Part shown: positions 1 to 62,815 of the stretch, piece by piece | Layout: each line of letters begins with the position of its first letter | Numbering within the stretch: position 1 is the first letter of the stretch | Translations under genes and position numbers: made by a program | Assembly (NCBI RefSeq): GCF_010993965.1 | Contig: NZ_WIXM01000021.1 | Span: forward strand, 1 to 62,815 | From: Gracilibacillus sp. YIM 98692 | Lineage (GTDB): Bacteria; Bacillota; Bacilli; Bacillales; Amphibacillaceae | DNA: 62,815 nt | Direction of reading: 5' to 3' | The notes under the pieces: model-generated | Databases searched by the model: none | The model's input: the letters and a program-made list of their open reading frames with translations, nothing else | Told to the model about the DNA's origin: nothing

Positions 1-150
1 AAATTTAAAAGGTCTGTTGGAATTTTATGTTAAAATATTATTGAGATAAAAGTTATTGTACTAACGAAGCAGTTTTCTTCAAGAAGGGTAGGTGAAAAAT
101 AGAACTATCATAAAAGCAATAAACGATTTAAAAATTAAAGGGATGATTAT

Positions 151-828
151 ATGGAGTCTAAAAAAATTTTACAAATGTTAGACAATTATGCGTCAGAGTT
201 TGAGTTTCCTGTATTAGATAATTATAACTTCGATTTGGCACAATGCAGACTTACTGTATTCAAGAAACAAGCAGAATGGTTAATTATCATAGAAATGGTA
301 GGGGCTAGAAATGATGCCATAGAGAATGTCATTTATGCCTATGGTAACTGTATAAAACAAAACGGCATTATTATAAGTGTAGATAATTTGGTTTCTTTAG
401 ATAATGATGAGTGGTGGTACGATGATGATGGAAAATTGGTGTTAAATCCATTGCGTTTAAAGTTAAATATTCAACAAGAACAAATAGAGATTTCCCCCAC
501 AAAAGAGGATTATAAAAAATATGGTATTGAAATGGAGCCATTCAGTTTAACAAAACTAATTCGCTTCCTAAGTTCACAATACAGTGAAAAATTATGGCTG
601 TCCACTCAGGAACTGTTAATGGAAGTAGGGATACAAAACAAAATGCCAATGTTTTTTCAAATAAAAGAGTGGGAACATCCAGACATTAGCCAAGGTCAGG
701 TGCCAAGTGATTCCCCTTTCTTTCAACAATTATCCAATGCTATTGAAAATAATGATATCTCTTACATAAAGCTGAATAAGCCTAATACTCATTGGTCAAA
801 TTGGACTTGGAGTGATTTAGATACATAA
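151..828 (+). CDS. DUF7003-like hypothetical protein
   Basis: This encodes a 225-aa soluble, acidic protein with no signal peptide or membrane segment. An ATG follows AAAGGG at a good distance. The body shows an aromatic-rich central part (EWWYDDDG) and a C-terminal part with LWLSTQELL and a HPD...PS.S..FQQL pattern. From memory these recall the DUF7003 family, whose function is not known to me and whose members often sit beside small orphan genes. The assignment is tentative. The next genes downstream are small membrane proteins on the same strand, so this may be part of an orphan accessory or immunity-type gene collection, but that is inference only. Confidence 0.7.
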   Translation: MESKKILQMLDNYASEFEFPVLDNYNFDLAQCRLTVFKKQAEWLIIIEMVGARNDAIENVIYAYGNCIKQNGIIISVDNLVSLDNDEWWYDDDGKLVLNPLRLKLNIQQEQIEISPTKEDYKKYGIEMEPFSLTKLIRFLSSQYSEKLWLSTQELLMEVGIQNKMPMFFQIKEWEHPDISQGQVPSDSPFFQQLSNAIENNDISYIKLNKPNTHWSNWTWSDLDT

Positions 829-961
829 GAAGAAATAACCGAGCGAGAGATAAATTGGTGCAAATCAATTGCTACTGATCTTTTTTGTAAAGGGTCTGGT
901 TCCATGAAGTAAGAAATTCTAATACAGGGAAAATGATATAACATATAAAGGAGTAAGAGTT

Positions 962-1423
962 ATGATTGGGGAATGGACGTTATTATTAATTATACTTGGT
1001 TCTATATGGTTTGGGATTTTCACAGTAACTCACCTCTTAATTTATACAATGTATTTTGGATTAATCTATCTTTTTACAAAGAAATTTTTGTTTCAGAATT
1101 CAATTATGTTTGGAAGTATTAAAAGATTGATTATTGCAAGAGCTATAATTTTCACATTATGTTCCTTTTTAGTAGAATTAATTGGTTGGATTTTTTATCA
1201 AAAAGACTTTAACACACGGCTAGATTGGTTTGTACTAAGTGGATTTTCTTACATCTATATAATTCTTATATTAGCCGTAGGATTTTATTTGTATGATTTT
1301 TTAACTACTGTTAAGAGCTTTACTTTATCTAATAAAGTTAAATTAGTAACACTATGTGCTCATGAATTAGCATTGTCGGTAGTAATAATAATTTTATCGT
1401 ACCCAATGTATTGGGCTACATAA
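962..1423 (+). CDS. Hypothetical membrane protein
   Basis: The product is a 153-aa, very hydrophobic protein with about four membrane-spanning stretches (roughly residues 5-30, 50-75, 88-112 and 125-150). A strong AAAGGAG lies just before the ATG. I do not recognise a family. It is separated from the upstream gene by about 130 bases and followed by a fragment of another small membrane protein. The role is unknown. Confidence 0.7.
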   Translation: MIGEWTLLLIILGSIWFGIFTVTHLLIYTMYFGLIYLFTKKFLFQNSIMFGSIKRLIIARAIIFTLCSFLVELIGWIFYQKDFNTRLDWFVLSGFSYIYIILILAVGFYLYDFLTTVKSFTLSNKVKLVTLCAHELALSVVIIILSYPMYWAT

Positions 1424-1529
1424 ACCAGAATAGAAAAAGATATAGATAGTAATTAAGGTATTTTCTTATTGTGCTATAGGGTGCGATTGCTGAACAAGCA
1501 GCAGTCGCTATTTGGCTATTGGGCAGTAA

Positions 1530-1694
1530 TGTGCATTCTTCTTCCTCGGTCTTATTACAGAAAATATTTGGGCTTTAATTATTTTTATTTCATTCGTATT
1601 AGCAGTGTTTATAACAGTTTTTATAAAGCAAGAATCCAGAATTGAAGAATTAGAAAAGAAGATGGAAGAGTTATTAAATAACAAAGAGGATTAA
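1530..1694 (+). pseudogene. 5'-truncated small membrane/coiled-coil protein
   Basis: An open frame of about 54 codons reads one hydrophobic segment (ENIWALIIFISFVLAVFITV) followed by a charged coiled coil (RIEELEKKMEELL) and a normal TAA stop. It has no ATG, GTG or TTG start and an in-frame TAA sits directly upstream. It therefore looks like the 3' part of a lost gene. Just upstream is a short hairpin (GCGATTGCTG/CAGCAGTCGC). The bases GGGCAGTAATGTGCA at the fragment's left edge recur near 2636, suggesting past rearrangement. Confidence 0.4.
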
Positions 1695-1824
1695 GGTATG
1701 CCTAATATTATAAACCATTGTACTTATATTAATGGTGGCAAGTGTTGAAAAAGGAGTTGTCGATGTGGCAGCTTTTATTTGGCTAAAGAAGCAGTTTAAT
1801 AAAATAAAGGGAGGGAGTGGGATT

Positions 1825-2253
1825 TTGTTTAAGACTAATATAATAGAGTTCCTATTTAACGAAAATAAATATAGACTTGAAAAGTTTGTTCTTATGCTAC
1901 TCTTTGGGTTTGTAGTTACATATGTATCAACCGTCTTTCGAATTTCACTATTTGTTATATTTATACCTGTTTTAATATTTTCATTGATAACATCTATAAT
2001 TAAAATAATGTGGTATAACAAGAATATGAAAACAAGAGTAATAGATTGGATAGGAATAACACTATGTTTTATTGTTTTAATAGCATCGGTTTTTCTATAT
2101 TTGAAAGAAGACAAATTGGAAAATGCTGTTTATGATGTGATTGAAGAAAAAGTAGGGAACAAATCTTTTACAATAGAATTTATTGACGAAATGGAGAGCG
2201 AAGAAAACTACTTTGTTGTTAGCTACACCATTGAAGGTGAAAACACTAAGTAA
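1825..2253 (+). CDS. Hypothetical membrane protein with extracytoplasmic tail
   Basis: I place the start at TTG 1825, eight bases after GGAGGGAG; a longer frame from 1732 has no convincing ribosome site. The resulting 142-aa protein has two or three hydrophobic stretches in residues 20-95. It ends with a polar tail of about 45 residues (VIEEKVGNKSFTIEFIDEME and following) that could fold outside the membrane. I do not recognise the family. It is immediately followed by the first copy of a dispersed non-coding repeat. Confidence 0.6.
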   Translation: MFKTNIIEFLFNENKYRLEKFVLMLLFGFVVTYVSTVFRISLFVIFIPVLIFSLITSIIKIMWYNKNMKTRVIDWIGITLCFIVLIASVFLYLKEDKLENAVYDVIEEKVGNKSFTIEFIDEMESEENYFVVSYTIEGENTK

Positions 2254-2614
2254 ATGGTTTTTATTCGCTTAACTAAATAGATAACTTTTTTAAAGGTAAC
2301 TGGATAAAAACTATAAGTGTCATTTTCATTGTATGTCTTATTGATTTGGTATTTATTCAGCTGTTAAGTACCAAGTTTATTAGATCTAGTCTTGATTTTG
2401 GCACTTATCACCGTTATAAGTGTCATTTTTGGTCGTGTGGTGATTCATTTTGGTACTTAATGGTGGTTTAAGTACTATTTTGACAAAATACTTTTTTATT
2501 TTGTCACTTAACCTTGTGATATGATCAACAGCCTGGTCAGTTAATAGAAAGCACATTGACAGGGAATTTAAGTCCCTTTCTTCAACACGAGGGATAAGTC
2601 CCCTTCTTTATTGA
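2252..2614 (+). repeat. Dispersed structured repeat family A, copy 1 (full length)
   Basis: This non-coding unit of about 360 bases recurs at 9.2, 15.7, 17.7 and 19.7 kb. It carries several internal hairpins: TGGCACTTAT/ATAAGTGTCA near 2399-2425, and GGTACTTAA/TTTAAGTACT near 2453-2475. The 3' third (CCTTGTGATATGATCAACAG onward) is shared with copies 3, 4 and 5, and its extreme end only with copy 4. All copies have the same orientation and lie between genes. No protein-coding frame is conserved across copies. Confidence 0.85.
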
Positions 2615-2702
2615 ATAAATGTAATTATGCTAAAGGGCAGTAATGTGCAACAAGCAACTGTATTTTTATGGTGAAATTTTAAGCGGTGAGGAGGGAGAGC
2701 AA

Positions 2703-3113
2703 TTGAGCAATAATACAAAATCAATATTATTAGGAGCGTTTTATTCTGTTTCCATATCTTTGGTTATATCTTTTGTAGGTAACTTAATGTTTTCCAATTG
2801 GATTTCATTTACCTTTTTTCTCATTATTTCTTTTGTACCTTCTATTATTGCATTTATTATTTTGAGGAAATTAAATTCCAAAAAAGGTAGTTTTATAATT
2901 GTGATATATAGTATTTTGTTAGGTTTTTTTGTTTCTTTTTCATCCCTGCTTTTATCTATATTTTTAGATGATATTTTCAATGAACAAATGTACTGGACTG
3001 TATCCTCTTTAGAAGGTTTTAAATGGTTTTTATCATTTTCATTCATTGGTTCAATTTTATTTATTCCAATTAGTTATTTGTTTCTGAGATTAAATTATAG
3101 GCTAACAGCTTAG
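2703..3113 (+). CDS. Hypothetical four-TM membrane protein
   Basis: The TTG start at 2703 is chosen because GAGGAGGGAG lies just before it; the upstream ATG-like starts have no ribosome site. The 136-aa product has four clear hydrophobic helices (about residues 8-28, 38-58, 68-95 and 108-130) with short loops. No family is recognised. The region between repeat copy 1 and this gene may have supplied its promoter. Confidence 0.6.
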   Translation: MSNNTKSILLGAFYSVSISLVISFVGNLMFSNWISFTFFLIISFVPSIIAFIILRKLNSKKGSFIIVIYSILLGFFVSFSSLLLSIFLDDIFNEQMYWTVSSLEGFKWFLSFSFIGSILFIPISYLFLRLNYRLTA

Positions 3114-3225
3114 CTTGAGTTGTTGCATTAACGGTTGCTATTCTTCGATAAACTAATGGGTGGGCGCGACAAGTCCTGTTATATATTAGGTTGGTAAAAC
3201 GTTTTAAGTAGAATAGGGGGGGGCA

Positions 3226-3420
3226 ATGAGTGAAAAACAACTTTATCCTTATTTCATAATGAATATTAGTGTGAATTTTATTCTTATACTAAATGTGTTT
3301 AGACCTATGGATATTTGGTGGTATTTATCTCTTATAGCCTTACTATTAAATCTTCCTGGAACGTTTGTGCTTCTAAGAATGTACAAGAAAGTATCAAAAG
3401 AATCGAATTTTCCAAAGTAA
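3226..3420 (+). CDS. Small membrane protein
   Basis: A 64-aa protein starts from ATG after AGGGGGGG. Two hydrophobic segments (about residues 9-25 and 31-52) form a helical hairpin, followed by a short basic tail (MYKKVSKESNFPK). It is followed by a Rho-independent terminator at 3469-3498, so it closes the left-hand cluster of small genes. Function unknown. Confidence 0.6.
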   Translation: MSEKQLYPYFIMNISVNFILILNVFRPMDIWWYLSLIALLLNLPGTFVLLRMYKKVSKESNFPK

Positions 3421-3468
3421 ATAAAACAATTGCCATTGTTAAAGTAATAGGTGGCAAGAGTTAAACAA

Positions 3469-3498
3469 GGCGATCATTAAATTGATCGTCTTTTTTTT
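3469..3498 (+). terminator. Rho-independent terminator
   Basis: GGCGATCA and TGATCGTC form a stem with a short AT loop, directly followed by eight T residues. Confidence 0.8.
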
Positions 3499-3649
3499 AC
3501 AGTATAAATGGTCAGCGCGGATAGCCAGATTTTCTTTATAAAAAAATCAGAAAAAATGTGCTTAGAGGCAGGATTATACAATAACAGCATATATTGAAAT
3601 AGGGTATTGATTTTGTTCGAATAGGTCCAAGTAATAAGGGGGAATAAAA

Positions 3650-5731
3650 ATGAGATATAAAAAACAAGTAATGAAAAAATACAAAAAAAGAAAATCACAA
3701 ATCTCTTTTCGATTAAATATATTATTTGTTTTGATTTTTATTTTATTTTCATTCTTAATTTTACAATTAGGTGTTATACAAATATTAAACGGAGAAGAAG
3801 CACAAAAAGAAATAGATGAAACAATTGATACTAATACGGAGTTGTCTGTTCCCAGAGGCACTATGTATGATCGATTTGGTAGAGTTATTCTTGAAAATCA
3901 AGCAGTTCGTTCCATAACTTATACGCCACCTAAATATGGAGATTCGGCAAAAAAACGATTAGAGATTGCCGAAAAACTCGCAAATTTTATTGAAATGGAA
4001 GAAAATTCAGAGGAACTAAAGAGGATAATAAATGAAAGAGACAAGAAAGAGTATTGGTATTTATTTCATTCAGAAGAAGCAGCTAAACGACTTTCTGATA
4101 AAGAGAAAGAGGACTTGGATAATGCTGAGCAATATCAAACCATGTTAGATAGAATAAAACCAGATGATTACAATGAATTCGACTGGAGCGATAAGAAATT
4201 ATTAAATATTGTAGCAATTAAAAAAGAATTAGATCAGGCACATGAATTGTCACCACATATTATAAAAAATGAAAATGTAACGGTTGAGGAGTATGCTAAA
4301 GTAGCTAGTCATATGAGTGAGCTTCCAGGCATTGATGCTGCCATGGATTGGAAGAGAAAAGCTGTTAACGATGGTACTTTTCAAAACTTTATAGGTAGAA
4401 TTGATAGTATTCCAGATGAAAATAGAGACTATTACTTAACACATGGGTATAATCTTAACGATCGTGTGGGAATAAGTGGCTTAGAGGAAGAATATGAAGA
4501 AGAACTTCGAGGAAGAAAAGAAAAAGTAAAATATACGGTTGACCAATCTGGTTCAGTTATCGGAATGGAAACTATTGTTGAAGGAAAACGTGGAAATGAT
4601 CTTGTGTTAACAATAGATTTGGAATTACAGAAACAGGTTGATCAAATTGTTCAAGAAGAGTTAAAGTCGGCAATTGAAGCTTACCCAGTTAAAAATAAAT
4701 ATTTAGAGGATGCACTTGTGATCATGTTAAAACCTAAAACAGGTGAAATTTTAGCCATGTCAGGTGTGCATTATGATCATGAAAGCAATGAATATTCAGA
4801 CGAATCATTTAGAGTTATATACGATCAGTATCAACCTGGTTCAGCTATTAAGGGAGCAACTGTGTTAGCGGGATTAGATTCTGGAGTGATTAATATTGGT
4901 ACTACAATACATGATACTCCAGTTAAGATTGCAAGCACACCAGAAAAAAGTTCACATACGAACGATATTGGTATTATAAATGATCGTCAAGCGTTAGAAA
5001 AATCATCTAACGTTTATATGTTTCATATTGCACTCGATATAGCTGGAGCTACGTACCAGTACGGTGAACCATTAGCTAATTTCAATTATGAAGGTTTTCA
5101 AACGATGCGAAATTATTTTAATCAATTTGGTTTAGGCATTGAAACGGGAATTGATTTACCATACGAAAGTACTGGTGTAGTAGGTCGAAATCCACAACCT
5201 GGTAATTTATTGGACTTTGCAATAGGTCAGTACGACACCTATACAACATTACAGTTGGCGCAATATGTATCAACCATTGCGAACGATGGATATCGTATTC
5301 GCCCTCGTTTAGTAAAGGAAAGTCGCAAACCCGAACAAAAACATTTAGGAGCTGTAATAAAAAGTTTCAATGCTAATGTCATGAATAAGATATCAATGAA
5401 TGACAAATTTATTGAGCGAGTACAGCAAGGATTTATAGATGTTTATAGTAAAGGCACAGCATCTTATCAATGGGGAGCAAAAGCAAGTGAATATAAAATG
5501 GCTGGGAAAACTGGTACAGCACAGAACAATATTTATAAAGATGGACAGTTAGAAGCTGAAACAGAAAATTTAATACTAGTCGGATATTCGCCTTACAACA
5601 ACCCTGAAATTGCCTTTGCTGTAGTTGTACCAAAAAACGGATTAAAGACAGGAGCTCCGCATCATAATATCGGAAAGAGAATAATGGATGAGTACTACAA
5701 TTCAAAAAAAGATGATGAAAAAATGGAGTAA
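3650..5731 (+). CDS. Class B penicillin-binding protein (PbpA/PbpH-like transpeptidase)
   Basis: This 693-aa D,D-transpeptidase cross-links peptidoglycan in rod-type wall synthesis. An N-terminal cytoplasmic stretch rich in Lys/Arg is followed by one membrane anchor (about residues 22-43), a PBP dimerisation domain (VPRGTMYDRFGR near 60), and the transpeptidase domain from about 330. Its three catalytic motifs are intact: S398-A-I-K401 (catalytic Ser), S452-S-N454 and K620-T-G622. The length and layout match B. subtilis PbpA and PbpH rather than sporulation SpoVD (no PASTA domains). AAGGGGG lies before the ATG. It appears monocistronic, with a terminator upstream and a tiny reading frame downstream. 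Confidence 0.93.
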   Translation: MRYKKQVMKKYKKRKSQISFRLNILFVLIFILFSFLILQLGVIQILNGEEAQKEIDETIDTNTELSVPRGTMYDRFGRVILENQAVRSITYTPPKYGDSAKKRLEIAEKLANFIEMEENSEELKRIINERDKKEYWYLFHSEEAAKRLSDKEKEDLDNAEQYQTMLDRIKPDDYNEFDWSDKKLLNIVAIKKELDQAHELSPHIIKNENVTVEEYAKVASHMSELPGIDAAMDWKRKAVNDGTFQNFIGRIDSIPDENRDYYLTHGYNLNDRVGISGLEEEYEEELRGRKEKVKYTVDQSGSVIGMETIVEGKRGNDLVLTIDLELQKQVDQIVQEELKSAIEAYPVKNKYLEDALVIMLKPKTGEILAMSGVHYDHESNEYSDESFRVIYDQYQPGSAIKGATVLAGLDSGVINIGTTIHDTPVKIASTPEKSSHTNDIGIINDRQALEKSSNVYMFHIALDIAGATYQYGEPLANFNYEGFQTMRNYFNQFGLGIETGIDLPYESTGVVGRNPQPGNLLDFAIGQYDTYTTLQLAQYVSTIANDGYRIRPRLVKESRKPEQKHLGAVIKSFNANVMNKISMNDKFIERVQQGFIDVYSKGTASYQWGAKASEYKMAGKTGTAQNNIYKDGQLEAETENLILVGYSPYNNPEIAFAVVVPKNGLKTGAPHHNIGKRIMDEYYNSKKDDEKME

Positions 5732-5751
5732 CTCAGACCTTTGGAGGTTTT

Positions 5752-5856
5752 ATGACAATCATATCTAAACTTAGCATTATTGGTGTGATTACTTCAGCAA
5801 CAACTGGTTCAGTTGGAGACAATAAATGGCTATTGCAACCCGTGAACAACTGGTAA
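5752..5856 (+). CDS. Possible 34-aa small protein
   Basis: A short frame beginning ATG ACA ATC has an excellent TTGGAGG site about six bases before it, 20 bases after the PBP gene stop. The peptide (MTIISKLSIIGVITSATTGS, then 14 more residues) is mildly hydrophobic at its start and polar later. It could be a translationally coupled small protein or the residue of a decayed gene. There is no family match I can name. Confidence 0.35.
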   Translation: MTIISKLSIIGVITSATTGSVGDNKWLLQPVNNW

Positions 5857-5961
5857 ATTTATAAACTGCGAAACTAATAGATTTTATGCAAGAGTCATTC
5901 CCCTGCTGGTTATTTCATAACATCTTCAGCAATAAAATTTTCAAAAAAGTAAAAAAAACAA

Positions 5962-5990
5962 TTGACCATTGCTATATTGTATCTTATAAT
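5962..5990 (+). promoter_or_regulatory. SigA-type promoter of the S-box transcript
   Basis: TTGACC (5962-5967) and TATAAT (5985-5990) are separated by exactly 17 bases, which predicts transcription starting a few bases before the S-box aptamer. Confidence 0.8.
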
Positions 5991-6008
5991 TTTTATTAAA
6001 TTTCATAA

Positions 6009-6175
6009 CTCTTATCATGAGTGGCTGAGGGACTAGGCCCTGTGAAGCCCGGCAACCTTTCAAACAGTGGTTTGAAAAGGTGCTACATCCTACAGACAGT
6101 TATTGTCTGAAAGATAAGAGGAGGATTTAGTTCGGTATATAAACCCTCTTCTTAGTGAAGAGGGTTTTTTTGTTT
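6009..6175 (+). ncRNA. S-box (SAM-I) riboswitch with terminator
   Basis: The aptamer runs from CTCTTATCATGAGTGGCTGA to about 6122 (AAGATAAGAG) and shows the family's hallmarks: GAGTGGCTGAGGGA, GGCCCTGTGAAGCCCGGCAA and closure of P1 by the CTCTTATC/GATAAGAG pairing. An intrinsic terminator (AACCCTCTTC/GAAGAGGGTT plus T-run, 6141-6173) follows. Its 5' arm overlaps the likely antiterminator. Known members switch transcription off when S-adenosylmethionine is plentiful, so the downstream methionine-synthesis gene should be expressed only when SAM is low. Confidence 0.95.
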
Positions 6176-6227
6176 TTTGATCCTCTTGAAAAATAATAAG
6201 AAAATATATTAGGAAGGATGAACGTTA

Positions 6228-7277
6228 GTGAAACGAACATTAGAAGAACGTTTACAAGATGGACCAGTAATATGTGGAGAAGGTTATTTATTTGAATTGG
6301 AACGAAGAGGGTACTTACAAGCAGGATCTTTTGTACCGGAAGTAGCACTTGAAAATCCTCAAGCTTTGAAGCAGACATACCGTGACTATATGAATGCGGG
6401 ATCAGATGTTGTGCTAGCCTTCACTTATAATGCTCATCGTGAAAAAATGCGTATCATAGGGAAAGAGGATCTTCTTGAACCTTTAAACCGCCAAGCTATT
6501 CGGTTGGCTAAAGAAGTAGCGGTAGAACACCCAACTGAGGAAGCACTTGTTGCAGGAAATATCTCCAACACCAATTTATTTGACCCAGAGGATGATGAAT
6601 CCAAAGAGACTGTTCGCAATATGTTTGCTGAAATGATTAAATGGTGTAAAGAAGAAGGCGTAGATTTTGTTAATGGAGAAACATTTTATTATTATGAAGA
6701 AGCTAAAATTGCGTTAGAAGAAATTTCAAAGCAAGACTTGCCTGCAGTTATCACATTAGGGGTTATGGGAGAAAACGAATTACGTGACGGTTATTCAGTA
6801 GAAGAATCTTGTCGCTTACTTGAAGAACATGGTGCCCTAGTAGTAGGGATGAACTGCTTCCGCGGTCCTGATACTATGCAACCATATGTTGACAACATTC
6901 GAGAAGCATGTAAAGGATATGTGGCAGCACTTCCTGTTCCATACCGTACAACGGATGATCACCCAACGTTTTTCAATTTACCTGATGGCGGTTGCTCTTG
7001 TCACTTACCAACTGAAACAACATTCCCTACTTCATTAGACCCGCTATATTGCAATCGTTATGAAATAGCAAACTGGGCGAAAAAAGCATTTGATAGTGGA
7101 GTTAATTATTTCGGCTTATGCTGTGGAGCATCACCAAGCATGTTACGGGAAGTAGCCGAAACAGTTGGACGTGAAACCATCAACTCTAAGTATTCACCTG
7201 ACATGGAAAAACACTTCTTATTCGGCAAAGACGAAACGTTAAAAAGTCATAACTTATCTTACAAGTATAAAGCATAG
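6228..7277 (+). CDS. Homocysteine S-methyltransferase family protein
   Basis: This 349-aa cytoplasmic enzyme probably moves a methyl group from a donor such as S-methylmethionine or betaine to homocysteine to make methionine. The zinc/homocysteine ligands of the family are visible as C210 (GMNCFRG) and C298-C299 (GLCCGASP). The barrel start EGYLFELERRGYLQAG replaces the usual DGA-T-L motif, as in the betaine-type branch. AGGAAGG lies before the ATG. The S-box in its leader strongly supports a methionine role. The methyl donor cannot be decided from sequence alone. Confidence 0.88.
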   Translation: MKRTLEERLQDGPVICGEGYLFELERRGYLQAGSFVPEVALENPQALKQTYRDYMNAGSDVVLAFTYNAHREKMRIIGKEDLLEPLNRQAIRLAKEVAVEHPTEEALVAGNISNTNLFDPEDDESKETVRNMFAEMIKWCKEEGVDFVNGETFYYYEEAKIALEEISKQDLPAVITLGVMGENELRDGYSVEESCRLLEEHGALVVGMNCFRGPDTMQPYVDNIREACKGYVAALPVPYRTTDDHPTFFNLPDGGCSCHLPTETTFPTSLDPLYCNRYEIANWAKKAFDSGVNYFGLCCGASPSMLREVAETVGRETINSKYSPDMEKHFLFGKDETLKSHNLSYKYKA

Positions 7278-7302
7278 GTTAAAAGTTCGGTTGATTGATA
7301 AT

Positions 7303-7336
7303 AAAACCCTGACACGCTGATGTGTCAGGGTTTTTG
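7303..7336 (+). terminator. Rho-independent terminator
   Basis: AAACCCTGACAC and GTGTCAGGGTTT form a near-perfect stem ending in T residues, 25 bases after the methyltransferase stop. Confidence 0.85.
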
Positions 7337-7468
7337 GCTCCTCTGTCAAAATGTGCACAAAAATATATTCATTTTCCCTACTATAATTTACTAAGAGAAT
7401 GAAAAACGGATAAATGTATTTCCGATATTTGTATAAAATAGGAATCAGATAAACACGGAGTTGATTTC

Positions 7469-7987
7469 ATGCATTTCATTCTAAATAGTTTGTTTCTAGG
7501 TGCGGGAATAATATGGGGTGACTGGAAGAACTGGTGGAAGTACCATTCGACCATTTTATTTTTATGGTTTGGAGACTTGCTTTATAACTTTCTTTGTTAT
7601 GACTTGAAAATGTGGAAGTATAAAGAGAGTATATTTGCAGAAAGTCTTTTGTCCAACCATACGGTTATTTCGTTATTAATCATGTTTGTTACCTACCCAG
7701 CAACTGTTTTGATTTACCTGGGAAAATTCCCGAAGAAACATTTTAACAGTTTTATTTGGGTTATATTTTGGGTTACTATATATTCAGTAATTGAATATAT
7801 AAATGTACAATATTTAGACTTAGTTTCTCATCACAATGGTTGGTCAATGGGATGGTCCATATTATTTAATTCCATAATGTTTCCAATGCTTAGGCTGCAT
7901 TACAAAAAACCGATCATAGCTTTACTCACCTCTATTCCTATCATTTTATTTTTCGTTTTATATTTCAGTGTTCCGATAGGTAAATAA
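7469..7987 (+). CDS. CBO0543-family integral membrane protein
   Basis: This 172-aa protein has about five membrane helices. The WGDWKNWWKYHSTILF...GDLLYNFL opening and the later VIEYINVQ and HHNGWSMGWS segments are typical of what I recall as the CBO0543 family, common in spore-forming Firmicutes and of unknown function. It is preceded by a GGAG-type site. Two further, more divergent family members lie on the other strand at 18.4-19.6 kb. Confidence 0.8.
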   Translation: MHFILNSLFLGAGIIWGDWKNWWKYHSTILFLWFGDLLYNFLCYDLKMWKYKESIFAESLLSNHTVISLLIMFVTYPATVLIYLGKFPKKHFNSFIWVIFWVTIYSVIEYINVQYLDLVSHHNGWSMGWSILFNSIMFPMLRLHYKKPIIALLTSIPIILFFVLYFSVPIGK

Positions 7988-8120
7988 ATTATATATGCTA
8001 TTTTTATTTGTGTATCTAATACGATTGTGGAATTTCCTACAAGTATAGGTGTTGTTTTTTATACTAACCGAAATAAATTTACTTCCGAAGAGCTTATGAA
8101 ATATATTTCGAATATGAATA

Positions 8121-8378
8121 GTGACAATTCCCGTATTTCAGTTTTCAATACCAGGAAAAGGGAAGTTTACACTAGTTCTTCAAGAAGAAGATGATCAATC
8201 AATAAAATTTGAAGCTGAAGAGAATCCTGAACTTAAACGGATGTTAAAAGAAAGTCAGGAACAGTATGAACATGGACATGGAATATCTACCACGGGTTTA
8301 TTAAAATCACTTTCAAAAAAGAAGTTAAATGAAAATGATGTTTTTATTTTAGCTGTTCTTTTACCAGGTGAAAACTAA
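8121..8378 (+). CDS. Hypothetical 85-aa protein, possibly a remnant
   Basis: The frame opens at GTG with no ribosome site, and an in-frame TGA sits six bases upstream. A different frame just upstream (about 7998-8116) also reads like protein (EFPTSIGVVFYTNRNKFTSE). This suggests a frameshifted older gene. The product is acidic, with a segment ENPELKRMLKESQEQYEHG that vaguely recalls antitoxin-type helices. I do not assign a function. Confidence 0.35.
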   Translation: MTIPVFQFSIPGKGKFTLVLQEEDDQSIKFEAEENPELKRMLKESQEQYEHGHGISTTGLLKSLSKKKLNENDVFILAVLLPGEN

Positions 8379-8767
8379 ATATACATGTTACATTGATCAC
8401 CAGGTTTCTTTTTTATAAACATATCTCAAGTCAGCTCAGGTCTTTCTTATACTGTATTTGCTGTTTCTGCTCAAACATCTGTTAGTGTTGGTTGAACAAG
8501 GTGTTGTTGATGTGGCAATTCCTTTCACTTATCTTACCTTGATGCACTTCTTTAAAACCACTTGCTGTTAAAAACACAAATTCCTTAAAGAATGAGTAAA
8601 AGAACTGGAAATGTATATATTAAAAAATGGTTTTTTCTGCTGAAAAGGCTAATAACATGGTTGAAGAAGAAAGATGCGGTTATGAGTATACAAGCTTAGA
8701 TACAAATGACAACTGCTCTTTTAATACCTTCTACCACATCAATACATCTTGGAGGGAGCTAATGTAG
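8379..8767. other. Gene-free stretch
   Basis: No supported gene is seen here. Only AT-rich sequence with short out-of-frame coding-like scraps is present. Confidence 0.6.
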
Positions 8768-8932
8768 ATGGATAAAAAAAGGCGAGCTTTAACAGAAAAG
8801 AATGTGGCCCCGACGGTTAATGAAGAAGATTCCTATGGAGAAGATGCAACAAATGATGAGGTTCGTAAAGGCGAATCTACAAAAGTCACGCGACTCGTTT
8901 ATGATGAGTATGATGCAAGCGAACCGGAATAA
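8768..8932 (+). CDS. Small hydrophilic protein (54 aa)
   Basis: ATG 8768 follows a perfect GGAGGGAG site by nine bases. The 54-aa product (MDKKRRALTEKNVAPTVNEE and on) is highly charged and has no hydrophobic segment. It looks intrinsically disordered and ends in an acidic tail (VYDEYDASEPE). A strong terminator follows at 8971. A frame on the same strand from 8802 is a shadow without a ribosome site. Function unknown; possibly a spore or stress-related small protein by style only. Confidence 0.55.
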   Translation: MDKKRRALTEKNVAPTVNEEDSYGEDATNDEVRKGESTKVTRLVYDEYDASEPE

Positions 8933-8970
8933 AGAAGATTATTTTTTAAAACATAACTGTATAAATCTGA

Positions 8971-9018
8971 GAAAAAAGTGGGTGCCCCAAGCGCAGGTGT
9001 TGGGACAACCACTTTTTC
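8971..9018 (+). terminator. Rho-independent terminator
   Basis: AAAAAGTGG...CCCCAA pairs with TTGGG...CCACTTTTT, giving a long stem that ends in Ts. Confidence 0.75.
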
Positions 9019-9151
9019 TATATTGGCGTCATTTCGTATAAAGAATTGCTTTATATATACTTTTCTTCCCAATCTCTATCAATAGCTACGCATGATAGGA
9101 TACGATGATGTGAAAAACGAACCGATTGCAGCTATATCTGAGGATGATAGT

Positions 9152-9396
9152 TATTCGCTTAACTAAATAGATCACTAGGAGTAACTGGATAAAACGATAA
9201 GTGTCATTTTTATTGTATTTCTTATTGATTTGGTATTTATTCAGCTGTTAAGTACCAAGTTTATGAGATCTAGTCTTGATTTTGGCACTTATCACCGTTA
9301 TAAGTGCCATTTTTGGTCGTATGGTTATTCATTTTGGTACTTAATGGTGGTTTAAGTACTATCTTGACAAAGTACTTTTTTATTTTGGTACTTAAC
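9152..9396 (+). repeat. Dispersed structured repeat family A, copy 2
   Basis: This copy starts with the shared TTATTCGCTTAACTAAATAG and ends at GGTACTTAACC, so it lacks the 3' third of copy 1. The TGGCACTTAT/ATAAGTGCCA hairpin is perfect here, whereas copy 1 has one G-U/mismatch change, in line with selection on or origin from a folded element. Confidence 0.85.
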
Positions 9397-9404
9397 CAGT
9401 AAAA

Positions 9405-9437
9405 GGGGGCGATTGTTCAGTTGGAACAGTCGCTTTT
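9405..9437 (+). terminator. Hairpin terminator abutting repeat copy 2
   Basis: GCGATTGTTC and GAACAGTCGC form a stem followed by TTTTTG. It lies directly at the 3' end of repeat copy 2. Confidence 0.6.
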
Positions 9438-9774
9438 TGTGCTAAAGTGAAAGAAGAGTTGAAGGCTTAATTTTTCATTATAAGTTGTTTAATAAAGTTC
9501 CATTCCAACTTATAGATACCATGTAAAATGAGCTATTTGATCTTAGGTTAATAAATGGTCCCTTCATTAGCTTGATAATATTATTTTCACGATTGATTCT
9601 GACGAGCTATTTAGCATTAGTCTATACCGAATAACATTTCATTGAATAAAATAAAGAAAAGTTTTCATTCCAAATAATGAGATAGGCAATATAAAAATCG
9701 AACAGTAGACTTGATCATTCAACACATGTACCTAACTCTTACAAAATATTCATTTTATAAAAGGATGTGTTTTT
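9438..9774. other. Gene-free stretch before the HYR protein gene
   Basis: AT-rich sequence with no supported gene. It probably carries the promoter of the downstream HYR-domain gene, but no clear consensus promoter was identified. Confidence 0.5.
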
Positions 9775-10626
9775 TTGAGCCAATCCTCCATTTGTTCTGA
9801 AGAAGTGCAGAATCGTGAAGCATTAATCTTCGAAAACAACTGTACAAAAGTCGAGAACGTTCTCACGGTCCCAAAAATTATTTGTCCGGGTGAAACGTTC
9901 ACTTTAGATATATTTATCAAGATCCAAGTATGCTGTTCACCAGGGAGCTTTGGATTAATAACTGTAGATGATTTAACAGGGGAGGTCAATGGTCCAGCAA
10001 GGATAACAGGTTTTGAGGCTACTGGAACCCCTGATTGCCAAACTGGATGCCCAAGCGGCTCAGTCAATGGTGCTATTTCACCAGATGGAAAACTAATTTT
10101 TCTTTCATTTAGTGATTTTTTTGTTGAGTGCTTCGGGTCCGGTGATGAAGATCTTGTAGAATCTAAGTGTTGTTTAGTACAGGTTCAGTTAGTAGCAGAT
10201 GAATCTACTGGCAATGGCATTGAGCCAATTAATTTTGACGTAAGGGCTCATGGTTTTGCTGATTTATCTCCAGGCGCTGGTGGACCGTTTTCGAATGAAT
10301 ATAATCTAACTTCAACGATTGAAACTTCACTAGTTCCTTCCAACCATCCGTGTTGCCGGGAGAACCCGAATCCTTCCATCACTTGTCCTGACAATATCAC
10401 TGTTAGAAATGATCCTCGAAAAAATGGTGCGATTGTCCACTATCCGGACCCTATAGTATCGGACGACTTTCCGGGAGTGACCTTTTCCTGTGAACCGGCA
10501 TCAGGCTCTTTTTTTCCGATAGGGGAAACAACGGTCACATGTACTGCTACGAATGTTGGGGGTTTTACAGCGGAATGTACATTTATAGTGAGGGTGGTTG
10601 CTGATCCTTGTCGGTTGCTGTCTTGA
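9775..10626 (+). CDS. Cysteine-rich HYR-domain protein
   Basis: The TTG start at 9775 follows AAAAGGATG. The 283-aa product has no signal peptide or membrane segment. Residues 1-200 form a cysteine-rich region (pairs such as QVCCSPG and SKCCLVQ) that I do not recognise. Residues 202-276 form a hyalin-repeat (HYR) domain with CPDNITV, F.P.GET.VTCTAT and AEC.F.V.V motifs. The last seven residues are DPCRLLS, identical to the tail of the giant protein at 15.3 kb. A leaderless Cys-rich protein in a spore former could belong to the spore surface, where disulfide cross-linking is common; this is inference. Confidence 0.8.
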   Translation: MSQSSICSEEVQNREALIFENNCTKVENVLTVPKIICPGETFTLDIFIKIQVCCSPGSFGLITVDDLTGEVNGPARITGFEATGTPDCQTGCPSGSVNGAISPDGKLIFLSFSDFFVECFGSGDEDLVESKCCLVQVQLVADESTGNGIEPINFDVRAHGFADLSPGAGGPFSNEYNLTSTIETSLVPSNHPCCRENPNPSITCPDNITVRNDPRKNGAIVHYPDPIVSDDFPGVTFSCEPASGSFFPIGETTVTCTATNVGGFTAECTFIVRVVADPCRLLS

Positions 10627-10637
10627 AATAAAAATTA

Positions 10638-10698
10638 AAACAGGAAACCTGTCTATAGATGATATTTTTAATCCATCACAGATGGTTTCCTTTAAATT
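10638..10698 (+). terminator. Terminator shared with the 15.4-kb copy
   Basis: AGGAAACC and GGTTTCCT bracket a structured loop and are followed by TTTAAATTTTTT. The same sequence, including CAGGAAACCTGTCTATAGAT, follows the other DPCRLLS-ending gene near 15380. The duplication therefore extends beyond the coding region. Confidence 0.75.
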
Positions 10699-10730
10699 TT
10701 TTAGAATATTGATTACAAAACGCATAATTT

Positions 10731-11435
10731 TTAACCTGGGAATATGACCGGACATTGAGGTGGTAAATTATCCTGTGGACAACGATTATCGGTGATTAAG
10801 TCTGAACGTGGTTGACACATGTCTGCTGGTATCTCTATTGTTACGATGCTTTTGACTTGGACACTTTGACAGATGTTAATGGAAACATCAACTTGTTGGA
10901 ATGTTTGCTCTCCTTCATTATCTAAGGTGCATGTAATATCTGCGTTACACTCAAAGTCGGTGATTTCACATTGTATAAAAGTGCCTGCCGGAGCACAAAG
11001 GAAAAACGTTTCTGCAACGGTAAATGGTTGTGGTACTGATGTGCAAGATTCCCCTCGAGCGTTTGTAATTCGAACGACAAAAAATCCCTTTTTTAATACG
11101 CTGACTTTTTGCAGTGTAATCGTTTCTCCTGTCGAAAGCCTCACATTTATATCTTCACGTCCATCAAATGATGTCATTTCTGAACATACGATCGATTCTG
11201 AGGGTAATTGATCAATATGGTTACCAGTTTCATCTGTTAGGAAACATTCCGCCGTTACTTGACCACCTGGAACTTGCTCATTTACTTGATCACAATTAAG
11301 ATCGAGCGTTTCTAAACCAGAAAATCCAACAAAACTTTGATCTGGAATTTCAACTGATTGAACCACCCAATCATAGACTTTTGGAACCTTGATACAAATT
11401 GTTTCCTGTTTTCCTTTCATATCATAGAAATGCAT
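10731..11435 (-). CDS. Cysteine-rich protein with ICIKVPKVYDWV motif
   Basis: This 234-aa protein is encoded divergently from the giant propeller gene. It has no signal peptide. Near the N-terminus is ETICIKVPKVYDWVVQSVEI, a signature I associate with Bacillaceae spore-coat/exosporium-type hypothetical proteins. The rest is beta-rich with about a dozen cysteines and a QCPVIFPG end. Its neighbours on both sides are also leaderless Cys-rich proteins, so the three may contribute to one surface structure. The family name is uncertain. Confidence 0.75.
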   Translation of the reverse strand: MHFYDMKGKQETICIKVPKVYDWVVQSVEIPDQSFVGFSGLETLDLNCDQVNEQVPGGQVTAECFLTDETGNHIDQLPSESIVCSEMTSFDGREDINVRLSTGETITLQKVSVLKKGFFVVRITNARGESCTSVPQPFTVAETFFLCAPAGTFIQCEITDFECNADITCTLDNEGEQTFQQVDVSINICQSVQVKSIVTIEIPADMCQPRSDLITDNRCPQDNLPPQCPVIFPG

Positions 11436-11729
11436 ACAAAAGACATCCTTTGAATTTTTTCTCTCTCCCTTATTTTATGCTGTTGTCTATGTATTGGTTA
11501 TGATAATCACCTAAAAAGATTAGGAATTGCTGAACTTAAAACAACTATCATTTCTAAATGCTAAGGCTTTGCCGTTTAACCCGTTATGATTAGATATATC
11601 ATTGGGGCTATTGCTTTTTCTAAGCAAATGAAAGGTTTGGAACTATTCTCTTATAGACTAGCAGCCCTACCTGATTGAAGGAGCAATACATATCTTAAAG
11701 TAAATACTGTAAGAAAGGGATATGGATGT

Positions 11730-14700
11730 ATGTCGAATACAGATGAAAGCCAAAAGTTGACCGTAGATACATTTGAACGGATACCCACTTATTTTGTGCC
11801 GAATATTGGCCGGATGGAAGATGAGTTTATTTATTATTATATGCAAGGATCTGGATGTGCGGTCTATTTCACAACTGAAGAGATCCGCTTTTTGTTTTTG
11901 GAGACTCCCCCACGTACTAGAGAAGAAGGTCAGAGTCGTGAAGATAAATGTAATTTGGAAGAGCCAGCCAAAGAAGTTCAAGTATTTCGTATAGATTTTC
12001 GCTTCCTTCATGCAAATAAAGGAGTCAAACCTGAAGGAAGGGGAGAAATGTCTGGTAAAGTTAACTATTTCAAAGGAAATGATCCTTCAAAATGGCATAC
12101 GAATATTTCTGTCTTTGATAAAGTAGTCTATCCTGACCTGTGGCCGGGGATTGATCTCGTATTTCGAGGGGAAAATGGCCAAATCAAGTATGAGTTTGTG
12201 GTGCATTCTGGTGCGAAAGTGGAAGATATTCAATTTACTTATGACGGGGCAAAAAATATAGATTTAGACGAGGAAGGAAATTTGTTGATTGATACTCTCC
12301 TCGGGCAGATGCGTGATGAACGGCCGGTTAGTTATCAGGAAAAGGATGGGCAACAGGTATATTTGGAGAGTTCCTTTCAACTGTTGCAGAATGGTAAAGG
12401 GGAAGATGTGATTCATTTTAAGATAGCGAATGATTATGATTCTCGCTATCCACTCATCATTGACCCCGGTCTTATTTATTCCACCTATCTTGGCGGAACC
12501 AGTGGAGACTCTGGCGCAAGTATTGCAGTAGATGCCCTGGGGAACGCCTATGTCACAGGGAGTACCAGCTCGTTGAATTTCCCCACAACCCCCGGCTCCT
12601 TTGATATTTCACTCAATGGAAGTTCTGATGCATTTGTCACAAAATTTAGTCAAGATGGAACCACTCTTATCTATTCCACCTATCTTGGTGGGACCAATAG
12701 TGACTCTGGCGCAGGTATTGCGGTAGATACCCTGGGGAACGCCTATGTCACAGGAGGTACTACTTCATCGAATTTCCCCACGACACCCGGAGCATTTGAT
12801 ACTTCGCTTAGCGGGAGTAGTAACGCTTTTGTTACGAAGCTTAATTCTACAGGATCCATGCTTGTTTATTCTACTTATCTAGGGGGAGGAGGAAGTTTTG
12901 GACTTGCTGAAAGGGGCACTTCTATAGATGTAGATCCCATAGGTAATGCCTATGTTGCAGGAGTTACACCCTCAAATATGTTCCCCACGACTCTTGGCGC
13001 TTTTCAGACCGTTTATGGGGGTTCTGTTTTTGACGCCTTTGTCACAAAGTTTAATCCAACAGGCTCAGCCCTCGTTTACTCCACGTACTTAGGTGGAACG
13101 GGAGGTGATGAAGGTAATGGTATTGCTGTTGATGCGGCAGGAAATGCTTATGTCACTGGTGAAACTACCTCTCCAAATTTCCCCACGACTCCGGGTGCCT
13201 TTGATACCACATTTAATGGGAGTTTCGATGCCTTTGTCACGAAGCTTAACCCTGCAGGCTCTGCGCTAGTCTATTCCACGTTCTTAGGGGGAACTGAATT
13301 AGATGAAGGTAATGGTATTGCTTTAGATAGTGACGGTAACGCCTATGTCACAGGGTTTACTAACTCTCCAAATTTCCCCACGACTCCTGGCGCCTTTGAT
13401 ACTTCTCTTAGTGGTAGTGACGCCTTTGTCACGAAGCTTAACTCTGCAGGCTCTGCGCTTATATATTCCACTTATCTAGGGGGATCCGGTGGTGAAAGAG
13501 GAAATTCTATTGCGGTGGATGCTGAGGGAAATACCTACGTAACGGGGTTAACCAGCTCAACCGATTTTCCGACGGAGAATCCTTTCCAACCAGCACTTGC
13601 AGGACTTAATGATGCATTTGTGACGAAGCTGAGTCCGGATGGATCTTCTCTCATCTACTCCTCCTACCTAGGAGGCGGAGGGTTAGATAATGGTAGAGGT
13701 ATTGTAGTGGATGCCCTTGGAAACGCCTATGTTACTGGTGGTACTGACTCGCCGAGAGCTCGACCAATTGACCTCACGATAGGGGACTTTAACAATGATG
13801 AGATTCTCGATCTTGCGGTAGTTAATCAAGAAACGGATGATGTCTCGATCTTGTTGGGAAATGGGGACGGCACCTTCCAGGCTGCCATGAATTTCGGGGT
13901 AGGGAATGAGCCAACAGGTATCACAACGGGGGACTTTAACGGTAACGGAAACCTTGATCTTGCGGTGACCAATCAATTTTCTGATAATGTGTCGATCTTG
14001 TTAGGGAACGGGGACGGTACCTTCCAGGCTGCCATGAATTTTGGAGTGGGCAGTTCACCAACAGGTATCACGGCAGAGGACTTTAACGGTAACGGAAACC
14101 TTGATCTCGCGGTGGCTAATCAAGGTTCTGATGATGTCTCGATCTTGTTGGGAAATGGAGACGGCACCTTCCAGGCCCCTATGAACTTCGGAGTAGGGAG
14201 TGGTCCAAGAGGCATTACGACAGGGGACTTCAACGGTAACGGGGTCCTTGATCTCGCGGTGGCCAATCAAAGCTCCAATAATGTCTCGATCTTGCTAGGG
14301 AACGGGGACGGCACCTTCCAGGCCCCTATGAACTTCGGAGTAGGGAGTGGTCCAAGAGGCATTACGACAGGGGACTTTAACGGTAACGGGGTCCTCGACC
14401 TCGCAGTAACTAATCAAAGCTCCAATAATGTCTCGATCTTGCTAGGGAACGGGGACGGCACCTTCCAGGCCCCTATGAACTTCGGAGTAGGGAGTGGTCC
14501 AAGAGGCATTACGACAGGGGACTTTAATGGTAACGGAAACCTTGATCTAGCGGTAACCAATCAATTTACCGAGAATGTATCAGTCTTGTTGGGGAACGGA
14601 GACGGCACCTTCCAGGCTGCCATGAACTTTGGGGTTGGAGATATCCCGGTTGCCATCACGACAGAGGATTTCAACAGTGACTTGAACCTTGATCTCGCAG

Positions 14701-15314
14701 TAGTCAATCTAGGTTCAAGTAGTGTTTCGATCTTGCAAGGGAATGGGGATGGCTCCTTCCAGACTGCGAACAATTTCTCGGTAGGTGTTCCTTTTCCCAC
14801 TGTGAATGCTTTTCAATCCACATTTGGAGGAGGTGGCGGGGATGCCTTTGTCACAAAAATCGGTCTCATTTGTCCAGATGATATCACGGTGAACAATGAT
14901 GATGGTCAATGTGGAGCGATAGTCAGCTTTTCTTCTCCACTTGGTGCTATTTGTACGCCGGCTTCTGGGGCATTTTTTCAAGTAGGAACCACTGAAGTGA
15001 TTTGTACAGAAGGAAATCAATCTTGTTCTTTCTTTATTACCGTCCTTGATAATGAACCGCCCACGATTACCTGTCCTGACAACATTACGGTTAGAAGTGA
15101 TCCAAGAAGAAATGGTGCCATTGTCAATTATGCGAGTCCTACGGTAACCGACAACTGTCCTGGAGTTACCTTCTCTTGTACACCAGCCTCCGGTTCTTTT
15201 TTTCCTATAGGAGAGACACTTGTTACGTGTACTGCAACAGATGCTTCGGGTAATACAGCTGAATGTAAATTTATAGTGAGGGTGATTGCTGATCCTTGTA
15301 GGCTACTGTCTTGA
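11730..15314 (+). CDS. SBBP/FG-GAP nested double-propeller protein with HYR tail
   Basis: This giant 1194-aa protein has no signal peptide. Residues 1-245 are an N-terminal beta-rich domain of the kind that precedes SBBP repeats. SBBP blades begin at about residue 250 (YSTYLGG...GNAYVTG...FPTTPGAF...DAFVTK). Six are complete. The seventh starts as YSSYLGGGGLDNG...TDSP, is interrupted at residue 680, and resumes at about 1021 as FPTVNAFQSTFGGGGGDAFV. The interruption is seven FG-GAP/VCBS repeats of 49 aa (IT.GDFNGNG.LDLAV.NQ...VSILLGNGDGTFQ), with Ca-binding-type D-x-N-x-N-x-x-D loops. Two HYR domains follow (about 1046-1110 and 1113-1187), then the terminal DPCRLLS. AAAGGGA precedes the ATG. 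Known propellers of these families bind ligands or surfaces; the location, possibly on the spore, is inferred. Confidence 0.9.
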   Translation: MSNTDESQKLTVDTFERIPTYFVPNIGRMEDEFIYYYMQGSGCAVYFTTEEIRFLFLETPPRTREEGQSREDKCNLEEPAKEVQVFRIDFRFLHANKGVKPEGRGEMSGKVNYFKGNDPSKWHTNISVFDKVVYPDLWPGIDLVFRGENGQIKYEFVVHSGAKVEDIQFTYDGAKNIDLDEEGNLLIDTLLGQMRDERPVSYQEKDGQQVYLESSFQLLQNGKGEDVIHFKIANDYDSRYPLIIDPGLIYSTYLGGTSGDSGASIAVDALGNAYVTGSTSSLNFPTTPGSFDISLNGSSDAFVTKFSQDGTTLIYSTYLGGTNSDSGAGIAVDTLGNAYVTGGTTSSNFPTTPGAFDTSLSGSSNAFVTKLNSTGSMLVYSTYLGGGGSFGLAERGTSIDVDPIGNAYVAGVTPSNMFPTTLGAFQTVYGGSVFDAFVTKFNPTGSALVYSTYLGGTGGDEGNGIAVDAAGNAYVTGETTSPNFPTTPGAFDTTFNGSFDAFVTKLNPAGSALVYSTFLGGTELDEGNGIALDSDGNAYVTGFTNSPNFPTTPGAFDTSLSGSDAFVTKLNSAGSALIYSTYLGGSGGERGNSIAVDAEGNTYVTGLTSSTDFPTENPFQPALAGLNDAFVTKLSPDGSSLIYSSYLGGGGLDNGRGIVVDALGNAYVTGGTDSPRARPIDLTIGDFNNDEILDLAVVNQETDDVSILLGNGDGTFQAAMNFGVGNEPTGITTGDFNGNGNLDLAVTNQFSDNVSILLGNGDGTFQAAMNFGVGSSPTGITAEDFNGNGNLDLAVANQGSDDVSILLGNGDGTFQAPMNFGVGSGPRGITTGDFNGNGVLDLAVANQSSNNVSILLGNGDGTFQAPMNFGVGSGPRGITTGDFNGNGVLDLAVTNQSSNNVSILLGNGDGTFQAPMNFGVGSGPRGITTGDFNGNGNLDLAVTNQFTENVSVLLGNGDGTFQAAMNFGVGDIPVAITTEDFNSDLNLDLAVVNLGSSSVSILQGNGDGSFQTANNFSVGVPFPTVNAFQSTFGGGGGDAFVTKIGLICPDDITVNNDDGQCGAIVSFSSPLGAICTPASGAFFQVGTTEVICTEGNQSCSFFITVLDNEPPTITCPDNITVRSDPRRNGAIVNYASPTVTDNCPGVTFSCTPASGSFFPIGETLVTCTATDASGNTAECKFIVRVIADPCRLLS
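13767..14789 (+). repeat. Seven tandem 147-base repeats encoding FG-GAP blades
   Basis: Seven in-frame units of 147 bases (49 codons) lie within the propeller gene. Units 3 to 5 are almost identical at DNA level over long stretches (GGCACCTTCCAGGCCCCTAT, GTAGGGAGTGGTCCAAGAGG), which implies recent amplification or gene conversion. The outer units are more diverged. Confidence 0.9.
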
Positions 15315-15377
15315 AAATCCTAAAGCGAATCATTTTTACCACAATAAAGATACACCTCACCTAGTGAGTACCTAAAA

Positions 15378-15440
15378 TTTAAACAGGAAACCTGTCTATA
15401 GATATTTGATTCATCATAGAAGGTTTCCTATATTATATAT
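15378..15440 (+). terminator. Terminator of the propeller gene
   Basis: AGGAAACC and GGTTTCCT form the stem, with the same intervening sequence as the terminator at 10638-10698. Confidence 0.75.
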
Positions 15441-15507
15441 AGGAGATTTAGCAAAATACGTTTCCGATTTTCACCGAAATTTCAAATGACATAAATTAAC
15501 CTATAGT

Positions 15508-15528
15508 TAAGGTCCCTGTCACTTCCCG
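15508..15528 (+). repeat. Half-site of the CCTGTCACTTCCC palindromic repeat
   Basis: AAGGTCCCTGTCACTTCCCG matches the left arm of the longer palindromes near 46.4, 56.1 and 57.8 kb, but the right arm is missing here. The same half-site occurs at 17589, 19700 and 59320. Confidence 0.7.
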
Positions 15529-15626
15529 TTTTTAGGTATACTTAAATGCGGAAGTCTTACAGAGGAATCTCTGTAAAATGTATGTAAGATTGTAAATTAA
15601 TGAACTTAAAGTAACTGACAGGATAG

Positions 15627-15945
15627 TAGAAGACTGGATTTATAAATCGATTTTTAGAACTTTGTAACATAAATGGTTTGTATTCGCATAACTCAATAGA
15701 TAAAGAGTAACTGGATAAAACGATAAGTGTCATTTTCATTGTATTTCTTATTGATTTGGTATTTATTCAGCTGTTAAGTACCAAGCTTATTAGTTCTAGT
15801 CTTGATTTTGGCACTTATCACCGTTATAAGTGCCATTTTTGGTCGTATGGTTATTCATTTTGGTACTTAATGGTGGTTTAAGTACTATTTTGACAAAGTA
15901 CATTTTTACTTTGGTACTTAACCTTGTGATATTATCAACAGCAAA
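15627..15945 (+). repeat. Dispersed structured repeat family A, copy 3
   Basis: This copy carries the core plus the CCTTGTGATATTATCAACAG 3' extension and stops there. It also shares about 55 bases of upstream sequence (TTATAAATCGATTTTTAGAA and flanks) with copy 4, so the mobile or amplified unit is longer than the core. Confidence 0.85.
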
Positions 15946-15959
15946 CTTGAAAGAATAAT

Positions 15960-15996
15960 ATGGTGAGGTTTTTTGCTTGTGCCAAAAAACCTTCCT
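15960..15996. terminator. Bidirectional hairpin between repeat copy 3 and the cold-shock gene
   Basis: AGGTTTTTTG and CAAAAAACCT form a stem with A/T-rich sides; it could terminate in either direction. Confidence 0.5.
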
Positions 15997-16020
15997 CTTA
16001 ATTGTAAATACAGAGAGCAT

Positions 16021-16053
16021 AAAAAAACAGGCCCCATATAAAGAGCCTGTTTG
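16021..16053 (-). terminator. Terminator of the cold-shock gene
   Basis: On the minus strand AAACAGGCTC and GGGCCTGTTT form the stem, followed by a run of Ts, 17 bases after the stop codon. Confidence 0.8.
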
Positions 16054-16069
16054 TATAAACGATTTAAGA

Positions 16070-16273
16070 TTAAACAGCTTTTTGAACGTTAGCTGCTTGT
16101 GGTCCACGGTTACCTTCTTCGATATCGAAAGAAACGCCTTGACCTTCTTCAAGTGTTTTAAATCCTTCGCCTTGAATAGCAGAGAAGTGTACGAATACAT
16201 CGTCTTGCCCTTCTACTTCGATAAATCCAAAACCTTTGTCTGCGTTAAACCATTTAACTGTACCATTTTCCAT
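16070..16273 (-). CDS. Cold-shock protein (CspA/CspB family)
   Basis: This is a 67-aa single cold-shock domain that binds single-stranded nucleic acid and acts as an RNA chaperone. The start is ATG 16273, preceded by GGAGGC; the longer upstream frame is not coding. RNP1 (KGFGFIEV) and RNP2 (VFVHFSAI) are intact, and the length is typical. The GC-richer codon use and strong ribosome site fit a highly expressed gene. Confidence 0.97.
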
Positions 16274-16594
16274 TTTTGTTGCCTCCTTGTGCGTTACCAC
16301 ACATTGTATTACTATCCTTGCCCAAAGTATCATCAAGACGAAAAGTACATATTCATACTATTCTTTCCACCGAACAAAAATAATTCTTCTTAATCATAGC
16401 AGGAAACTGGAGAAATTGCAAATTTTTGATGTAATTAACTAAAATTGCAAAAATCCCATAAAGAAAAGAAGCGCAATCATGCCATACACAGAAATACGCA
16501 CCCTTCCAAGTTATATGCAGTGTCAGAAACAGATTAGCAATTTACATACGATGTGAAAGAGAATAAAACAAATTATTTTTTCAGCAAATTGGAG

Positions 16595-16745
16595 TATAAT
16601 AAAAGCAAAAAATTCATAAAATATAAATGACCGCTAAGGTGATGGTCACATCTTAACGGTCACAAGTAGATTGCCCATAAAGTGGGAATCCTTCATAAGT
16701 AGTTTTTGGTACGGTCACCCTAATTAGATAGGGTGGCCTTTACTT
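16595..16745 (+). ncRNA. Putative small RNA, family B copy 1
   Basis: A TATAAT (16595-16600) in TTGGAGTATAATAAAAG is followed by about 140 bases of folded sequence: a GACCG...CGGTC hairpin, a conserved AAGTAGATTGCCCATAAAGT stretch and a GGTCACCCTA/TAGGGTGGCC terminator with TTTACTT. A near-identical copy lies at 20063-20225. No conserved protein frame exists beyond a nine-codon one. The 3' part resembles, from memory, the tails of type I holin-like toxin RNAs of Bacillaceae, but no toxin frame is present. Confidence 0.55.
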
Positions 16746-16813
16746 ATATTTGTGCGTAATTATATGGTAGAAGTAAAGAACAATGATATAATAAGGATAT
16801 AAAAGAAGGGGCG

Positions 16814-17083
16814 GTGAAAGGTATGAAGTGGTCTGAGGTTAGACAATTGTACCCAAGTCAATTTGTCAAATTAAAAGTGTTATCGTCTCATATTGAAAAT
16901 GATCAAGAATTTATTGAAGATATTGCGGTTATAAAACCTATATCTGATAAACTAGCAACAAAGGAATTGTTAAGATCAAAAGGTGATGAGTTGGTGTATC
17001 ATACGGTTCATGAAAATATTGTGCTTGAAGTTCGCCAAGATGTAGGTTTAAGGAGATTCGACTATAATGAAAATCAGGCATAG
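16814..17083 (+). CDS. Hypothetical 89-aa protein
   Basis: Translation can begin at GTG 16814 (after AAGGGG) or at ATG 16823. The soluble, beta-rich protein (VRQLYPSQFVKLKVLSSHIE and on) is not one I can name. Its last bases overlap the likely original start (ATG 17067) of the following retropepsin-like gene, a two-gene arrangement I recall in other Bacilli. Confidence 0.7.
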   Translation: MKGMKWSEVRQLYPSQFVKLKVLSSHIENDQEFIEDIAVIKPISDKLATKELLRSKGDELVYHTVHENIVLEVRQDVGLRRFDYNENQA

Positions 17084-17090
17084 ATAAGGA

Positions 17091-17447
17091 TTGCTTTTAG
17101 TAGATATAACCTTGGTATTTAACGGAAAAAGTAAAGTGATTGAGAATATGGTGCTAGATACAGGAGCTGCTAGAACTCTTATAAGTCAAAATGTTGTTGA
17201 AGATATTGGTCTACAGGTTGATTTACATGATAGAATTGTCACCTATTTTGGTGTTGGTGGCAAAGAACATGCCTTTAGAAAACAAGTGGATCAAATTCAA
17301 ATCAGCGGTTTTACTGTTGATGAAATTGAGATAGATTTTAATGATTTTGGTTATGACGACATTAACGGATTGCTTGGATTAGGTTTGCTAATGAGAGCAG
17401 GATTTACAATAGATTTATTGCATTTACAAATGGACAGGACCATCTAG
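17091..17447 (+). CDS. Retropepsin-like aspartic protease, start disrupted
   Basis: The 118-aa readable frame contains VLDTGAARTLIS, the D-T-G-A active-site loop of single-domain retropepsin-like aspartic proteases, and a later GLLGLGLL flap/psi-loop motif. The family acts as a homodimer. The only start for this frame is a TTG at 17091 with a poorly spaced AAGGA. A better start, ATG 17067 after AGGAG, is in the same frame but meets TAA at codon 7 (17085). Homologues, as I recall, begin about eight residues earlier. The gene is therefore either restarted at TTG or newly inactivated. Confidence 0.75.
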   Translation: MLLVDITLVFNGKSKVIENMVLDTGAARTLISQNVVEDIGLQVDLHDRIVTYFGVGGKEHAFRKQVDQIQISGFTVDEIEIDFNDFGYDDINGLLGLGLLMRAGFTIDLLHLQMDRTI

Positions 17448-17588
17448 AGGGAACTTCTATTTTTTAGGTCTTTTCCGTCCTAACAAGTCATTATATGAAA
17501 TAATTCGTGCCGTTCGACAAGTTCTTTTATAAGCGTTTTGTAGCGCGAAATGAAGGGAATTCGTTTTGATAGATTCCAACTTGAATTA

Positions 17589-17610
17589 AAGTCCCTGTCA
17601 CTTCCCGGTT
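17589..17610 (+). repeat. Half-site of the CCTGTCACTTCCC repeat
   Basis: AAGTCCCTGTCACTTCCCGG is present without its right arm. Confidence 0.65.
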
Positions 17611-17652
17611 AAATGAGTAAATACACTTTTTCACTATTTGGCAGGAATGCAG

Positions 17653-18271
17653 AAGACGTGATTTATAAATCGATTTTTAGAACTTTGTAACATAAATGGT
17701 TTGTATTTTCTTAACTTAATAGATAACTTTTTAGGGGTAACTGGTGATAAGTGTCATTTTCATTGTATTTCTTATTGATTTCGTTTTTATTCAGCTGTTA
17801 AGTACCCAGTTTATTAGATCTAGTCTTGATTTTGGCACTTATCACCGTTATAAGTGTCATTTTTGGTCGTGTGGTTATTAATTTCGGTACTTAATGGTGG
17901 TTTAAGTACTATTTGGACCAAGTACTTTTTTATTTCCGTATAGGAAAGCATAAATTGTTAGCAAGGAAGCAATTTCGACGTAGTGGACAATTTTAGGAAT
18001 ATAGATAAGGGCAACTACGTCTCTGACTTCACCAAAGGCTCGTCAATTGACGAGTTTTCTTTACACTATCAGAATTTATAAATGTTTTAAGGTTGATAGT
18101 ATAAGTAAAACTAAGGCTTTCGCCATTCAGACTTGGCGATAAGCCAAGTTTTTCTTTATGGCACTTAACCTTGTGATATGATCAAAAGCTTGATCAGTTA
18201 ATTGAAAACACATGAACAGGGAATTTAAGTCCTTTTCTTCAATAAGAATGATAAGTACCCTTCTTTATTGA
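17653..18271 (+). repeat. Dispersed structured repeat family A, copy 4, interrupted
   Basis: The 5' part runs from the shared upstream flank to CTTTTTTATTTCCG (17937). Repeat sequence resumes at GCACTTAACC (18161) and continues through the same 3' end as copy 1 (CCTTCTTTATTG). About 224 unrelated bases interrupt it. This shows that the 3' third is an integral part of the repeat rather than a chance neighbour. Confidence 0.8.
17937..18160. mobile_element. Miniature insertion nested in repeat copy 4
   Basis: About 224 bases without a reading frame. The ends, CCGTATAGGAAAGC and the complement of the right end (CCATAAAGAAAAAC), match at about 10 of 14 positions, like imperfect terminal inverted repeats. 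Inside are three hairpins: CTCGTCAATTGACGAG, ACTTGGC/GCCAAGT, and ACTATC/GATAGT. A MITE derived from an IS is likely; target duplication is not clear. Confidence 0.5.
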
Positions 18272-18381
18272 TTGGTTGCTTCTTCCATTATGTTCCATAT
18301 ATTTTCTGTATTTGAATATGTAACCCTTGGTGATTTTATACGGGAGCTTTATGTTAGAAAAAAATTAAGAAAAAATGAACT

Positions 18382-18933
18382 TCAGTGTTTATCAGCCTTA
18401 AGAAGCATACCCAATATCCCCTTCATCATTACTCCAAGCGCTATATAAATAATGAAAGAATAAAAGGAGTTCCATTGAATATATTCATAAATGTTTAACC
18501 AATGCAGTAAATTTTCAATCACAAAAGCTAAGACTACCGCGACTACAACATTTGCAACAATATATGACTTCCAAGTTGTGAAATATTGATAGACCAACAT
18601 ATAAATAATGGGAAGTGTCGTATATGTTGATGTAAAGAAAGATGGTGAAAGTGGCGTTAAACTGATTGGATACGCAGTTAAACCATATTGAACCGTAACT
18701 GTGTCTATAAATGTACTAAAAGTGATGGTTAAACCGCCTATAGTCAAAATTTCAAACAAACGTGTTCTGTCTAATAATTTCCAAGCTGCGTAGATTAACA
18801 CAACATTAAACAATAATATAATCCACCAACCTAAAGAAAGAAAATTATCGTTTATCCAATAGGACAAGTATTCTTCACGGAATGTTTCGCGAATATTTAA
18901 TGTTTCCTTCCAGGAAGAGTGTTGATTATTCAT
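18382..18933 (-). CDS. CBO0543-family membrane protein
   Basis: This 183-aa protein has five or six helices. It begins with a short soluble stretch (SWKETLNIRETFREEYLSYW) and then repeated hydrophobic segments. The pattern DTVTVQYGLTAYP..LTPLSP and the position of the helices match the 195-aa neighbour and, more distantly, the 172-aa protein at 7.5 kb. AGGTGAG precedes the ATG. It is the second gene of a two-gene minus-strand unit (47 bases downstream of the partner). Function is unknown; some relatives are linked to sporulation, which I cannot confirm here. Confidence 0.75.
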   Translation of the reverse strand: MNNQHSSWKETLNIRETFREEYLSYWINDNFLSLGWWIILLFNVVLIYAAWKLLDRTRLFEILTIGGLTITFSTFIDTVTVQYGLTAYPISLTPLSPSFFTSTYTTLPIIYMLVYQYFTTWKSYIVANVVVAVVLAFVIENLLHWLNIYEYIQWNSFYSFIIYIALGVMMKGILGMLLKADKH

Positions 18934-18980
18934 ATGCTCACCTCGTTATTAGTTGAAAATATTTATAGCTCCATCTTCCA

Positions 18981-19568
18981 TTATTTAGATGAATGTTCAC
19001 TTTGCTTTTTTCTCATAAGTAAAAAAACACTTGTCACTAATTTTGAGAGAGAAAATGTTCCTATAAAGATCAAGAACCAGTGAAAATAATTAATTCCTTT
19101 ATTCAATTCTAATAAATTAAGGCTAACTAATAATGGATTCAATGCGAATGAGAGAATGGCAGATGTCAGCAAGGAATACAGATAGAAATTTTTATTTTGA
19201 TTGATGGTCCATTGATAAACCAACATAAAGACAACAGGAATTAATGCAGAATTAAATGAGAAATTACCTGGTGTATAAGGAATGACCATATAAGGATAGC
19301 TCCACATTCCTAACCTGGCGCCAATAAGGTCGATATAGGTAAAGCAAAGATGAACGCTAAATCCATAAAACCCGATGAGAAATATTTTGCTCCTATCAAT
19401 CGTGAAATATAGTGCAATTAAGGGAATGACAAGAAACATTATAAGAATCGCCCAAAATTGCCATGTTCCCATATTAGAATAGGCTGTCCAGTATTCTGTA
19501 AGGGCTTGAGTTGCTTCTTCCTGTTTTGATGTTAGTTCATTCAATAGGTTTAATTGTTTTTCTTTCAC
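18981..19568 (-). CDS. CBO0543-family membrane protein
   Basis: A 195-aa protein has an N-terminal cytoplasmic helix (LLNELTSKQEEATQALTEYW) and about six membrane helices. The segment DLIGARLGMWSYPYMVIPYT aligns with the DTVTVQYGLTAYPISLTPLS of its downstream neighbour, which indicates a tandem duplication followed by divergence. GGAGGTTATTCG precedes the ATG. It is the first gene of the pair. Confidence 0.75.
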   Translation of the reverse strand: MKEKQLNLLNELTSKQEEATQALTEYWTAYSNMGTWQFWAILIMFLVIPLIALYFTIDRSKIFLIGFYGFSVHLCFTYIDLIGARLGMWSYPYMVIPYTPGNFSFNSALIPVVFMLVYQWTINQNKNFYLYSLLTSAILSFALNPLLVSLNLLELNKGINYFHWFLIFIGTFSLSKLVTSVFLLMRKKQSEHSSK

Positions 19569-19699
19569 TCGAATAACCTCCGAACAAAGATTTTATGCCA
19601 TTTAATTTAACCATAAATAGACATATACATTCCATCCAGAATGGATTTTGCCAAAAGAACTCTTAAATAAAATCCTATACCTGCTCCCATGACTTAGTT

Positions 19700-19721
19700 A
19701 AGGTCTCTGTCACCTCCCGGT
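19700..19721 (+). repeat. Half-site of the CCTGTCACTTCCC repeat
   Basis: AAGGTCTCTGTCACCTCCCGG sits directly against the left end of family A copy 5, as similar half-sites precede copies 3 and 4. Confidence 0.6.
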
Positions 19722-19722
19722 T

Positions 19723-19958
19723 AGTGTCATTTTCATTGTATTTCTTATTGATTTCGTTTTTATTCGGCTGTTAAGTACCAAGTTTATTAGATCTAGTCTT
19801 GATTTTGGCACTTATCACCGTTATAAGTGTCATTTTTGGTCGTGTGGTTATTAATTTCGGTACTTAATGGTGGTTTAAGTACTATTTTGACAAAGTGCTT
19901 TTTTATTTTGGTACTTAACCTTGTGATATGATCAACAGCTTGGTCAGTTAATATCAAA
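19723..19958 (+). repeat. Dispersed structured repeat family A, copy 5 (5' truncated)
   Basis: This copy starts at TAGTGTCATTTTCATTG, lacking the first ~70 bases of the unit, and runs through the hairpins to GATCAACAGCTTGGTCAGTT. The left boundary coincides with the CCTGTCAC half-site, suggesting that half-site was involved in the deletion. Confidence 0.8.
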
Positions 19959-20062
19959 TTAATAAAATAGGGTAACTATGTTCTTTATGCTTGGTTGGAA
20001 ATGGTGGTAAGTTAGCAATATACAACCGATGTGAAAGAAAAAATTTTTTTAGCATATTGGAG

Positions 20063-20225
20063 TATAATAAAAGCAAAAAATTCATAAAGTATAAATGACC
20101 GCCAAGGTGATGGTCACACCTTAACGGTCACAAGTAGATTGCCCATAAAGTGGGAATCCTTCATAAGTAGTTTTTGGTTCGGCCACCCTAATAAAGCATC
20201 TGCTTAGATAGGGTGGCCTTTACTT
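20063..20225 (+). ncRNA. Putative small RNA, family B copy 2
   Basis: This is the second copy of the 16.6-kb element, with the same TTGGAGTATAATAAAAG promoter-like start and terminator. Its terminator stem is GGCCACCCTA/TAGGGTGGCC, a perfect pair where copy 1 has GGTCACCC, and the loop holds a small extra hairpin (AAGC/GCTT). Changes that keep or improve pairing support an RNA product. Confidence 0.55.
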
Positions 20226-20310
20226 ATCTTTGTACGTAAAGAAAATATTTATCTGTAACCTATCCATAAAATGTTTCAAAATAAAAAAGCCTCCTTCAGA
20301 AAAAAGGAGA

Positions 20311-20482
20311 CTATTTTTGTATATGCTTCTTGATAAACTCTTTCATTGCTCAACGTGTTTCCTCTATTTCCTTTTCAAACTCATGAGGGTAAGCATAAAT
20401 GTCATTTTGATTCCTTATCTATATACTGCGCTGTTTCTTCTAAGATATCTTCTTCTTTGTTTGTGTCATCATGTTTTGGCAT
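20311..20482 (-). pseudogene. Broken small hydrophilic protein gene
   Basis: From ATG 20482 (after AAGGAGAGTG) the frame reads MPKHDDTNKEEDILEETAQY and then stops at TGA. A one-base shift continues as NDIYAYPHEFEKEIEETR, another TGA, then AMKEFIKKHIQK and TAG. The pieces join into one plausible protein of about 57 aa with one frameshift and one nonsense change. A terminator (GCCTCCTTC/GAAGGAG-type stem, 20286-20310) follows on the same strand. Confidence 0.55.
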
Positions 20483-20608
20483 GATAGCACTCTCCTTACT
20501 CTAAGTAAAAACCATCACCTTCTTATCACAATCTTGTTTACAAACCCCAACCTTAAAAAAATGAAGATAATCTGAAGATTGTACAGAAAATCACCGCCCA
20601 AAAATCAC

Positions 20609-20643
20609 AAGAAAGCGATTACTATATATGTAAGCGCTTCTGG
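20609..20643 (+). promoter_or_regulatory. CcpA (cre) or LacI-type operator sites before the sugar importer
   Basis: AAGAAAGCGATTACT (20609-20623) fits the cre consensus WTGNAANCGNWNNCW except at one position. A second related palindromic core, GTAAGCGCTTCT, follows at 20630. Both sit shortly before the ribosome site of the sugar-binding lipoprotein gene, as expected for carbon catabolite control or a local LacI-family regulator. Confidence 0.55.
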
Positions 20644-20675
20644 TAAGCGTAATCATTTATAGGGGGTTTATATAT

Positions 20676-22013
20676 ATGTGGAAAAAAGCACTCACATTAC
20701 TGATGTTAGTCCTGCTATTTGCACTCGCAGCATGTGGATCGGACGACGATACTTCAGGCGAAACAGAAACAGATAACGAAACAGAAAATACAGAAGAAGA
20801 AAACACAGAAAACGAAGGGGAAGAAGCATCAGAAGGAAGCGGCGGCAAAGTCGAAATCTTCAGTTGGTGGACAGGTGCAGGAGAAGAAGACGGACTACTC
20901 GCACTCATTGACTTATTCCAAGAAAAACACCCAGATATTGAAGTAGAAAATGCAGCTGTATCAGGCGGTGCCGGTACCAACGCCAAAGCCGTACTGGCAG
21001 CAAGAATGCAAGGGAATGACCCGCCATCCACTTTCCAAGTACACGGCGGCGCGGAACTTAACGAAAGCTGGGTAGCAGCAGACATGATGGAACCACTCAA
21101 CGACTTTTATGAAGAGTACGACTTAACCGACAAATTCCCAGAAGAACTCATCGACCTAGTCAGCAAAGACGGCAACATTTATTCTGTCCCAGTCAACATC
21201 CATAGAGGAAACGTGATGTTCTACAACAAAGCGGTTTTCGAAGAACATAACATCGAAGAGCCAACCACATTAGACGAATTCGTCCAAGTATTAGACGAAC
21301 TACAAGCAGCAGGCGTTACCCCATTAGCCTTAGGGGACAAAGAAGCATGGACCGCAACACAAATCTTTGAAAACTTATTACTCGCAACCCTTGGCTCAGA
21401 CGATTACAAAGCACTATGGGCAGGCGAAGTAGGCTTTGACGATGAGCGTGTTCGTGAAGCGGCAGAATACTTCCAGCAAATCCTAGGCTATGTCAACGAA
21501 GATCACGCATCCCGTAACTGGCAAGATGCATCCCAACTAGTCGGAGAAGGTGAAGCAGCGATGACTAACATGGGCGACTGGGCAAAAGGCTACTTCTCTA
21601 ACGATTTAGATCTTGAAACAAATGAAGACTTCGGTTACTTCCCATTCCCAGGGACAACAGAAGACTTCATGGTGATCACCGATACATTCGGCTTGCCTAA
21701 AGGAGTAGAGAACCCAGACGCGGTCAAAGAATTTTTAAACGTACTTGGATCAAAAGAAGGCCAAGATACATTCAACCCATTAAAAGGTTCGATCCCAGCA
21801 CGAGTGGATGCAGACCCATCCAAATATGACGAGTACGGAACAGATACAATGGAAGACTTCCAATCTGCTAACCTAGCACCAAGCTTAGCACACGGTTCAG
21901 CAGCAGCGGAAGGCTTCGTCACCAAAGCAAACCAAGAAGTAAACATCTTCGTCACACAACAAAATATCGATCAATTTATCCAAAAACTACAACAAGCAGC
22001 AGGAGAACTTTAA
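20676..22013 (+). CDS. Sugar ABC transporter substrate-binding lipoprotein
   Basis: This 445-aa lipoprotein captures a sugar outside the membrane for the two permeases downstream. The signal peptide (MWKKALTLLMLVLLFALAAC) has a lipobox LAAC with C20, followed by a long acidic Asp/Glu/Thr linker to about residue 56. The mature domain opens with EIFSWWTGAGEEDGL and AAVSGGAGTNAK...DPPSTFQVHGG, patterns of the glucose/mannose-type extracellular solute-binding proteins. AGGGGG precedes the ATG. Codons are strikingly rich in A- and C-ending forms compared with neighbours. The substrate (glucose/mannose or another hexose) is inferred. Confidence 0.9.
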   Translation: MWKKALTLLMLVLLFALAACGSDDDTSGETETDNETENTEEENTENEGEEASEGSGGKVEIFSWWTGAGEEDGLLALIDLFQEKHPDIEVENAAVSGGAGTNAKAVLAARMQGNDPPSTFQVHGGAELNESWVAADMMEPLNDFYEEYDLTDKFPEELIDLVSKDGNIYSVPVNIHRGNVMFYNKAVFEEHNIEEPTTLDEFVQVLDELQAAGVTPLALGDKEAWTATQIFENLLLATLGSDDYKALWAGEVGFDDERVREAAEYFQQILGYVNEDHASRNWQDASQLVGEGEAAMTNMGDWAKGYFSNDLDLETNEDFGYFPFPGTTEDFMVITDTFGLPKGVENPDAVKEFLNVLGSKEGQDTFNPLKGSIPARVDADPSKYDEYGTDTMEDFQSANLAPSLAHGSAAAEGFVTKANQEVNIFVTQQNIDQFIQKLQQAAGEL

Positions 22014-22014
22014 T

Positions 22015-22054
22015 AAAGAGACTTTGGCTCGCAAACCCTGCGAGCCAAACTCAT
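22015..22054 (+). terminator. Stabilising or attenuating hairpin after the lipoprotein gene
   Basis: TTTGGCTCGCA and TGCGAGCCAAA form a perfect 11-base stem without a strong T-run. Such hairpins often protect the mRNA end of the binding-protein gene and lower expression of the permeases. Confidence 0.65.
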
Positions 22055-22129
22055 TCCTGCCGATTATCACAATCACAAAGCGAACTTTGTCGAAGGTTGT
22101 TTTCTAAAACATTTCGGTAAAAACATTCA

Positions 22130-22263
22130 TTAGTTCGGGAGAGCGGCAGGCGGCGACTCCTGCGGGAAAAGCATGAGTCCGAAGACCCCGCAGAGCGATA
22201 TGAGCTCGAGGAGACTGAGGCCATGCCCGTGGAAAGCGTCCGCCTAAAGCGAACCCGAACGGT
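22130..22263 (+). repeat. Bacillaceae GC-rich palindromic repeat (copy 1)
   Basis: The unit contains GCGACTCCTGCGGGAAAAGC, GACCCCGCAG, GAGGAGACTGAGGCCATGCC and GGAAAGCGTCCGCC, framed by GTTCGGG/CCCGAAC. The same pattern recurs at 25.4, 25.6 and 27.5 kb. This repeat type is common between genes in Bacillaceae. Confidence 0.8.
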
Positions 22264-22322
22264 GGCAAAAGCACACGTACAAACACAAACATAACCGTAT
22301 CTCTTGAAGGGAGGACAATCTC

Positions 22323-23234
22323 ATGCGAATCACCAAAGACCAACTCATGGCACTCCTGTTTTTAACGCCATCATTCATCCTTATTTGCATATTCGTCTAC
22401 GGATTCATCGGCTGGACAGGATGGGTGTCTCTTAGTAACTGGAACTCCCTCGTGCCAGACATGTCATTCGCAGGACTCAAAAACTATCTCTATTTATTCG
22501 CCGATTACCGATTCCAAGCCGACCTACGAAACACCGTCTTTTTCACGATCCTATTCATCGGCTTTGTGATCATCATGGGGCTCAGCCTCGCCATCTTACT
22601 CGACCAAAAAGTACTCGGAAAATCGATATTCCGAAACATCTTCCTATTCCCAATGGCGCTCTCATTCGTCGTTACAGGGGTCGTATGGCAATGGCTGCTC
22701 AACCCATCGACCGGATTCAACGAATTCTTAAAAATATTCGGCTGGGAACCCAAATGGTACACCGACACCAACATCCTATTCGGATTCCAATGGGGCAGCA
22801 TCGAATTCGGCCTGCCCGTTGCCATGATCGCCGTCGTGATCGCAGCCGTCTGGCAAATGACCGGCTTCTCACTCGCTATGTATATCGCAGGCCTAACCGG
22901 CATCCCAGAAGAGCTGAGAGAAGCAGCACGCATTGACGGCGCAAGTGAACTGCAGATTTATCGAAAAGTGATTCTGCCAATGCTCACACCAATCACCGTC
23001 AGCGTTGTGATCATCATGGCACACATCTCACTCAAAATATTTGACCTAATCTACGCGATGACAGGATCAGGCGCCAACTATGTCACCGACGTACCAGGTG
23101 TCTATATGTTCGAAACCACCTTCCGCGGCAACTATTACGCCAACGGAGCAGCCATCGCGATTATCATGCTACTACTCGTAGCCGTATTCATCGTGCCATA
23201 CTTAATTAACAGCAGAAGGGGGGCTTCCTCATGA
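22323..23234 (+). CDS. Sugar ABC transporter permease (MalF-type)
   Basis: This 303-aa inner-membrane permease has about six helices. The cytoplasmic EAA loop that docks the ATPase reads EELREAARIDGASELQIYRK. AAGGGAGG precedes the ATG. It overlaps the next permease gene by four bases (ATGA), so the two are translationally coupled. No ATPase gene is present here; a shared MsmX-type ATPase encoded elsewhere is the usual solution in Bacilli. Confidence 0.93.
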   Translation: MRITKDQLMALLFLTPSFILICIFVYGFIGWTGWVSLSNWNSLVPDMSFAGLKNYLYLFADYRFQADLRNTVFFTILFIGFVIIMGLSLAILLDQKVLGKSIFRNIFLFPMALSFVVTGVVWQWLLNPSTGFNEFLKIFGWEPKWYTDTNILFGFQWGSIEFGLPVAMIAVVIAAVWQMTGFSLAMYIAGLTGIPEELREAARIDGASELQIYRKVILPMLTPITVSVVIIMAHISLKIFDLIYAMTGSGANYVTDVPGVYMFETTFRGNYYANGAAIAIIMLLLVAVFIVPYLINSRRGASS

Positions 23235-24043
23235 TAGCAAGATCCATCATCAAATATACGATCGCCATCGCAGTCGCCATCTTTTTCTTACTGCCCATCT
23301 ATGTCATCGTCATCACAAGCTTAAAACCATTGGACGAAGTATCCTTATCGCAAATGTGGGCACTGCCAACAGCGATCGATTTCTCAAGCTATACCGAAGC
23401 CTTCAGCGAACTCGCACCCAACTTCATGAACAGCCTGTACCTGGTCATCCCAGCAACACTGCTGTCCGCGATACTTGGGGCCATGAACGGCTACGTGTTA
23501 TCCAAATGGAAATTCAAAGGATCTGAAATCATCTTTACCATGATCCTATTCGGGATGTTTATTCCATACCAAAGTATTCTCATCCCATTAATCCAATTTC
23601 TAAACCAAATCAACCTGTACAACTCGATAGCAGGACTCGTCTTCACCCACGTCGTCTACGGCCTGCCGATCACCACCCTCATGTTCCGTAACTTCTACGC
23701 GAACATCCCAGACTCGATGATCGAAGCAGCCCAAGTCGACGGCGCCAGCTTTCTCGGCATCTTCAGACGAGTCATCCTGCCACTATCGATCACCGGATTC
23801 GTCGTTGTTGCCATCTGGCAATTCACCAACATCTGGAACGAATTCCTATTCGCCGTCACGATCACCAACTCCGGATCTCAGCCAGTCATGGTCGCCCTGC
23901 AAAACCTATCCGGAAGCCAGATCGTCCAGTGGAACGTCCAAATGGCAGGCGCCCTGCTCGCAGCCATGCCAACACTGCTCGTCTATATCCTACTAGGCAA
24001 ATACTTCGTCCGCGGCCTCCTCGCAGGCTCCGTCAAAGGATAG
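23231..24043 (+). CDS. Sugar ABC transporter permease (MalG-type)
   Basis: This 270-aa second permease subunit has six helices. Its EAA loop is DSMIEAAQVDGASFLGIFRR, and the C-terminus FVRGLLAGSVKG is typical of MalG relatives. It ends the importer operon, followed by a strong terminator. Its codon use matches the two upstream genes, so the three moved or evolved together. Confidence 0.93.
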   Translation: MIARSIIKYTIAIAVAIFFLLPIYVIVITSLKPLDEVSLSQMWALPTAIDFSSYTEAFSELAPNFMNSLYLVIPATLLSAILGAMNGYVLSKWKFKGSEIIFTMILFGMFIPYQSILIPLIQFLNQINLYNSIAGLVFTHVVYGLPITTLMFRNFYANIPDSMIEAAQVDGASFLGIFRRVILPLSITGFVVVAIWQFTNIWNEFLFAVTITNSGSQPVMVALQNLSGSQIVQWNVQMAGALLAAMPTLLVYILLGKYFVRGLLAGSVKG

Positions 24044-24049
24044 AAGCAA

Positions 24050-24085
24050 ATAAAGAGGATCTAGCCACAAGCTAGATCCTTTTTT
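24050..24085 (+). terminator. Rho-independent terminator
   Basis: GGATCTAGC and GCTAGATCC form a perfect stem followed by six Ts. Confidence 0.9.
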
Positions 24086-24443
24086 AATATCTTTTAGTAA
24101 AAAGTGAGCAAAAACACTCAACAACTGCTCCTAATAATCGTCGCCAGAGCACCTAAACCAAAAGACATAGAACAGAATCCCGGACGCAAGACTATATAAC
24201 CGAACAACAAACTACTTTAAACCTATCCGAAAACTATGAAATCCTTATCATGAGAACCGGCGAACATGTTCTAATAGATCATATTACCTATAAATAATCA
24301 TACAAAATACCTTAATAATCGCCAAAATTCGATCAAAAATCATAACTTAAGAACCAAAATATCGGGAGTTTCCGAATTGTGTTGCGGAAGTGTTACAGAC
24401 TCGGTATCATAGTTAGTAAGGCAAAATTACATAGTGCATCATT
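24086..24443. other. Gene-free stretch before the riboswitch
   Basis: No gene is supported. The stretch should contain the promoter of the riboswitch transcript. TGTTGCGGAAGTGTTACAGA near 24380 lies in the expected area, but no confident -35/-10 pair was chosen. Confidence 0.5.
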
Positions 24444-24598
24444 TTAGAAATAGAAAATGGCAAACTATTTGAAAGAATAGGACGCAAAGTTGAGGGTCTA
24501 AGGATGGAACAATCTAGGACAGCCTGACTACCTATTAGAAACTAATAAAAGGCTATTTCTATGGACTTTTGATGACTTAGAAATAGCCTTTTATTCAT
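24444..24598 (+). ncRNA. Probable c-di-GMP-I (GEMM) riboswitch with terminator
   Basis: The motif order matches the family: GGCAAAC, a stem-loop with GAAA (CTATTTGAAAGAATAG), GGACGCAAAG, GGGTCTAA, then GCCTGACTACC. A strong terminator follows (AAAAGGCTATTTCTA/TAGAAATAGCCTTTT, 24548-24596). The aptamer's leading TAGAAATAG (24445-24453) is complementary to the terminator's 5' arm CTATTTCTA, so the two structures can compete. If P1 formation uses that pairing, ligand binding would favour read-through (an ON switch). This is my structural inference. Confidence 0.75.
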
Positions 24599-24638
24599 AA
24601 TAAATCATTCAATTCAAAAAGGGGAGGTACTATTTCAT

Positions 24639-25268
24639 ATGCGAATAGCCATTATGAAAGAAGCTTCTATTTACAGGGAAGGCCTGATTGGCGTACTGAC
24701 AAAAGGATTTCCGAGATATGAAATCATCACAATAGAACCGAACGAACACGATAAATTAAACCAATACATCATCGACATACTGATTATTGATATCGACAAC
24801 AGTGAAAATATGATGCCAATCGTGAACCGTTATGCAACACAGAACAAAAAAGTAATTATTTGGACACAGAACATGGAACATGAAAACTTAGACGATTTGT
24901 TTAAAATGAATCTGCATGGTTACTTCTACAATGGGATGGAACAGGATGAACTGATTCGTGCCATTCAGAAAATTATGACTGGCAGAAGTTATGTCCATCA
25001 TGAACTCACCCCAGTGTTACTAGGATATTATCGAGCATCTAGCAATCCTCAGGAAAAACGACCAGTAGGAGTCCTCACCAACCGTGAATGGGAAGTCATG
25101 GAATTACTCACACAAGGCTACAGCAACGAACGAATTGGCCAACATCTCTACATCACAGAAAAAACCGTCAAAAACCACATCAGTTCTATATTAAGGAAAC
25201 TAAACGTTCCCGATAGAACCAATGCCGTTCTAACAGCACTAAGAAACGAATGGTTTTTTATCTCATAA
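24639..25268 (+). CDS. LuxR/GerE-type regulator with receiver-like domain
   Basis: This 209-aa protein has an N-terminal receiver-like fold (MRIAIMKEASIYREGLIGVL, IDILIIDIDNS) and a C-terminal GerE helix-turn-helix at about 143-205 (LTNREWEVMELLTQGYSNER, TEKTVKNHISSILRKL). The acidic pocket and conserved Lys of true response regulators are weak, so phosphorylation is doubtful. There is no adjacent kinase. GGGGAGG precedes the ATG. Its leader carries a probable c-di-GMP riboswitch, and the EPS operon begins 700 bases further on. A role as EPS regulator is therefore likely but inferred. Confidence 0.85.
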   Translation: MRIAIMKEASIYREGLIGVLTKGFPRYEIITIEPNEHDKLNQYIIDILIIDIDNSENMMPIVNRYATQNKKVIIWTQNMEHENLDDLFKMNLHGYFYNGMEQDELIRAIQKIMTGRSYVHHELTPVLLGYYRASSNPQEKRPVGVLTNREWEVMELLTQGYSNERIGQHLYITEKTVKNHISSILRKLNVPDRTNAVLTALRNEWFFIS

Positions 25269-25270
25269 CC

Positions 25271-25318
25271 TAAACGGAGACAATCATCACGTAAAAATGA
25301 TGATCTGTCTCCGTTTTC
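25271..25318 (+). terminator. Rho-independent terminator
   Basis: AAACGGAGACA and TGTCTCCGTTT, with an inner ATCATCA/TGATGAT pairing, form a long stem followed by TTC. Confidence 0.85.
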
Positions 25319-25384
25319 ACGTAAAATCAGAAAATCCATAAACGACGTGACTTTCTTTCCTTCTTTCTTAGATGAATGCTAGTC

Positions 25385-25512
25385 CAGTGCAGCGGAAAAA
25401 CACTCCCTTTCCGTGGGGAACGCTTCAGCCTCCTCACGAGCAAAAACCGCTCGTTGCGGGGTCTTCAGACTGTTCCTTTCCCACAGGAGTCTCGCATTTT
25501 TCCGCTGCTTAG
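25385..25512 (-). repeat. Bacillaceae GC-rich palindromic repeat (copy 2)
   Basis: In reverse orientation this shows GGAACAGTCTGAAGACCCCG and GAGGAGGCTGAAGCGTTCCC, framed by GCAGCGGAAAA/TTTTTCCGCTGC. Confidence 0.75.
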
Positions 25513-25599
25513 TGTCGTGTTCTGTTTAAGTTAGATATATGCCATTAAGCATTAATTCTATAGGCATCATTCTCTCGATAATTAAATCACCACAACTAG

Positions 25600-25783
25600 C
25601 GCAGGCAGAATACGGAGACTCCTGTGGGATAGCGAGAGCTGAAGATCCACTTGGTAAAGGGCTTTTCTTTACCAAGTTAGCTGAAGCCGAGCCCGACGGC
25701 ATAGAAAACACTACGAAAGCGATCTTTGCTTGAGTAGATGTTGCACTTGTGCCCTTGGGTGAAAGCGTAGTATTCTGCCGGAG
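25600..25783 (+). repeat. Bacillaceae palindromic repeat (copy 3, modified)
   Basis: GGAGACTCCTGTGGGATAGC marks the left side. GGCAGAATAC and GTATTCTGCC form the outermost inverted pair. The middle contains an internal CTTGGTAAAG/CTTTACCAAG hairpin not seen in the other copies. Confidence 0.65.
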
Positions 25784-25845
25784 CGATTTCTTAGCACTTA
25801 TTTTTGGGAATCATTTCGTTAAGCATATTTAATAAAAAAACACAA

Positions 25846-25916
25846 AAAAATGATCCCACTATCTGCCTAGGTATGTTATAATGCGGTTTATAGTCTGCAT
25901 AATGGGATCATTTTGT
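25846..25916 (+). promoter_or_regulatory. Inverted repeat bracketing a TATAAT before the EPS operon
   Basis: AAAATGATCCCA (25847-25858) and TGGGATCATTTT (25903-25914) are exact complements. Between them lies GGTATGTTATAATGCGG with a consensus -10. The right arm runs into TTTTG. It may be a terminator/attenuator or an operator around the EPS promoter; the sequence does not decide. Confidence 0.45.
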
Positions 25917-26000
25917 TCTCATATGTAGAACCATGCCTAAAAAACCGTCGAAAATTAAAATAGATCGTTCGAGTACATCTTGCGGAGGGGACGAAAATAC

Positions 26001-26753
26001 ATGGAAGAGACGATATCGTTAAAAGAGATATTTGATATTATTAAAAAACGTATACTGTTAATCATATTATTAATAGTTGGAGCAGCGGGCATCAGTGCGG
26101 TTGTCAGCTTTTTTGTCCTAACTCCAAGCTATCAATCTAGCACCCAATTTATAGTCAATCAAGATACCAATGAAGGCAATCAATTCGATTACAACCAAAT
26201 CAGAACAAACGTAGAAATCATCAATACCTATAATGACATCATCAAAAGTAACCGAATTTTGGAACAAGTCGTGGATGAGCTGAACTTAAACCTAACAGCA
26301 GGAGCATTAGGAGAAAAGATGACAGTTTCCAGCTCGGATGGCTCACAAGTCGTAACCTTAACGGTAGAAGATTATAATCCAGCTTTAGCGGTAGACATTG
26401 CCAACACGACAGTGGAAACATTCCGAGAAGATTTACCAGTACTGATGAATGTCAACAATGTCAGTATCCTTACACCAGCGGAATTAGCAGCAAATCCAAC
26501 ACCAGTAAGTCCAAAGCCAGTACTAAACATCGCGATTGCGATTGTATTAGGGGCAATGGTCGGAGTTGGTCTAGCTTTCTTATTAGAATATCTAGACAAT
26601 ACGTATAAAAATGAGCAAGACATTGAAGAACGCTTGCAGCTGCCAGTCCTTGGGGTGGTATCCCATATTACCGATGAAGATGTGGCGAAAACGAACGCGC
26701 GCACTGTAAGGGAAAGGAGAGCGGTTCATGGTACGCAAAAGAAAACAAGTTAA
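26001..26753 (+). CDS. Wzz/YveK-type polysaccharide co-polymerase (BY-kinase activator)
   Basis: The start at ATG 26001 is chosen for its GGAGGGG site; an upstream in-frame ATG is less well placed. The 250-aa membrane protein has two helices (about 18-40 and 170-192) flanking an extracellular Wzz domain (SSTQFIVNQDTN...VVTLTVEDYNPALA). A Pro-rich NPTPVSPKPVLN segment precedes the second helix, as in the family. It sets chain length and activates the cytoplasmic tyrosine kinase encoded next, whose gene it overlaps by 26 bases. Confidence 0.92.
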   Translation: MEETISLKEIFDIIKKRILLIILLIVGAAGISAVVSFFVLTPSYQSSTQFIVNQDTNEGNQFDYNQIRTNVEIINTYNDIIKSNRILEQVVDELNLNLTAGALGEKMTVSSSDGSQVVTLTVEDYNPALAVDIANTTVETFREDLPVLMNVNNVSILTPAELAANPTPVSPKPVLNIAIAIVLGAMVGVGLAFLLEYLDNTYKNEQDIEERLQLPVLGVVSHITDEDVAKTNARTVRERRAVHGTQKKTS

Positions 26754-27420
26754 GCAAACCGTCCGACATTTAATTACAAAGCTTAGCCCAAAATCACCTG
26801 TTACGGAGCAATATAAAACGATTCGAACCAATATCCAATTTTCCAATGTTGATGGAGATTTACGCTCTATGCTTGTCACCTCATCAGGACCGGCAGAAGG
26901 GAAGTCATTTATTACCGCCAATTTAGCGATTGTGTTTGCGCAGCAAGGCAAAAAAGTGTTATTGATCGATGCTGATATGCGTAAACCTACATTACACTAT
27001 ACGTTTCGTATCGATAATTTAAGAGGGTTAAGCAGTGTATTAGTGAATGAAGCAAGTTTAGAGCAGTCTGTAACGGAAAGTGACGTCGAAAACTTGGATT
27101 TACTTCCTTGTGGACCAATACCGCCAAATCCTTCAGAACTGCTGGGTGCGAAATCGATGAATAAGCTATTAGAAGATGCTTATAACAACTATGATTTAGT
27201 CATCTTTGATACACCGCCAGTACTAGCGGTAACAGATGCCCAAATCTTAGCGAACGCTTGTGATGGCACGATCTTAGTAGTACGCAGCAAACAAACCGAG
27301 TACGAAGCAGCAGAAAAAACAAAAGAACTACTAGAACCAGCCAAAGCAAAACTACTAGGCGTCGTCCTAAACGACCGCGAACAGAAAAAAGGACAATACT
27401 ATTACTATAGCAATAATTAA
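26728..27420 (+). CDS. CpsD/YwqD-type bacterial tyrosine kinase
   Basis: This 230-aa cytoplasmic BY-kinase has Walker A S52-S-G-P-A-E-G-K59-S, Walker A' VLLIDADMR (D81, D83) and Walker B-like LVIFDTPP. A tyrosine cluster at the extreme C-terminus (YYYYSNN) is the autophosphorylation site typical of the family. It works with the Wzz-like protein to control EPS chain length and phosphorylates enzymes such as UDP-glucose dehydrogenase in B. subtilis. A terminator follows immediately. Confidence 0.95.
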   Translation: MVRKRKQVKQTVRHLITKLSPKSPVTEQYKTIRTNIQFSNVDGDLRSMLVTSSGPAEGKSFITANLAIVFAQQGKKVLLIDADMRKPTLHYTFRIDNLRGLSSVLVNEASLEQSVTESDVENLDLLPCGPIPPNPSELLGAKSMNKLLEDAYNNYDLVIFDTPPVLAVTDAQILANACDGTILVVRSKQTEYEAAEKTKELLEPAKAKLLGVVLNDREQKKGQYYYYSNN

Positions 27421-27425
27421 CCAAC

Positions 27426-27460
27426 AAAAAGCTACCATATCTATATGGTAGCTTTTTGTG
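27426..27460 (+). terminator. Rho-independent terminator
   Basis: AAAAAGCTACCATAT and ATATGGTAGCTTTTT form a perfect stem. Confidence 0.9.
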
Positions 27461-27507
27461 TTTAAAGAGATAGAGTAAAAGGTAGGTTAATACTGACACA
27501 GCTGATG

Positions 27508-27622
27508 GAATATGCGAGACTCCTGCGGGAAAGCGGGCCTAAGAGACCCCGCAACGAGGGACGAGTGAGGAGGCTCGTGGTTCGCCCGCGGAAAGCGAGT
27601 ATATTCCATCGGCGTCGCAAGA
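27508..27622 (+). repeat. Bacillaceae GC-rich palindromic repeat (copy 4)
   Basis: GCGAGACTCCTGCGGGAAAG, GAGACCCCGCA, GAGGAGGCTCG and CCCGCGGAAAGCGA are framed by GATGGAATAT/ATATTCCATC. Confidence 0.8.
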
Positions 27623-27908
27623 GATTCAAATACGTATCAAATACAAAATTACTTATTTTGATCCTGTGTAACGTAGTTGTAACGCATAAGTGTTTATAAT
27701 AACACATATGATAAAGGTACCAAGAACAAAAGAGCGATCCAAAGACCTTTGTCCTAAATAGATACACATAAACGCAGAAAAAATTCATAAAAGATAAACC
27801 TAATTCGACAAAACTTCTAATCAAAAGACAGGGAAAATGTGTTAATCTAAGACAAGACGGTACAATAGGCATGGTTGTAAGGGAAAAAAGAAAATGGAGT
27901 TGGGACTT

Positions 27909-28658
27909 ATGATAGATGTTAGATGCCATATACTACCTGATCAAGATCGAGGGGTCAGACATTTGGAGGATAGTGTGCAATTGGTGCGTCAAATGACAAA
28001 GCAAGGTGTCAAGCAAGTGGTGGTTGCCCCGTCACACACGACGAACACTGCAGATGATATCATCACAAAAACGCAGCAACTAGAAGAAAGACTAAAACAA
28101 GAAGCAATCGATTTAGATATCATCGTCGGACAAACCATTAGGATAGAAGGGGACTGGATGCAAGTCATCGAGGAAAAATCTTTTCTTTTCCTTAATAAAA
28201 CCACAAGCTATGCCTATATCGGCTTAGTAGAGCATTCTATCCCACCCAATATGAAAAAACTTATCTATGACCTTCAGCTAAAAGGAATCAAACCAATTAT
28301 CACACACCCAGAACGCCATCAACCAATTGTAGAAGATCCTAACCTCTTATATGAATGGGTCAAAAATGGGGCGTTAGTAGAAATAGATGGACGCAGTCTA
28401 ATTGGAAAGCATGGCAAGAAAATTCAAAAATGTACCACTCAATTAATTGAGCACCATTTAGTACATTTTATAGGTTCAGAAGCAAGTAATCCAAAAGAGT
28501 ATAAATTTCAACAAATGATGGAAAAGCTCCGCAAGCAGTTTGATCGAAATATGGAACAAGCGATGCAAAGCAATTCGCAAGCCATGCTGTTAGATCAACC
28601 AGTTGTTGGGGAGGAACCCATCCGCATCCGCAAAAGGAAAATATTAGGGTTGTTATAG
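27909..28658 (+). CDS. Degenerate CpsB/YwqE-type PHP phosphatase paralogue
   Basis: The start is ATG 27909, nine bases after GGAG. The 249-aa product aligns along its length with the intact paralogue encoded next, including the shared GEEP..I.KRKILG end, but it has lost most metal ligands. It has MIDVRCHIL instead of MIDIHCHIL (R5 for H5), DRG for DDG, APSH for TPHH, GQTIR for GQETR, and GSEASN for ASDAHN. H7 and HPERH remain. It is unlikely to hydrolyse phosphotyrosine, yet the frame is intact, which suggests a retained regulatory or scaffold role. I am confident of the homology, less of the role. Confidence 0.85.
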   Translation: MIDVRCHILPDQDRGVRHLEDSVQLVRQMTKQGVKQVVVAPSHTTNTADDIITKTQQLEERLKQEAIDLDIIVGQTIRIEGDWMQVIEEKSFLFLNKTTSYAYIGLVEHSIPPNMKKLIYDLQLKGIKPIITHPERHQPIVEDPNLLYEWVKNGALVEIDGRSLIGKHGKKIQKCTTQLIEHHLVHFIGSEASNPKEYKFQQMMEKLRKQFDRNMEQAMQSNSQAMLLDQPVVGEEPIRIRKRKILGLL

Positions 28659-28818
28659 GTCCAACGTTATATTAATTGGGTAAAATTACATTATAAATGT
28701 GTAAAATGTGTGAAAAATTGGGAGTGTATAGCCATTTATTTTTCGACAAAACCTGTTATACTAGAAAAAACAAGCATGTTAAAAATGATAGTTAATTAGT
28801 TTGATAGGTGGGATGAGA

Positions 28819-29589
28819 TTGATAGACATCCATTGTCATATATTACCGAATGTCGATGATGGGGCCAAACATATGGAAGGCAGTGTGCAAATGGCGAAAT
28901 TTGCTGTTTCACAAGGGATTACCACGATTGTTGCAACCCCTCATCATTTAAATGGCAGATATGAAAATTATAAAATAGATATAATCGAAAATGTGAAAGC
29001 ACTAAACCAACGTTTGCATGAGGAAAACCTCCCGATTACTATACTCCCTGGTCAAGAGACACGAATAAATGGCGAAATGACGACAGATTTAGAAAACGGG
29101 CACCTACTCCCGTTAAATGAAACGAGTGGTTATTTATTTGTGGAGCTGCCATCCAATCATGTTCCCAGATACACCAAACGATTATTGCATGACTTAAAAT
29201 TAGCTGGAGTAAAACCAATCATTGTCCATCCAGAACGCAATAAGGAAATCATCGAAAATCCTGATTTATTATATGACATCGTGCTAGAGGGGACGTTAAC
29301 CCAAGTAACCGCAGCAAGCGTTACAGGTCAGTTTGGTAAAAAAGTGAAAAAATTCACGCACCAATTGATCAACGCTAACTTAACCCATTTTGTCGCATCT
29401 GATGCACATAATGTAACTAATCGAGGATTTATGATGCAAGAAGCACATCGAACCATTCGCCAGGAAATGGGAGAAGCGATGTCGGAGTGGATGATCGATA
29501 ATGCACAACTCTTATTAGATGGAGAAAAGATTGTAGGAGAAGAACCGATGCCAATCAAAAAAAGAAAAATCTTAGGCATCTTTTCATAA
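28819..29589 (+). CDS. CpsB/YwqE-type PHP-domain tyrosine phosphatase
   Basis: TTG 28819 gives the family's normal MIDIHCHILPNVDDG start and lies six bases after AGGTGGG; in-frame starts further upstream are worse. The 256-aa enzyme removes phosphate from the BY-kinase and its targets. The metal ligands are complete: H5, H7, the DDG aspartate, TPHH, GQE, HPER and ASDAH. It shares the operon context of EPS synthesis with the dead paralogue just upstream, from which it is separated by about 160 bases. Confidence 0.93.
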   Translation: MIDIHCHILPNVDDGAKHMEGSVQMAKFAVSQGITTIVATPHHLNGRYENYKIDIIENVKALNQRLHEENLPITILPGQETRINGEMTTDLENGHLLPLNETSGYLFVELPSNHVPRYTKRLLHDLKLAGVKPIIVHPERNKEIIENPDLLYDIVLEGTLTQVTAASVTGQFGKKVKKFTHQLINANLTHFVASDAHNVTNRGFMMQEAHRTIRQEMGEAMSEWMIDNAQLLLDGEKIVGEEPMPIKKRKILGIFS

Positions 29590-29673
29590 AACAGGAATGA
29601 ATAGTAGGACGAAGCCATAAACCTATAATCGTGAGTCTTTATAACCAGAACCAATAAATGGAGGCGACGAAAT

Positions 29674-30552
29674 ATGAAAAAAGTAAGAAAAGCGATTATC
29701 CCTGCAGCAGGCCTCGGTACGAGATTCCTACCGGCAACCAAAGCCATGCCGAAGGAAATGCTGCCAATCGTTGATAAGCCAACGATTCAGTACATTGTCG
29801 AGGAAGCAATCGCATCCGGTATTGAAGATATTATCATCGTAACAGGTAAAGGGAAACGCGCGATCGAAGATCACTTCGATAATAACTTTGAGTTAGAAGA
29901 TAACCTTTTGAAAAAAGGGAAATATGAATTACTGGAAAAAGCGAAACAGCCTGCAAAAGTGGATATTCATTACATACGTCAGAAAGAACCTCAAGGTTTA
30001 GGTCATGCCGTATGGTGTGCACGTAAGTTTATTGGCGATGAACCATTTGCCGTATTATTAGGGGATGACATTGTACAATCAGACAATCCATGCTTAAAGC
30101 AGTTAATCGATCAGTATGAAAATACAGGTGGTTCAATTATCGGGGTGCAGCAAGTGAATGAAGAAGAAACTCATCGTTATGGGATTGTCGATCCAGCAGG
30201 ACAAGACGGTAATCGTTATGCCGTTCGTAACTTTGTAGAAAAGCCGGAAAAAGGAACAGCGCCTTCTAACTTAGCGATTATGGGACGTTATGTATTATCA
30301 CCAAAAATCTTTAAATACTTAGATAAAAAAGAAATTGGTGCAGGTGGAGAAATCCAACTGACTGATGCGATTCAACAGTTAAATGAAACACAAAGTGTTT
30401 TCGCCTATGACTTTGCAGGGAAACGTTATGATGTAGGGGAAAAACTTGGTTTTGTGAAGACGACGATTGAATTTGCACTAAAAAACGAAGAGATTGGTGA
30501 CGACGTACGTGAAATGTTGAAGGATTTATTAACGGAGCAGGTAAGACAATAA
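29674..30552 (+). CDS. galU: UTP-glucose-1-phosphate uridylyltransferase
   Basis: This 292-aa enzyme makes UDP-glucose from UTP and glucose-1-phosphate. The nucleotide-binding signature [20 protein letters not shown] is near residue 12-31. VEKPEKG and [12 protein letters not shown] are the later GalU motifs. Length is standard, and AATGGAGGCG precedes the ATG. It feeds galE and the UDP-glucose dehydrogenase elsewhere in this locus. B. subtilis calls the orthologue gtaB. Confidence 0.97.
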
Positions 30553-30586
30553 AGAACAAACTAGGAAAACGAAAGGGTTGGATCCC

Positions 30587-32410
30587 ATGAATTATCGAGC
30601 ACGAATACTGTTATTGGTTCTATTAGATTCAGTGATCGTCAGCACTGCGATATTCGTTGCCTCATGGATTGTGTATCCGACATCGATAAGTGATATGCAA
30701 ACCATTATTTACAGCTCCTTGGCATTGCTCGTTTTTCATCATATCTTTGCGGCGGTGTATAAGCTGTATAATAAGGTATGGGCGTATGCCAGTGTAGGGG
30801 AATTAGTAGCCATTGTCCAAGCAATCACGCTTTCTATTGCAGCAACAGGTGTGGTACAGCTAATCATAAATGGCTTTGTGATACATCGAAGAGCCTTATT
30901 GGTAACATGGTTGCTACACATTATCTTGATCGGTGGTTCACGATTCGTATGGCGCATTTTCCGAGATCGTTATATTAATGAAAAAACGAATAAAAAAAGA
31001 ACACTTATTGTTGGGGCTGGGGCAGCAGGAGCATTAATTGCTCGCCAGCTGAAAAATGAGCAACAAAATACAGACCTTAGCCCAATTGCGTTTGCTGATG
31101 ATGATCTAAACAAGCACAAAATGCAACTATATAATATTCCGGTCGAAGGAAATACCAAAGATATTCCACAGTTAGTGAAGGACTTAAATATTGAACATAT
31201 CGTTATTGCCATACCGTCCTTATCGAATGGTGCATTAACCGAGATCGTATCTGTTTGTAATCAAACAAGTGCAAAAGTACAGATGGTGCCTAAAATTGAG
31301 GATATTGTGTCAGGTAAGGTTTCCGTTAGTGCATTAAAAAATGTGGATGTGGAAGATGTATTAGGCCGTGATCCAGTTGAGTTAGATATTAATTCAATTT
31401 CCGAATACGTTACAGATAATACAGTAATGGTAACCGGAGCAGGTGGGTCGATTGGTTCCGAGATTTGCAGGCAGTTAATGCGATTCACTCCAAAGCGCAT
31501 ATTACTAGTTGGGCATGGAGAATTTAGTATTTATTCGATTGATATGGAATTGCGAAATAAATACAAAGATCAAGAAATAGAAATTATTCCAATTATAGCG
31601 GATGTACAAGATCGTGAACGTATTTTTGAAGTAGTACAAGAACACCAACCAAGAATGATTTACCACGCAGCAGCACATAAGCATGTGCCACTAATGGAAG
31701 TTAACCCACATGAAGCAGTGAAAAATAATGTGCTTGGCACGAAAAATGTAGCAGAAGCGGCAGATGCATTTGGCACTCATACCTTTGTTTTAGTCTCTAC
31801 TGATAAAGCCGTCAACCCTACAAATGTGATGGGTGCAACCAAACGTGTGGCAGAAATGGTGGTGCAAGACTTAGCTAAAACAAGTAAAACCAAATTTGTT
31901 GCCGTACGATTTGGAAATGTACTCGGAAGTCGTGGCAGTGTGATTCCATTATTTAAGAAACAAATTGAAAAAGGCGGCCCAGTTACTGTGACACACCCAG
32001 AAATGACAAGGTATTTTATGACCATACCAGAAGCATCTAGGCTAGTTGTGCAAGCAGGAACGCTTGCTAAAGGCGGCGAGATCTTTGTCCTTGATATGGG
32101 TGAGCCTGTGAAAATAGTGGACTTAGCGAAAAATCTCATAAAACTATCAGGCTATATAGAGGAAGAGATTCCGATTAAATTTTCTGGCATAAGACCTGGC
32201 GAAAAGATGTTTGAAGAATTGCTTGGCGATGATGAAGTTCATCCAGATGCGATTTATGACAAGATTTATGTTGGTAGAACAGTAGAGGTAGATGAGAAAG
32301 GTTTACTGGGTTTAATCAATAGTTTTCATGAGAGTACGAAGGAAGAGTTAAAAGAGCATTTGATGGCGATTGTTTATGCAGAGAAAGAGATGAAGATGGT
32401 GGAAGGGTAA
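30587..32410 (+). CDS. EpsC/CapD-type UDP-sugar 4,6-dehydratase
   Basis: The start at ATG 30587 follows GAAAGGG. The 607-aa membrane enzyme has four N-terminal helices (to about residue 120), a first Rossmann domain (VGAGAAGALIARQL near 145) and a second catalytic Rossmann domain (TGAGGSIGSE, G284 onward; STDKAVNPTNVMGATKR). The active-site M-x-x-x-K in place of Y-x-x-x-K is characteristic of PglF/FlaA1/EpsC enzymes. They convert UDP-GlcNAc to a 4-keto-6-deoxy sugar, the first step to bacillosamine-type sugars. The matching aminotransferase and acetyltransferase are not in this window. Confidence 0.92.
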   Translation: MNYRARILLLVLLDSVIVSTAIFVASWIVYPTSISDMQTIIYSSLALLVFHHIFAAVYKLYNKVWAYASVGELVAIVQAITLSIAATGVVQLIINGFVIHRRALLVTWLLHIILIGGSRFVWRIFRDRYINEKTNKKRTLIVGAGAAGALIARQLKNEQQNTDLSPIAFADDDLNKHKMQLYNIPVEGNTKDIPQLVKDLNIEHIVIAIPSLSNGALTEIVSVCNQTSAKVQMVPKIEDIVSGKVSVSALKNVDVEDVLGRDPVELDINSISEYVTDNTVMVTGAGGSIGSEICRQLMRFTPKRILLVGHGEFSIYSIDMELRNKYKDQEIEIIPIIADVQDRERIFEVVQEHQPRMIYHAAAHKHVPLMEVNPHEAVKNNVLGTKNVAEAADAFGTHTFVLVSTDKAVNPTNVMGATKRVAEMVVQDLAKTSKTKFVAVRFGNVLGSRGSVIPLFKKQIEKGGPVTVTHPEMTRYFMTIPEASRLVVQAGTLAKGGEIFVLDMGEPVKIVDLAKNLIKLSGYIEEEIPIKFSGIRPGEKMFEELLGDDEVHPDAIYDKIYVGRTVEVDEKGLLGLINSFHESTKEELKEHLMAIVYAEKEMKMVEG

Positions 32411-32752
32411 AAAGAGAAACATCAATTTTAAAAGTACTATTATTTTATTTATGTAAAAATGTGACAATCCATATTGTAAGTGGTTAGTAGATATGAAACA
32501 ATAGTACTAGATTTTGGGTGTTTGATCGAATTTTGATAGGTATTGTCTCCTTTACCTTTATCAATGGAGGCACTCAGTCATGCAATGGGTGTGGGGCACC
32601 TTAGATACTGGTTTTCGGTTGTGTGGCGTGAGGTGGGGGTGCCATGCGCTGTTAATAAGAGGAAATGAAATTAAAATAGAAGAAGCTACTTTCTGGATTT
32701 GGTTGGTAGCTCTTTTATTTACATTAAATGTTGATGGAGAAGTATAAAAAAT
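32411..32752. other. Gene-poor stretch with coding scraps
   Basis: No intact gene. A short hydrophobic scrap (EEATFWIWLVALLFTLNVDG, about 32660-32745) lies just before the pilin-like remnant and may belong to the same decayed region. Confidence 0.4.
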
Positions 32753-33012
32753 GAAGTTTTGGAACAGTAATTGAATCATCAAAACATGAGGTTTGTGAAG
32801 CTAATCGAAAGCAATTAAAAAGATTGTATCAAGAATATGTTGCTTTAGAATCTGTACAAGTTTCAAAGGAGAATTTTATTCAATTTTCTCACGTATACAA
32901 CAAAGACCCTTTATGTCCTAGTAAAGGATTCACCTATGAAGATGATGAAGTGATCTGTAGTGAGCATAGTGAAAAGGATAATGATAATTCAGGTAGTGTG
33001 CCGTTTTTGTGA
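32753..33012 (+). pseudogene. C-terminal remnant of a type IV prepilin-like protein
   Basis: One frame reads KHEVCEANRKQLKR and, after a two-base slip near 32815-32824, a second frame continues LYQEYVALESVQVSKENFIQ and ends with CPSKGFTYEDDEVICSEH. The spacing VC..NR..L...Y..Y..LE followed by CP..G...Y.D..V.CS.H is the cysteine-bearing C-terminal pattern of Gram-positive prepilin-like proteins. The N-terminal pilin helix is missing. A hairpin (AGAGAAC/GTTCTCT, 33020-33060) follows. Confidence 0.45.
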
Positions 33013-33495
33013 ATACAGAAGAGAACGGTATATGTATAGGAATGTAACAACAGGTTCTCTTTTCAGAATGATAGGTCATAATTATTTCACTTAGAAAGTT
33101 CACAAAAAATTTATCATTTTAACTTTAATTAGTGTGTGTAAGCTTTTTTGATTAACTGGAAATGAGGAACTGAGTATCGTAGTTAGATTGAACGCTAGAA
33201 ACTTGTGGGAAAAGGGTTTGATGCGGTTTTAGTGAGATTAATCGATTGAATGGTATATATAACAGTAAGAAACTCGGTTGAGGGTGTTAAAAAGTTGAAT
33301 ATCTATTTCGTATTTTTTGGTAGATTGAATAGATAATACGAGTTGACTATCTAAATTGGATTATATTTTAGTGGTTTAGAAGTTGGTTGGAGTAATAGAT
33401 TTAATTATTCCAATTAAATCCTAATTTACTAAAATTCATATAAAATAAATGCCACTCTGTGGAAATAAATAAGAAAAGAGGAGTCTGAACTTATT
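33013..33495. other. Gene-free stretch before the EPS core
   Basis: Apart from the AGAGAAC/GTTCTCT hairpin at its start, nothing recognisable is seen. The junction between the GC-richer regulatory genes and the AT-rich glycosyltransferase genes lies here. Confidence 0.5.
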
Positions 33496-34155
33496 ATGAT
33501 TTATAAAAAGATTAAGAGGCTATTGGATATTGTTTTATCTTTAATTGGCTTAGCAATAGTTTCACCTATTTTGTTAATAGTAGCTATTGCTATCAAATTG
33601 GAGTCTAAGGGTCCAATAATTTTTCAGCAAGAACGCTTCGGATTATATGGAAAAGTGTTCAAGATATATAAATTTCGTTCAATGTGCGTCGGGGCAGAAA
33701 AAAGTGGTGTGTATGAAACTAAAGGTGATGTTAGAGTTACAAAGGTTGGAAAATTTATTAGGAAGACCAGCATTGATGAGTTTCCTCAGTTTATAAATAT
33801 CATAAAAGGCGATATGTCAATAATAGGGCCAAGACCAACCCTAACTTACCACCCTTGGCCACTTGACGAATATACTGAAGAGCAAAAAAAGAGATTCAAT
33901 GTAAGACCGGGTGTAACAGGATGGGCACAGGTAAACGGGCGGAAGGAAGTTCAATGGGATAAAAGGATTGAGTATGATGTTGCGTATGTTGAGAACCTTT
34001 CATTCGTGTTCGATTTAAAGATATTCTTCAAAACAATATTAAAAGTTCTGGCAATGAAGGATAACGTCAATGTGAGTGAAACTGGTAAGAAGGTTGCAGG
34101 TAAAGATCATGAGTCTGAATTAGCAGAAACCATTGAAGAAAGAAGGAATTCTTAA
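33496..34155 (+). CDS. Initiating sugar-phosphate transferase (WcaJ/EpsL-type, short form)
   Basis: This 219-aa monotopic membrane enzyme moves a sugar-1-phosphate from a UDP-sugar to undecaprenyl phosphate, starting each repeat unit. One hydrophobic segment (about 11-33) precedes the catalytic part with FKIYKFRSM, D-E-F/P-Q (SIDEFPQFINIIKGDMSIIG), GPRP and RPGVTGWAQVNGR. Length matches the short phosphoglycosyl transferases. AGAGGAG precedes the ATG. It is the first gene of the AT-rich core and touches the next gene. Confidence 0.93.
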   Translation: MIYKKIKRLLDIVLSLIGLAIVSPILLIVAIAIKLESKGPIIFQQERFGLYGKVFKIYKFRSMCVGAEKSGVYETKGDVRVTKVGKFIRKTSIDEFPQFINIIKGDMSIIGPRPTLTYHPWPLDEYTEEQKKRFNVRPGVTGWAQVNGRKEVQWDKRIEYDVAYVENLSFVFDLKIFFKTILKVLAMKDNVNVSETGKKVAGKDHESELAETIEERRNS

Positions 34156-34980
34156 ATGGCTTTAAAGTTGATGTTCATTACAAATCAAGAAAAAATCGCT
34201 AGGTTAGCGGAAAATAGTGGAGTGGATTGGATCTTTATTGATCTTGAGATTAATGGGAAAGATGCACGACAAGGCCATTTGGATACAGTCATATCTAGAC
34301 ACAGTATACATGATGTGAAAAAAATCAAGCAGGTACTAACCAATTCTGAATTACTTGTACGAGTAAATCCAATATATCAAGGATCGAAAAATGAGATCGA
34401 TAGAGTAATTAAAGATGGAGCCGATATTGTAATGCTCCCATTTTTTAAAACTAAGGAAGAAGTTGAGCTATTTGTTAATTATGTAAATGGTAGGGCCAAG
34501 GTCTGTCTGTTATGCGAGACTTCTGAGGCGGTAGAAAATATAGATTCTATTTTAACAATTAAAGGTATTGATTATATTCATATCGGATTAAATGATCTAC
34601 ATCTTAGTTATAATATGAAGTTCATGTTTGAACTACTAGCAAATGGAACAGTTGAAATGCTCTGTAAAAAAATAGCCGGAAAAGGAATTCAGTTTGGTTT
34701 TGGAGGAATAGCACAACTAGGACAAGGGGCTCTTCCAGCCGAGAAGATTATTGCGGAACATTATCGTTTAGGTTCTAATATGGTAATCTTATCTAGAAGC
34801 TTTTGTAATACTAATAAGAGTAATGATTTGAACCAAATAAAAGAGTTTTTCAAACTTGGTCTAAATGAAATAAGAGAATATGAAAATAGTTTGTTAAACA
34901 AAGAAAAATGTTTCTTTGAAAGAAATATAGAAGTTGTTAAGGAAAAAGTGATGGAAATTGTATACACTATAACGAAATAG
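34156..34980 (+). CDS. HpcH/HpaI-type aldolase
   Basis: The ATG directly follows the previous stop. This 274-aa TIM-barrel protein shows WIFIDLEINGKDARQGHLDT, LLVRVNP, DGADIVMLPFF, CLLCETSEAVENID and YIHIGLNDLHLS. These are the metal- and substrate-binding landmarks of the HpcH/HpaI aldolase/citrate-lyase superfamily, which joins or splits pyruvate or 2-keto acids with aldehydes. With the 2-hydroxyacid dehydrogenase next to it, it may make an unusual acidic building block or substituent for the EPS. That pathway is inference. Confidence 0.82.
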   Translation: MALKLMFITNQEKIARLAENSGVDWIFIDLEINGKDARQGHLDTVISRHSIHDVKKIKQVLTNSELLVRVNPIYQGSKNEIDRVIKDGADIVMLPFFKTKEEVELFVNYVNGRAKVCLLCETSEAVENIDSILTIKGIDYIHIGLNDLHLSYNMKFMFELLANGTVEMLCKKIAGKGIQFGFGGIAQLGQGALPAEKIIAEHYRLGSNMVILSRSFCNTNKSNDLNQIKEFFKLGLNEIREYENSLLNKEKCFFERNIEVVKEKVMEIVYTITK

Positions 34981-35004
34981 TTGATAAAAAAAGGAATGTT
35001 AAAT

Positions 35005-35907
35005 ATGAAACTAATACTTACTGAGGCATTTAAATATAGTGAAGAGCAGATAGATAGATTAAAGTCACTTGGATATAAAATTCTGTCTATTCAGGATGAG
35101 AGGGTTCCTCTGGAAGTTGATGTTTCAGATATTGACGCTGTAGTTTGTAACGGTCTATTTCTATATAATGACATCAAAAAGTTTAAGAACTTGAAATTCA
35201 TACAACTCACAAGTGCAGGTCTAGATAGGGTACCACTCGACTATATTAAGGACCAAGGTATTAAACTTTTTAATGCCAAGGGAGTGTATAGTGTTCCAAT
35301 GGCAGAATGGGTTGTACTTAAAATTTTAGAAATCTATAAAAAGAGTAGGAAGTTTTATGAGGCTCAGTGTGAACATAAATGGGAAAAACAACGGGTTTTA
35401 TTTGAGTTAACAAATAAAACTGCAGCCATTATTGGATTTGGTGATGTTGGATCTGAGGTTGCTAAAAGACTTAAGGCATTCGATGTAAACATAGTCGGCG
35501 TTGGTAGGAGTAAAAAGGAATCTCTATATGTTGATGAATTTTACTTAATAGATCAAATAGATGATGTTCTTAAAAAGAGTGATATTGTAATCTTGACTCT
35601 ACCACTTACAGATGAAACAAGACAGCTAATTGATGCTGATAGGATTGAAAATATGAGAGCTAATAGTGTTCTTATTAATGTTTCCCGAGGTAGAGTGATA
35701 GATGAAATGGCCCTAATTGAGGCTCTACGTGCAGATAAGTTTAGTGGTGTAGCTCTTGATGTTTTTGAAGAGGAACCTCTGAGTGAAGGTAGTCCACTAT
35801 GGGATTTTAAGAGAGTATTATTAACACCACATAATTCATACGTTTCAAATAGAATTAATGAAAGACTTTTTGAGATGTTAATTAATCACATAAAATTAGT
35901 TTTTTAA
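35005..35907 (+). CDS. D-2-hydroxyacid dehydrogenase family protein
   Basis: The start at ATG 35005 follows AAAAGGAATG; a TTG frame upstream is possible. The 300-aa protein has the NAD-binding IGFGDVGSEVAKRL and the catalytic Arg (NVSRGRVIDE), Glu (VFEEEPL) and His (LTPHNS) of the family. It should reduce a 2-keto acid to a D-2-hydroxy acid, or the reverse. Pairing with the preceding aldolase suggests the two act in sequence on the same carbon skeleton. Confidence 0.88.
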   Translation: MKLILTEAFKYSEEQIDRLKSLGYKILSIQDERVPLEVDVSDIDAVVCNGLFLYNDIKKFKNLKFIQLTSAGLDRVPLDYIKDQGIKLFNAKGVYSVPMAEWVVLKILEIYKKSRKFYEAQCEHKWEKQRVLFELTNKTAAIIGFGDVGSEVAKRLKAFDVNIVGVGRSKKESLYVDEFYLIDQIDDVLKKSDIVILTLPLTDETRQLIDADRIENMRANSVLINVSRGRVIDEMALIEALRADKFSGVALDVFEEEPLSEGSPLWDFKRVLLTPHNSYVSNRINERLFEMLINHIKLVF

Positions 35908-35950
35908 TGAAATGTTAAAATTAAATATGATTAAGAGAGTAGGGTGAAAA

Positions 35951-36775
35951 ATGTTATTTAGTTTATTAATGTCTGTTTACTATAAAGAGGAACCTGAGTA
36001 TTTGGATGAGTGTTTAACTAGTATATTGAACCAGACAGTGTTACCAAATGAAATAGTAATTGTAAAAGATGGGCCACTTACACAAGATTTAGAAGATGTT
36101 CTAGAAAAGTTCTCTTTAATGAATCTACAATTGTATAAAGTAATAGAATTAGAAGAAAATGTAGGGTTAGGCAAGGCCTTGGCGATTGGTGTAGAAAATT
36201 GTAGTTATGATCTTATTGCAAGGATGGACTCAGATGATGTTGCTAGAGAAGATAGGTTTGAAAAACAAGTTAAGTTTTTTAAATCAGATATAGAACTAGA
36301 TTTGTTAGGAAGCCATATAATTGAATTTGAGGGACATGTTTCCAATAAGCTTGCTAAAAGAAAGGTACCTTTATCTTCTGATGAAATAAATAAATATGCA
36401 AAAAAAAGAAATCCGTTTAATCATGTAACAGTTATGTATAAAAAGGAAGCAGTCTTAAAAGCAGGAAATTACAGAAAAGTTTCTGGAATGGGATATGAGG
36501 ATTATGATTTATGGATCAGGATGTTAATGTTAGAATCAAAATGTAGTAACACAGATGATAGTTTGGTCTTTGTAAGGGTTGGTAAGGACATGTATCAAAG
36601 GCGCGGTAATAAAGAAAGGTTGATTACAGCGTTACACTTTAGAAAAAATATGTATAGATCTGGTTTTTGTTCACTATCAGACTATTTATTTGCAAGTAGC
36701 GTAAATATTTTCGTGGCCTTTATTCCTAATATATTGAGAGAATTTATATATAAAAAAATGTTGCGGACGAATTAA
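35951..36775 (+). CDS. Glycosyltransferase family 2 (AmsE-like)
   Basis: A 274-aa GT-A glycosyltransferase. LLMSVYYKEEPEYLDECLTS and NEIVIVKDGPLTQDL resemble the amylovoran AmsE branch, and ARMDSDDVAREDRFEKQ carries the D-x-D-type metal site. GYEDYDLWIRML is the acceptor-side motif. It adds one sugar to the lipid-linked EPS unit on the cytoplasmic face; donor and linkage cannot be read from sequence. Confidence 0.9.
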   Translation: MLFSLLMSVYYKEEPEYLDECLTSILNQTVLPNEIVIVKDGPLTQDLEDVLEKFSLMNLQLYKVIELEENVGLGKALAIGVENCSYDLIARMDSDDVAREDRFEKQVKFFKSDIELDLLGSHIIEFEGHVSNKLAKRKVPLSSDEINKYAKKRNPFNHVTVMYKKEAVLKAGNYRKVSGMGYEDYDLWIRMLMLESKCSNTDDSLVFVRVGKDMYQRRGNKERLITALHFRKNMYRSGFCSLSDYLFASSVNIFVAFIPNILREFIYKKMLRTN

Positions 36776-36796
36776 TAATACGGGAGTATGATATCA

Positions 36797-37912
36797 ATGA
36801 AGCCTATAAGGGTATTACAAGTTTTTGGACAAATGAACCGTGCAGGTGCTGAAACATTTATTATGAATGTTTATCGTAATATTGATAGGAGCAAGATTCA
36901 GTTTGATTTCTTAGTTTATAAGGAAGAACCTGGTAATTATGACTTGGAAATTCAACAATTAGGTGGCAAGCTATATAGGATTGCACCTATTCATCCTAGA
37001 ACATATTTCAATTTCAAAAAGGATCTTAAGCATTTTTTTAATGTCCATACTGAGTATAAGATTGTACATTCACATATTGATTCATTAAGTACATTACCAT
37101 TAAAAGCCGCAAAAAAAGCTGGATTGCCCTTTCGTATAGCTCATAGTCATACTACAAGAGTACCTAAAAATGTTAAATCATTATATAAATTAGCTTCAAA
37201 ACAGTCTATTAATAAACATTGTACTCATAGGTTTGCTTGTTCAAAACAGGCACTAGTATGGTTGTTTGGTAGTAAATATACGGGTTTAGATAATTCTAAG
37301 ATAATAAAAAATGGGATTGATGTTGATAAATTTTTATTTAATAGAGACATAAGGAATAAAACTAGAAAATTATTAAATTTAGAAGGGAAGTTTGTAATAG
37401 GGAGTGTAGGTAAATTTACCAAAACAAAAAATCATACGTTTTTGATTGATGTTTTTAATGATATACAAAAAAAAGATAAAAATGCAGTGCTAATTTTAAT
37501 TGGAACAGGTAATAGAAAAAAAATGTTACAGAATAAAATTAGTAAATTAAATATAGAAGAAAAAGTCAAATTTTTAGGAAATCGAAATGATGTTAATGAT
37601 TTAATGCAAGCTATGGACGCTCTAATACATCCATCACTATATGAAGGATTACCTTTAACACTAATCGAGGCACAAACATCTGGTTTACCTTGTATGGTTT
37701 CAAGGACAGTAAGTAATGAGGTGAAAATTACCAATCTAGTTAATTTTCTAGATCTTAATGACTCTACAAGTAAATGGTCAGATATGGTATTAAGCAAAAA
37801 GAATTATAAAAGAGACTATATGAAAGATATAATACAAGCATCAGGTTTTGATACTAAGAATATCTCTAAAGATCTTGAGGAATTTTATATGAATTTAAGT
37901 GAAAAAATTTAA
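36797..37912 (+). CDS. Glycosyltransferase family 4 (EpsF-like)
   Basis: ATG 36797 follows GGGAG by about ten bases, better than the ATG at 36788. This 371-aa GT-B enzyme has the N-terminal VFGQMNRAGAETFIMNVYRN motif and C-terminal IGSVGKFTKTKNH and PSLYEGLPLTLIEAQTSGLP (E-x7-E). It resembles B. subtilis EpsF. A second, similar gene follows at 38868, suggesting duplication with change of specificity. Confidence 0.92.
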   Translation: MKPIRVLQVFGQMNRAGAETFIMNVYRNIDRSKIQFDFLVYKEEPGNYDLEIQQLGGKLYRIAPIHPRTYFNFKKDLKHFFNVHTEYKIVHSHIDSLSTLPLKAAKKAGLPFRIAHSHTTRVPKNVKSLYKLASKQSINKHCTHRFACSKQALVWLFGSKYTGLDNSKIIKNGIDVDKFLFNRDIRNKTRKLLNLEGKFVIGSVGKFTKTKNHTFLIDVFNDIQKKDKNAVLILIGTGNRKKMLQNKISKLNIEEKVKFLGNRNDVNDLMQAMDALIHPSLYEGLPLTLIEAQTSGLPCMVSRTVSNEVKITNLVNFLDLNDSTSKWSDMVLSKKNYKRDYMKDIIQASGFDTKNISKDLEEFYMNLSEKI

Positions 37913-37957
37913 TTGTGATTATTTTAATATTTTTATATTAGAATCAAAGGAGTATTT

Positions 37958-38866
37958 ATGGGTTCAGATGAGTTCAAGTATAAAATAACGGTATTTACGC
38001 CAACTTATAATAGAGAAAATAAGATTATGAAACTATATGACTCATTAAAAGCACAATCCAATAAATCTTTTGAGTGGATAGTAATTGATGATGGGTCTAC
38101 TGATAACACTGAGATGTTACTTCGTCAATGGTCTGATATCTCCAATGGATTTCCTATTAAATATGAAGAAACTAAAAATGGTGGTAAGCATAGGGCAATT
38201 AATAAAGGGTTAGAACTTTCACAAGGTGAACTTTTTTTTATTGTAGATTCTGACGATTTATTAGTTGACGATGCAATAGATATAATAATTAAGTGGTATG
38301 ATTCAGTAAAGAATAAAAATGATTTTGCAGGAGTTGCTGGATTAAAAGGTTACACGAAACATAAAATGGTAGGGAAGACGTTTAACGGAGAACATCTAGA
38401 TGCAACCTCTTTAGAAAGATCAAAACATAACATTTTAGGTGATAAAGCAGAGATTTTTAAGACAAGCTTGTTGAAAAAATTTAAATTCCCTGAGATTGAA
38501 AATGAAAAGTTTATTACTGAGTCATTAGTCTGGTATAGAATAGCCAATAAAGGCTATAAATTAAGATGGTTTAACCAGATAATATATATATGTGATTATC
38601 TAGAAGATGGTTTAACACGTAATATTGATAAGCTTTATATTGATAATTTTGAAGGTTATACATTTTTTTTAAAAGAAATATTAAAATATAATGATCTTCC
38701 AAGGGGCAGAAAAATAAAAATTGTTTCAGCTTATATTTATAGAGGTAAAAAGAAGGGCAGATCATTAAGACAGATATCTAAAAATATTGACAAAAATATT
38801 CTTTTTGTATTGTTTTTATTTGTTATTTCATCTATTTATAAACTTATTATAAGGGGAAAAAATTGA
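37958..38866 (+). CDS. Glycosyltransferase family 2
   Basis: A 302-aa GT-A enzyme with TVFTPTYNREN, DDGSTDNTEMLLRQW, NGGKHRAINKGLELSQGELF and FIVDSDDLL. A C-terminal hydrophobic/basic stretch may associate with the membrane. AAAGGAG precedes the ATG, and the next gene starts one base after its stop. Confidence 0.9.
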   Translation: MGSDEFKYKITVFTPTYNRENKIMKLYDSLKAQSNKSFEWIVIDDGSTDNTEMLLRQWSDISNGFPIKYEETKNGGKHRAINKGLELSQGELFFIVDSDDLLVDDAIDIIIKWYDSVKNKNDFAGVAGLKGYTKHKMVGKTFNGEHLDATSLERSKHNILGDKAEIFKTSLLKKFKFPEIENEKFITESLVWYRIANKGYKLRWFNQIIYICDYLEDGLTRNIDKLYIDNFEGYTFFLKEILKYNDLPRGRKIKIVSAYIYRGKKKGRSLRQISKNIDKNILFVLFLFVISSIYKLIIRGKN

Positions 38867-38867
38867 A

Positions 38868-40004
38868 ATGGTAAGAATTTTACATGTTCTTGGAGGACTA
38901 AATTCTGGCGGAATGGCTACTATGATTATGAATTATTACAGAAATCTAGATAGAGATAAGATACAGTTTGATTTTTTAGTATCACAAAAAGAATCCTTCT
39001 ATGATGATGAAGTAATTAGGTTAGGCGGTAAAATTCACAGAATAACACCTCGAAAAAATAATCTTGTAAAAAATATTCAAGAGATAGAGAACTTCTTTAA
39101 AAATTATCATAATGATTATAAAATAATTCATATTCATCAAGGAGTTTTAAATTTAAGCTTTTTAAAGAAAGCTAAGAAATATAATATTCCGGTTGTAATA
39201 GCTCATTCTCATGGAATTAACAAAAACCATTTAAAATATTTAAAAATTTATAATCAATTTTATGCAAAGCCTACTATTTCCTATTTAGCCACTGATTATT
39301 TCTCATGTAGTGAAAAAATGGTAAATCATATTTTTAATGATAACATTCTAAAAAGTGAAGAATATTATTTAATGCGTAACGCAATCGATACGGAAAAATT
39401 TAAATTTGAAATGAACAATAGAAAGAAACTGAGGGAAAAGTATCAATTAGAAAATAAATTTATTATAGGTCATGTTGGAACATTTTTAGAAGTTAAAAAT
39501 CATGAATTCATTATAGATACCTTTAAGGAAATAACTAATATTAAAGATCACTCTGTACTAATGTTAATAGGTGATGGGAAGTTAAAGGATAGAATAATAA
39601 ATAAGGTAAATGAAATGAACTTAAGTGATAAAGTAATATTTCTTGGTTTAAGAAATGATGTTAATGAATTAATGAGTTTGATGGATGGATTAATATTTCC
39701 TTCTTTATATGAAGGCTATCCTTTAGTACTTATAGAAGCTCAAACGTCTGGATTACAATGTTTTATATCAGATAGTATAGATGGGGGTATAAAGTTAACA
39801 AATTTAATTAATTTTCTTAGTTTAAAGGAGAGGCCGATTGATTGGGCAAAAAAAATATGTCAAATGTATGAGCCCAATCATATTAATTATAGGAAGGATT
39901 ATTATGAAAGGATTATTAAATGTGGTTTTAGCATTAAAGAAGAAGCACAGAAACTTCAAAAATTTTATTTAGATAAATATAACGAGCAGGAGAAGTATGA
40001 ATGA
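38868..40004 (+). CDS. Glycosyltransferase family 4 (EpsF-like)
   Basis: A 378-aa GT-B enzyme. HVLGGLNSGGMATMIMNYYR, QFDFLVSQKE, GHVGTFLEVKNH and PSLYEGYPLVLIEAQTSGLQ parallel the EpsF-like enzyme two genes upstream, so the pair probably arose by duplication. Its stop overlaps the polymerase gene start by four bases (ATGA). Confidence 0.92.
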   Translation: MVRILHVLGGLNSGGMATMIMNYYRNLDRDKIQFDFLVSQKESFYDDEVIRLGGKIHRITPRKNNLVKNIQEIENFFKNYHNDYKIIHIHQGVLNLSFLKKAKKYNIPVVIAHSHGINKNHLKYLKIYNQFYAKPTISYLATDYFSCSEKMVNHIFNDNILKSEEYYLMRNAIDTEKFKFEMNNRKKLREKYQLENKFIIGHVGTFLEVKNHEFIIDTFKEITNIKDHSVLMLIGDGKLKDRIINKVNEMNLSDKVIFLGLRNDVNELMSLMDGLIFPSLYEGYPLVLIEAQTSGLQCFISDSIDGGIKLTNLINFLSLKERPIDWAKKICQMYEPNHINYRKDYYERIIKCGFSIKEEAQKLQKFYLDKYNEQEKYE

Positions 40005-41134
40005 TTAATATTAATCATGTTATTTTTCTATTAATCCCGATAATTACCCTACCTATAATATTACTAATGCTATTTAAATTTAGAAAACACTATCTTAAAA
40101 TACTTCCCTTTTTATGTTTAGTTATAAGTATTGTAGCTTATAGCATTAAACCAAGGATTACTGACGATTTATTTTCCTATTTTACTACATTAGATCAGAT
40201 GAGAACGAGAGGTTTAGATTTTGTACAGAGTATTTCAGGGTACACTGATTTTTTTGTTACTAATTATTATTTTTATATAATTTCTCTTTTTCATAACAAT
40301 CATCTTTTACCTGCAATAAGTGCTTTCATAGGTTATTTCATACTATTCTATATTATATTTAACTTTGCTAATAAAAATAATGTTGGTACTAAGTTGCTAA
40401 TATTTATCTCTTTCTTTACTATTAGCATAATTCCCTTTTTGGAAATTTCAGCTGCAATTCGAAATGCTTTATGTTTTTTAGTTTTTATACTTGCTCTATA
40501 TAGAGATACTGTTCAGGGTAAAAAGAATTATATAACTTATATTTTTTATTTCATCTCAATCTCTATTCATTCAGCAGCTATTCTCTTAATCTTCTTAAGA
40601 ATATTACTTATATTTTTAAAAACAAAAAAGAGAGTATTTATATTATCAATATTCGTTTTGTTTTGGCCATTATTTCTAAATGAAATCTTAAATGTCTTAT
40701 ATTTATTACCTGATTATAAAATAGTTGGAATATTAATTGGAAAGATTATTGATTATACTATTGAGGCTAAAGGGAGCCTAAGTTGGAGTAGGGATATACT
40801 TATATATAGACTTGGTATTATTATCATTTTTGTGATTTTTACATTCTTAACATCTAATAAAATTAAAAAGAATAATTATGGGTTATATAAATATATGAAT
40901 ATGCTCCAAATAGTTTCCTTTTTTATAATTGGTGCTACTTTTGGAATGTATATAAACATTATTTTTAGATATACATCATTTATTTTTATGGCTTTTAGTT
41001 TACCTCTTTTATTTGGAGTGAAGTATTTTCCAAATAAATTAAGGGTTCTATTGTTTTACGTGTTATTTCTTTTTGCTTGCGCAGGAATTTACTATCATAT
41101 TCTAATTTTTTCTAATTTAAATTTTTTATATTAA
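40001..41134 (+). CDS. EpsG-family polysaccharide polymerase (Wzy-like)
   Basis: This 377-aa protein has about ten to twelve membrane helices and is very AT-rich. The SIKPRITDDLFSYF loop and a central ISAAIRNALCFLVFILALYR...HSAAILLI pattern are typical of the EpsG group of polymerases, which join repeat units outside the membrane. Coupled to the preceding glycosyltransferase gene by ATGA overlap. Confidence 0.85.
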   Translation: MININHVIFLLIPIITLPIILLMLFKFRKHYLKILPFLCLVISIVAYSIKPRITDDLFSYFTTLDQMRTRGLDFVQSISGYTDFFVTNYYFYIISLFHNNHLLPAISAFIGYFILFYIIFNFANKNNVGTKLLIFISFFTISIIPFLEISAAIRNALCFLVFILALYRDTVQGKKNYITYIFYFISISIHSAAILLIFLRILLIFLKTKKRVFILSIFVLFWPLFLNEILNVLYLLPDYKIVGILIGKIIDYTIEAKGSLSWSRDILIYRLGIIIIFVIFTFLTSNKIKKNNYGLYKYMNMLQIVSFFIIGATFGMYINIIFRYTSFIFMAFSLPLLFGVKYFPNKLRVLLFYVLFLFACAGIYYHILIFSNLNFLY

Positions 41135-41199
41135 AAGATGAACTTAATTCATTTTGTAGATTGATAAATACAAAAAGGATGGAATAATAAGGTGGTTAA

Positions 41200-42219
41200 A
41201 TGGTAACTATAATAATTCCAGTATATAATGCTAAGTTATATATTGAAAGAACTTTAGAAAGTGTTTTAAATCAAACATACAAGAATATTCAAATAATATT
41301 AGTTGACGATGGATCAACAGACAACTCCCGTAAAATATGTAATAAATATGCGGAACAATACAGTAATATAGAGGTGCACTATCAAGAAAATAAGGGTGTA
41401 TCTGCAGCACGCAATTTAGGTATGAAAAAAGCTGCAGGAACATATATTCAGTTTGTTGATTCTGATGATTATATTGAAAGAAATATGGTTGAGTCTTTTG
41501 TTAGGGATATAGAAATAAATAAATGTGATTTAGTTATAGGTGGCTATAAAAATATTGATAATTCTAATGGAAGTGTTACTTCAAAAAAATCACCCGAGTC
41601 AATTCTTAAAGGAATGGTAGATAAAGATAGATTGCTATTAAAATTAGGGTTACTTTATAATGAACTACTAATAAATGCAATTTGGAATAAGTTATATTTG
41701 AAATCAATAATTGATAAACATGGTATTGAATTTAAAGAAGAGATAAGAAGAGGGGAAGATTTGCTATTTAACCTTGATTATATTGATTGCTGTTCAAGAA
41801 TATATTTATCTAAAAATATAGGGTATAACTATGTTCAATATGGAAAAGATAGTCAATCTATAACTTCAAAATTTCAGGACAATATTGAATACAATGAAAT
41901 ATTTATATATGAAAAATTGAAAGAATTTCTTTTAAGAAATGAAAGCTATGAAGGTCAAAATTTAATAGTAATTGAAAATAAATTTATTCAAAATTTGCTG
42001 GAATGTATATGGTATTATTTTAATTTTGAACTAGAACATCATGAAATAAAAAATAGAATCAAAAAAATAATGAACATCCTTAATGGAAATCAATATTATG
42101 ATAATTTTAAACCGCGTAATTTACAAGGTAAAATACTAAATATTTTTATTAAATATAGGGTGGTGGGTATTGTGATGTTACTAGCATACACAAAGAAAAA
42201 AATGAAAAGATTTAAATAA
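41200..42219 (+). CDS. Glycosyltransferase family 2
   Basis: A 339-aa GT-A enzyme with IIIPVYNAKLYIERTLESVL, DDGSTDNSRKICNKYA, NKGVSAARNLGMKKA and FVDSDDYIERNM. RGEDLLFNLDYI is the acceptor-side motif. AAGGTGG precedes the ATG. This is one of five GT genes; together with the initiating transferase they imply a repeat unit of up to about six sugars. Confidence 0.92.
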   Translation: MVTIIIPVYNAKLYIERTLESVLNQTYKNIQIILVDDGSTDNSRKICNKYAEQYSNIEVHYQENKGVSAARNLGMKKAAGTYIQFVDSDDYIERNMVESFVRDIEINKCDLVIGGYKNIDNSNGSVTSKKSPESILKGMVDKDRLLLKLGLLYNELLINAIWNKLYLKSIIDKHGIEFKEEIRRGEDLLFNLDYIDCCSRIYLSKNIGYNYVQYGKDSQSITSKFQDNIEYNEIFIYEKLKEFLLRNESYEGQNLIVIENKFIQNLLECIWYYFNFELEHHEIKNRIKKIMNILNGNQYYDNFKPRNLQGKILNIFIKYRVVGIVMLLAYTKKKMKRFK

Positions 42220-42340
42220 TTAACATCAAAAATAAGAAGACTTTTTGTTGTTTAGTAAAGTTTTAATCAGGTTATTTTTTAAAGTATTAATTTATGAAAA
42301 TAATCCGATAAATTTACCAGATGAATAGGGGCTAAGTACT

Positions 42341-43870
42341 TTGAAAGTCAATCAAATAAAAGCGGGTGTTATATTATCATACATTGAAGTAGGAATAAAG
42401 TTCATAATTGGATTATTATTTGTACCAATCTTACTGCATTATTTGGGACAAGATGAATATGGTTTATACCAACTTATGGGTTCAATTATTGCCTATATGG
42501 CAATAATTGATTTTGGATTATCTAGTACTATTACTAGATATTATTCAAAATATATTGCTAAAGATAACGAAAAGAATAAAGAGAATATACTAGGTATTGC
42601 CGCTGTTTTATATTTCTCTATCACATTAATTTCAATAATTATCAGTATAATAATTTATCAGTATTTAGATTCAATATTTAAAAATTCTTTAACACCTAGC
42701 GAGTTAATATCTGCAAAAAAAATATTTATAATCGTTATTATTAACATAGGGCTATCTATTGGATCTCAATTCTTTAGAGCAATTATTAATTCACATGAAA
42801 AGTTTATATTTATGAGGACATTAATTTTAGTAAAAAGTATAGTGACTCCTGTTGCAATAATAGCGATACTTTCCTTCGAAGCTAATGCATTCAATGTAGT
42901 ATTGACTCAAACTTTTTTTAACTTATTAATAATAATCATTATGGTGTTTTACAGTTTTTCAAAAATAAAGATTAAAGTTAAATTGCACTATTTAGATATA
43001 CCGCTTTTAAAAGAAATGTTTGGGTTTTCGTTTTTTATATTTATTACTGCTATTACTGATCAAATTTTTTGGCGGTCCGACCAGATAATATTAGGTATTG
43101 TTGCTGGAACTTCCTCAGTTGCAATCTATGCTATAGCCTCGCAGATTGTATTAAATTATACTAATTTATCAACTGCCATGTCGGGAATTTTTCTACCAAA
43201 TGTTACTAAAAGGGTAGAAAGAAATGCATCTGATAATGAGTTAACAAATTTATTTATAAAAATTGGAAGGTTGCAGTACCTCTTATTATTATGTGTACTA
43301 ATGGGGTTTATATTATTTGGGAAACAATTTATTAATCTATGGGTAGGAGAAGAATTTTATACCTCATACTATATAACCTTAATTATTATGATCCCTTTTA
43401 CCATAGACCTCATTCAGAATATGGGGTTAATAATATTAAAAGCGAAAAACTTGTATGCGTATAGGGCAAAAGTATTTCTGGTGATTGCAATTATAAACAT
43501 TGTAATGACAGTACCTTTAGCAATTGCTCTTGGAGGAATAGGGGCTGCTATAGCATCTGGGATTTCATATTTTGTGGGTAATGCAATAATAATGAATATA
43601 TATTATTTTAAAAAAGTAAAAATTGATGTAGTTAAGTTTTGGAAAGAAATTCTAAATATAACCCTTCCCTTGTTAATTGTATTTTTTATTGGCTTTTTCA
43701 TAGAAAAGATTAATTTCTATCCAGATATTTCTAATCTAGGTGTTAAAATAACCCTGTTTATGATTATTTACTTTGTTATAGCATGGTTTTTAGCAATGAA
43801 TAGTTTTGAAAAGGAATTATTAATAAAACCTTTTAGAAAGATATTAAGAAAGATAGTTAGGAAAATATAA
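42341..43870 (+). CDS. Wzx-type oligosaccharide flippase
   Basis: Start is TTG 42341 after AGGGG. This 509-aa MATE/MOP-superfamily exporter has about 12 to 14 helices (IKAGVILSYIEVGIKFIIGL near the N-terminus, WRSDQIILGIVAGTSSVAIY in the middle). It turns the lipid-linked repeat unit to the outer face for the EpsG-like polymerase. Length and helix spacing match EpsK/Wzx proteins. Confidence 0.92.
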   Translation: MKVNQIKAGVILSYIEVGIKFIIGLLFVPILLHYLGQDEYGLYQLMGSIIAYMAIIDFGLSSTITRYYSKYIAKDNEKNKENILGIAAVLYFSITLISIIISIIIYQYLDSIFKNSLTPSELISAKKIFIIVIINIGLSIGSQFFRAIINSHEKFIFMRTLILVKSIVTPVAIIAILSFEANAFNVVLTQTFFNLLIIIIMVFYSFSKIKIKVKLHYLDIPLLKEMFGFSFFIFITAITDQIFWRSDQIILGIVAGTSSVAIYAIASQIVLNYTNLSTAMSGIFLPNVTKRVERNASDNELTNLFIKIGRLQYLLLLCVLMGFILFGKQFINLWVGEEFYTSYYITLIIMIPFTIDLIQNMGLIILKAKNLYAYRAKVFLVIAIINIVMTVPLAIALGGIGAAIASGISYFVGNAIIMNIYYFKKVKIDVVKFWKEILNITLPLLIVFFIGFFIEKINFYPDISNLGVKITLFMIIYFVIAWFLAMNSFEKELLIKPFRKILRKIVRKI

Positions 43871-43897
43871 AATGGATTTTATCTAGGGGATGATTTT

Positions 43898-44908
43898 ATG
43901 GAAATACTAGTAACTGGTGGTGCAGGATATATTGGCTCCCATACATGTGTAGCTTTGTTAGAGGCAGGATACAAAGTAGTGATGGTGGATAATTTCATAA
44001 ATAGTAAACCTGAAAATATTGATAAAGTAAAGCAAATAACCAAAAAGGAAATTATGTTCTATCAGGCTGATGTTACAGATGAAGCTGCAGTAAACACCAT
44101 CTTTTCTAAACATAAAATAGGTGGTGTTATTCATTTTGCTGGCCTTAAAGCGGTGGGTGAATCAGTAGAGAAACCCCAAGCTTATTATTATAATAACCTC
44201 GTTAGTACAATGATACTTGCTAAAGCGTGTCTTAAGTATGGTGTGGAAAAATTCGTCTTTAGCTCATCAGCAACAGTTTATGGGGATAACGTAGTACCAT
44301 TTATTGAGACAATGGATCTATTACCAACTACCAATCCTTATGGTGAAACGAAAGCCATGAGTGAACGAATTCTAAATGATATTGCAAAAGCAAACCCATG
44401 TTTTTCAGTCTCTCTACTTCGTTATTTTAATCCAGTAGGTGCTCATGAGAGTGGCTTAATTGGTGAAGCACCTAATGGTACTCCCAATAACCTTATGCCT
44501 TATGTTACTCAGGTGGCCAAAGGAAAGTTAGAGAAACTCAGGGTCTTTGGTAACGACTATCCGACGATAGATGGTACAGGAGTAAGAGATTATATTCATG
44601 TAGTCGATCTTGCTGAGGGTCATGTCGCTGCATTAGATAAACTCAAAAAAGGAGCCCATGTTTATAACCTAGGAACCGGTCAAGGCACTAGCGTACTAGA
44701 ATTAGTAAAAGCGTTTGAAGAATCTAATGGTGTTAAAGTTCCTTATGAAATAGTAGAGCGCAGACCTGGAGATATTGCTTCATGTTATGCTGATGCTTCA
44801 AAAGCTAAAAAGGAATTAGGATGGCAAGCTAAAAGAGATATAGCCACAATGTGTAGGGATGCTTGGAGATTTGAGGAGAATTATGAACAAATATTGAGAA
44901 CTAAATAA
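43898..44908 (+). CDS. galE: UDP-glucose 4-epimerase
   Basis: This 336-aa short-chain dehydrogenase interconverts UDP-glucose and UDP-galactose. GGAGYIGSHTCVALLEAG binds NAD, SSSATVYG holds the catalytic Ser, and NPYGETK contributes Tyr and Lys. Length and motifs are standard GalE. AGGGGATG precedes the ATG. It supplies galactose for the core glycosyltransferases. Confidence 0.95.
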   Translation: MEILVTGGAGYIGSHTCVALLEAGYKVVMVDNFINSKPENIDKVKQITKKEIMFYQADVTDEAAVNTIFSKHKIGGVIHFAGLKAVGESVEKPQAYYYNNLVSTMILAKACLKYGVEKFVFSSSATVYGDNVVPFIETMDLLPTTNPYGETKAMSERILNDIAKANPCFSVSLLRYFNPVGAHESGLIGEAPNGTPNNLMPYVTQVAKGKLEKLRVFGNDYPTIDGTGVRDYIHVVDLAEGHVAALDKLKKGAHVYNLGTGQGTSVLELVKAFEESNGVKVPYEIVERRPGDIASCYADASKAKKELGWQAKRDIATMCRDAWRFEENYEQILRTK

Positions 44909-45029
44909 TTTTTAATTATAGGTAAATTATAAAAATTTCTAGTGATGAAAATGAGAAACGACAGTACTGTAAAGACGTATTATTAAAAAGCAATTTTAAT
45001 AGTTAGTTATATTATAAGGGGTGTTAATA

Positions 45030-45974
45030 ATGAATAAGGTACTAAAAAATGTGAGTACTAGAATAAATAGACAGTTTTATCGAACTTTTACTATAGATAA
45101 AAATAATAATTATAGAAACTCAGTTTTACTTGCTGGTTCGGGGCGAAGTGGGACAACTTGGGTGTCAAATATTATTAATTATGATAATGAATACAGATAT
45201 ATGTTTGAGCCATTTCATCCTGATAAAGTAGCAGAATTTAAGGATTTTGGATTCCATAAGTATATTAGAGAGAATACAAATGATGATGTATTATTAAAAC
45301 GGATGGAAAGTGTCCTTACAGGTAGTATAAAAAATAAGTGGATTGATGGACTAAATAAGAGAATTGTAAGTGATAAAAGGTTGATAAAAGTTATAAGAGG
45401 TAATCTATTTTTAAAGTATATCAGTAGGAAATTTCCAGAGATTCCAATTGTATTTTTGATGAGACATCCTTGTGCAGTGACAAATTCAAGGATTAAGCTT
45501 AATTGGAGAGATCATCTAGATGATCTCTTAAAACAAGAGGAAGTAATGAAAGATTTCTTAAATGAATTTAAAGCCTATATAGAAGGTACGCTTGAAAATG
45601 GTAGTATTTTTGAAAAACATGTAATGATGTGGTGCATAGAAAATTATATACCTTTAAAACAAATGACTTTAAATAAAGAGTTTCATGTGGTTTTCTATGA
45701 AAATTTAGCTGTAAATCCTGAAGAGGAAATGGGTAGATTATTTAAATATATTGATAAAAAATATGATCAAAAAGTATATTCAATCCTATCAACTCCCTCA
45801 GATACAGTAAGAAAAGATAGTTCAATTACGAATATTCAGAGTTGGAAAAAGAATATCAATAAAGATCAAATAAAAAAAGCAAAAGAAATATTAGAGATTT
45901 TTGATATGGATAAGATTTATACTGATGAATTCATTGGAGACTATCAACAACTAGATAAATTTATGAAATGTTAG
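45030..45974 (+). CDS. Sulfotransferase family protein
   Basis: ATG 45030 follows AAGGGGTG. This 314-aa protein has the 5'-phosphosulfate loop G36-S-G-R-S-G-T-T-W44 and a 3'-phosphate motif in IPIVFLMRHPCAVTNSRIKL, both binding PAPS. It should transfer sulfate from PAPS to a sugar hydroxyl. It is the last gene of the AT-rich EPS core, with matching base composition, so a sulfated polysaccharide is plausible. No PAPS-making genes lie in this window. Aminoglycan or lipid targets cannot be excluded. Confidence 0.85.
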   Translation: MNKVLKNVSTRINRQFYRTFTIDKNNNYRNSVLLAGSGRSGTTWVSNIINYDNEYRYMFEPFHPDKVAEFKDFGFHKYIRENTNDDVLLKRMESVLTGSIKNKWIDGLNKRIVSDKRLIKVIRGNLFLKYISRKFPEIPIVFLMRHPCAVTNSRIKLNWRDHLDDLLKQEEVMKDFLNEFKAYIEGTLENGSIFEKHVMMWCIENYIPLKQMTLNKEFHVVFYENLAVNPEEEMGRLFKYIDKKYDQKVYSILSTPSDTVRKDSSITNIQSWKKNINKDQIKKAKEILEIFDMDKIYTDEFIGDYQQLDKFMKC

Positions 45975-46029
45975 TGTACATAAAAAGTTCAAGGTCAAGT
46001 TCGTGTTGGTTAGTGAAAACCGTACCACG

Positions 46030-46375
46030 AACGAATTCTGTTTTAATCGTTTAGCTACAGCATTGTCATACGGGTTCCTTTTTCACTCAATGAACGCTCG
46101 ATGCCAAAGGTTTCTAATGCATGGTCAATAAGCTGGTTCTTAAATTCACTCCCTCTATCTGTGTGGAATAATTCAAGACGATGAAGATTGTATTTAACGG
46201 ATGCAAAGGCACCTTTAACTAACTCAGCATATGAGGTCCAGCGCTGTAGGCAATGATTTCACGGTTATATAAATCTACTAAAACGCAGATATAATGCCAT
46301 TTCTGTTGAACTCGAACATACGTCAAATCGCTTACAATCCACTTTGAGTTCTTTGTCTATAGAGGCTGGAAAATT
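46030..46375 (-). pseudogene. IS3-family transposase (orfB/rve) remnant
   Basis: Reading the minus strand gives WIVSDLTYVRVQQKWHYICV, then LYNREIIAYSAG, a frameshift, then LHRLELFHTDRGSEFKNQLI and, after another shift, YDNAVAKRLKQNSF. These are the catalytic-core segments (D...D...E region) of an IS3-type integrase. Both ends and the start are missing. It marks the edge between the AT-rich EPS core and the XRE/ComK-like pair. Confidence 0.75.
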
Positions 46376-46382
46376 AGTTTCG

Positions 46383-46435
46383 GGTGCCTGTCACTTCCCG
46401 CATTTTGTCGAATGAAGGGAAGGCGGGTTCTTTTT
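46383..46435. repeat. CCTGTCACTTCCC palindromic repeat, full copy
   Basis: GGGTGCCTGTCACTTCCCG and GAAGGGAAGGCGGGTTC are the two arms around TTTTGTCGAAT, ending in TTTTT. It can fold as a bidirectional terminator. Confidence 0.7.
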
Positions 46436-46506
46436 GGTTTCTTATGTGAAGTGTTGAGCAAGACAACGTATAATGCCATATATTAAACTTATCGACAAGG
46501 CTTCGG

Positions 46507-46989
46507 CTAGTGCATGGAACCAAATACAACAGTACACATACCGGTTCTGTCGTATTGTTTTTGGATGGTGTACGGGGATTCTGTTAAAGCTAGTTGTTGG
46601 CCACTATGGAATAGAATCATAGTTTGTGCATGTTCGTTTGATTCTGGTGATGCAGGTGTTACTTTTTTAATATTGTAAAAGAATAACCAAACACAATCAT
46701 GATCCGTAGGTGACTTAGTGGGGAAGGCATATATATAATGAATAGGATGGATGGGGATCGGTGTTTTTTGTTTAAAGTTCAAATGGTGATATACCGCCTG
46801 CTTACGACCTTCATAGGTAGACCCGCCATCTTTGCAGTTTTGTTTAATAATGTCTAATGGTGTTTGTTGAATAAGTATTTCTTGATCAAATTCGATGACT
46901 TTTGCCTGAAATTCCATCTCATAGGCTGGTAATATGGCTAACGTTTGATGGGTGATTTGATAGGAGCTTATCAATTCATACACATCCAT
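46507..46989 (-). CDS. ComK-family protein (short form)
   Basis: This 160-aa protein resembles the competence transcription factor ComK. The matches are LAILPAYEMEFQAKVIEFDQ, GSTYEGRKQAVY (ComK GSSYAGRK), KTPIPIHP, YAFPTKSP and CVWLFF. It is about 30 residues shorter than B. subtilis ComK and lacks the distal C-terminal tail. It lies ten bases downstream of an XRE-type regulator gene on the same strand. The same two-gene order recurs at 57.9-58.7 kb. Whether it activates competence or controls local genes is unknown. Confidence 0.85.
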   Translation of the reverse strand: MDVYELISSYQITHQTLAILPAYEMEFQAKVIEFDQEILIQQTPLDIIKQNCKDGGSTYEGRKQAVYHHLNFKQKTPIPIHPIHYIYAFPTKSPTDHDCVWLFFYNIKKVTPASPESNEHAQTMILFHSGQQLALTESPYTIQKQYDRTGMCTVVFGSMH

Positions 46990-46999
46990 TGTATATTTA

Positions 47000-47293
47000 T
47001 TATTTCTCTTTAGGACAGTCGTAAGATATATTTTGTCGCTTTAATTCTTCTTTATAATTTCTCCAAAACTCATCTATGGAAGCATCTAGTATATCCATTA
47101 ATTTCGCTATGGTTTGAAATTGAGGCTTAGGATAATAACCTCGCTCTAACTTTCCATAGTGTTTTTCATCCATTCCAATTTGTTTAGCAACAAATTCTTG
47201 TGTCCATTGAGAATCTTTTTCTTTTAATTGTTCACGAATTTCCCGAATACATGAACCTAAAATAATACCTTCTATAGTACGTTTTTGAGCCAA
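47000..47293 (-). CDS. XRE-family HTH regulator paired with ComK-like gene
   Basis: Start is TTG 47293 after AAAGGAG. This 97-aa protein has one Cro/C1-type helix-turn-helix (WTQEFVAKQIGMDEKHYGKL), DAS.DEFW at the end of the domain and a charged tail. It is the first gene of a two-gene unit with the ComK-like protein. It probably regulates its own promoter and perhaps the ComK-like gene; inference from arrangement. Confidence 0.88.
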   Translation of the reverse strand: MAQKRTIEGIILGSCIREIREQLKEKDSQWTQEFVAKQIGMDEKHYGKLERGYYPKPQFQTIAKLMDILDASIDEFWRNYKEELKRQNISYDCPKEK

Positions 47294-47504
47294 AAGCTTA
47301 CTCCTTTAGACTTTTGACTTCATTATCATAGAAAAGAAATGCAGTTAACACGTGGTGTACCACGCATTAGGTCGACAAATTTCGAGGGGGGTTCTAGAAC
47401 GAGCTTATGTTCATGATGAGGAATGAAAGGTTGCTCATTATTTAAGAAGGGACAATGTAATGGGAATCGGATTTGGATGTTAGTGATTGATGGTAAGGGG
47501 TACG

Positions 47505-47562
47505 GACTACTGTTGCTTCCCGGTATTTATTGAATGAGGGGGGAGGGATGGGTGCTTTTGGT
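47505..47562. repeat. CCTGTCACTTCCC-type palindrome, diverged
   Basis: ACTGTTGCTTCCCGG and GGGGGGAGGGATGGGTGC flank TTTATTGAAT. It follows the pattern of the 46.4-kb copy with several changes. Confidence 0.5.
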
Positions 47563-47709
47563 TTGGTGGATGGCACCGTTATAATTGATGTTGCTTTTTA
47601 ACAAATTATAAATTTTATGTAAATATCTAACTTAAGGTATAGTTAATAAGTGAAGTATAGGTTAATCTTAGAATAGAGATTTAATAAATGTTCGGTGGAG
47701 GGATGGCCC

Positions 47710-48876
47710 TTGAAGATAACTGTTGCTGGTACAGGTTATGTTGGTTTATCTAATGCTGTTTTATTGTCACAACATCATGAGGTTATAGCTTATGATATCT
47801 CTGAGGATAAGGTTCGTTGTGTCAATCAAAGAAAATCTCCTATTGTGGATAGTGAAATGGAAAAATATTTCACTGAAAAGACATTAAATCTCCAGGCGAC
47901 TAATGATATGGAGGAAGCATTAAGAGATGCAGAGTATGTTATTGTTTCTACTCCGACCAATTATGATCCTGATTTAAATTATTTTGATACGAGCACCGTG
48001 GAGGAAGTAATAGAGAGTGTCTTAGAGTTCAATTCCAGTGCTATCATGATCATTAAATCCACTGTTCCAGTAGGTTTCACATCAGAACTCCGAGAAAATT
48101 ATCATACGAACAATATTATCTTTTCACCGGAATTTTTACGTGAAGGACATGCTTTATATGATAACTTATACCCATCTCGAATTGTAGTAGGGGAAAGGTC
48201 AGAACGTGCAGAGGTGTTTGCAAACCTTTTAGTGGAAGGTGCTTTGAAAGAGGATATCGATGTATTATTTACAGATTCCGCAGAAGCAGAAGCTATTAAA
48301 CTATTTGCCAATACATATTTAGCCATGCGTGTTGCTTTCTTCAATGAATTAGATACATATGCAGAAGTGCGAGGGCTGAATACCAAGCAAATCATTGAAG
48401 GTGTTGGGTTAGATCCTCGAATTGGTAATCACTATAACAACCCTTCATTTGGTTATGGAGGCTATTGTTTACCAAAGGATACTAAGCAACTATTGGCTAA
48501 TTATAAGGATGTACCGAACAATATCGTGGGTGCTATTGTGGAAGCGAACAATACGAGAAAAGATCATGTAGCTGATAGTATAATTGCTGGGGAACCAAAA
48601 GTAGTTGGGATTTATCGCCTGACAATGAAAACTAATTCAGATAACTTTAGAGAATCGGCTGTTCAAGGAGTCATGAAGAGAATCAAAGCAGAAGGTATTA
48701 AAATAGTAATCTATGAACCAACATTAAAAGAAGAGAGTTTTTATAATTCTCGAGTGGTGTATAGTCTTGAAGAGTTTAAGGAAATATCTAATGTTATTGT
48801 CGCTAATCGTTTAACAGATGAGATAACAGATGTTAAGGATAAAGTATATACAAGGGATTTATTTAATAGAGATTAG
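47710..48876 (+). CDS. ugd: UDP-glucose 6-dehydrogenase
   Basis: TTG 47710 gives the usual [12 protein letters not shown] start and follows GGTGGAGGGATGG at good distance. The 388-aa enzyme oxidises UDP-glucose to UDP-glucuronate using [13 protein letters not shown] binds [11 protein letters not shown] and FSPEFLREG are conserved, and C253 in [10 protein letters not shown] is the catalytic cysteine. Length fits the short Ugd/Cap3A group. BY-kinases phosphorylate such enzymes in B. subtilis, linking it to the kinase at 26.7 kb. A palindromic terminator follows. Confidence 0.95.
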
Positions 48877-48880
48877 TTTT

Positions 48881-48945
48881 GCTTTGCCCATCTCTTCCTG
48901 CATTTTTTAAAATGATTAGGGAAGGGATGGGTGCTTTTTTGTTTG
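48881..48945 (+). terminator. Palindromic repeat acting as terminator after ugd
   Basis: GCCCATC.CTTCC and GGGAAGGGATGGGTGC form the stem, followed by TTTTTTG. It belongs to the CCTGTCACTTCCC repeat family in diverged form. Confidence 0.75.
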
Positions 48946-49001
48946 GTTTAGTGTATGATGGTCGAAATATTTACAAGTAAAAGACAGGGAGTAAAGGAGT
49001 C

Positions 49002-50027
49002 ATGAACTATACAATTGATAAGAATAAAGTGTATTTGGTTACAGGTGCTGCGGGTTTTATCGGGTATTATGTATCGGAGAAACTATTAAATGCTGGATGC
49101 CAGGTTATTGGGATTGATAATATCAATGATTATTATGATGTCAATCTTAAGCACAGTCGTTTAGATCTTTTAAAACCGTACGATAAGTTTACGTTTGTTC
49201 AAGGTGACATTTCCGAAAAGGCTCTGATGGAAGATGTTTTTGGACAGTACGAGCCTGATGTTGTCGTTCATTTGGCAGCTCAAGCTGGTGTACGTTATTC
49301 AATTGAGAATCCAGATGCGTATATTCAAAGCAATGTGGTTGGATTCTTTAATATTTTGGAAGCTTGCCGACATCATCCGGTTGATCATCTTATTTATGCC
49401 TCTTCCAGCTCTGTATATGGTGCGAATAAGAAAGTACCGTTCGAGGAAACAGACTTTGTGGATCATCCCGTATCGCTATATGCATCGACTAAAAAGTCGA
49501 ATGAGCTAATGGCACATACATATAGCCATTTGTATAAGATTCCAGCAACTGGGCTTCGTTTCTTTACGGTGTATGGACCGATGGGGCGACCAGGTATGGC
49601 TTACTTTGGATTTACCAACAAATATTTCAATGATGAGCCGATTAAAATTTTTAACAATGGTGACTTTGAGAATGATTTGTACCGTGATTTCACCTATATT
49701 GATGATATTGTGGAAGGCATTGAGCGCTTGATTAGTCATGCCCCGAAGGGGGAAGTACCACACAAAGTGTTTAACATTGGCAACAACAGTCCGGAGAAGC
49801 TAATGACATTTATCGGAGCACTGGAAAAAGCGTTAAGCCATGCTTTGAACCAACAAGTGGAATTTAAGAAAGAGTTTGAGCCGATTAAACCAGGTGATGT
49901 GCCGGCTACTTATGCGTCAACAGATTTGTTGTATGAAGCGGTTGGGTTTAAACCGAAGACATCGATAGAAGAAGGGTTGCAGAAGTTCGCCAATTGGTAT
50001 GTAGATTATTACAAGGTGAAAGAGTAG
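49002..50027 (+). CDS. UDP-glucuronate 4-epimerase
   Basis: This 341-aa SDR enzyme converts UDP-glucuronate to UDP-galacturonate. TGAAGFIGYYVSEKLL binds NAD, and GIDNINDYYDVNLK is the diagnostic segment of this epimerase group. SSSSVYG and YASTKK give the Ser and Tyr-Lys active site. RFFTVYGPMGRPGMA is also typical. GGAGTAAAGGAG precedes the ATG. Its substrate is the product of the dehydrogenase encoded just before it. Confidence 0.93.
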   Translation: MNYTIDKNKVYLVTGAAGFIGYYVSEKLLNAGCQVIGIDNINDYYDVNLKHSRLDLLKPYDKFTFVQGDISEKALMEDVFGQYEPDVVVHLAAQAGVRYSIENPDAYIQSNVVGFFNILEACRHHPVDHLIYASSSSVYGANKKVPFEETDFVDHPVSLYASTKKSNELMAHTYSHLYKIPATGLRFFTVYGPMGRPGMAYFGFTNKYFNDEPIKIFNNGDFENDLYRDFTYIDDIVEGIERLISHAPKGEVPHKVFNIGNNSPEKLMTFIGALEKALSHALNQQVEFKKEFEPIKPGDVPATYASTDLLYEAVGFKPKTSIEEGLQKFANWYVDYYKVKE

Positions 50028-50059
50028 CTTTTCAAATTTTTGATAAGGACGGAATAGAT

Positions 50060-51265
50060 ATGAGAGATATCGTACAAGTGTTTCATGAGTTATATCAAGA
50101 GAATAACTGTCGTGTTGTCCAATCTCCTTTAAGAATTTGTCCGCTCGGTGCTCATGTTGATCATCAAGGTGGAGTGGTGACAGGGATGGCATTAGATTCC
50201 TGTGTGGAAATGGCCTTTGCTCCATCGGATGATGGTTATATTCAGATTCAAAGCTTAGATTTTCCGGATACTGAGTATTTTCATATTGATAACGTCCCAG
50301 AAATGCTGCCAGGTTTCTGGGGTAATTATATTCGAGGGGCTGTTTTATCTTTACAGCAAGATCAAAAGCTGAAGCGAGGATTTAAAGCAGTGATCAGTGG
50401 CAAGTTGCCGATTGGTGGTTTAAGTTCTTCTGCTGCGGTAACTACTGCCTATTTGATGGCATTAAGTGATGTGAATGGATTAGAGATTGCGAAAAAAGAT
50501 CTTGTCCAGTACAGCCATTGGGTCGAAACAGATTTTATCGGATTAAAGAACGGGATTTTAGATCAATCCGCTAATATTTTGAGTGAAGATAATCATCTGT
50601 TGGTGATGGACTGTCAGACTAATGAGCATCAGTTGGTGAAAAAGTCAGATCAGATGCCGGATTTTGAAGTATTGGTTGTCTATTCTGGAGTGAGTAAAGC
50701 ATTGATTGGTACGGATTATAATAATCGTGTAGATGAATGTAAAGTAGGAGGATGGCTGCTTCAAGATCTTACTTCTCAAGAAACAACGGCATTGGAAGAT
50801 GTTCAATTACGAGATATACCGAGAGCTAGTTATCTAGAATATCGTGATCAAGTGCCAGGTCGTTTTCAAAGAAGGCTGGATCACTACTTTACAGAACAAG
50901 AACGAGTGCAACAAGGTGTGGAAGCTTGGGAGAATGGTGATATCGCACAGTTTGGCCAGTTGATGTTTGAATCAGGGGAAAGCTCGATTCATCAATATGA
51001 GTCTGGTTGTCCAGAGTTGATTACGATCTTTGAAATATTACGGGAATGCCCAGGTGTTTATGGAGCGAGATTTAGTGGTGCAGGATATCGAGGCTGTTGT
51101 ATTGGACTAGTTGATCCTAAGTTTAAGAAGGAGATACAGCAACGTATTGAAGATGTCTATCCGGTACAGCATCCCGATTATGCAGATTCTTATCGTATCA
51201 ACTTCTGTAAGACGAATGATGGTGCGGCCATTTTGGAGAATGTAAAGGAGGAATCGGAGCAATGA
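50060..51265 (+). CDS. GHMP-family sugar kinase (galactokinase/galacturonokinase-like)
   Basis: ATG 50060 follows AAGGACGGAA; upstream in-frame starts overlap the epimerase gene without a site. The 401-aa kinase shows RICPLGAHVDHQGG in place of the galactokinase GEH.DYN signature, KLPIGGLSSSAAV for ATP binding, and FSGAGYRGCC near the C-terminus. The changed sugar-binding signature and its place after a UDP-GlcA epimerase suggest a uronic acid (galacturonate or glucuronate) as substrate. It overlaps the nucleotidyltransferase gene by four bases. Confidence 0.85.
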   Translation: MRDIVQVFHELYQENNCRVVQSPLRICPLGAHVDHQGGVVTGMALDSCVEMAFAPSDDGYIQIQSLDFPDTEYFHIDNVPEMLPGFWGNYIRGAVLSLQQDQKLKRGFKAVISGKLPIGGLSSSAAVTTAYLMALSDVNGLEIAKKDLVQYSHWVETDFIGLKNGILDQSANILSEDNHLLVMDCQTNEHQLVKKSDQMPDFEVLVVYSGVSKALIGTDYNNRVDECKVGGWLLQDLTSQETTALEDVQLRDIPRASYLEYRDQVPGRFQRRLDHYFTEQERVQQGVEAWENGDIAQFGQLMFESGESSIHQYESGCPELITIFEILRECPGVYGARFSGAGYRGCCIGLVDPKFKKEIQQRIEDVYPVQHPDYADSYRINFCKTNDGAAILENVKEESEQ

Positions 51266-51990
51266 AATGTATTATTTTAGCGGCAGGCTATGCAACTCGT
51301 CTTTATCCATTAACGAAAAATACAGCCAAACCTTTACTGAAAGTAGCGGATCGTACCATTTTAGATCATATTGTCACCAAGGTAGAGAAAGTGAAAGCAA
51401 TTGATGAAATCTTTATCGTGACGAATGATAAATTTTATCAAAGTTTTGTAGACTGGTCTGAGCAGTATCAAGGAAGTAAGAGTGTGTCTGTAGTGAACGA
51501 TCATACTACTACGAATGATAATCGTTTAGGGGCTATTGCAGATATTCAGTATGTGATTGAAGAATCGGGTATGACGGATGATGTGATGGTACTTGCTGGC
51601 GATAATTTATTTGATTTCGAACTAAGTGATTTCTCGGACTTTTTTACAAAGGTTGGGGCGGATTGTATTACGGTTCATGAATTGAATGATCCGGAGGAGA
51701 TCAAGCGAACTGGTGTTGTGGAAGTGGATGATGATGGGGTTGTGACTTCTTTTGAAGAGAAGCCTGCGGAGCCGAAGTCGAATTTAGCTGTTCCGCCATT
51801 TTATATTTATCAGAAAGAGACGTTACCGATGATTAAGCGATACATAGAGGAAGGGAATAATCCGGATGCGCCGGGGCATTTTGTTCCATGGTTGATTCAG
51901 CATAAGGATGTGTATGCTTATTTGTTTGAAGGTCAGAGGTATGATATTGGGACGGTGGAGAGTTATGAGAGAGTGCAGGAGAGGTTTTAG
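51262..51990 (+). CDS. Sugar-phosphate nucleotidyltransferase
   Basis: This 242-aa enzyme has LAAGYATRLYPLTKN and KPLLKVADR (nucleotide-binding G-x-T-R and K-P), VLAGDNLFDFELSD (metal-binding D), and VVSFEEKP-type (VVTSFEEKPAEPK) motifs. It should couple a sugar-1-phosphate to an NTP. Since it is translationally coupled to the GHMP kinase, the pair looks like a salvage route: sugar to sugar-1-P to NDP-sugar. Confidence 0.88.
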   Translation: MKCIILAAGYATRLYPLTKNTAKPLLKVADRTILDHIVTKVEKVKAIDEIFIVTNDKFYQSFVDWSEQYQGSKSVSVVNDHTTTNDNRLGAIADIQYVIEESGMTDDVMVLAGDNLFDFELSDFSDFFTKVGADCITVHELNDPEEIKRTGVVEVDDDGVVTSFEEKPAEPKSNLAVPPFYIYQKETLPMIKRYIEEGNNPDAPGHFVPWLIQHKDVYAYLFEGQRYDIGTVESYERVQERF

Positions 51991-52018
51991 AAGGGGTGTT
52001 AGTCACACCTCTTTGTTT
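51990..52018 (+). terminator. Rho-independent terminator
   Basis: AGGGGTGT and ACACCTCT form the stem, followed by TTGTTTT, right after the stop codon. This closes the uronic-acid operon. Confidence 0.7.
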
Positions 52019-52243
52019 TATTTGATTTTCTTTTTACATCCTATTTTGTATTAAATATTATTCTAATAGGGGAATTTTTGTGACATTATGTGAAATAGTG
52101 AACAAAGATTTGTGGCAAATATAATTGGAGTTGAGAACCATAAATGCGTATATATGGTAGAATAATGCCGAATTATATTATAATGATAACTATTGAATTT
52201 TTAGTAGTAAATTAGAATTAGGTCTAAAGAATAGGTGACGAAT

Positions 52244-55200
52244 ATGAAAACTGTAATTGAAAAATATCAATCTATCTCTCCAACTATAGATTATTTAAAC
52301 GATCAAATTGTCTTGGCACAAGCATGGAAAAAATCACATACCTATATAAGAGGTCATAATTGGTATTTTGATATGTTAGACCTTGATAGCTCTGCTGTTA
52401 ACATCAAAGAGCTGCTTAAAGAGTGGTCTAGTGAAATTAGTAATGGATATAAGACCAATCCAATAAAAATGGTACTTGCCCCTAAATCTCAAAGGTGGGA
52501 GTTTGTTGGTAAAGATCAGTGGAAACCAGTGGTTAATGAAGAACATGATAAAAACAAGGACAACATTCAGGAATTACGTTCTCTCGCACATATATCTATT
52601 AAAGATCAAACTGTATCAACAGCAGTAATGTTATGTTTAGCAAATGCCGTAGAATCTGCTCAAGGAAAACCCGATGAAAATAACTTTTTAAAAGAACAAA
52701 AAAACGAAATGTATAGTTACGGAAATCGTTTGCAATGTAATTGGCTTGTTCATAAGAATAAGAAAAAGCAAGCTCAGTTTAGTTGGGGAAGTTCCAAATG
52801 TTATCGAAAATATTTTGAAGATTACCGCTATTTTTTAAGCAGGCCAAAAAAAGTATGTGATTATTATGCACCAACTCTTTCATCCAGTGAAGAATTGTTT
52901 GTCGTATGTTTAGATTTAAGTAAATACTTTAATAGTATTGAAATACCCGCATTAATAGATGAACTTAAGCATTTATACCAAGAATACGTAAGAGATTTTG
53001 ACTTATCGGATAATATACAAGATAACGAAGAGTTTTGGAATAAGGTGGAACAAATTTTTGATTGGGATTGGTCGGAGGAAGATAAGAAACAAGCACAAAA
53101 TGATAAAATAACTTCATTGGGATTACCACAAGGACTTGTAGCTAGTGGATTTCTAGCAAATGCATATTTAATTAGGTTTGACCGTTTAGTTGGTGAACAA
53201 ATTAAAGAGGAAGAAACAAAAAAGAATATTCAAATTCTTGATTATTGTAGGTACGTAGATGATCTTCGTTTAGTGATAAAGGTTTCTGGTAAAAAGAGAG
53301 TTGAAGATATTGAAGATGAAGTATCTGCTGTTATACAAAATTTTTTAGAGAAACATTTAACAAAAATAAACGCTAAGACGAAACAGATAGAAATAAATGA
53401 GGAAAAAACAAAAGTAATACCGTATCGCCAGTTATCTACTAATAGTAGTATTACATCTAATATGGAAGCGATTCAACATCGAATAAGTGGAACACCAGAT
53501 AAAGAGGAGCTACAACAGGTTATCACAGAGTTGACAGGTTTATTAAGGTTAGCTGATACATTGGAAGAAACAAGTGATGGCAAAAAATCTAATGATTTAG
53601 ATCTTTCACGTATTGCATTACCTGAAACAGATATTCGGGATGACACCATGAAACGTTTTAGCGCAACAAGGCTAGTAAAAACTCTACAATCACGAAAAAG
53701 CTTACTAGTACATGATAAAAAGGTAGTGGAAGATAAGATTGCTGAAACATCGATTACTGCTGAAGAGTTTCTTGATCAAGAATTTGAATCTGGGGCAAGG
53801 CGATTAATTGCAGCATGGTCTAAAGATCCATCACTCATATTACTATTACAAAATGGATTTGAATTATACCCGGATCAGAAACTACTAGGGCCTGTTTTGG
53901 AAGCATTGAGATCAAAGTTAGAAAGTCCAAGTTATGATCAGAGAAAAACAGCGGAATTCGTACTATCATATCTTTTAAGATCTGCAGCAATATATATAGG
54001 TTTTAAATCGAGAGATAATTACCCTAAATCTGTTGATATTTCTACTTTTCGTTCTGAACTTGGTTCTTTTGCAAAAAATCTAATGAATAATTATCGTGAT
54101 TTGCCTTGGTACGTAAAACAGCAATCTATCTTATATTTATTAACTAACAAAGATTATGGTTTTACAATAAGCAATGACAAAGAGTTAAAATCATATCGCT
54201 TATTGTACGATGCTGCATTGTATCATACATATAATAATAAAGTAACAGAAAGATTAACTGCTTCTTTTATTGCACAACAGCTAAATGCTAATCGAGAAAA
54301 ATATACTACTTGGTTTATTGATATGCTAGATCAAGTTAAAGATAAGACACAACAAAAATTGATAGATCTAATAAGAATGAATCGTCCTGATTTATTTCAG
54401 CAAATTTTAAGAATGAACAGAGTGAAACATAAAAAGTGGTACAAATTCGTACCAAGAGCACTTATAGACTCTCTATCATGTGAAGTTAATATGGATCATA
54501 CTTTAATTAATAACATGAAGTATTCATTTGTAAATATTATAAAAAATAAAAACAATCCATTTAAACAGGAGAATGCGTTACTATTATTAGCTACGAAGTT
54601 ATTAGATAAAGATAATATTAACTACCTTCAAGATAATAGATACAAAATTGAAAATATTAAGATAGAATGTAATGATTGGAAAAAGGTACAGAATCCAACG
54701 TATAAAGGCTTAACAGTTAAATGGAATAAGCAAATGGATGGTAAGAATGAATCATTTGAAATACCATCTTGGATCGAGGAAGAGTATGAATGGATGTATA
54801 AATTAGGAGCTATTTTAAGAGCAGCTTTTGTAGGGGAATTTGATTTCACTGCGCACACTTACCTATATAGAGGAGACATGGGAATATACAAAGGGATTAA
54901 ATCAAATTCTTATACAAGGTCTTTTTCCCTTATTAATCATGGTAAAGGAATAACAGGAGAAACTATGCCAATTACACCATGGCTTAGTGAATTTTTGTAT
55001 ACTTTATTGCAGTGGCCCGGTATTAATCAATGGGAAAAGGAAATTGAAGACTGGCATTTGGTTTCCAAACCAGAAGATTTAAACGATATCATTGAGAAGA
55101 GAATATCTCATCAGGCCAAAATGTATGGGGAAATGTCAGATCTCCCTACTTACTCAATACCAATTAGACAATATACTCTAGATGAAAGATCGAAGTTGCG

Positions 55201-56077
55201 ATTTGCAATTGTACAACCAATGCTACCGCAAATGAAGGATTTTAATATGAAAGATCCAACGAGTTGGACGGAAGAATATCGAAAAATACAACGTGATCAT
55301 TTAGCATCAATGTGCCACCTAATTTATAAACACGTACAGGCTACAGCTAGTGCTAGAAAGGTTATAGAAAAGGGTAACGATAAGGATATCGATAAGCTAT
55401 TAGGTGTGGATATTATTGTGTTTCCAGAGCTATCTATTCATCCCGATGATGTTTTCCTTTTAAGAAGGTTATCCAATATAACGGATGCACATATCTTTGC
55501 TGGATTAACATTTCAACATTCTACTTCTTTTGCAAAACCTGTCAATCAGGCACTATGGCTTTTAAGAGATAGAGACAGTGCTGGAACAGATATTATTGAA
55601 GTGAAACAAGGAAAATATAATATGACAAAAGAAGAAGCATCAATGGGGATTCAGTCTCACAGGCCATACCAGCTTATTGTAGAATTACAGGGAAAAAATA
55701 AAGATCCAATTCGGTTATCTGGATCCATATGTTATGATGCTACTGACTTAGCGATTGCAGCTGACTTAAAAGATATAACAGATGTCTTTGTAGTAGCGGC
55801 TTTGAATAAAGATATTAATACTTTTGACAATATGGTTGCGTATTTACATTATCATATGTATCAACCAGTGATTTTAGCAAATACAGGAGAGTTTGGTGGG
55901 TCATCAGTTCAGGCTCCTTTTCGAGACCACCATCAGCGGACTATAGCACACGTTCATGGAAATCAACAAATTGCAATTAGTTTATTTGATATTGACCCGA
56001 CTATATTCAAGAAAGAATCCAAGCCAATTTCTCATGGGGAATTAAAAACACCACCAGCTGGATTTAATGGAAGATAG
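52244..56077 (+). CDS. Reverse transcriptase-nitrilase fusion (UG1/DRT type 1 defence protein)
   Basis: ATG 52244 follows AGGTGACG. The 1277-aa protein starts with an RT domain. D224 (VCLDLSKYFNSI) and Y337-V-D-D340 (YCRYVDDLRL) are the catalytic carboxylates, and LGLPQGLVASGFLA lies between. A long helical middle region (about 420-950) follows. The C-terminal nitrilase/CN-hydrolase domain has E1062 (VFPELSIHP), a likely K1124 (KQGKYNMTKEE) and C1163 (SGSICYDATD). RT fused to a C-terminal nitrilase is the hallmark of the UG1/DRT type 1 anti-phage group. Both active sites look intact. An ncRNA partner may lie in the 225 bases upstream, but none is evident. Confidence 0.93.
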   Translation: MKTVIEKYQSISPTIDYLNDQIVLAQAWKKSHTYIRGHNWYFDMLDLDSSAVNIKELLKEWSSEISNGYKTNPIKMVLAPKSQRWEFVGKDQWKPVVNEEHDKNKDNIQELRSLAHISIKDQTVSTAVMLCLANAVESAQGKPDENNFLKEQKNEMYSYGNRLQCNWLVHKNKKKQAQFSWGSSKCYRKYFEDYRYFLSRPKKVCDYYAPTLSSSEELFVVCLDLSKYFNSIEIPALIDELKHLYQEYVRDFDLSDNIQDNEEFWNKVEQIFDWDWSEEDKKQAQNDKITSLGLPQGLVASGFLANAYLIRFDRLVGEQIKEEETKKNIQILDYCRYVDDLRLVIKVSGKKRVEDIEDEVSAVIQNFLEKHLTKINAKTKQIEINEEKTKVIPYRQLSTNSSITSNMEAIQHRISGTPDKEELQQVITELTGLLRLADTLEETSDGKKSNDLDLSRIALPETDIRDDTMKRFSATRLVKTLQSRKSLLVHDKKVVEDKIAETSITAEEFLDQEFESGARRLIAAWSKDPSLILLLQNGFELYPDQKLLGPVLEALRSKLESPSYDQRKTAEFVLSYLLRSAAIYIGFKSRDNYPKSVDISTFRSELGSFAKNLMNNYRDLPWYVKQQSILYLLTNKDYGFTISNDKELKSYRLLYDAALYHTYNNKVTERLTASFIAQQLNANREKYTTWFIDMLDQVKDKTQQKLIDLIRMNRPDLFQQILRMNRVKHKKWYKFVPRALIDSLSCEVNMDHTLINNMKYSFVNIIKNKNNPFKQENALLLLATKLLDKDNINYLQDNRYKIENIKIECNDWKKVQNPTYKGLTVKWNKQMDGKNESFEIPSWIEEEYEWMYKLGAILRAAFVGEFDFTAHTYLYRGDMGIYKGIKSNSYTRSFSLINHGKGITGETMPITPWLSEFLYTLLQWPGINQWEKEIEDWHLVSKPEDLNDIIEKRISHQAKMYGEMSDLPTYSIPIRQYTLDERSKLRFAIVQPMLPQMKDFNMKDPTSWTEEYRKIQRDHLASMCHLIYKHVQATASARKVIEKGNDKDIDKLLGVDIIVFPELSIHPDDVFLLRRLSNITDAHIFAGLTFQHSTSFAKPVNQALWLLRDRDSAGTDIIEVKQGKYNMTKEEASMGIQSHRPYQLIVELQGKNKDPIRLSGSICYDATDLAIAADLKDITDVFVVAALNKDINTFDNMVAYLHYHMYQPVILANTGEFGGSSVQAPFRDHHQRTIAHVHGNQQIAISLFDIDPTIFKKESKPISHGELKTPPAGFNGR

Positions 56078-56120
56078 TACTAATTTACTGAACTTGTGAC
56101 TGTTTGGATTCCTTATTTCC

Positions 56121-56190
56121 AGTGCCTGTCACTTCCTTAATATTAGTGGATTTTTGCCGAATGAATTGGGAGGTGGCAGGTTTTGTTTTA
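56121..56190. repeat. CCTGTCACTTCCC palindromic repeat, full copy
   Basis: AGTGCCTGTCACTTCC and GGGAGGTGGCAGG are the arms, and a T-run follows. It separates the RT-nitrilase gene from the downstream membrane protein gene. Confidence 0.7.
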
Positions 56191-56367
56191 TGTCCTATCT
56201 TTCTGATTTATTGATTTCCATGGGGATTTCAAGATTTTAAAGTGTTATTGAAAAATTAATCTCTGAATAATTTACATACATCACCACCAATAATCAATGA
56301 ATCTATTCTTAGTGAGGAAACATTAATTATTCAAGGTGAAATTCGGTTAATGGAAAGGAGGGGTTTA

Positions 56368-57528
56368 ATGCTGAAAAGTGTCAATAAAATTGTAAATACA
56401 CTTACTAATATCATTCCAAATCAATGGCTAGGTAGCAAGGTGAAAAGGTTAATTTCGTTACTATTTTCTTCAATATTAGTATATATGATGGGATATTTAT
56501 TTTTATGGGGGTATTATTTTGGAGGTAATGAAGATTTTTCATTATTTTCAATGGTAATTAATTACATCCCTATTAATAAACCAATAGCTATTTTTATAGG
56601 TATTATGTATTTAATTACTATCAGCATTATTGGGCTGTTTTTAATATCATTTTTTGTAGAAGGGTTTTCATTTCTAAACTTATTCTATATGGTATTTTCA
56701 ATTGTATTAACTAACATGGCACTTTCCTTATTTTTTTATGGGGAGACTAGTTTTACTCTTTTTATAAAAATGTTAAAGTTATGGGAACTACCATTTTTGT
56801 TAGTAGTAGTAATCGCTTATTTTTATGTCTGGATTAAACATCCGGGCGATGCAAGAAAATTTTCAGTTTACATATTTCTTTTTATGATGAATATGTATGT
56901 GCTTTACATAAATTATCCATTAGATTTGTTAAAACCATTTCTTTTTCCAGAACTATTTCTATTAATATTATATTTTGGATTACCAACAATAATTATGTTT
57001 AAAAAAGTAAAAAATACGATTACTAAAATAGCGATTAAATTCTTTATGTATTTAAGTGCAACATTACCTTTAATTCCAGCTCTTATTCAATTGATTACTA
57101 GCAATATATTTTTCATTTTGTTATTATCATTAATTATAATGACACTACTAATAGTAGTTAGTGAAAATAATATAATTGAAAAACTTATAAAGGTTTGTAT
57201 AAAAAAATTTAAAAAAACGGATGAAAATTATAAAAATCATGATTATACTCCATTATTTATTCAAAAACCCATGTTAGCTGGAATGTTTTTCTTGTCTATA
57301 TTATTAATTGTTATAATGATTCTGCCAAATGTTTTAATAAGAGGTGGAGACTACTTTCAATCAGTCGTTTTTAAAGAAGATAAATATCAGGAAATTTCTT
57401 ATTTTTGGAATGGGAATATTAAAACTGTTAAAGGGATTATAGTTTCAAATCAAGATAACACACTATATATATCTACTTCTGAACAATCACTTATGATAGT
57501 AAAAGCACAGTATAGTAAAACGGAATAA
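56368..57528 (+). CDS. Polytopic membrane protein next to the RT-nitrilase gene
   Basis: ATG 56368 follows a strong AAAGGAGGGG. The 386-aa protein has about eight to ten hydrophobic helices and a C-terminal polar tail of roughly 55 residues (GGDYFQSVVFKEDKYQEISY and on), probably outside the cell. I do not recognise a family. I recall that some DRT type 1 loci have a second gene, but cannot confirm it is this kind. A palindromic repeat with terminator shape lies between the two genes, so separate transcription is quite possible. Confidence 0.7.
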   Translation: MLKSVNKIVNTLTNIIPNQWLGSKVKRLISLLFSSILVYMMGYLFLWGYYFGGNEDFSLFSMVINYIPINKPIAIFIGIMYLITISIIGLFLISFFVEGFSFLNLFYMVFSIVLTNMALSLFFYGETSFTLFIKMLKLWELPFLLVVVIAYFYVWIKHPGDARKFSVYIFLFMMNMYVLYINYPLDLLKPFLFPELFLLILYFGLPTIIMFKKVKNTITKIAIKFFMYLSATLPLIPALIQLITSNIFFILLLSLIIMTLLIVVSENNIIEKLIKVCIKKFKKTDENYKNHDYTPLFIQKPMLAGMFFLSILLIVIMILPNVLIRGGDYFQSVVFKEDKYQEISYFWNGNIKTVKGIIVSNQDNTLYISTSEQSLMIVKAQYSKTE

Positions 57529-57587
57529 CAAGTTATGTAAGGTGTTTGTATTTTGCAATGTAAAACCTTAGAACATTGCAACCGAAA

Positions 57588-57752
57588 ATCGAGAATGTTG
57601 CAACTTGACACGAAGCCTCTGTGAGCATGATTGATTAGCCAAGAAGCCAGGTATATAAAGACTTGGCCAAGTGAATAAGGGGATCATGCTCATTTCTCCG
57701 TATAAAGTTGCAACGGTTTATGGCGCTTGTGCAATACTCTCGACTTTTACTT
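57588..57752 (+). other. Structured element bounded by imperfect inverted repeats
   Basis: Outer arms TCGAGAATGTTGCAAC (near 57590) and the complement of GTGCAATACTCTCGA (near 57735) match at most positions. Inside, GAGCATGAT/ATCATGCTC and GCCAAG/CTTGGC are nested perfect stems around CAGGTATATAAAGA. No reading frame is present. It looks like an IS end or a structured RNA from a lost insertion element. Confidence 0.45.
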
Positions 57753-57811
57753 TGCACTACACAGTGTTTGATGAAATGAAGGAAATGCCAGTACTAGGTT
57801 CTCTATAGTTT

Positions 57812-57870
57812 TAGGTCCCTGTCACTTCCCTTTTTTTGTTGAATGAAGGGAGGGGCAGATGTTTTTTTGT
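57812..57870. repeat. CCTGTCACTTCCC palindromic repeat, full copy
   Basis: AGGTCCCTGTCACTTCCC and GAAGGGAGGGGCAGATG flank TTTTTTTGTTGAAT, followed by seven Ts. Confidence 0.75.
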
Positions 57871-57946
57871 TTGTTCCCATGTGAAGTATTGAGCAACAGC
57901 TAGTGCATGGAACTATACATTAATACATTCGGGGGTGTAAGCAGCA

Positions 57947-58401
57947 CTATCCCCATGGATCAAATAATACTTTTACCATTCCGGTTCTGTCATACTGTTT
58001 TTTCATAGTGTGATGGGAGATAGGGAATGTTTCCTTCTTTCCATTCGCAAAATGGATGACGGATTGTTGATGTTCTGTTTGGTTAATAGATGCAATAGCA
58101 TGGAAGAAGAACCAGCAACATGTAAAGGATTTGGGTGATTCTGTTGGGAAAGCATAAATATCTTTTGTAGGCTGAATGGGAATGGGTGTCTTTTGCTGAA
58201 AATCTAAATGATATTTTACGGAGGCTTGTCGCCCTTTATAGGATGCACCATAATACAAGCAATTTTCTTTAATAATGCTGATGGCAGAGGAAGTATGGTA
58301 TATTACTTCCTCTTGCTCGATGATTTTGACTTGATAGTGGATGTCTTGGATGGCGATGATGGCTAATGTGTTTCGGGTAATACGATAATTTTTTTGGTCA
58401 T
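57947..58401 (-). pseudogene. ComK-family gene, frameshifted in an A7 tract
   Basis: ATG 58401 follows AAGGAAG and reads ATG ACC then seven A residues, after which the frame stops at TAG. Adding one A gives a continuous protein of about 151 aa: MTKKNYRITRNTLAIIAIQD, later GASYKGRQASVKYHL, QKTPIPIQP and YAFPTESP. This aligns along its length with the ComK-like protein at 46.5 kb. No alternative start exists in the long frame before TTG 58258. The cause could be mutation, reversible slippage (phase variation) or sequencing error. It is the second gene after an XRE regulator. Confidence 0.75.
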
Positions 58402-58414
58402 TTTTTTCGCTTCC

Positions 58415-58699
58415 TTACTTTTTACGGTCTATTATTTCTTTTCGTTCTTGGTAAGAACCATACAAGTATTGGTTAAATGGTTCTTTGACGAAGGAATATG
58501 GAACATTTAATAGATAAGATAATTGAACAAAACTCGTGATAGATAGGTTGGTTTCGCCTTTTTCAAATTGTTGAATAATTCGCTCGCTAACATCTATGAT
58601 TTCAGCAACTTCTTCCTGCGTATACCCTTGTACCTGTCGTTGGATTTTATAATGAGCGCCAATGGCAGTTAGAAAGTTATCTTTTTCTAATTTATTCAT
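58415..58699 (-). CDS. XRE-family HTH regulator paired with second ComK-like gene
   Basis: This 94-aa protein has one Cro/C1-type helix-turn-helix (YTQEEVAEIIDVSERIIQQF, TNLSITSFVQLSYLLNVPYS) and a charged tail. GAGGTTG precedes the ATG. It lies 13 bases upstream of the frameshifted ComK-like gene, the same arrangement as at 47 kb. The two XRE proteins themselves are only distantly similar. Confidence 0.88.
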   Translation of the reverse strand: MNKLEKDNFLTAIGAHYKIQRQVQGYTQEEVAEIIDVSERIIQQFEKGETNLSITSFVQLSYLLNVPYSFVKEPFNQYLYGSYQERKEIIDRKK

Positions 58700-58792
58700 A
58701 ATTTTACAACCTCTTACTCATTTTCTAAGAAACAAGAACAGAGTTTAACGAAATATAATGTGGTTTATGTAAAATAAAGGAGAATAGTTTTG

Positions 58793-58850
58793 TGGTGTCA
58801 GTCACTTCTCAAATTTTGTTGAATGGAATGGGGGGATGGCAGCTCGTTTA
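58793..58850. repeat. CCTGTCACTTCCC-type palindrome, diverged
   Basis: GGTGTCAGTCACTTCTC and GAATGGGGGGATGGCAG flank TTTTGTTGAAT. Confidence 0.6.
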
Positions 58851-58960
58851 GTACAGTAGAATAATTAGTTGCTAAGATTGGGGCATAATCACTGTGTTAG
58901 GTGTTGTTCGACTATTTTCGTGATAAAATAAAGAAAACCATATAAATGAGGATGTGTATG

Positions 58961-59311
58961 ATGGCCAAACATAAGATCTATACAATGAGTTTCGCAAATG
59001 TCTATCCACATTATGTTGCGAAGGCAGATAAAAAAGGACGTACGAAAGCAGAAGTCGATAAAATCATCCGTTGGTTGACAGGATATAGCCAGGAAGAGTT
59101 AGAAGCGCAACTGGAAAAACAAACAGACTTTGAGACTTTTTTTGCGGAAGCTCCCCAATTGAATCCTTCGCGGGCTTTGATCAAAGGTGTGGTCTGCGGT
59201 GTTCGAGTGGAAGACATCGAAGAACCAACGATGCAGGAAATCCGCTATTTGGATAAACTGATCGATGAATTAGCAAAAGGAAAAGCGATGGAGAAAATTT
59301 TGCGAAAATAA
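58961..59311 (+). CDS. DUF2200 domain protein
   Basis: The start is ATG 58961 (or 58958), after GAGGATG. The 116-aa protein ([57 protein letters not shown]) matches what I recall as DUF2200, a small conserved bacterial family of unknown function. Its base composition is less AT-rich than its neighbours, so it may be resident or acquired independently. Confidence 0.88.
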
Positions 59312-59319
59312 TTAGTTTC

Positions 59320-59341
59320 GGCTGCCGGTCACTTCCCAGTT
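59320..59341 (+). repeat. Half-site of the CCTGTCACTTCCC repeat
   Basis: GCTGCCGGTCACTTCCCAG lies between the DUF2200 gene and the HNH fragment. Confidence 0.55.
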
Positions 59342-59392
59342 AAGAAGAGGAGTAAGATTATTCAGCGCAAGGGGTAAAAGAAAGAACGCTAT

Positions 59393-59629
59393 TTGGATAA
59401 ACACGGCAGGCTAATATGTGAAGTATGTGAGTTTGATTTTATGGAACGATACGGTGAAATAGGTGATGGTTACATAGAAGGGCATCACACTAAGCCTATA
59501 TCTGAAATGAGTGAAAACGAGCAAACAAAAGTAGAAGATATAGCCCTCGTTTGTGCTAACTGCCACCGTATGTTACATCGTAAAAGACCGTGGTTATCAA
59601 TTACAGAGTTAAAGAATTTAATAAAGTAG
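59393..59629 (+). pseudogene. HNH endonuclease, N-terminally truncated
   Basis: This 78-aa frame carries a complete-looking HNH core: C-E-V-C, GYIEGHHTKPISEM, ALVCANCHRMLHRKRPWLSI. Homologues have a long N-terminal region. Here the frame continues upstream as KKERYLDKHGRL but meets TAA after QRKG, and no ribosome site precedes TTG 59393. It is the 3' end of a lost restriction- or phage-type nuclease gene. Confidence 0.65.
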
Positions 59630-59641
59630 GGGTGTTAAGGT

Positions 59642-60469
59642 TTGCTATCAAAGAAGTTTCGTATTATTTATTGGGGGTTGCTTGCTTTAAGTGTGTTCTT
59701 TGTTTGGGTTATTAAATTTTCCGTATGGAGTGATAAGCATACTTCTGAAATAGATTTGATATCATGGTTTTCATATGGTTATGAATTAGGGGAGATATTA
59801 TTTAATCTTAGTTTGGCTTACATAGCAAGTTCCATTTTTTCATTTGTTGTAGTTTATTTACCGGACAAGAAAAAAGAAGAAAGTGCAATGAACATTATAA
59901 ATGGAAGATTAAATAGAATTGCTGAACTAATGGAAATTACAACCCAATATTTTTTATATAAGCACGGTCTAAATAAGGAAACAAATGAAGGACTAATTAA
60001 AGCAGAGCTTAAAAAAATTCAAACTTTAGATAGTGAAAATAAAATGAGTTTTTATTACCAACTTCCAAATAAATCAAAGGATGGTCCTGCTTTATGTAAT
60101 ACGGGTGATTATAATGAATTAAATTATTTAGTAGATCAGGCGATAATTATACAAAGTGAGATTGAAGGAATGTATAAAGTGCCTTTAATAAATAATATAG
60201 AACATAATTTAATGATAGTCTTAGAAGAAATAAATAGATGTAAAATATTTAAAGTGTCAAGGTTACTTAGGGAATATCAAAATAAAAATCAAAATATGGA
60301 TACTCCGGAAATTGGAAATGATATTTACCAATTCTATTGCTTGTATAGAAATTTGATAAAATATGTTAGTCGAACGAATATAACATTTAATCAAGAAAAA
60401 GTAGATTGTTGGTGTGATATTGATATAAAGTTAAATGCGAGGCAATTTCGAACTCTAACAAAAAGTTAA
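59642..60469 (+). CDS. Hypothetical protein with two N-terminal TM helices
   Basis: TTG start after AGGGGTG. This 275-aa protein has helices at about 8-28 and 50-75, then a mostly helical cytoplasmic domain (MNIINGRLNRIAELMEITTQ, NNIEHNLMIVLEEINRCKIF). The membrane-anchor-plus-helical-domain layout resembles phage-associated or defence-associated orphans, but I recognise no family. A bidirectional terminator separates it from the converging gene. Confidence 0.65.
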   Translation: MLSKKFRIIYWGLLALSVFFVWVIKFSVWSDKHTSEIDLISWFSYGYELGEILFNLSLAYIASSIFSFVVVYLPDKKKEESAMNIINGRLNRIAELMEITTQYFLYKHGLNKETNEGLIKAELKKIQTLDSENKMSFYYQLPNKSKDGPALCNTGDYNELNYLVDQAIIIQSEIEGMYKVPLINNIEHNLMIVLEEINRCKIFKVSRLLREYQNKNQNMDTPEIGNDIYQFYCLYRNLIKYVSRTNITFNQEKVDCWCDIDIKLNARQFRTLTKS

Positions 60470-60475
60470 AATGAA

Positions 60476-60508
60476 AAACGGGCTTGCGTAATGCTTGCCC
60501 GTTTAAAA
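60476..60508. terminator. Bidirectional terminator
   Basis: AAACGGGC and GCCCGTTT pair, with A-rich and T-rich flanks, between two convergent genes. Confidence 0.8.
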
Positions 60509-60513
60509 TTTTA

Positions 60514-61263
60514 CTATTCAATTCTTTGTGAAAGTAATATATAGTTATATAGCAATTTACCTGGATCTGATTCTCTTATATACTCGTCATTTTCTGCTTC
60601 ACTAAAGCCAGAACCAGGATCGTCACTGTCTATGTTTAAATCTATTTCGTATGTTTTTCTTAGTAATTGATAGTTTAGTGCCTTTTCTACGGACAATTCT
60701 AAACTGTTTCTGTCCACATTTTGTGATTGACATAAGTCTATAAACTCTCTACTTTCTAATCTAAACATAGTTTTCTCTGACTCGTTAAAGTAATCATAAA
60801 CAAATTTAATATTATCTATGTCATTATCAAAAAGGTTCATTAGTCCATCTACACAAACCAAATAATTATGACTTATCTCTTCTTTTTCTTCAATTACTTT
60901 ATACATTATTAGCCCCAAAATCATACATGATTTAGTAGATTTAGATAATAAGATTTTTGAAAATGTATCTGAAATAAATTGTGCTTTTTCCTCATCATCG
61001 ATATAGTCTAATAATTTAGCTAATTGTTTTTCAGTTGGAATTTCATCTTTGTTAAAACCTTTTAGAAATGCCTCGAATCTTTTTTGTGTTATTAAAGTAT
61101 TGGCATTTCTTAAAAAACCAACTACTTTTGAAGTATCACCCAGTAATTGCATATATTCATTGTCAAGAATTTCTTTCTTTATTTCCAAATAACCCTCTAA
61201 TTTTTCGGATACTTTATCAAGCATTTCTTTTCCTTTTTCAAATGTAGTTTTTTTATCAGTCAT
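60514..61263 (-). CDS. Hypothetical helical protein, partner of PD-(D/E)XK gene
   Basis: AAGGAGGAG precedes the ATG. This 249-aa soluble, highly helical protein (KLLDYIDDEEKAQFISDTFS, SKILLSKSTKSCMILGLIMY) ends in an acidic segment (SGFSEAENDEYIRESD). It follows the nuclease-like gene by 18 bases, indicating one operon. I know of similar orphans in mobile regions but cannot name a family. Confidence 0.65.
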   Translation of the reverse strand: MTDKKTTFEKGKEMLDKVSEKLEGYLEIKKEILDNEYMQLLGDTSKVVGFLRNANTLITQKRFEAFLKGFNKDEIPTEKQLAKLLDYIDDEEKAQFISDTFSKILLSKSTKSCMILGLIMYKVIEEKEEISHNYLVCVDGLMNLFDNDIDNIKFVYDYFNESEKTMFRLESREFIDLCQSQNVDRNSLELSVEKALNYQLLRKTYEIDLNIDSDDPGSGFSEAENDEYIRESDPGKLLYNYILLSQRIE

Positions 61264-61281
61264 GGTTAAACTCCTCCTTAA

Positions 61282-62205
61282 TTAACTAACATCATAAGCC
61301 ATGTTAATTAGATGTTTAGCTTTTTCTATATCTTCATCATTAGAAATAACAACTTCTAAATCTCCTGTGCCGTAATGCCCTATATTAGTAACATCACGGG
61401 TAAAGCCTTGTTCTAACGTAATTGTATCGGGCTTAACCTTTAAATAAAGTAATATCTTTGCAGTTTGCGGATGTATTTCTACACAAGCAAAATTTTTAAT
61501 CCGTTTAAATGCTATGTAATGTTTAAGGATTTTCGTTTGTACATCATCACCGAGAGCCATCATATAGGCTTTTAACGTTTCAAATCTATCGGTTAATTCC
61601 GTATTAGCTTGCTCTAAGTAATCAGATACCGTTTTTACTTTTGTATTTTTATTTGTTGGCGTATTAACAGTAACTTCATCACTAATATGTACGGTTTGTG
61701 CAGTTGTAGCATTAACTAAATCAAGTAGAATAAAGCCATCATTATAATGTTTGTATTGGTAAAGTTCTATATTTCTATTTATTTGCTGTACGGCGTGTTC
61801 ATCATATTTAGTAAAACCGCCTGCAATACAAAGTAAACGGGGACTACTCCAATCAATAGCGTCTGCAACGGTTTCCCCGTACTTCCGTAATATCATAAGT
61901 TCAAATTCTGCTTTATGGTCAAGTAACCAATCTAAGTAGAATAGCCCTTGATTAATTACATTTTCGTTAATTGAACGCTTATATTCAATAATTACGGGTG
62001 AGTTATTTTCGTCAATACCTAACGTATCAATACGTCCAGCATGTTTTTTGCCCGTACTATATTCAGAAGCTAAAAAGCGAACACCTAAAAATGTTTCTAA
62101 ATGCCGTTCAATAATATGTTGAAGCGACTTTTCTATTGATACTGATTGCCCTTCTAATTCATCAACGCTATCTCCGTTTAACCTAAAAAGTTTTATATCA
62201 CCCAA
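61282..62205 (-). CDS. PD-(D/E)XK nuclease-like, DUF5655 domain protein
   Basis: TTG 62205 is chosen because AAGGAGG lies at normal distance; an in-frame GTG three codons earlier overlaps that site. The 307-aa protein has an N-terminal restriction-endonuclease-like core (AGRIDTLGIDENNSPVIIEYKR, the D...E-x-K pattern). A C-terminal domain (IKNFACVEIHPQTAKILLYL, GHYGTGDLEVVISNDEDIEK) matches DUF5655 as I recall it. The substrate is unknown. It is the first gene of a two-gene minus-strand operon in a phage-like region. Confidence 0.82.
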   Translation of the reverse strand: MGDIKLFRLNGDSVDELEGQSVSIEKSLQHIIERHLETFLGVRFLASEYSTGKKHAGRIDTLGIDENNSPVIIEYKRSINENVINQGLFYLDWLLDHKAEFELMILRKYGETVADAIDWSSPRLLCIAGGFTKYDEHAVQQINRNIELYQYKHYNDGFILLDLVNATTAQTVHISDEVTVNTPTNKNTKVKTVSDYLEQANTELTDRFETLKAYMMALGDDVQTKILKHYIAFKRIKNFACVEIHPQTAKILLYLKVKPDTITLEQGFTRDVTNIGHYGTGDLEVVISNDEDIEKAKHLINMAYDVS

Positions 62206-62387
62206 AATACACACCTCCTTAACTATCCTTAATTATATCACCATAAAATAACAAAATCTTCCTTATCGTTATTTTAGTTCGGTTTTTTCGTGTTTCTCCC
62301 TATTATAAATGTGCGAAGATAATAGATTTTTTTGTATAAGTAATAGGGCGTTGTTTGCCTTAATACTAAACTACGGGGGAATTAACG

Positions 62388-62708
62388 ATGGTAGATAAGT
62401 ACGGATTAACAGAAGGTAACGGCGTTAAAAAGTTATTGAAGGATTGGGATGTATTTATGGAAATGCCATATAGCAGGGGCGATTATGATGCCGTTGTTAT
62501 GTTAGTAGATTTAGATACGGCAATAGAACGGGCAGGCTTAACCGATAAACAAGTGCAGGCTATTACGTATTATAGGCAAGGTTACAAGTTACGGGAAATA
62601 GGCATGTTTATGGATTGTAGCGGTACTAATGCACGTAACTTTATTGAACGGGCTTGCAGTAGTATAGCAGGCGTGTTTAAAACGTGGGATATTAACGGGG
62701 CTTATTAA
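62388..62708 (+). CDS. Sigma-70 region 4-like phage-type protein
   Basis: ACGGGGGAATTAACG precedes the ATG. This 106-aa protein has a C-terminal helix-turn-helix (LTDKQVQAITYYRQGYKLRE, IGMFMDCSGTNARNFIERAC) like region 4 of sigma factors. Similar small sigma-like proteins control late genes in phages of Firmicutes. Codon use (many ACGG, GGCA and TTACGG triplets) differs from the chromosome core. It suggests that prophage or mobile DNA continues beyond the window. Confidence 0.7.
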   Translation: MVDKYGLTEGNGVKKLLKDWDVFMEMPYSRGDYDAVVMLVDLDTAIERAGLTDKQVQAITYYRQGYKLREIGMFMDCSGTNARNFIERACSSIAGVFKTWDINGAY

Positions 62709-62815
62709 CGGCATTTTTACGGCTAAAGTGTAGCGGATATTTTTACGATGTAACTGCTAAACTAAAATAGTCAATTATTGCTCAATAAAATTGAACGCTT
62801 TTCGCCCAAAACATT

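Follow-up and report, generated by a model that had tools for sequence, protein, structure and literature searches.

EML TAPE comprises two propellers, one blade of which is assembled from two sub-domains distant in sequence (PMC4761370), and the propellers of CPSF160 and DDB1 do not form a linear tandem, with three discontinuous regions of CPSF160 building bP3 (PMC5760199; these and the other reports cited here are drawn on in part). Insertion of a whole domain in a propeller is exemplified by the integrin alpha I domain and by the sialidase of V. cholerae (PMC3192720, PMC2716378), and CylK (7fh6) combines an N-terminal domain with a seven-bladed propeller carrying long internal loops (PMC8916777). 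SBBP repeats are named, in the available part of PMC8078820, among the repeat families for which models were made in the absence of a known structure. Here we analyse a stretch of 62,815 nucleotides from Gracilibacillus sp. YIM 98692 (contig NZ_WIXM01000021.1; hereafter the window), in which one gene probably encodes a two-propeller matryoshka protein, with a seven-repeat FG-GAP array nested in the b-c loop of the last SBBP repeat.

A split SBBP repeat and its guest

The gene and its two upstream neighbours are organized as follows (window positions):

9775..10626, + strand: DUF4360 and HYR neighbour gene, with the same C-terminal tail, ADPCRLLS
10731..11435, − strand: divergent neighbour gene for a BMQ_0737 family morphogenetic spore coat protein (NCBIfam NF052457, 222 bits, cut-off 71)
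11730..15314, + strand: nested-propeller ORF, 1194 aa
11793..12467, + strand: DUF7948 N-terminal domain, residues 22-246 (Pfam PF25778, 3.4e-63)
12477..13655, + strand: SBBP repeats 1-6, residues 250-642
13656..13754, + strand: SBBP repeat 7, first half, residues 643-675, predicted strands a and b of blade 7
13758..14786, + strand: guest of seven 49-aa FG-GAP_3 repeats, residues 677-1019, predicted as seven a-b-c-d blades with no velcro
14790..14861, + strand: SBBP repeat 7, second half, residues 1021-1044, rest of the b-c loop and predicted strand c
14868..15311, + strand: HYR (Ig-like) region, residues 1047-1194, ending in ADPCRLLS

Pfam recognizes seven stretches of SBBP (PF06739; 2.6e-58, 194 bits against a gathering score of 20.5) and seven of FG-GAP_3 (PF13517; 4e-54, 181.5 bits against 26.9) in the 1194-aa protein. 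The HYR region appears by eye to consist of two domains, with one stretch, residues 1107-1185, passing in Pfam (2.6e-17). An HMM built from the six intact SBBP repeats of the protein recovered the seventh in two pieces, profile positions 1-33 at residues 643-675 (iE 1.8e-15) and positions 34-57 at residues 1021-1044 (iE 1.9e-6), the break falling exactly at position 33/34. The count of seven SBBP repeats, six whole and one split, made in a preliminary description of this DNA is thereby borne out, and so is its claim that seven FG-GAP repeats of 49 aa separate the two halves: the guest advances in steps of 49 aa and measures exactly 343 = 7 x 49 aa. The cut falls in the b-c loop of SBBP blade 7, the velcro blade. 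The 70-nt junction regions, compared by script, have no identical stretch of ≥6 bases in common; thus, no duplication is seen at the insertion site.

Homologues lacking the guest segment, proposed in the preliminary description as a check, were found. In the alignment of 24 uninterrupted homologues (A4, taken from 35 rows listed), all 24 span both halves of SBBP repeat 7, covering 0.97-1.00 of residues 643-675 and 0.92-1.00 of residues 1021-1044, with the guest as a gap (guest columns filled to ≤1% in each). By the profile break and this empty-site alignment, the host repeat is broken by a complete guest array and then resumed. Seven is the usual number of SBBP repeats in DUF7948-SBBP proteins: among 40 ORFs, counted without copies of the locus itself, ORFs with no DUF7948 or with <3 SBBP hits, arrays truncated by the end of a locus and duplicates, 33 have seven hits, 5 have fewer (6, 4, 4, 4 and 3) and 2 have eight, the extra hit in both arising only from one repeat split by a short loop. 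Short insertions in the same b-c loop occur in L016 and L019. The preliminary description had set a simple tandem against nesting; the order is nested in the 1194-aa protein, but tandem order does exist elsewhere, in L164 (G1166), which likewise combines DUF7948, seven SBBP repeats and an FG-GAP array in a single chain but as a plain tandem, with SBBP and FG-GAP ~170 aa apart and five FG-GAP hits by our own HMM.

The architecture with an FG-GAP guest was found in one genome and in 0 of 16 congeners, so the insertion could be young or without function, although its frame is intact. Five further nested candidates (G1264:C23, G1311:C7, G1456:C468, G1179:C212 and G1176:C38) were discarded, each being a plain array of either FG-GAP or SBBP repeats. 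Phage records yielded 2 matches, covering just 26% and 19% of the query, none of 81 plasmid records had a place covering 80% of it, and one scan of viral contigs returned no relative.

Predicted fold, closure and origin of the two rings

For structure prediction, two alignments were discarded before folding, A1, which put FG-only rows on SBBP columns, and A2, which put SBBP rows on FG columns; row sets were then tried by local MAFFT until A3 and A4 were clean, the choice being made on alignment coverage before any model was obtained. In A3, SBBP homologue rows are cut before the last half and hold no homology information on strand c. The AF2 model with guest rows (A3) contains seven complete a-b-c-d FG-GAP blades at residues 679-1017 (block pLDDT mostly >93) and predicted blade-7 strands at 652-660 (a), 666-673 (b), 1038-1044 (c) and 248-254 (d), strand 1038-1044 still being formed, in blocks with pLDDT 50-64, without homologue rows there. 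With rows over the last strand, AF2 places a strand at 1037-1044, and pLDDT rises to 80 for residues 1021-1030 and 87 for 1031-1040. On the structural check proposed earlier, the two models are complementary, with the seven guest blades in one and the SBBP-7 strand in the other; neither predicts both with high confidence (pTM 0.54 and 0.57). The pairing of blade-7 strands suggested here is read from AF2 secondary structure, in which strand 248-254, at the start of the SBBP array, is taken to be the outer strand (d) of that blade.

Taken together, the exact profile break, the empty-site homologues and the AF2 strands support the nested reading, in which, as claimed earlier, the closing SBBP blade carries an entire FG-GAP propeller in one of its loops. 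The SBBP propeller would close with strands a and b (652-673) before the guest, c (1038-1044) after it and d (248-254) from the array start. The guest would form a closed disc made up of seven blades with four strands each, and its ends should lie close together, allowing the chain to pass out of the host blade and back via short linkers of ~5 aa on one side and ~20 aa on the other, the latter presumably the native SBBP loop. The long b-c loop would hold a second disc, which probably binds Ca and whose sequence contains DxNxxGxxDL-type loops, with the HYR modules C-terminal. Such a protein could have arisen when an ordinary DUF7948-SBBPx7 gene took up an FG-GAP module.

Should the SBBP ring instead close at six blades and a half, or stay open, the FG-GAP disc and trailing half would be mere appendages along the chain. 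The low pLDDT of the trailing strand in the A3 model (50-64) and the tandem protein L164 fit such an arrangement, but we regard it as unlikely: the trailing half picks up at exactly the next profile position, its strand reaches pLDDT 80-87 once homologues cover the region, strand 248-254 should need a blade-7 partner, and seven blades are the usual count. Still less likely is an assembly chimera or a decaying gene, in which a misjoin or chance insertion would yield no stable protein. Occurrence in one genome, a draft assembly of 69 contigs, the 147 bp repeats and the dispersed repeats flanking the locus on both sides would suit such an origin, whereas the frame stays open over 1211 codons with no stops, the insert is an exact multiple of its repeat, the cut lies in a loop, and other guests occupy the same loop elsewhere.

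All 13 free-standing FG-GAPx7 arrays examined (e.g., L072; seven are from one genus) start with a d strand and have no d in the last repeat. The nested guest shows the reverse pattern and has no velcro closure of its own. Within the guest, FG repeats 4 and 5 share 95% DNA identity, and short-read assembly could in principle have altered the copy number. A foreign origin suggested by composition was not used as an argument: GC3 is 0.551 in the guest against 0.369 in SBBP repeats 1-6, but the difference shrinks at fourfold sites (0.534 against 0.425 in the rest, p 0.016, the sites not being independent) and gives p 0.07 when tested per repeat.

CylK was the best Foldseek match of both models (22-26% identity, target TM-score 0.51-0.53), a loose one, with an rmsd of 14.0-15.2 and, in a second run, of 13.7-15.9 for 4 of 5 chains and 4.2 for 7fh6. 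The A4 profile did not find the CylK chains, only ten designed Pizza propellers and a kinase over ~20 residues, and the 1194-aa sequence used alone returned no match. The long internal loops of the CylK propeller may be the counterpart of the SBBP b-c loop.

Neighbouring genes and a candidate spore-surface role

The end of the nested-propeller ORF resembles that of the DUF4360 and HYR neighbour (78% identity between 10378-10628 and 15066-15316). Sites resembling those of sigma-K, counted with a motif that we take to represent them, occur at chance level (5 on the + strand, where shuffled sequences give 6.2 per strand), with none just upstream of 11730. Three of the four proteins scanned carry a BMQ_0737 domain; in L081 and L084 it is joined to SBBPx7, in L066 to FGx7. 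The fourth, L074, gave no match, and an NCBIfam scan up to E 0.1 found no NF052457 domain in the 1194-aa protein. Besides SpoIVA, the genome contains three matches that score above the BMQ_0737 cut-off; the neighbour gene accounts for one. In B. megaterium, BMQ_0737 is described as one of the outermost proteins of the spore (PMC4656864). Because both the neighbour gene and the fused relatives carry this domain, a spore-surface role is our best guess, and we somewhat favour a location of the nested-propeller protein at the spore surface, where it may act as a structural or adhesive protein.

The nested fold could instead belong to a secreted or cytosolic sensor or enzyme, with the DUF7948-SBBP part perhaps enzyme-like as in CylK. 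We consider this a serious but less likely possibility: CylK, the best match by fold, places its active site where the N-terminal domain meets the propeller (PMC8916777), and the SBBP protein L207, from another phylum, looks exported by eye; against it stand the BMQ_0737 neighbour and fusions and the looseness of the CylK match.

Other nested guests and described multi-propellers

An Asp-box array occupies the same SBBP b-c loop in 13 fetched proteins (L207 and L238-L249), which share with the Gracilibacillus protein an SBBP host with one repeat split around a guest array. They differ in guest type and in position, the host blade being 2-6 rather than 7, and their genomes come from the phylum to which the Acidobacteria-titled genome of L017 belongs. 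The guests have 5-7 motifs, with 299-354 aa between the HMM hits flanking the split repeat, and the one in L207 is Pfam Sortilin-Vps10; seven SBBP blades and DUF7948 are each present in 12 of the 13. These proteins suggest that nesting of a propeller in a propeller occurred more than once. The SBBP b-c loop is probably a general landing site for whole propellers, accepting at least 2 unrelated guest types (FG-GAP in a spore-former and Asp-box in that other phylum) in several blades, a recurrent bacterial architecture undescribed within the literature searched.

A ring inserted in a strand-strand loop of a second ring tests how far closed propellers tolerate interruption and provides a natural scaffold by which two discs can be held in a fixed mutual arrangement. 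Since empty-site homologues, free-standing guest relatives that close differently and a second guest type are all available, the insertion event is open to modelling and test. More broadly, the locus points to a modular set of proteins, likely of the spore surface, in which SBBP, FG-GAP, HYR and BMQ_0737 domains occur in varied combinations.

In the literature searched, mostly without subscription papers, "SBBP repeat" and "FG-GAP" were not found together, and phrasings for nested or inserted propellers returned matches unrelated by title and abstract start. The preliminary description knew of no described protein with such nesting, a statement that gives way to the 13 Asp-box proteins and, in the available parts of PMC4761370 and PMC5760199, to discontinuous multi-propellers. 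The latter differ in being eukaryotic: EML TAPE is a WD40 protein whose discontinuous blade is described as unrelated to WD40 repeats, with no mention, in the available part of PMC4761370, of a repeat interrupted by an entire foreign array, and the propellers of CPSF160 and DDB1 are of WD40 type (PMC5760199). CylK is an alkylating enzyme without a guest propeller, its own N-terminal domain being a Ca beta-roll (PMC8916777). The guests of integrin and V. cholerae sialidase are not propellers, and the integrin insertion lies between blades (PMC3192720, PMC2716378). The nesting of FG-GAP in SBBP is therefore not unique in kind, discontinuous multi-propellers being already known from EML, DDB1 and CPSF160.

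Architecture of the probable nested-propeller protein

According to Pfam, the nested-propeller protein carries a DUF7948 domain, 7 SBBP stretches, 7 FG-GAP_3 stretches and HYR.

11730-15314 (+): nested-propeller ORF, 1194 aa
Residues 22-246: DUF7948 (Pfam)

The SBBP repeats start at residues 250, 315, 380, 450, 515, 579 and 643. The SBBP profile HMM was derived from the 6 intact repeats of the same protein, with repeat 7 excluded, and the match of repeat 7 is thus not circular: HMM positions 1-33 correspond to residues 643-675 and positions 34-57 to residues 1021-1044, past the insert. Residues 677-1019 are the FG-GAP array, with exactly seven 49-aa units. This bears out the preliminary description, in which SBBP repeat 7 was proposed to be split around exactly 7 such FG-GAP repeats. 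A nested architecture, with the FG-GAP array as a guest within the DUF7948-SBBP host, is probable.

Two AF2 models were obtained from complementary alignments, A3, which covers guest and host but has no homologue rows over residues 1021-1044, and A4, which covers the host including 1021-1044 but has no guest homologues. In the A3 model, pLDDT is 78-98 (mostly >93) over the guest block 681-1020, mostly 87-97 over host blocks 261-610 and 70-89 over 611-680; the strand 1038-1044 is present, in blocks of pLDDT 50-64. The A4 model reaches pLDDT 80 for 1021-1030 and 87 for 1031-1040, but stays <50 across most of the guest. Thus, of the 2 closed propellers anticipated earlier, the 7 guest blades (A3) and strand c of host blade 7 after the insert are both predicted, although high pLDDT for the two is split between A3 and A4. 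Judging from strand assignments, residues 679-1017 of the guest would form 7 blades, each with strands a-b-c-d, and blade 7 of the host would comprise strands a (652-660), b (666-673), c (1038-1044) and d (248-254). With a and b before the guest and c after it, the cut would fall between strands b and c, in a loop of the velcro blade, whose strand d is supplied by the array start.

Hosts without the guest and apparent recurrence of the nesting

Homologues lacking the FG-GAP segment, a search for which had been suggested, do exist: all 24 homologue rows of A4 (24 of 35 listed) cover both halves of repeat 7, with the guest as a gap. The SBBP arrays of loci L047, L048 and L042 are continuous, with no guest; L042 (genome G059) is 59% identical over residues 227-615, its DUF7948 and SBBP parts lying in different reading frames. 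Seven is the usual SBBP count, found in 33 of 40 ORFs, with 8 hits in 2 ORFs via a split repeat and fewer in 5. A simple tandem order among homologues, which would speak against nesting, is represented by L164, where SBBP and FG-GAP follow each other.

Nested cases were sought among 61, 397, 398, 17, 398, 26, 297 and 98 genomes of relatives, in overlapping sets and with different queries. No second FG-GAP guest was seen among the matched loci scanned by HMM and 17 fetched stretches, a negative that for the 26-, 297- and 98-genome samples rests on the matches listed. In L201/L207 (G1449, from the phylum of the Acidobacteria-titled L017 genome), 305 aa cut SBBP blade 4 in the same loop. This insert matches Sortilin-Vps10 (40.8 bits versus the Pfam cut-off of 33) and contains 7 Asp-box motifs, counted in L208 (same protein) with an Asp-box pattern. 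Among 98 relatives of G1449, at least 8 genomes have matches that extend from one SBBP half across the guest into the other half. A split SBBP repeat is present in 12/12 further loci (L238-L249), which were picked for matching, so that the fraction says nothing on frequency; 5-7 Asp-box motifs are followed by a DAFVAKLN-like strand c, and 299-354 aa separate the HMM hits, in some loci including the unrecognised second half. Twelve of the 13 Asp-box loci (L207 and these 12) have 7 SBBP blades in total, and L240 has 5; L248 gives no DUF7948 hit. By sequence, the Asp-box arrays appear to interrupt SBBP blades 2-6 at the b-c loop, and L016 and L019 carry shorter insertions in the same loop.

Guest relatives and possible spore-surface context

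Free-standing FG-GAPx7 arrays begin with a d strand (e.g., TTFDVG) and their last repeat stops after strand c (13/13 examined, the comparison covering these 13 only, 7 of them from one genus). By contrast, strand a comes first in the guest and strand d last. Given these opposite ends, the guest is a circularly permuted version without velcro. FG-GAPx7-HYR proteins are encoded at L072-L078 and L080, and those of G575 are the closest free-standing arrays among the relatives listed (58-62% identity). From their motif, the FG-GAP loops may bind Ca.

10731-11435 (divergent neighbour, 294 bp away): spore coat protein of the BMQ_0737 family (222 bits)

Of 4 proteins scanned, 3 carry the BMQ_0737 domain as a fusion, L081 and L084 with SBBPx7 and L066 with FG-GAPx7; the domain was not found in the fourth, L074. 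The Gracilibacillus genome contains SpoIVA and 3 BMQ_0737 matches over the cut-off, including the neighbour. In Bacillus megaterium, BMQ_0737 counts as one of the outermost proteins of the spore, according to excerpts of PMC4656864. Collectively, these observations favour a structural or adhesive role at the spore surface, a location that we regard as somewhat probable. Sigma-K-like sites are no more frequent than by chance (5 on the + strand versus 6.2 per strand in shuffles). The BMQ_0737, SBBP, FG-GAP and HYR proteins look as if surface modules had been shuffled among them. The HYR tail is duplicated in 2 HYR genes (10378-10660 and 15066-15403, 251 nt at 78%), accompanied by a 30-nt terminator-like stretch (97% identity).

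Copies of a dispersed element of ~200 bp flank the spore-coat/propeller locus on both sides:

2317-2513: dispersed element
9201-9397: dispersed element
15727-15923: dispersed element
17751-17935: dispersed element
19724-19920: dispersed element

Identity to the copy at 9201 is 93-96%, and the predicted fold of one copy is more stable than that of shuffled sequences (z -4.9); the element resembles a small non-coding repeat of mobile or REP-like type. The window also encodes a DRT1a-type defence reverse transcriptase with a nitrilase part (52235-56077 (+), 1424 bits), a candidate defence protein, PDC-S18 (61282-62214 (-), 500 bits), and a small ORF (17091-17447 (+)) matching retropepsin-like aspartyl protease families.

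Comparison with known propellers

Discontinuous multi-propellers are already described, as far as the excerpted sources go: the EML TAPE domain builds one blade from 2 distant stretches (PMC4761370), CPSF160 and DDB1 depart from linear tandem topology (PMC5760199), and non-propeller domains are inserted in propellers (PMC3192720, PMC2716378). The earlier remark that no described protein with this nesting was known is thereby narrowed: among the papers listed, we found no description of a whole repeat-array propeller inside a blade loop of another family's propeller, with empty-site homologues and recurrence. Foldseek ranks CylK, a known propeller-containing enzyme, first for both AF2 models, with a loose match (rmsd about 14-16 in all chains but one, 7fh6, at 4.2; target TM-score 0.51-0.53; identity 22-26%). 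CylK was absent from the results of sequence searches with the nested-propeller protein or an A4 profile. Long internal propeller loops of CylK fold back over the outside (excerpts of PMC8916777), and the modelled DUF7948-SBBP part loosely resembles this Friedel-Crafts alkylating enzyme.
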